Below are positions 1 to 19,546 of a stretch of DNA of 19,546 nucleotides, piece by piece. Source of the stretch: Oribacterium sp. UBA6992 (GTDB lineage: Bacteria; Bacillota; Clostridia; Lachnospirales; Lachnospiraceae); contig DJXY01000021.1 of assembly GCA_002449915.1 (NCBI GenBank), positions 1 through 19,546 of the forward strand. The letters run 5' to 3'. The position numbers were made by a program, and so were the translations under genes. Numbering within the stretch: the stretch's first letter is position 1; the number at the start of each line of letters is the position of its first letter. The notes under the pieces are model-generated. The model saw only the letters and a program-made list of their open reading frames with translations. It searched no databases and was not told the origin of the DNA.

Positions 1-20
1 TCCAACTGAGCTACGCAGAC
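1..20 (-). tRNA. tRNA 5' end, truncated by the window edge
   Basis: Read on the minus strand from position 20, the sequence is a 7-nt acceptor strand (GTCTGCG), TA, then the D-arm start GCTCAGTTGGA, which is a standard bacterial tRNA 5' end. The anticodon lies outside the window, so the amino acid cannot be assigned. It is downstream of, and on the same strand as, the tRNA-Arg-like half at 232-271, so a tRNA cluster may run off the left edge. Confidence 0.8.
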
Positions 21-231
21 ATATTCAATTTTTGGCTTATTTCCGGGCTTTTTGAGCCCTCCGGAGCCACCCGGTGATGTCTCGTTTCTGTCTAATCAAC
101 CAGCTGCGAGGACATCTATTTTGCAAATATCGACCGACGCCATTTTGGCGTTAGGTGATATTGGCTTCCGTCACAATTCGAACTCCGCACTCGTTTTTTT
201 AAAGACCCCGAGGCGTTAGGTCCCCTCGAAG
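21..231 (-). ncRNA. Candidate structured RNA segment between tRNA-Arg-like half and next tRNA
   Basis: No protein gene is evident here, but the minus strand folds into several ordered helices. They are: GCTTC (232-228) with GAAGC (168-164); CGAGG (228-224) with CCTCG (213-209); a long hairpin at 124-163 whose tip ACGCCA-AAA-TGGCGT (137-151) and base AATATC/GATATT are both perfect; a 9-bp stem 76-84/107-116 with one bulge; and a hairpin at 34-68 containing GGGC/GCCC. The motif CCTAACGCC occurs twice. I do not recognise the family. The length resembles the roughly 200-nt raiA-motif RNAs of Bacillota, but I cannot confirm membership. It could equally be a decayed insertion in a tRNA gene. Confidence 0.4.
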
Positions 232-271
232 CTTAGGAGGCGGACGCTCTATCCAGCTGAGCTACAGAGAC
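232..271 (-). pseudogene. tRNA-Arg(CCU)-like 5' half without a canonical 3' half
   Basis: From 271 downward the minus strand shows acceptor GTCTCTG, TA, D-stem GCTC/GAGC around AGCTGGATA, G, anticodon 5' stem TCCGC and loop CTCCTAA with anticodon CCT. This matches tRNA-Arg(CCU). The expected 3' anticodon strand GCGGA is absent directly after the loop. No normal T-arm followed by CAGAGAC is found before the next tRNA starts at 20. The only weak echo is CGAGACA near 84-78, which could pair with GTCTC at the 5' end. The half may be a broken tRNA, a tRNA interrupted by an unrecognised insertion, or the 5' domain of a chimeric RNA. Confidence 0.5.
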
Positions 272-607
272 ATAATATAGATTTTTATGCAAATGTATCT
301 TAATGTGTCTTACCGAAACATACAATAGCTATCTTACCACACAATCAGAGATTTCGCAAGGAACCTCGCGCTGTCCGATTCTGTCCCAAAAATTTGTCGC
401 GCTTTAAATATCGTTTTTACTTTTAACACACAAAAAGACCGGAGCACTGTACTTTCACTGTGCTCCGGTCTCGTTGTAAAACAGTTCAGTTTTCAGGATT
501 ATATGATGTATCAAATCTCTATCTAATCAAAATCCTCTGATCCCAGACCGGCAGTTTTTCAGACCACCGGTCCCTAGTGGCATTCAGGGAACAATTCCGG
601 AAATGCA
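272..607. other. Intergenic region, no gene seen
   Basis: No convincing reading frame is present. The stretch holds the intrinsic terminator at 432-470 and, next to the hsp20 stop codon, a weaker inverted repeat GACCGG...CCGGTC without a T-run. The 272-430 part is AT-rich and probably carries the promoter for the minus-strand tRNA region, although I could not fix clear -35 and -10 boxes. Confidence 0.6.
432..470 (-). terminator. Intrinsic terminator after the hsp20 pair
   Basis: Perfect 11-bp inverted repeat (437-447 with 460-470) around a 12-nt loop. On the minus strand it is followed by TTTTTG. It lies about 140 nt after the stop of the downstream hsp20 and closes the heat-shock operon. 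Confidence 0.85.
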
Positions 608-1087
608 TCATTCGATCGTAATATACTTATGCTCTTCCTCTTTCCTGGCTTCTGCCTTCTTTGGAATCGAGATCTTCAGAACACCATTTTCAAATCCGGC
701 CTTGACCTCATCCTCTGTGACATCACTGCCAACATAGAAGGATCTCTGCATAGCACCGGCATAGCGCTCCTGACGAATCATCTTACCTTCCTTGCTCTTC
801 TCATCCTTATCCAAACTCTTTTCAGCTGAAATTGTAAGATAACCATCCTTCAGTTCCAGCTTTACATCGTCCTTCTTCATGCCAGGCAGATCTACTGCAA
901 GCTCATAGCTGTTATCTGTTTCTCTGACATCCGTCTTCATCAGGTTCTTGGCATGTCTGCCAAACAACGGATTTCTCTGACCAAAGAAACGATTTCCCGC
1001 CTTTGCAAGCGCACGCTCGTCTCTGTCAAAATCATCAAAAACATCATCCATCAAATCATTCTCACCAAATACACTAGGCATAAACAT
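608..1087 (-). CDS. Hsp20/alpha-crystallin family small heat-shock protein (second of two)
   Basis: 159-aa ATP-independent holdase chaperone of the small heat-shock family, which binds unfolding proteins in the cytoplasm as large oligomers. A variable, acidic and Phe-rich N-terminus (about 1-48) precedes the alpha-crystallin domain (about 50-145). Family landmarks are MKTDVRETDNSYELAVDLPG, then MKKDDVKLELKDGYLTI, the ERYAGAMQRSFYV strand and the hallmark ENGVLKISIPK. The C-terminal ITIE fits the I-x-I motif that docks onto neighbouring subunits. The ATG start is supported by AGGAGG 8 nt upstream. The protein is clearly paralogous to the gene at 1282-1728, sharing the MPSVFGEN N-terminus. It probably shares the CIRCE-controlled promoter of that gene, since no good promoter is visible in the 194-nt gap. 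Confidence 0.95.
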   Translation of the reverse strand: MFMPSVFGENDLMDDVFDDFDRDERALAKAGNRFFGQRNPLFGRHAKNLMKTDVRETDNSYELAVDLPGMKKDDVKLELKDGYLTISAEKSLDKDEKSKEGKMIRQERYAGAMQRSFYVGSDVTEDEVKAGFENGVLKISIPKKAEARKEEEHKYITIE

Positions 1088-1281
1088 AAAACTTACCTCC
1101 TTATATATGGCTCGCTCAGGATGTTGGTTCTGAACCGTCGTTACTAAAATTTATGTAAACTACCTTACCCTCGTGCGGATCGCCCCGGGCTGTTCATCTC
1201 GCCCGGAACCCGGGCACTTATGTATGACCCGCGGCAGAAGCATTCGCCGAGTAAGCTCAGGCGAATGCTTCCGACGCCTCA
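1088..1281 (-). other. Gap between hsp20 paralogues with a 12-bp hairpin
   Basis: Eleven nucleotides after the stop codon of the upstream hsp20 there is a perfect 12-bp inverted repeat (1237-1248 with 1260-1271, 11-nt loop). Neither flank has a T-run, so it is not a classical terminator. It could be an mRNA processing or stabilising hairpin, or a partial attenuator between the two genes. A GC-rich repeat CCGGGC/GCCCGG (1185-1206) and a short palindrome GGTTCTGAACC (1126-1136) are also present. Confidence 0.55.
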
Positions 1282-1728
1282 TTATCCCTCAATCGCGATG
1301 GTCTTCTTTTCCGGAATCTGCTGCTTTGCTTCCTTCTTAGGGATCGCTATGGTAAGCACACCATCAACGAACCTTGCGTGAATGTCCTCTTCCTTGAGAT
1401 CATCGCCAACATAGAAGCTTCTCTGCATGGATCCGGAGTAACGCTCCTGTCTGACCATCTTGCCATTCTTATCCTTCTCATCCTTGTTTTCATTATGGGC
1501 AGCCTGAATGGTAAGGTAGCCATCCTTAAGCTCCAGCTTCAGGTCCTCTTTCTTGTAGCCCGGAAGCTCAACATTCATTTCATAATCCTTATCGTTTTCC
1601 TTGATATCGGTTTTCATGAGGCCTGCTGCATTCTGTCTATATCTGTATGCAGGCTGATAATCAAACCAGTCATCATTAAAGAAATCATCCAAAAGATTCT
1701 CACCAAATACACTAGGCATATACATCAT
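1282..1728 (-). CDS. Hsp20/alpha-crystallin family small heat-shock protein (first of two)
   Basis: 148-aa small heat-shock chaperone. The N-terminus (about 1-38, MMYMPSVFGENLLDDFFNDD) is acidic and aromatic. The alpha-crystallin domain covers about 40-140, with MKTDIKENDKDYEMNVELPG, the KDGYLTI strand, ERYSGSMQRSFYVGDD and the signature VDGVLTIAIPK. The C-terminal TIAIEG supplies an I-x-I type motif. The start has AGGAGG 9 nt upstream; a second in-frame ATG directly follows. This gene is promoter-proximal, with a consensus sigma-A promoter and CIRCE operator at 1819-1860, so HrcA repression with release on heat stress is expected. The tandem arrangement with the similar 608-1087 gene points to a duplication whose products may form mixed oligomers. 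Confidence 0.95.
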   Translation of the reverse strand: MMYMPSVFGENLLDDFFNDDWFDYQPAYRYRQNAAGLMKTDIKENDKDYEMNVELPGYKKEDLKLELKDGYLTIQAAHNENKDEKDKNGKMVRQERYSGSMQRSFYVGDDLKEEDIHARFVDGVLTIAIPKKEAKQQIPEKKTIAIEG

Positions 1729-1818
1729 AATTCATAACCTCCTGCTATCTATTGGAAATCAGGTTCTCCGGAGCTCCCGCTCCTTTGTACCTCATCTCTT
1801 TTTCTCTTTACACCTCGT

Positions 1819-1846
1819 ATTATAGTCACTTTGTTAGCAATGTCAA
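1819..1846 (-). promoter_or_regulatory. Sigma-A promoter of the hsp20 pair
   Basis: On the minus strand a perfect -35 TTGACA (1841-1846) and a perfect -10 TATAAT (1819-1824) are separated by 16 nt. The -35 lies inside the CIRCE element. Predicted transcription starts about 85 nt before the first hsp20 start codon. Confidence 0.85.
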
Positions 1847-1860
1847 GCGTTGAGTGCTAA
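1834..1860 (-). promoter_or_regulatory. CIRCE element (HrcA operator)
   Basis: Minus-strand TTAGCACTC, 9-nt spacer, CATTGCTAA, compared with the CIRCE consensus TTAGCACTC-N9-GAGTGCTAA. One arm is perfect; the other keeps only TTAGCA (plus-strand reading TTAGCAATG). It covers the -35 box, so HrcA binding would block RNA polymerase. hrcA itself is not in the window. Confidence 0.85.
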
Positions 1861-1894
1861 ATAAATTGTGAACAATGTGTGACGTTTTAAAGTG

Positions 1895-1943
1895 CAAAAA
1901 AAGCATCTGATGCTGTCTCAAGGAAAAAGCAACATCAGATGCT
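1895..1943 (-). terminator. Intrinsic terminator of feoAB
   Basis: Inverted repeat AGCATCTGATG (1902-1912) with CATCAGATGCT (1933-1943), extended by a few further pairs, and followed on the minus strand by a run of seven T. It lies about 95 nt past the feoAB stop codon and insulates the hsp20 promoter from iron-transport transcription. Confidence 0.85.
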
Positions 1944-2036
1944 ATGTTTATAAATCCCTAAAAGCCCTATGACAAAGTCTCATCAAAAAGCCTTGCAAAA
2001 GTTTTTATGAAAGAACTTTATGCGAGTCTAGCGCAA

Positions 2037-4418
2037 TCAGACAAGAAGCATGCCCACCTGGTAAACGATGACGCCGCAGAGCCAGGCAATGGCACACTGC
2101 AAAACTACAACGCCGATCGCCCATTTTCTGCCGAGCTCACGATGAATGGACGCAATGGCAGCTACACACGGTGTATAAAGCAGGCAGAATACCAGCAGTG
2201 CGGCAGCAGACACAGTAGTGAGTACTGCATGCAATGCCGCGTCAGAGCCAAACAGAATCTGTAGTGTCGATACAACGCTTTCCTTTGCCATAAATCCGGT
2301 AATGAGTGCGGATGTAATCTTCCAGTTGGAAAATCCCATCGGCGCAAAAACCGGAGAGATCCATCCGGCAATGATCGCAAGGATGCTTCGTCCGGAATCC
2401 GTTACCATGTTAAGCCCGAAGTCAAAGGTCTGTAAAAACCAGACGACGATGGTTGCCAGCGTGATGATGGTAAAGGCACGGCTGATAAAGTCCTTTGCCT
2501 TCTCCCATAAAAGCTGCATGACGTTTTTAAATCCCGGCATTCTGTAGTTTGGAAGCTCCATAACAAACGGCACTGCCTCGCCCTTAAAGACGGTACACTG
2601 ACTGATCTTGGCAACAATCACTCCTACAAGGATCCCTGTGAAATACAGCAGTACCATAATCAGTGCGCCCCTCCCGGGGAAAAACGCTGCTGTAAAAAAT
2701 CCGTAGATCGGAAGCTTGGCAGAGCAGCTCATAAACGGGATCAGCATAATGGTCATCTTCCGGTCCCGTTCCGAGGGAAGCGTCCGGGAAGACATGACCG
2801 CCGGTACGGAACAGCCAAATCCGACGAGCATTGGTACAATACTTCGACCCGAGAGTCCGATCTTACGAAGCAGCTTATCCATGACGAATGCGATCCTCGC
2901 CATGTATCCCGTATCCTCCAGAAGTGAGAGGAAAAAGAACAATGTCACAACAATCGGAAGGAAGCTGAGTACGGAGCCGACACCTGTAAAGATACCATCA
3001 ATCAGCAGGGAATGAAGTGCCGGACTGGTACCAAGCGCCGTGAGTCCCTGATCCGCAAGCTTTGTAAGCGCGTCTACGCCTTGTGCCAGCAGATCCTGCA
3101 AAAACGCGCCGATGACATTGAAGGTGAGCCAGAACACAATGCCCATAATCAGGATAAACATAGGAATCGCGGTATATTTACCTGTAAGCAGGCGGTCCAG
3201 TTTTGCGCTTCGGATGGCTTCCTTACTTTCGGTCGGCTTGATCACGGTTTTTTTAACAAGTCTGTCAATGAATGAGAACCGCATATCAGCAATTGCCGCA
3301 TTCCGGTCGAGGCCTCGTTCCTCCTCCATCTGCACAATGATGTGCTCAATCATCTCCTTCTCGTTCTGCGTAAGCTTGAGCGCCTCCATGATATGCTGAT
3401 CACCTTCTACCAGCTTGGTTGCCGCAAAACGGATTGGGATCTCGGCTGCCGCCGCATGGTCTTCAATCAGATGCATGATGGCGTGAATGCAGCGATGCAC
3501 TGCTCCGCCATGATCCTGTTCATCGCAGAAATCCTGTCGTTTCGGTCTCTCCTGGTATTTTGCGACATGAATTGCATGCTCTATCAGCTCACTGACGCCC
3601 TGATTTTTAGCTGCGGAAATCGGGATCACCGGTACTCCGAGATGCTTCTCCATCCGGTTGATCAGCACAGATCCACCATTTCCCTGCATCTCATCCATCA
3701 TGTTGAGTGCAACAACCATAGGGATATTGAGCTCAATCAACTGCATGGTAAGATAGAGATTCCGCTCGATATTGGTCGCATCTACGATATTGATGATGCC
3801 CTTGGGTTTCTCATGCAGAATGTATTCTCTGGAAACAAGCTCCTCACTGGTATAAGGCGACATGGAATAAATGCCCGGCAGATCCGTCACCTCTGTACCC
3901 GGATATCCGCGGATCGCGCCACTCTTACGGTCTACCGTAACTCCTGGGAAATTTCCCACATGCTGGTTGGAACCGGTCAGCTGGTTAAACAGTGTTGTCT
4001 TACCACTGTTCTGATTGCCCGCCAGTGCAAATGTGAGTATTGTTCCTTCCGGGAGTGCATGCTCGGTTGCCTTATCATGAAATCTACCTCCCTCGCCAAG
4101 TCCTGGATGCTCCTCGACCGTCTGTCTTTTTGCATAGCTCTGTTTTTCTTGTATGGATGCCGCATCATCCTCCTCCGCCTTTGCTTCCGCCGCGCTGATC
4201 TGAACTACCTCAATCTGCTGTGCATCCGCAAGCCTTAATGTCAATGCATATCCATGTATCCGAAGCTCCATCGGGTCTCCCATCGGAGCATATTTAATTA
4301 AAGTTGCGACAGCTCCCGGAATCACACCCATATCCAGAAAATGCTGCCTGGGCTCACCCTCGCCGCCTACAGCTGTAATTCGGCAGGACTCGCCGATCTC
4401 CAAGTCTTTAAGTGTCAT
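2037..4418 (-). CDS. feoB: FeoA-FeoB fusion, ferrous iron transporter
   Basis: 793-aa inner-membrane Fe(II) transporter in which the FeoA SH3-like domain (about 1-75, MTLKDLEIGE...) is fused to the FeoB GTPase and permease. After a linker rich in Glu and Ala (about 76-125) the G-protein domain shows G1 GNQNSGKT (134-141), G3 DLPGIYSMSPYTSEE, G4 NMMD and G5 ISAAK. The polytopic part carries two Gate domains (such as MLVGFGCSVPAVMSSRTL) and the C-terminal FeoB segment ending in a TM helix. I chose the ATG at 4418, preceded by GGGGG 6 nt upstream. The frame extends to a GTG at 4517, but those 33 residues are not FeoA-like and overlap a good promoter (4447-4475). No separate feoC is seen. Confidence 0.95.
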   Translation of the reverse strand: MTLKDLEIGESCRITAVGGEGEPRQHFLDMGVIPGAVATLIKYAPMGDPMELRIHGYALTLRLADAQQIEVVQISAAEAKAEEDDAASIQEKQSYAKRQTVEEHPGLGEGGRFHDKATEHALPEGTILTFALAGNQNSGKTTLFNQLTGSNQHVGNFPGVTVDRKSGAIRGYPGTEVTDLPGIYSMSPYTSEELVSREYILHEKPKGIINIVDATNIERNLYLTMQLIELNIPMVVALNMMDEMQGNGGSVLINRMEKHLGVPVIPISAAKNQGVSELIEHAIHVAKYQERPKRQDFCDEQDHGGAVHRCIHAIMHLIEDHAAAAEIPIRFAATKLVEGDQHIMEALKLTQNEKEMIEHIIVQMEEERGLDRNAAIADMRFSFIDRLVKKTVIKPTESKEAIRSAKLDRLLTGKYTAIPMFILIMGIVFWLTFNVIGAFLQDLLAQGVDALTKLADQGLTALGTSPALHSLLIDGIFTGVGSVLSFLPIVVTLFFFLSLLEDTGYMARIAFVMDKLLRKIGLSGRSIVPMLVGFGCSVPAVMSSRTLPSERDRKMTIMLIPFMSCSAKLPIYGFFTAAFFPGRGALIMVLLYFTGILVGVIVAKISQCTVFKGEAVPFVMELPNYRMPGFKNVMQLLWEKAKDFISRAFTIITLATIVVWFLQTFDFGLNMVTDSGRSILAIIAGWISPVFAPMGFSNWKITSALITGFMAKESVVSTLQILFGSDAALHAVLTTVSAAALLVFCLLYTPCVAAIASIHRELGRKWAIGVVVLQCAIAWLCGVIVYQVGMLLV

Positions 4419-4446
4419 GACTTTCCCCCACTTCTTATTCTCGTAA

Positions 4447-4488
4447 ACAATAGCAAGCCAAACTTTGCAAGTCAAAGCCAAACTGCAA
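4447..4488 (-). promoter_or_regulatory. feoAB proximal promoter with direct repeat
   Basis: Minus-strand -35 TTGACT (4470-4475), 17-nt spacer, -10 TATTGT (4447-4452), placed about 29-57 nt before the chosen feoAB start. Two near-identical copies of AGCCAAACT(TT)GCAA on the plus strand (4456-4470 and 4476-4488) are offset by 20 bp and overlap the -35 and spacer. This geometry suits a repressor or activator binding one face of the helix. No classical Fur 19-mer palindrome was recognised. Confidence 0.6.
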
Positions 4489-4569
4489 TCCTGCACAGAC
4501 AATATGTATGAGGTCACGCCTGCTTTTTCCGCTGAATCAACCGGCTATAGACTTTGACTTGTGTCCTGT

Positions 4570-4597
4570 ATTATATACCTGCCTGGCAGGACTTGAA
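4570..4597 (-). promoter_or_regulatory. Candidate distal feoAB promoter with spacer palindrome
   Basis: Minus strand: -10 TATAAT (4570-4575), 16-nt spacer, weak -35 TTCAAG (4592-4597). The spacer holds CCTGCC-N-GGCAGG (4578-4590), a perfect 6-bp inverted repeat that could be an operator. It would give a leader of about 145 nt for feoAB. Confidence 0.45.
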
Positions 4598-4663
4598 CAG
4601 ATATTACTGTCTGAAAGCTCTGAAAATAAAAATAGAGCTATTGCAATGCCGTAACCGCAATTT

Positions 4664-4707
4664 ACAAAAAGGACGTCCGGCGAAACCTGTGTCCGCCAGA
4701 CGTCCTT
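4664..4707 (-). terminator. Intrinsic terminator of leuS
   Basis: AAGGACGTC (4669-4677) pairs with GACGTCCTT (4699-4707), extended by GGCG/CGCC. The minus strand continues TTTTTG. It is about 105 nt after the leuS stop codon. Confidence 0.85.
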
Positions 4708-4748
4708 AGATATCGGTTTGCATGCCATGAAGCAATAACTCTGCTCCC

Positions 4749-4781
4749 ATGGTAAACTTTCCATACCAGAAAGTTTACCAT
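4749..4781. repeat. Perfect 13-bp inverted repeat downstream of leuS
   Basis: ATGGTAAACTTTC (4749-4761) and its exact complement (4769-4781) flank a 7-nt loop, CATACCA. There is no T-run on either strand, so it is unlikely to be an intrinsic terminator. It lies between the leuS stop and the leuS terminator. It could stabilise the mRNA 3' end or be a protein-binding site. Confidence 0.7.
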
Positions 4782-4811
4782 AATGATTTTAGTACAATAA
4801 TTTTGCAAGGA

Positions 4812-7229
4812 TCACTTCACAACAAAATTAAGGATCTTACCCGGAACATAGATCACCTTGACGATGGTCTTGCCCTCCAGGAAGCGGGAAATCACTTCAT
4901 CCTTCTCTGCTGTCTCTACAGCTTCATCTCTTGTGCAGTCTCTCGGCAGATCCACATTGCCTCTGACCTTGCCGTTCACCTGTACACCGATGTTAAGCAC
5001 CGCGTCCTTGGTCTTCTCCTCATCAAATTCCGGCCAGGCGGAAACAGTCAGGAAACCTTCGCCCCCGATCTGCTGCCAGATTTCCTCAGTGAGATGCGGT
5101 GCAAACGGGCTTAAGAGCTTGATAAAAGTTACAAGATCTTCCTTTGTAATAGAGCCTGCCTTGGTAAACTCATTGATCAGAGACATCAGTGCGGCAATTG
5201 CCGTATTAAATTTCATCTTCTCAATGTCTTCGCTTACCTTTTTAATCGTCTTATGTACCGAGGACTCAAGCTTTGGATCCTCCTTGTCTGCGTTTGCAAT
5301 CTCCGTCAGTCCCGCAACACGATCCAGGAATCTCTTACAGCCACGGACACTCTCATCGCTCCATGGTGCTGCTGCCGTGTAATCACTCATAAAGAGCACA
5401 TAGACTCTCAGCGTGTCAGCGCCATACTGGTCCACGATATCCATCGGGTCGATGACATTCCCTTTGGATTTCGACATCTTTTCACCGTCCGGTCCGAGGA
5501 TCAGTCCCTGATAGGTACGCTTGGCATATGGCTCCGGTGTGCCGACCTCGTTGATGTCATAGAGGAATCTGTGCCAGAATCTGGAGTAGAGGAGATGTCG
5601 TGTAACATGCTCCATACCACCGTTGTAATGGTCTACCGGCATCCAGTAATCCAGCTTCCTGCGATCGGCAAAGGCTTTATCATTGTGCGGATCACAGAAA
5701 CGGAGGAAGTACCATGAGGAACCAGCCCACTGCGGCATCGTGTCCGTTTCACGTTTTGCAGGACCGCCGCACTTCGGACATGTACAGTTAACAAAGGAGT
5801 CGATCTTGGCAAGCGGACTCTGTCCATCGGTACCCGGCTCAAAGTTATCAACATCCGGAAGCTCCAGCGGCAGCTCATTCTCCAGCACAGCTACGGTACC
5901 GCACTTCGGGCAGTGAATCAGCGGAATCGGCTCTCCCCAGTAACGCTGACGATTAAATGCCCAGTCCTTCATCTTATACTGCACGCCCTTGTGACCAATG
6001 CCCTGCTCCTTAAGGTACTCAAGCATGCGCGCAATGGAATCCTTTTTATTGGTAAAGCCGTTGAGGAAGCCGGAGTTAATCATTTCGCCGTCGCCTGTGT
6101 AGGCTTCCTTGGAAATGTCTCCGCCCTTGATGACCTGCACGATCTCTACGCCAAATGCCTTGGCAAAGTCATAGTCACGCTGATCATGTGCCGGTACTGC
6201 CATAATAGCACCGGTACCATATCCCATCATGACATAATCTGCGATAAAGACTGGAATCTGCTTGCCGGTGATCGGATTGATGGCAGTAAGACCCTCAACC
6301 TTGACACCAGTTTTATCCTTAACCAGCTGCGTTCTCTCAAACTCGGTCTTTTTAGCGCACTCTGCGCGATACTCTGTAATTTTATCCCAGTTGGAAATCT
6401 GGTCCTTGTACTTATCCAGTACCGGATGCTCCGGAGCCACAACCATAAAGGTAACGCCATACAGTGTATCACAGCGTGTGGTGTAGATTTCCATCTTGTC
6501 ACCTACAGCATGACCATCCTGATCCGCGAGCTGGAAATTAACAAAGGCACCGGTAGACTTGCCGATCCATGCCACCTGCTGCTGCTTGATGCTGTCCGGA
6601 TAGTCAACATGCTCAAGACCCTCCAGCAGCTTATCCGCATACTGGGTGATTCTGAGATACCAGACATCCTTTGGCAGCTGAATGACATCGCTATGACAGA
6701 TATCGCACTTGCCTCCCTGAGAATCCTCGTTAGAGAGCACGACTTTACAATGCGGACAGTAATTTACCAGGGTTTTAGCACGGAAGACAAGTCCATGTTC
6801 AAAAAGCTTAAGGAAGATCCACTGGGTCCACTTGTAATAATCCTTATGAGAGGTTGCAATCTCACGGCTCCAGTCAAAGGAGAAACCAACCTTCTCCATC
6901 TGGTCCTTGAAATGTGCGATATTTTTTTCGGTAATGATATGCGGGTGGGTATTGGTCTTGATTGCGTAGTTCTCCGCAGGCAGACCGAAAGAATCAAAGC
7001 CCATCGGAAAAAGGACATTGTATCCCTGCATTCTCCGCTTACGGGCGATGACCTCCACACTGGAATATGCCTTGATATGGCCTACATGCATGCCGACTCC
7101 GGACGGATACGGGAACTCTACCAGTCCATACCACTTCGGACGCGGGTCAAAATCCACAGCCTTAAAGATACCGGATTTCTCCCACTCAGCCTGCCACTTC
7201 GGTTCAATCTCTTTGAAATTATATTTCAT
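4812..7229 (-). CDS. leuS: Leucyl-tRNA synthetase
   Basis: 805-aa cytoplasmic class I aminoacyl-tRNA synthetase that charges tRNA-Leu. The length matches Bacillus-type LeuS. The HIGH motif appears as HVGH (48-51) and the KMSKS loop is intact (584-588). Cys pairs CPHC...CDIC and CPKC...CPKC suggest zinc-binding insertions. The CP1 editing region includes TTRCDTLYGVTF followed by GYGTGAIMAVPAHDQRD. The C-terminal anticodon-binding and tail regions end in VNGKVRGNVDLPRD and PGKILNFVVK. The ATG has GAGG about 8 nt upstream. A promoter at 7272-7299 leaves only about 35 nt of leader, so there is no T-box. It is a single-gene transcription unit closed by the terminator at 4664-4707. Confidence 0.98.
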   Translation of the reverse strand: MKYNFKEIEPKWQAEWEKSGIFKAVDFDPRPKWYGLVEFPYPSGVGMHVGHIKAYSSVEVIARKRRMQGYNVLFPMGFDSFGLPAENYAIKTNTHPHIITEKNIAHFKDQMEKVGFSFDWSREIATSHKDYYKWTQWIFLKLFEHGLVFRAKTLVNYCPHCKVVLSNEDSQGGKCDICHSDVIQLPKDVWYLRITQYADKLLEGLEHVDYPDSIKQQQVAWIGKSTGAFVNFQLADQDGHAVGDKMEIYTTRCDTLYGVTFMVVAPEHPVLDKYKDQISNWDKITEYRAECAKKTEFERTQLVKDKTGVKVEGLTAINPITGKQIPVFIADYVMMGYGTGAIMAVPAHDQRDYDFAKAFGVEIVQVIKGGDISKEAYTGDGEMINSGFLNGFTNKKDSIARMLEYLKEQGIGHKGVQYKMKDWAFNRQRYWGEPIPLIHCPKCGTVAVLENELPLELPDVDNFEPGTDGQSPLAKIDSFVNCTCPKCGGPAKRETDTMPQWAGSSWYFLRFCDPHNDKAFADRRKLDYWMPVDHYNGGMEHVTRHLLYSRFWHRFLYDINEVGTPEPYAKRTYQGLILGPDGEKMSKSKGNVIDPMDIVDQYGADTLRVYVLFMSDYTAAAPWSDESVRGCKRFLDRVAGLTEIANADKEDPKLESSVHKTIKKVSEDIEKMKFNTAIAALMSLINEFTKAGSITKEDLVTFIKLLSPFAPHLTEEIWQQIGGEGFLTVSAWPEFDEEKTKDAVLNIGVQVNGKVRGNVDLPRDCTRDEAVETAEKDEVISRFLEGKTIVKVIYVPGKILNFVVK

Positions 7230-7271
7230 ATCGATGCCTCGTTTTGCTGAAATCTGTTTTTTTACCGTCTT

Positions 7272-7299
7272 ATTATAGCAGAATAAGTCAAGACGTCAA
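7272..7299 (-). promoter_or_regulatory. leuS promoter
   Basis: Minus-strand -35 TTGACG (7294-7299), 16-nt spacer, perfect -10 TATAAT (7272-7277), about 43 nt before the leuS start codon. Confidence 0.75.
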
Positions 7300-7336
7300 A
7301 GTACAATGTGGAAAGGCAGCGATAACCAGAGGCTAC

Positions 7337-8149
7337 CTAGATCCAGCCTCCGTCCATGGTAATGATCTGTCCGGTGAGATAGGCAGGTGCCTTGGCAAGG
7401 AGGACAATCATCTCTGCTGCTTCCTCCGGCGTTGCCATCCTGCCATAGGGAATTTCTGCTTCGAGTGCCTCCCGCTCCTCCGGAGAGAGCCAGGCATTCA
7501 TATCGGTATCAACGCAGCCAAGCGCAAGCGCATTGACCGGGATATGATTTGGAGCAAGCTCCTTGCCAAGCGCCCGGGTAAAGGCATTGATTCCGCCCTT
7601 GGTCATGGAATATACAGACTCCATGGACGCGCCATCCTGTCCCCAGACGGAAGAAATATTGATCACAGCACCTTTCCCAACCTTCAAAAGATATGGAATC
7701 ATCGCCCGGGTTGTGCGGAACATCGTTTTTAAATTGGCATCGAGCATCTCCTCCAGCTCCGCGTCTGTCACCTCCTGTGCAAGGTGAAAGGTGGAGATAC
7801 CGCCATTATTAATAAGAAGCAGCTGGTCGGCGCTGTCCTCTGCAATGCGCGTGCGGCGTGCAAACGGGTCAGAAACATTCGCATACTCCTTAATATGATC
7901 CAGTGCCTCCTCACATACCGATGCAAAAGCATTGAGGTCGATTCCTAGATGTTTGCTTAGCACAGCCTCGTCAATCGGACCGTGAATTGCCGTAACCTCC
8001 GTCTGCTCCGCAAGTGCTGCCGCAACCTGATCCAGGGCGTCAAAGCGCGAGCGGCAGTTCAAAATCAGCCGCCAACCTTCCCGTGCCAATGCTTCCGCTG
8101 CGGCTCTCCCCACTCCTCTTGATGCTCCGGTTATCACTGCTGTTTTCAT
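7337..8149 (-). CDS. SDR family NAD(P)-dependent oxidoreductase (FabG-like)
   Basis: 270-aa classical short-chain dehydrogenase/reductase. The cofactor motif is TGASRGVG (7-14), NNGG (114-117) replaces the usual NNAG, and the catalytic set is N139, S167, Y180, K184 (YSMTK). The end, GQIITMDGGWI, is typical of FabG relatives. Compared with FabG there is extra sequence between the Rossmann strands (about 60-110, including KHLGIDLNAF...YANVSDPFARR), so substrate use beyond 3-oxoacyl-ACP is likely and unknown. I chose the ATG at 8149 because MKTAVITGASRG is the family N-terminus and GGGAAG precedes it; the frame extends to 8224 but would overlap the upstream gene. It lies 55 nt after the FtsL-like gene in a likely operon. 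A weak hairpin (7315-7337) overlaps the stop codon. Confidence 0.9.
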   Translation of the reverse strand: MKTAVITGASRGVGRAAAEALAREGWRLILNCRSRFDALDQVAAALAEQTEVTAIHGPIDEAVLSKHLGIDLNAFASVCEEALDHIKEYANVSDPFARRTRIAEDSADQLLLINNGGISTFHLAQEVTDAELEEMLDANLKTMFRTTRAMIPYLLKVGKGAVINISSVWGQDGASMESVYSMTKGGINAFTRALGKELAPNHIPVNALALGCVDTDMNAWLSPEEREALEAEIPYGRMATPEEAAEMIVLLAKAPAYLTGQIITMDGGWI

Positions 8150-8204
8150 AGATTTCTTCCCGTACTGCTTCCTCTTGAATCTTTTGGCTGCCTTTATTTC
8201 ATCA

Positions 8205-8726
8205 TCATTTCTCAGGGATCGCATCGTATTGTCTTACATAGCCCGGATCTTTTTTCTGATACTGAATCACCTGAGACTGATCCGCCGGCACCATGCCAAG
8301 CTCCTGCGTTGCAATCCGGTAGAGCTCCTTCTGGTCAATGGTGTGGTCAATGGATTGCTCGAGTGCATCATTTTCAAGCTTCATCTGCTCCAGCTGTTTC
8401 TGTTTCGATGCAATTGCATCCGCCCGGGATGCGATCTGCGTATTCATGTGCACGCAATAGTACCCGGATGCCATAATGAGTGTAAGACTTCCAATGAGCG
8501 CTGTTTTAAAAAACCACGCAAAAACTCTCTTCGGAATCGGTTTTAGAACAGGCGCTGCCTCTTTATGAGCTTCATGGACCTGCATCCGCATCTGACCGCT
8601 CCGAACATCTCGTGTAAGCTCAATTCGCTGTGCTCTGCCATGTTTATGGATGACCACCGTCTGCTTCTGTTCTGCGCCGAAATCAATCGCGCGTACCGTA
8701 TTTCCCTCAATGATCAGTCTTGCCAT
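8205..8726 (-). CDS. FtsL/DivIC-like septum formation protein
   Basis: 173-aa bitopic membrane protein. A cytoplasmic N-terminal part (about 1-68) is followed by one TM helix (about 70-92, AWFFKTALIGSLTLIMASGY), then an external heptad-like coiled coil (about 95-130, RADAIASKQKQLEQMKLEN...), then ELYRIATQELGMVPADQSQVIQYQ. This order and the A-x-x-E-L-G-M segment are typical of FtsL/DivIC septum initiators, which bridge FtsQ/DivIB and the septal synthase. Its neighbours are not the usual division cluster (no rsmH or penicillin-binding protein gene), so the exact paralogue is uncertain. The start at ATG 8726 has AGAGG 10 nt upstream. A long, foldable leader precedes it. Confidence 0.75.
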   Translation of the reverse strand: MARLIIEGNTVRAIDFGAEQKQTVVIHKHGRAQRIELTRDVRSGQMRMQVHEAHKEAAPVLKPIPKRVFAWFFKTALIGSLTLIMASGYYCVHMNTQIASRADAIASKQKQLEQMKLENDALEQSIDHTIDQKELYRIATQELGMVPADQSQVIQYQKKDPGYVRQYDAIPEK

Positions 8727-8762
8727 GCCCCATAAACCTCTGATTTCTGTACTATATTGAAT

Positions 8763-8893
8763 GCCTGATTTTATATAAGTAATGATGGATCAGGCTCTCT
8801 TTCAAATGTCAATTTTACGTATTTCCCAACGGACAGCTTAAAATGATAAAACTCATGTCCTGATCCATAAGTAACAATATTGCAGTTATTATA
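8763..8893 (-). promoter_or_regulatory. Candidate promoter and alternative-pairing leader of the FtsL-like gene
   Basis: A minus-strand -10 TATAAT (8888-8893) with a poor -35 would start a leader of about 155 nt. In it ATGGATCAGG (8868-8859) is the exact complement of CCTGATCCAT (8794-8785), enclosing about 64 nt with an inner GGACA/TGTCC stem (8860-8856 with 8835-8831). The same middle segment, as GCCTGAT (8795-8789), can instead pair with ATCAGGC (8769-8763). The two pairings exclude each other. No T-run follows, so control would be translational, or the elements are DNA operators. I do not recognise a known riboswitch class. Confidence 0.45.
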
Positions 8894-9079
8894 CACCAAA
8901 AGAGGGAATTAGAAATCAGCTTTTACAGAAAAATGCAATAGATTATTTTTATAGCGGTGTTTTCTTTTTTGCATCACCAAGGCACACTGTTTTATTTTTC
9001 AGAAAAGTGAAATTTCCAGAAGATCGTGATATGATGTACGAGTAGCTGATATGATTGTAAAATTGCGGACTGTAAAATT
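8894..9079. other. AT-rich divergent intergenic region
   Basis: Lies between the minus-strand ftsL-like leader and the plus-strand gene at 9080. The nonamer TGATATGAT occurs twice close to 9030-9056 and offers a possible -10 (TATGAT) for the plus-strand gene. I see no convincing -35 and no small gene. Confidence 0.35.
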
Positions 9080-9715
9080 ATGGATAATCAAAATAATCAA
9101 ATGATGGAAAAAGAAAAAACGCCGGAGAATCCTTTGTTTCATCGGGTTGACGCAGAGGGACATCTTTATTTTGAGGAACATCAGCCTCTGCATAACAAGC
9201 ACGAGAATGGTGACTATCAGGAGCTGGAGTCGCTCCGGATCGAGTACTCCAATGTGTTTGACCGGAGCAACAAGCTGGACAATAAGGTTTATATCATCAT
9301 TACCTTCTGTGGTTTCCTTTTTGTCTTCATTACCGGTCTTTTATCAAGCTTTACCAGCATCTCTTTTGCCGGAAGCCGTTTTAATAATGTAGTTACCATG
9401 CTTTATGTGTTGATGTGCATCGCGGTCATTATCTCCTATGTCTACATATTAATTTATCTCATGCAGCTGCTGGAGCCGGAGGGCATCAAGCGGATGGATC
9501 CGGAAAAGATGGAGCAGCTGAAGCTTGGAGAAATGTCCGAGGAAGCCGCTGTGCCGGAACTGATCCACCTGTACCGGGGCGTTGTCAACACCAATCTGGA
9601 GCGTCTGCACATCCGCTGTAACAAGCTCGTTGTGGGGCTTCGCTATGTGGTGCTGACCGTAATCCTTGCGTTTTCCGCCTATGCGATGCAGATTCTGCTG
9701 CGGCTGCAGCTCTGA
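9080..9715 (+). CDS. Three-TM membrane protein of unknown function
   Basis: 211-aa protein that I do not recognise as a named family. It has a polar N-terminus (about 1-66), TM1 (about 69-92), TM2 (about 103-129), a cytoplasmic-type acidic and helical stretch (about 130-184), and TM3 (about 185-208). The segment FDRSNKLDNKVYIIITF before TM1 and the helix NTNLERLHIRCNKLVVGLRY before TM3 give a layout similar to small membrane effectors of the SLATT or Pycsar-effector (DUF5706-like) type. This is shape similarity only, and no nucleotide cyclase, CD-NTase or SLOG gene is nearby. No good ribosome binding site is visible, so the start is uncertain (ATG also at codons 8 and 9). It is the only recognised plus-strand gene in the window and has its own terminator. 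Confidence 0.75.
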   Translation: MDNQNNQMMEKEKTPENPLFHRVDAEGHLYFEEHQPLHNKHENGDYQELESLRIEYSNVFDRSNKLDNKVYIIITFCGFLFVFITGLLSSFTSISFAGSRFNNVVTMLYVLMCIAVIISYVYILIYLMQLLEPEGIKRMDPEKMEQLKLGEMSEEAAVPELIHLYRGVVNTNLERLHIRCNKLVVGLRYVVLTVILAFSAYAMQILLRLQL

Positions 9716-9763
9716 TCGATGCTGAATCACTGCACTTGTCCAGCATGCTTGTCTATTGCTCTT

Positions 9764-9822
9764 ATCCCCCGTGCCAATCAAGACCAGCCCAGGCCAGGTT
9801 GATTTGCACGGGGGATCTTTTC
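9764..9822 (+). terminator. Intrinsic terminator, possibly used from both sides
   Basis: ATCCCCCGTGC (9764-9774) pairs with GCACGGGGGAT (9806-9816), and after one mismatch AATCAA pairs with TTGATT. CTTTTC follows on the plus strand. The permease gene ends 12 nt beyond it on the opposite strand, so the hairpin may also end that transcript although the minus side lacks a T-run. Confidence 0.75.
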
Positions 9823-9827
9823 ATCTC

Positions 9828-11258
9828 TCACTGTACATCCAGGTCCGCCCGGTCTCGTAACATATACTTCCGGAGCGGTGTCAATGAGGCAATCCAGTAA
9901 AGGAGTCCACCTGCTATGGCGGTATAGCCGCTGCCGGTCGTCAGCATAAAAAGGCTGCTTTTAATCGTACCGGTCGCCGGATTATAGACAAACACGATGG
10001 CAGTAATAAACGCGATCAGGAGACAACCAAGTCCCACAAGATTAAATCCCCCGGTAAAGCGATACGCGTCGTGTCCTTCCAGATAATACACACTCCGGAA
10101 GGAAAGGCGGCGCTTCTTGACAATCAGGTAATCCACAACCGTCATGCCGATGATCGGTCCCTGAATATATGCCGCGCAGGAAATAAAGGACCCGAAATGA
10201 TCCATAACCCAGCCCCAGATCGTCAAGGCGCTGACATAAAACATCGCGATAATTACGAGCGTACGATAGCGGATCTGCGGAAGCCCGCTTTTTACAATCA
10301 TGCAGTTCACATAGGAGCCGGTCCCCTGGGTACCGATATTTGCGAATGCTACCATCAGAAGGCTTAACAGGGAAAAGCCGGGACCTGCCAGTGCTGCCAG
10401 CATGGTTGTCGGATCACTCTCGTAATAGCCAAACTTCGCATACATGGCAAGCGCCATAATGCCACCAGCGGCAACAAAAAACGGTGCCACCATACCATAG
10501 GCAAGCGTTGTCGCCCAGTAGCCGCTGCGCTCGGTACGCGCAAGCCTCGGCATAACCAGTGCCTGTGTGGACCAGGAAAATGCAAATGCAACATTGCCCT
10601 CCGCAGACAGCATAAAGCGTCCAAGTGCCGTATCATAAAGACTGGTATCCGGCTGTACGGCATTGATTTCCGGCAGCGGCACGGAGGTAAAGCAGATAAT
10701 TACAACGATTACACCGACCGCAAGGAGGCATGTCACAAGGAAACGGTTGGTCCATTTGATGACTTCCGGACCACCCAAAGCAATCAAAGTGCCTAAGATT
10801 ACACACAGCACGCCAAGCAGCGGTTTCCAGAGCGAGGGATTCAGCTGCACACCAAAGCCTGCCACGAGATTAATCATCGATGATGCAAAAAGATTGGAGT
10901 CCACCGCATACCAGCCAAAATTTGCAAGACTGATCACTGTAGCAAGGATCGCCACTCCCTTGATGCCAAGGACTGACCGAAGCCAGATCCAGAGGTCAAT
11001 GCCGTAGCGCACGGCAAAAAGCACCGGGATACATTCAATCAGCACCCATACAATGTTAAAGCAGAAAATATTAATCAGCATCTGCCTGAAGCTCAGATAC
11101 TGCGCAACATATGCTCCCTGTGTATAACACCACGTGGCAATCGCAAAGCCGCTCGTAGAAAGAAAGAGATCCCAGAAGGAGTATTGTCTCTCTCCACGAA
11201 GCATCGGTACCGCTCCGGTGATAGTTTCCTGTTTTACATAATCCTTTTCCTGCCACAT
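9828..11258 (-). CDS. NCS1-family permease (cytosine/purine permease-like)
   Basis: 476-aa polytopic membrane protein with about 12 TM helices and the general pattern of nucleobase:cation symporter-1 (CodB-like) transporters: an early SFWDLFLSTSGFAIATW helix, ANFGWYAVDSNLFA in TM3, and SAEGNVAFAFSWSTQALVMPR. NCS1 members import nucleobases, hydantoins or vitamins by Na+ or H+ symport. I chose the ATG at 11258, whose A is also the last base of the TGA stop of the preceding small gene (TGATG), with GGGGG upstream; the frame opens 8 codons earlier without an SD. The location downstream of a LicC-LicA fusion raises choline or another amino-alcohol as a possible substrate. That is inference; ordinary cytosine-type uptake remains possible. 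Confidence 0.9.
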   Translation of the reverse strand: MWQEKDYVKQETITGAVPMLRGERQYSFWDLFLSTSGFAIATWCYTQGAYVAQYLSFRQMLINIFCFNIVWVLIECIPVLFAVRYGIDLWIWLRSVLGIKGVAILATVISLANFGWYAVDSNLFASSMINLVAGFGVQLNPSLWKPLLGVLCVILGTLIALGGPEVIKWTNRFLVTCLLAVGVIVVIICFTSVPLPEINAVQPDTSLYDTALGRFMLSAEGNVAFAFSWSTQALVMPRLARTERSGYWATTLAYGMVAPFFVAAGGIMALAMYAKFGYYESDPTTMLAALAGPGFSLLSLLMVAFANIGTQGTGSYVNCMIVKSGLPQIRYRTLVIIAMFYVSALTIWGWVMDHFGSFISCAAYIQGPIIGMTVVDYLIVKKRRLSFRSVYYLEGHDAYRFTGGFNLVGLGCLLIAFITAIVFVYNPATGTIKSSLFMLTTGSGYTAIAGGLLYWIASLTPLRKYMLRDRADLDVQ

Positions 11259-11440
11259 CACGCAATTACCCCCAGCATGCATAAAACAATCAGCACAATA
11301 CAGACGATCAGAAGTCCGACCATCATGATGACATCTTTCTGACCGATCGGAGCCGGAAACGGATAGTCCTTCCGTTCCATCTCCGTAATTCTTTTTGCGG
11401 TCTCCTCTTTTATAAGCTCCTCAATAGATTTTTCCTGCAT
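11258..11440 (-). CDS. 60-aa single-TM protein coupled to the permease
   Basis: Small protein with a charged amphipathic N-terminus (about 1-32, EKSIEELIKEETAKRITEMERK) and one strongly hydrophobic helix (about 37-59, DVIMMVGLLIVCIVLIVLCMLGVIA). It is real rather than chance: AAGGAG lies at ideal distance from its ATG, it sits in a 57-nt gap after the LicC-LicA gene, and its stop codon overlaps the permease start, which indicates translational coupling. It does not match a family I can name. The arrangement recalls small accessory subunits that precede some symporters, so a stabilising or regulatory partner of the NCS1 permease is the simplest reading. Topology would be cytoplasmic N-terminus with a single membrane span. 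Confidence 0.8.
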   Translation of the reverse strand: MQEKSIEELIKEETAKRITEMERKDYPFPAPIGQKDVIMMVGLLIVCIVLIVLCMLGVIA

Positions 11441-11497
11441 ACCTTTATCTCCTTAGAATAAAGCATTCTCATCCATATTCACGTCCCTGTGCATAGC

Positions 11498-13315
11498 TCA
11501 GGTTTCCTGTATGTCTGTATCCCTTGGTGCAGTTTCCCGGTCATCCATGCCCTGATATAGCCTGAGCGTACGTGCGCTATAGGCCTTCACGGATTTATAC
11601 CAGAGGTATTGCCATTCGCCGACAGGCTTCCCGACAGAGTCCTGATACAAGGACCAGACAAACCAGTAGTAAGACAGGATCGCAACATACGCGACATAGT
11701 GCCGGAACTCCGGAAGCTCCGGACGATAGCCGAGATATGCAGTAATCACCTCATCCGCCTGCTTCATATCATATGGAGAGCAGGCGATAAAGGTTCCAAG
11801 ATCACCTGCCGGATCCGCCATCCCGGAGTATTCCCAGTCGATAAGATACATCTTATTGTCATCATCCAGGAGGAAATTAGGGTTATAGCAGTCGCCATGA
11901 CAGAGGCATGCCGGGACCTGATCGCTGTCCGCAAGCGCACGGATCCTCGTGAGGTCCTCCCGGATCTGGTCGGCTCCCTCAAAATTCTGCCGTCCGCTTC
12001 TTGCAAGCGACTCGTAAAAGCCGTCAATCTGCTTCCAAAGATCAAATCGGTACTCCGTGCCGCCTCCCAGGGTGTGGAGCTTCCGGACCATCTTAAGTGC
12101 CTGAAGCACCTCTGCCTTATTGTTATAGTTAAGTAATCTCGCATGCTCGACAAAATGGGAAATTTTCCACCCCTTCTCCGGATCGATATAAATAAAAGTA
12201 TCATCCAGCCCGAGCTTTCTCGCGATTTCCATCGAAGCCGCCTCGCTCCGGCGGTTGATGTATTTTTCCGTACCGGGTCCCGGATGACGGTAGACAAAGG
12301 TCTCTTCTCCCACTCGGAAACGGAAGGAAACATTGGTAAGTCCGGTCTTGATCGGCACAATATTGCTTATGTCTTTGTCCTCGCAGTGCAGCACAGAATC
12401 GATATTACGGAAAATCTGAGAGTCGGTGTTTACAACATAATGCGCATCAAAGGTCCGGAGCTCATCCAGGGAATCAAACTCCTTGATTACCGTATCCGGA
12501 TATTTCCGTATGTAAAGATCCAGTTCCTTGATATGTCTCATATAGAGATTTTCCCAAAGCTGCGCACGGGTAACCGGGTCGTCATACGATTCCATCAGAA
12601 TCTTTCGGAATTTTGCGCTGAAGTCACGATCCCAGTACACATGCCCGAGCATATACCAGGCATCCGTTCCTCCTTCACTTACGCTGCGGATTCTGCCATC
12701 CTGGCGAATGCTTAGGCAATACTCATCCGTCGGTCCCACGGAATATACTGCCGAGTAATAGGAGCGGTAAACATACGGCTCAAAAACATTCTCCGTAAAA
12801 TAATTGTCCGAGGAGCAGATGTAGGTATTGTCCAGCCGATCCAGCACCTGCATCAGCGTGGACGTATTGTTATAGCGGTAATAGTCCTCATTCACCACGA
12901 TCTGCACATGAAGCTTGTCCGCAAGATAATACATCTTTTCCTTCATGTAACCCACAACGACGGTAATGTCCGTGATACCCGCCGCCTGGAGCTGCCGGAT
13001 TTCCCGCTCGATGAGGATCTCCCCCTTTACCTCAAGGAGCGCCTTGGGCTTCTCATAGGAGAGCGGTGCAAATCGCGTGCTCATACCGGCTGCCATAATG
13101 ATCGCATTATGCACCTTATACGGCTGCATGGTATCGATTCCCCGGGGTGTCACCCGGTTTGTATCATCCAAAAGTCCCTGCTCCTTCATCTCCTGCACCA
13201 GCCGGTTCACCTTGCCAAGTGCCATTTGGGTCCGGTCACTTAGCTCCCGCTGCGTATGCGGCTGACCGTCCATAAGCTGATATAAAAGCTTAAACTGTGA
13301 TTCCGAAATTGCCAT
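11498..13315 (-). CDS. Winged-helix / LicC-like cytidylyltransferase / LicA-like choline kinase fusion
   Basis: 605-aa three-part protein. Residues about 1-68 form a MarR-like winged helix (ISESQFKLLYQLMDG...TQRELSDRTQMALGKVNRLVQEM...). Residues about 70-300 are a sugar/choline nucleotidyltransferase with AAGMSTRF (75-82), KPK (89-91) and a catalytic Asp near 170 (SSDNYF). Residues about 315-590 are an aminoglycoside/choline-kinase fold with HGDCYNPN (473-480) and IDWEYSGMADPAGDLG (metal Asp near 493). LicA phosphorylates choline and LicC makes CDP-choline, so one chain could do both. The start at 13315 has AGGAAG upstream; the frame extends 55 codons further but that part overlaps a terminator. 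The substrate could be ethanolamine or another amino-alcohol instead. The helix may bind DNA or only act in oligomerisation. Confidence 0.9.
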   Translation of the reverse strand: MAISESQFKLLYQLMDGQPHTQRELSDRTQMALGKVNRLVQEMKEQGLLDDTNRVTPRGIDTMQPYKVHNAIIMAAGMSTRFAPLSYEKPKALLEVKGEILIEREIRQLQAAGITDITVVVGYMKEKMYYLADKLHVQIVVNEDYYRYNNTSTLMQVLDRLDNTYICSSDNYFTENVFEPYVYRSYYSAVYSVGPTDEYCLSIRQDGRIRSVSEGGTDAWYMLGHVYWDRDFSAKFRKILMESYDDPVTRAQLWENLYMRHIKELDLYIRKYPDTVIKEFDSLDELRTFDAHYVVNTDSQIFRNIDSVLHCEDKDISNIVPIKTGLTNVSFRFRVGEETFVYRHPGPGTEKYINRRSEAASMEIARKLGLDDTFIYIDPEKGWKISHFVEHARLLNYNNKAEVLQALKMVRKLHTLGGGTEYRFDLWKQIDGFYESLARSGRQNFEGADQIREDLTRIRALADSDQVPACLCHGDCYNPNFLLDDDNKMYLIDWEYSGMADPAGDLGTFIACSPYDMKQADEVITAYLGYRPELPEFRHYVAYVAILSYYWFVWSLYQDSVGKPVGEWQYLWYKSVKAYSARTLRLYQGMDDRETAPRDTDIQET

Positions 13316-13349
13316 AGCGTTTCTTCCTGTTTCGTTGATATTGTGATCG

Positions 13350-13381
13350 AAAAAAAATGGAGCCCGTAAACGAACTCCATT
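13350..13381 (-). terminator. Strong intrinsic terminator or attenuator before the LicC-LicA gene
   Basis: 11-bp stem (13356-13366 with 13371-13381, including two G-T pairs), loop of 4, then an eight-T run on the minus strand. It lies 132 nt after the YidC-fusion stop codon and only about 35 nt before the LicC-LicA start. A TATAAT (13379-13384) overlaps the stem edge. Either it ends the tag/YidC transcript, with a new promoter close by, or it is an attenuator controlling readthrough into the choline-activation genes. Confidence 0.85.
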
Positions 13382-13513
13382 ATAGCGCAGTACGCGTTCA
13401 TATTCTATATTTATCGCAAAATTTATGAACATAGCTCTGATGTAATTTGCTTGCATTCCATCAATACGGCAGTACATCAAAGCGTATCAAATTTCCGTTA
13501 GTCTCTCACATAC

Positions 13514-16270
13514 CTATTTCCAGCTGGAGCCTTCAACCTCCCAGTTATCGGGATCATAGATATCATCATGCACCGAATACCAGGTACCATCCGGGAATGT
13601 GTTGCCATGACTGTTCTGGATCAGGTTCTCCGTATACAGAATATGCTGCTTGCCCTCCTTAGCGCTTGCATCCGAGAGATCCGTGCCGGTATAAGGATTC
13701 ACCGGATTGGAAATCACATCCTTCGTTGCAAGATTTGCAATATCGCCAAGCGTCATAAAGGTCTGCCAGTCCTCCTTCAGTGCTCCGGACTGACCGAAAT
13801 CCTTGACCATCAGCATCGCATGAAAAAGTGTCGAGTCCTGCCCATCCGGGAGGATCAGATCGTCAAACGGATTCAGGATTCTTCCGTGATCCGACACGAT
13901 GATAATCCTTGTATTGTCATAGACTCCGGTTTCTTTTAAATACTCGATCCAGTCCGCCATCTTGAGAAACGCGGCAACATTCGCCTCATAATGAATCATC
14001 TGCTGCACATTGTCACAGTGGATCTTTCTGCCATTCACGGTAAAACGGTCCCGGTGCGCTGCGTCATACGCGGTATTGTCGATCTCCAGCGCAGGCTCAT
14101 ACTCCGGCTCCTTTAAAACCATCGGCTCATGTGTTGTCTCATTGGCAAACAGTATCAGATGATTGCTGTCATCCGATTCCTTCACCTTGGTCATATTTGC
14201 AAGATTCTGAAGCACCGTATAGCTATCCATAAACAGACTGTAAAAGCCTCTGGACTTATGCGCGTTGTAGATGGTTTCCCGCGCCGTATTGGCAGCATCC
14301 TCACTGCTGAGTCCCGCCTCATTATAATTACCGTCATTATACAAAAGTCCCTGCAGGGATACCGGCGCCACCTTCATTACGCTGTAACAGAAAAGATTCC
14401 GGGTATCGGCGCGTGTGATCTGCTTCCGGAAGCTCTCCGCATTATATCTGCCCTTTGTGATATAGGCATGCACATTGTCAAGATCATCATAGATTGAGAG
14501 ATCCGGAATCCATTTATAGCCGGCATAGGGCGGGTCACAAACGGTCACATCATAGCCATGCTCGCTGAACAGCCGCGGCATGACCTTCAATGCCTCATTC
14601 TGCTTTTTTTCAAGCGACTCATCGGCACGCGCATTGATTTTGTCCGGTGTGTAGTCATAGCCTCCAAACAGTGCTGGCGTACCTACATTGGTAAAGCCGC
14701 CATAGGAGATGGTATTGGCATAATAGGTAAAGCCGCTGAATATCTCGCGAAGCTGCGGCTCCTCTTTCAGCACATAGGGGAAATCTACGCTCAGTGCCCG
14801 GTCAAGCATAAAGACCACCACATTTTTGCCGGTTCTGCTGAACGGAAGCTCAACCTCCTCGTGCTTTGCCTGCTCGATCTGTGGCATCACACTGCGGATG
14901 GATTTCCGGATCTCCAAAATATTTCCAACCGACATAACCGTCAGCGCCGCACAGCCCGCGCAAAGCACCGGGATCACCAGCATTCGCAGTCTTTTATAGA
15001 TAAAGAGCAGCACAACCGCCAAGAGCAAAATGGCACCAAGATTTATGAGCTGCATGGAAACTGCATAGCTCACGCCATTGTCGTACTTGAGAAATGCGGA
15101 CATATTGCCGAGATCCGTACCAAAGAGCATATAGTCGAGCACCATAATGCCGGACAGCGCAAAAGCCAGAATCTCCATGTATTTTTTACCGGTATCGTTG
15201 GCAAGGGCGTAAAACACGCTGCACCAGACAAGGAAAAATCCTGCGGAGATTACAAATGCATTGATGATAAACCAGATCGGATTATGAAATGCATAGATGT
15301 TGTAAAACTCGTCCGGCGAAGAGCCGATGGTCGCGGAAGGAATAGCAAGTCCAATGAGCACCGTGATAAACAATGCCCCAGCAATATAAATTTTACGGTT
15401 CGGCACAAAGCTCCGGAGCTTTCCCGCAGCCCCAAGCTTCTTTCGGAGGATAAAAATAAAAACCGGCAGCAGCAGCGCAGCTCCGATAACCGCTGCCGCA
15501 AGCTCCTGCTCCTTGGATGGCATCGGTACCCGTACAATACGCAGTAAAATTCCAAGTCCCGTCAGTGCCGACAGGATACATAGCACAAGTCTCGGATGCT
15601 TCAGCTTATAAAAAATATTTTTAAGCAGGGAAAAGACATTGTTGAGCGTCCAATAAAAAACAAGTCCCGATGGCGACTGGTACAGAAATGCCAGGAAGAT
15701 CAATGCCATGGCATAGAGCTGCACCTTGCTTTTCCATGGGAAGCCTTTGGTATAAATGGCACCGGATATAAAATTGATCACTGTCATCAAGATCGGCAGA
15801 AGATTTACCGACATCCCCGCGATATGGATCAGTCCGTCGGGTGCGCCCAGATCCGGGATCGGTCCAAAAGCAAAGCCCTTAAGGAGACTGAGTCCGGACA
15901 AAAACTGATATGCCGCGATAAAAAATGGCACCTCCAAAAGCAGCGAAACCGAGCCCTTAAGCGCATCCGTCGGCTTATAGTCATTCTGCCGGTAATAGGT
16001 CTGAAGCATCATAAAGCGTTCATCCCCACGGAAGGTTTTGCGAATGTGCTCGACCCACGGGCGCATCCTTGCTTCCTGCGCTCTCTCCGCCTCCTGCATG
16101 GCATCGGCTCTCCGATACAGAGGCAGAACCAGGAAGTTCATGATCAGGCTCAGCACGATGATGGATAGCCCCGGGTTCTGTATAAGGTCATTGGCCCAAC
16201 TGTAAACCACCTCAAAAAACAACTCGAGCGGTCCAATCAGCAAATTATGAAGTAAGGTAAAAAAAGACAT
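13514..16270 (-). CDS. YidC/Oxa1-like domain fused to membrane-anchored sulfatase-like phosphotransferase
   Basis: 918-aa membrane protein. Residues 1-228 resemble YidC/Oxa1: TM1 (about 34-52), a cytoplasmic hairpin (about 55-110), LLEVPFFIAAYQFLSGLS, and the last TM with QSPSGLVFYWTLNNVFSLLKNIF. At the groove position where Gram-positive insertases have Arg, this protein has Asn (N45 in LSLIMNFLVLPL). Residues about 229-450 add several TM helices. Residues about 480-890 form an alkaline-phosphatase-superfamily (sulfatase/LTA-synthase type) domain with FMLD (D490), a probable nucleophile T531 (NVGTPALFGG), H714 and VSDHG (793-796). By family, such domains transfer glycerol phosphate or related groups onto surface polymers. 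AGAGGA precedes the start. The gene begins 31 nt after the TagF-like gene and is surely co-transcribed with it. Confidence 0.9.
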   Translation of the reverse strand: MSFFTLLHNLLIGPLELFFEVVYSWANDLIQNPGLSIIVLSLIMNFLVLPLYRRADAMQEAERAQEARMRPWVEHIRKTFRGDERFMMLQTYYRQNDYKPTDALKGSVSLLLEVPFFIAAYQFLSGLSLLKGFAFGPIPDLGAPDGLIHIAGMSVNLLPILMTVINFISGAIYTKGFPWKSKVQLYAMALIFLAFLYQSPSGLVFYWTLNNVFSLLKNIFYKLKHPRLVLCILSALTGLGILLRIVRVPMPSKEQELAAAVIGAALLLPVFIFILRKKLGAAGKLRSFVPNRKIYIAGALFITVLIGLAIPSATIGSSPDEFYNIYAFHNPIWFIINAFVISAGFFLVWCSVFYALANDTGKKYMEILAFALSGIMVLDYMLFGTDLGNMSAFLKYDNGVSYAVSMQLINLGAILLLAVVLLFIYKRLRMLVIPVLCAGCAALTVMSVGNILEIRKSIRSVMPQIEQAKHEEVELPFSRTGKNVVVFMLDRALSVDFPYVLKEEPQLREIFSGFTYYANTISYGGFTNVGTPALFGGYDYTPDKINARADESLEKKQNEALKVMPRLFSEHGYDVTVCDPPYAGYKWIPDLSIYDDLDNVHAYITKGRYNAESFRKQITRADTRNLFCYSVMKVAPVSLQGLLYNDGNYNEAGLSSEDAANTARETIYNAHKSRGFYSLFMDSYTVLQNLANMTKVKESDDSNHLILFANETTHEPMVLKEPEYEPALEIDNTAYDAAHRDRFTVNGRKIHCDNVQQMIHYEANVAAFLKMADWIEYLKETGVYDNTRIIIVSDHGRILNPFDDLILPDGQDSTLFHAMLMVKDFGQSGALKEDWQTFMTLGDIANLATKDVISNPVNPYTGTDLSDASAKEGKQHILYTENLIQNSHGNTFPDGTWYSVHDDIYDPDNWEVEGSSWK

Positions 16271-16301
16271 TGAAACGATCCTCTTGTCCTGTTTGTAAAT
16301 A

Positions 16302-17528
16302 CTAGCTATAGAGCTGCTGCTGCTTTTTTATAAGATACTCCGCCACATTTTCGGCGCCATGCCCCCGGCACTGCCACGCTTCGTCTCTCGCCTGTCTCCG
16401 GGCTTCCGCAAAATGCTGGTCCTCGAGGCACTGGTCAATGCGTACTTTCATATCATTAAGATCCTCCTCCCGGAGCGGCATACCGATTTTGGGAAGTACT
16501 GTAAATGTCCAGGTTTCGTCCTTAAGCCAGCAGCAGTCATAGGGTGCCTTGTCATATGCCGTCTCGGTATAGATTACCGGCTTGTCATAAACCAATGTAA
16601 AATCAAATATGACGCCGGAAAAATCCGAAATCAGGAGATCCGCCCGCCGGAGAACCTCAAAATTATCATTGTCCCGGTTCCATTCAAGCCAGCTGCTCTC
16701 GGGATACTCCTGCATGAGCTTCTCCATCTGCTCCTTCTCTGATATGAAGGACTGGGGATGCGGGCGGACAATGATGTGATAGCCTGTCTTATGCAGGGCA
16801 TCGATAATTCTGCCACCAAAACGACTGAATATGGCGCTCTTACCCCAGGACGGTGCCAGCAGCACCGTACGCTCATGCGGCGGAAGCGGTGGTGCCGCCT
16901 CGAGACGCTTTGCCATAATATCCAAATACGGAAGTCCGACCACACAGGTCTCCTTCGCCGGCAGCTTCCGAACCGCCTCCAGCGCGCGGACCTGATCAAT
17001 CTGATACTGTCCCGTCGTGAGAATCGCATCATAGTAATCAATGCCAAACATCCGGTACATAGTGATATCCGATGCTGCATGCGGGATATGTACGTACCAG
17101 TCCACATCCTTGGAGCGTTTCCACTGGTACACATCCAGCCCCGGTGTCGAGGAAAGCACGATGCCGGCATTCAAAAGGTTCAGCTTTGCAAAGGTACGGT
17201 TACCGGCACCTGTGTACTGGCACTCGATATATTGATACTGCTTTTTAAATGCAGGATCATCCTCCGAAGCTGTCATATAAACAAGTTTCGTCTTCCGTTT
17301 CTCAAATTCATCACATATCGGCTCAAAAAGATTCCAGTAGCGTTTACTGTCCGTAAAAATAACGATGGGGATTTTGTTTTTGCTGACCTTCTCCTGCTTA
17401 CCGCCGCTCAGACGGAACCTAAGCTTCATCACAAGGTTTCGGACAGCATAGAAACCGGCGCCAGCCACTCCGATCAGAATGGTAAACAGCATACTGCCGG
17501 TACCCGGATCAATATATAAATAATGCAT
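16302..17528 (-). CDS. CDP-glycerol glycerophosphotransferase family protein (TagF/TagB-like)
   Basis: 408-aa transferase of the poly(glycerophosphate) family (PF04464 type), which moves glycerol phosphate from CDP-glycerol to a lipid-linked or polymer acceptor at the inner face of the membrane. A hydrophobic N-terminal segment (MHYLYIDPGTGSMLFTILIG, then AGAGFYAVRNLV) anchors it. The catalytic part has HIPHAASDI, GLPYLD, LLAPSWG, the VRPHPQSF motif and ISDFSGVIFDFTLVYDKPVIY near the end, all typical of TagB/TagF. GGAGG lies 4 nt before the ATG, slightly close. It is the first gene of the surface-polymer locus and has a candidate promoter at 17590-17617. The acceptor (teichoic acid, LTA or another glycan) is not shown by the sequence. 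Confidence 0.9.
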   Translation of the reverse strand: MHYLYIDPGTGSMLFTILIGVAGAGFYAVRNLVMKLRFRLSGGKQEKVSKNKIPIVIFTDSKRYWNLFEPICDEFEKRKTKLVYMTASEDDPAFKKQYQYIECQYTGAGNRTFAKLNLLNAGIVLSSTPGLDVYQWKRSKDVDWYVHIPHAASDITMYRMFGIDYYDAILTTGQYQIDQVRALEAVRKLPAKETCVVGLPYLDIMAKRLEAAPPLPPHERTVLLAPSWGKSAIFSRFGGRIIDALHKTGYHIIVRPHPQSFISEKEQMEKLMQEYPESSWLEWNRDNDNFEVLRRADLLISDFSGVIFDFTLVYDKPVIYTETAYDKAPYDCCWLKDETWTFTVLPKIGMPLREEDLNDMKVRIDQCLEDQHFAEARRQARDEAWQCRGHGAENVAEYLIKKQQQLYS

Positions 17529-17686
17529 AAATCCTCCCGATCTATGGATTCGTAAATTTCCTTAAATCTGATTATCAAAAAACGGCTTTATCATACCATA
17601 ATTTAAAAAGATTTAACATGGAATTCCTATGGAATATGGCTGGAAGATAGCGATGATCCGGATACCCGGATGCTTGGTGCCGGGAT
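17529..17686 (-). promoter_or_regulatory. Promoter region of the surface-polymer locus
   Basis: Minus-strand -10 TATGAT (17590-17595), 16-nt spacer, -35 GTTAAA (17612-17617), about 60 nt before the TagF-like start. Further upstream a short inverted repeat ATCCGG/CCGGAT lies near 17656-17671. The region is otherwise AT-rich without a gene. Confidence 0.5.
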
Positions 17687-17722
17687 AGAAAAAAAGCACC
17701 GGAATGTAACTTCCGATGCTTT
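17687..17722 (-). terminator. Intrinsic terminator of tRNA-Gly
   Basis: AAAGCACCGGAA (17693-17704) pairs with TTCCGATGCTTT (17711-17722) with one mismatch. The minus strand continues with a T-run. It begins 8 nt after the tRNA 3' end. Confidence 0.85.
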
Positions 17723-17729
17723 ACACTGA

Positions 17730-17801
17730 AGCGCGAGACGGGAATCGGACCCGCGACCTTCTCCTTGGCAAGGAGACGTAGTACCACTCTACTACTCGCG
17801 C
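17730..17801 (-). tRNA. tRNA-Gly (anticodon GCC)
   Basis: Full cloverleaf on the minus strand: acceptor GCGCGAG/CTCGCGC, D-stem GTAG/CTAC, anticodon stem TCTCC/GGAGA with loop TTGCCAA (anticodon GCC), variable loop AGGTC, and T-arm GCGGG/CCCGT with loop TCCGATT. The CCA end is not encoded (discriminator T followed by TCA), so it is added by nucleotidyltransferase. The gene has its own consensus promoter and terminator. Confidence 0.95.
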
Positions 17802-17804
17802 ACT

Positions 17805-17834
17805 CTTTTGTTCGGTGATTCATGCGAACAAAAG
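17805..17834 (-). repeat. Perfect 10-bp hairpin in the tRNA-Gly 5' leader
   Basis: CTTTTGTTCG (17805-17814) and CGAACAAAAG (17825-17834) flank a 10-nt loop and end three nucleotides before the mature tRNA 5' end. With the promoter at 17837-17865 the transcript should begin near 17830, so most of the leader is this hairpin. It could affect RNase P processing or protect the precursor. Confidence 0.6.
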
Positions 17835-17836
17835 GG

Positions 17837-17865
17837 ATTATACCTAAGGGTCAATAGATTGTCAA
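17837..17865 (-). promoter_or_regulatory. tRNA-Gly promoter
   Basis: Perfect consensus on the minus strand: TTGACA (17860-17865), 17-nt spacer, TATAAT (17837-17842), as expected for a strongly expressed stable RNA. Confidence 0.9.
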
Positions 17866-17871
17866 GCTGCA

Positions 17872-17916
17872 ATTTAAAAGTCCGTCTGATTATCCTTGAC
17901 CATTTCCAGACGGGAC
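17872..17916 (-). terminator. Probable intrinsic terminator of pncB
   Basis: On the minus strand GTC-C-CGTCTG pairs with CAGACGGAC with one bulged base (17907-17916 with 17880-17888) around an 18-nt loop, followed by TTTTAAATT. It begins 23 nt after the pncB stop codon and overlaps the upstream flank of the tRNA-Gly promoter. Confidence 0.65.
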
Positions 17917-17938
17917 ATCGGCTCCGCATTGCCAATGA

Positions 17939-19408
17939 TCATTTCCGCTTCCGGTACTTGCCTCCATGCGCCAGCATATCCATCTTCATTTCATAATAGT
18001 CCGGCGTCATATCGACATAATGGCGGTGCGGATTCTCAAAGCGCTGCTCCTCGTCCCAGATCTCATGCTGCAGCTGATCCTTGACATACGCTGCGATCTG
18101 CTTCACCGACACCTCCGCGCCTGTGCGCTGGCCATCCTTCATCACGAGCTGCTGCAGCTTCCTTGCAGTACAGTGCTCAAAGCTCCGCACCTTCCACGGC
18201 TTCTCCGGATCCACAAAGCGATATGGTTTGGAGAGATCGATCTCCTCGCCCTTTTCCGCGATCAGGTCCGCAATCGCTCTGCCCTCCTCATTGTAAATCC
18301 GATACACTTCCTTGATACCCGGATTTGTGATTTTTTCCACACTTTCAGATACCTTAATGCGGGGAATCATCTCTCCATCCTCCTCTACGGCACAGAGCTT
18401 ATAAACCGCTCCAAAAACCGGCTCGGACTTGGATGTGATCAGGCGTTCACCTACGCCAAAAGCATTCACCTGACCACCCTGGGCAAGGATCGAAGTAATT
18501 GTGGCCTCATCCAGACTGTTGGAGATGACGATTTTAGCATCCGGGAAGCCTGCTGCATCCAGCCGCTTCCGTGTTTCCTTGGTAAGATATGCAAGGTCGC
18601 CGGAATCAATCCGGATGCCAAAGCCTTTAGAGTGAATCCCTGCATCCCGCATCTCTTTAAAGACCTGAATTGCATTTGGAAGCCCGGAATCCAGTACATC
18701 ATAGGTATCAATCAGCAGGATACAGTTATCCGGATAGATTTTTGCAAATTTCCGAAATGCCGTAAGCTCGTCATTATAGTACATAACCCAGCTATGCGCC
18801 ATAGTACCGCCGACCGGGATATCAAAGTACTGACCGGCGGAAACCGTAGCTGTACTGCCGACACCCCCGATCACTGCTGCTCTCGCACCATAGATCGCTG
18901 CATCATTGTTGTGAGCACGGCGGGCACCGAAATCCGATACCGCTCTTCCTCCTGCGGCACGGACAATACGGCTTGCTTTGGTTGCGATGAGACTCTGATG
19001 GTTCACCTGCGCAAGAATTTCCGTCTCCACAAGCTGCGCCTCCACGAGATTGGCAACTACCGTCAGGATCGGCTCTCCCGGATACATGACGCTGCCTTCC
19101 GGAAAGGCGTATACATCTCCATGGAAATGAAAGGCAGAGAGCCAGATAAGGAATCTCTCATCAAACAGTTTCAAACTCCTGAGGTACGCGATGTCCTCCT
19201 CGGAAAAATGCATATCCTCGAGGTATTCCAGTACCTGCTCCAATCCGGCAAAGATAGAGAAGCCTCCCTCATCCGGGTTTTTACGGTAAAAAACATCAAA
19301 GGCCACCTTGGCATCGGTATTTTCTTCAAGGAAATAGCCATTGGCCATGGTCAGTTCATAGAGATCCATCATCATGGATATGTTGCGCTTGTCATTGATT
19401 CTGTTCAT
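17939..19408 (-). CDS. pncB: Nicotinate phosphoribosyltransferase
   Basis: 489-aa enzyme of NAD salvage (Preiss-Handler route) that converts nicotinate, PRPP and ATP to nicotinate mononucleotide in the cytoplasm. The family N-terminus is evident (MMMDLYELTMANGYF, then FDVFYRKNPDEGGFSIFAGLEQ), as are the substrate-binding SDFGARRAH segment, H205 in GGTMAHSWVM (the autophosphorylated His of the family) and the DSGDLAYLTKETRKRLDAAG phosphate-binding region. Length is normal. The C-terminal extension (about 400-489), with YVDMTPDYYEMK, is typical of the long Gram-positive form. The ATG has AAGGA 8 nt upstream. It is a single-gene unit, with a promoter close upstream and a terminator just after it. 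Confidence 0.97.
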   Translation of the reverse strand: MNRINDKRNISMMMDLYELTMANGYFLEENTDAKVAFDVFYRKNPDEGGFSIFAGLEQVLEYLEDMHFSEEDIAYLRSLKLFDERFLIWLSAFHFHGDVYAFPEGSVMYPGEPILTVVANLVEAQLVETEILAQVNHQSLIATKASRIVRAAGGRAVSDFGARRAHNNDAAIYGARAAVIGGVGSTATVSAGQYFDIPVGGTMAHSWVMYYNDELTAFRKFAKIYPDNCILLIDTYDVLDSGLPNAIQVFKEMRDAGIHSKGFGIRIDSGDLAYLTKETRKRLDAAGFPDAKIVISNSLDEATITSILAQGGQVNAFGVGERLITSKSEPVFGAVYKLCAVEEDGEMIPRIKVSESVEKITNPGIKEVYRIYNEEGRAIADLIAEKGEEIDLSKPYRFVDPEKPWKVRSFEHCTARKLQQLVMKDGQRTGAEVSVKQIAAYVKDQLQHEIWDEEQRFENPHRHYVDMTPDYYEMKMDMLAHGGKYRKRK

Positions 19409-19471
19409 CTTATGTCCTTCTTCCGCATCATTAAGACGTACCGCGCACTCCCCGGCACATGAATAGCTATT

Positions 19472-19500
19472 ATTATACTATGCTTTGCCGAGATTATGTT
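19472..19500 (-). promoter_or_regulatory. pncB promoter
   Basis: A perfect -10 TATAAT (19472-19477) on the minus strand, about 64 nt before the start codon. The -35 is poor (AACATA at 17-nt spacing), so this may be an activator-dependent or weak promoter. No NadR-type or NrtR-type operator was recognised. Confidence 0.5.
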
Positions 19501-19546
19501 AAAAAAATGCCACGGAAAATGAAGTTTCCCTCATATCTCCGCGGCA
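19501..19546 (-). terminator. Intrinsic terminator of the gene upstream of pncB
   Basis: TGCCGCGGA (19546-19538) pairs with TCCGTGGCA (19516-19508) on the minus strand, with an inner ATGA/TCAT stem and a following seven-T run (19507-19501). It ends a minus-strand gene that lies beyond the right edge of the window. Confidence 0.85.

Follow-up and report, generated by a model that had tools for sequence, protein, structure and literature searches.

A YidC/Oxa1-like domain fused to an LTA-synthase-like phosphotransferase, and its recurrent pairing with a PF04464 transferase

YidC is the textbook protein insertase. Phospholipid scrambling has been described for the E. coli protein in vitro and, in simulation, for Bacillus MisCB, in a paper proposing that insertases also move lipids (PMC10491306). 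AP-superfamily transferases use phospholipid head groups, and phosphatidylcholine has been suggested as the donor for PptA, as stated in PMC10434233. Furthermore, 2-aminoethylphosphonate is activated by cytidylyl transfer for cell-surface use, as outlined in PMC6697681. We analysed a stretch of 19,546 nucleotides from the gut bacterium Oribacterium sp. UBA6992 (contig DJXY01000021.1; this whole stretch is called the window), in which a YidC-like domain and an LTA-synthase-like phosphotransferase are encoded as one chain. Among the papers listed in a literature search, mostly outside subscription journals, none describes a YidC–LTAS or YidC–PF04464 fusion in its title or the start of its abstract. 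The fusion is divided as follows.

13514..16270 (including the stop codon), minus strand: YidC–LTAS-like fusion gene (type A), 918 aa, from the single uninterrupted ORF, Pfam and the model
15596..16270, minus strand: YidC/Oxa1-like domain, residues 1–225, from Pfam PF02096, PDB YidC matches, the model and loop charges
14837..15595, minus strand: linker and five-helix part, residues 226–478, from the AlphaFold2 model and structure alignment
13517..14836, minus strand: sulfatase/LTA-synthase-fold catalytic domain, residues 479–918

The first-pass annotation had described a YidC-like N-terminal part, extra transmembrane helices and a sulfatase-fold domain in one chain, and Pfam, the structure model and the uninterrupted frame of 918 codons bear this out. 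PF02096 (60KD_IMP) matched residues 34–221 over its curated cut-off (E 5.9e-23, 82.1 bits versus 35), the NCBIfam model yidC_oxa1_cterm (TIGR03592) scored 80.8 bits, just under its cut-off of 84.3, and Pfam Sulfatase matched residues 645–801 with 28.1 bits against a cut-off of 25. The AlphaFold2 model (pLDDT 91.6, pTM 0.87) gives the YidC domain five transmembrane helices and a helical hairpin (residues 55–103), which is expected to lie in the cytosol. Seven extra transmembrane helices connect this domain to the catalytic one in the model, namely two linking helices (226–247 and 253–279) followed by five (292–470). These five occupy the position of the membrane part of PbgA and MCR-1 in structure alignments, where only the arrangement is compared, given rmsd values of 15.1 (6xlp, 283–916) and 14.1 (9nww, 286–871). 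A fold search with the full fusion model returned matches mainly to the catalytic domain and was thus uninformative on the YidC part. From the helix count and the loop charges, the catalytic domain is expected to be extracytoplasmic, provided that the protein's N terminus faces outward, as that of YidC does. Neither a signal peptide nor a lipid-anchor Cys was seen in the fusion by eye. A frame artefact as the origin of the fusion was discarded on the basis of the one open frame and of the best 120 homologues, all of 906–943 residues. A mobile-element origin was also rejected, as the matches in 7 plasmid and 4 phage records are confined to the YidC part, none covering more than 24% of the query. 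The PADLOC defence-system search gave no match for the fusion or its PF04464 partner.

A phmmer search with the fusion yielded 5170 proteins at E <= 1e-3 among 7999 candidates scored; the lower-ranking matches may include other proteins, and details are given for the best 120. These 120 share 48–99% identity over 98–100% of the query, and in all of them both halves are joined and PF02096 is present. When the C-terminal part served as the query, PF02096 was again found in the best 120 rows except P0258 (673 aa), whose alignment begins at query residue 249 and which may either have been cut or genuinely lack YidC. Among the 121 proteins compared (120 short YidC-type matches and P0258), 72 align past query residue 235, and the remaining short matches end earlier or carry unmatched tails of up to 135 residues; we infer that the short YidC-type matches are cut or frame-shifted copies, possibly with some true stand-alone forms. 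At least 591 stretches were in named genomes, at least 555 encode a relative, and 79 loci were kept. The named records belong mostly to Lachnospiraceae, Oscillospiraceae and other Clostridia, and the family also occurs in Schwartzia succinivorans and an Eggerthellaceae MAG. Its presence across genomes is patchy: with the best few candidates scored per genome, the full-length fusion was found in 3 of 61 genomes including the window's own (the matches in ten more were YidC genes), and in 11 of the 293 genomes of a class survey (3 and 6 candidates per genome). Tandem copies are common among the loci, and one 20.8-kb locus (L068) holds seven fusion-family ORFs, some of them partial. An ordinary YidC is encoded separately on contig C94 of the window's assembly (72.8% complete); besides this locus, the assembly showed no PF00884 or PF04464 match.

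We then examined the groove of the YidC domain, where ordinary YidC proteins carry a basic residue.

16136..16138, minus strand: N45 codon, where ordinary YidC has its basic groove residue

N45 lies opposite an Arg of E. coli YidC, presumably R366, in the phmmer alignment. Asn occupies the site in all 121 proteins compared (the query and its 120 best hits) and in 88 of the 89 rows of alignment A2, the exception being S. Among 14 diverse type A members, 12 have N and 2 have Q, both Q residues belonging to the two members of one genome (G157). The replacement of the basic residue, as claimed by the first-pass annotation, is therefore correct, and the loss of charge is a family trait. Its premise of a fixed groove Arg proved too strong, since the ordinary YidCs of related genomes have R in 15, K in 7 and Y in 2 cases (n=24), so that two of these also lack a basic residue; R is present in the separate YidC of the window genome. 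N166 is likewise invariant in A2, and site 113 is E in 61 and Q in 28 of the 89 rows. Arg and Lys are absent from the middle of the window protein's YidC helices, and a search for another groove Arg found none inside them. Although 24 of 89 members have R at position 122, helix counting places it about half a turn from the E113 face, and it is probably off the groove. Furthermore, of the 58 columns that are invariant in A2, 26 fall in the first 225 residues. These data bear on a first alternative, a general-purpose second YidC fused by chance to a surface enzyme. The clear YidC homology would agree with this, but the groove residue is replaced, the halves are fused in all of the best 120 homologues, the occurrence is sporadic (3 of 61 genomes), tandem copies reach seven ORFs per locus, and the genome retains a separate YidC, which together make this explanation very improbable.

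Directly upstream of the fusion, by 31 bases, lies a second gene.

16302..17528, minus strand: PF04464 transferase with a TagF-like fold, 408 aa, starting with a YIDPGTGSMLF segment, from Pfam, structure and neighbourhood

The partner scored over the PF04464 cut-off and, with its TagF-like fold, is assigned to the TagF/TagB family; the PDB sequence search returned only the TagF-like polymerase Cps3D (E 8.9e-6), and UDP-GlcNAc epimerases match its fold as well as TagF does. Of 83 loci, 69 have it next to the fusion, with a median gap of 2 bases and 65 of the 69 within 150 bases, and it is on the fusion's strand in 73 of 73 copies. Genes at these loci were called by a simple longest-ORF rule, and the neighbour counts are approximate since clusters were built by BLAST linkage with few members Pfam-checked. 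The partner is absent at 14 of 83 loci, four of which have less than 500 bases on one side. Among the 293 genomes the full-length partner was found in 10, every one among the 11 with the fusion; the eleventh (G265) has the fusion and gave no partner match. All 23 aligned type A partners start with the YIDP segment. Directly upstream of the partner, the window carries a 12/12 sigma-70-type promoter match, tRNA-Gly(gcc) and a terminator-like hairpin (17693–17865, minus strand).

The reciprocal fusion was also detected. Four genomes of the 293-genome survey (G180, G233, G259 and G340) encode PF04464 proteins of at least 632 aa with an N-terminal YidC domain, confirmed by Pfam in 4 of 4.

L104, 10048–12180, minus strand: YidC–PF04464 fusion
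L105, 6791–8695, plus strand: YidC–PF04464 fusion
L106, 6556–8964, minus strand: YidC–PF04464 fusion
L107, 7444–9342, plus strand: YidC–PF04464 fusion
L104 near 9913, L105 8695–8961, L106 near 11172 and L107 near 13794: YIDP-motif segments

A YidC-less LTAS-like gene lies close by in three of the four loci. Two of these score over the Pfam Sulfatase cut-off, and the third (L106, 18.5 bits versus 25) matches the family profile and keeps the catalytic residues; at the fourth locus (L107 in G259), no LTAS-like gene was recognised within 17 kb. The YIDP membrane segment occurs in the fetched stretch at all four loci, as the N terminus of the LTAS-like protein in G180 and as small separate ORFs in G233, G259 and G340, the pattern being so short that the same scan also matched two unrelated frames. 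Thus, the modules are partitioned as YIDP–PF04464 with YidC–LTAS, as YidC–PF04464 with separate YIDP and LTAS, or as YidC–PF04464 with YIDP–LTAS. This reshuffling is the strongest evidence that the four modules work as one cross-membrane complex, as it suggests. The YidC domains of each arrangement form their own clade with support of 100/100, and a joint clade was not rejected (p-AU 0.25), so a single origin of both with re-fusion is possible. The groove residue is K in all four YidC–PF04464 fusions, indicating that charge loss is not required for such a machine. The earlier suggestion that the YidC fold has been repurposed is partly upheld: the N/Q groove, the separate YidC, the joining of both halves in the best 120 homologues and the pairing with PF04464 argue for it. 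The reciprocal fusion is stronger evidence for repurposing than N45.

The same observations bear on a second alternative, in which the YidC domain would be a dedicated insertase or chaperone that places the YIDP segment and the helix bundle and so assembles the inside and outside enzymes. The constancy of YIDP (four reciprocal loci, 23 of 23 type A partners), the retention of the hairpin that follows core helix 1, and a YW pair in the last YidC helix that is invariant in 14 type A members, 4 reciprocal fusions and 24 ordinary YidCs all agree with such a role. However, type A lacks the basic groove residue, the genome has a separate YidC, and a private insertase would hardly be needed for one short transmembrane segment. 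We regard a dedicated chaperone as unlikely, though a serious candidate.

We next considered the catalytic residues.

14690..14692, minus strand: T527 codon, likely nucleophile, from conservation and the model

Of the catalytic residues named by the first-pass annotation, D490, H714 and the D794/H795 pair of the SDHG motif are invariant in 121 proteins and in the 89 A2 rows. Its assignment of T531 as a catalytic residue has to be withdrawn: T531 is T in only 45 of 121 proteins (A 42, S 17, V 14) and in 28 of 89 A2 rows, and this poor conservation rules it out as the nucleophile. T527 fits instead, being T in 121/121, 89/89 and 22/22 rows, the last set including three YidC-less LTAS-like relatives, and it is the one invariant Thr common to these three proteins and the fusion. 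In the model, helix 527–536 opens at T527, the likely nucleophile. D490, T527, H714, D794 and H795 are all invariant in the 22 rows, which span both arrangements. The sulfatase fold with its metal ligands and Thr nucleophile assigns the domain to the AP-superfamily phosphotransferases.

Clues to the substrate come from the neighbouring genes.

11498..13315, minus strand: wHTH, LicC-type CTP:phosphocholine cytidylyltransferase and LicA-type choline kinase in one gene (licCA)
9828..11282, minus strand: NCS1-type permease (PF02133), from Pfam

The licCA frame opens at 13480; the ATG at 13315 fits better and is the likely start. By homology, its product is both a LicC and a LicA relative (E 6.2e-37 to LicC, 1jyk; E 1e-25 to LicA, 4r77), and PADLOC gave two weak matches for the gene, in the wHTH region. 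Between the fusion and licCA lies a terminator-like hairpin with a T run (13381–13356, minus strand; 13 such sites versus 8.2 expected), so the two genes may not form one transcript. A LicC/LicA-type cluster occurs at 30 of 83 loci (two members Pfam-checked) and is missing from the fetched stretch in the other 53, including two with PEP mutase (L074 and L082); CDP-choline is therefore not a universal donor, and other donors are possible. A LicB-like EamA transporter is present at 13 of 83 loci (one Pfam-checked), and a LicD-type gene at 3 of 83 and not at the window locus. The sole LicD match of the window's assembly (72.8% complete), at C212:1700–2416, could be an alternative user of the CDP-choline. 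The NCS1 permease cluster occurs at 3 of 83 loci, the window and two others that also have the LicC/LicA-type cluster, and is a possible, if unexpected, uptake system for choline or some other amino alcohol. Phosphonate genes, encoding PEP mutase-cytidylyltransferase and a TPP-dependent decarboxylase, are found at 3 of 83 loci, one with an AEP-type transaminase. They are also present at G157 and at G259, where an iron alcohol dehydrogenase accompanies them. At this last locus (L107, 9332–13647) the phosphonate activation genes and the dehydrogenase adjoin the YidC–PF04464 fusion, and this set might make hydroxyethylphosphonate. Elsewhere in the window, a FeoA domain precedes FeoB in one ORF (2037–4517, minus strand).

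These neighbours also bear on a third alternative, an LTA-synthase-like enzyme that acts on outer-leaflet phosphatidylglycerol, with the partner starting or lengthening a glycerol-phosphate polymer from CDP-glycerol and the YidC domain serving only as an anchor or scaffold. The NCBIfam search of the fusion yielded no LTA-synthase or sulfatase-type model at E <= 0.01, choline- or phosphonate-activating genes recur near the fusion, and the YidC domain, with its 26 of 58 invariant columns, is conserved beyond the apparent need of an anchor. A glycerol-phosphate pathway appears improbable, though a serious candidate.

We tentatively propose, at somewhat less than an even chance, that the two proteins form a machine for head-group transfer across the membrane, with the fusion as its membrane and extracytoplasmic half and the YidC-like domain as the conduit. 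Inside, the LicC–LicA-type enzyme would provide CDP-choline in the window, and CMP-activated phosphonates would be provided at some other loci. The PF04464 partner, held at the membrane by its YIDPGTGS segment, would take the phospho-head group of the CMP-linked donor and attach it to a lipid in the membrane or to an acceptor linked to a lipid. The head group of this lipid would cross the membrane in the YidC-like domain, through a groove in which the basic residue is missing (N45, N166, E/Q113), and the sulfatase-fold domain would take the head group onto T527 and hand it on to a glycan or protein at the surface. Since a cytosolic CMP-donor transferase is combined with an outside enzyme of the lipid-head-group class, the lipid would have to cross the membrane. 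This need, the precedent of YidC scrambling and the groove without a basic residue favour the conduit, and the type A groove could accommodate the head group of a lipid no less well than the acidic tail of a peptide. The regular pairing with the partner, the reciprocal fusion, the catalytic residues kept in both arrangements, the LicC–LicA homologues, the strong conservation of the YidC part and the expected extracytoplasmic position of the catalytic domain also speak for this reading. Against it stand the K groove of the reciprocal fusions, the loci that lack the partner or the LicC/LicA-type cluster, the reciprocal locus L107 with no recognised LTAS-like gene, the low Sulfatase score at L106, the unrelated frames hit by the YIDP pattern, the hairpin ahead of licCA, the LicD on C212 and the epimerase-like fold of the partner. 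That the YidC fold is a dedicated conduit for a lipid with a phosphocholine- or phosphonate-type head group, the two fusion arrangements being versions of one relay, is possible but rather doubtful; if true, it would constitute a transmembrane route for phosphocholine or phosphonate decoration without LicD or a classical flippase. The first-pass idea that the YidC fold holds or moves a lipid-linked polymer comes near this reading, and a single-head-group lipid would fit the neighbours equally well. In Clostridia of the gut and rumen, such a machine would open a route by which the donor for phosphocholine and phosphonate decoration is supplied; at the window locus, LicC–LicA homologues adjoin an enzyme of PptA's superfamily. 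A naturally occurring family that pairs YidC with phospho-head-group chemistry would also lend itself to testing whether insertases move lipids as well, as proposed in PMC10491306.

Finally, we compared the locus with the known systems. The fusion shares PF02096, the five-helix core with its hairpin and the YW motif of the last helix with YidC/Oxa1/Alb3 proteins (Bacillus YidC2, 3wo6; E. coli YidC, 3wvf), but differs from them in its N/Q groove, in the attached phosphotransferase and in the presence of a separate YidC in the genome. With LtaS (2w5q), LtaP (4uop), MCR-1 (9nww) and PbgA (6xlp), it has in common the sulfatase fold, the five preceding helices, and the metal and nucleophile residues, whereas it extends the LTA synthase/EptA/PbgA type by a preceding YidC domain and two helices, and identity is low (12–16% in the aligned rows). 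The partner resembles TagF, TagB and TarL in PF04464 and the TagF-like fold, but is short, carries the YIDPGTGS segment and is tied to the fusion. As in the Lic-1 pathway, LicC and LicA homologues are encoded, here downstream in the window, and a LicB-like EamA protein accompanies some of the loci; unlike that pathway, LicC and LicA are fused with a wHTH, an NCS1 permease takes the place of LicB, and LicD is absent from the locus. In principle the fusion is comparable to MprF, which combines a lipid-head-group enzyme and a lipid mover in one protein, although fold and lipid are unrelated. The same parts are joined in a different order in related bacteria, and this suggests that the YidC fold serves as the membrane-spanning part of a machine that decorates the cell surface.
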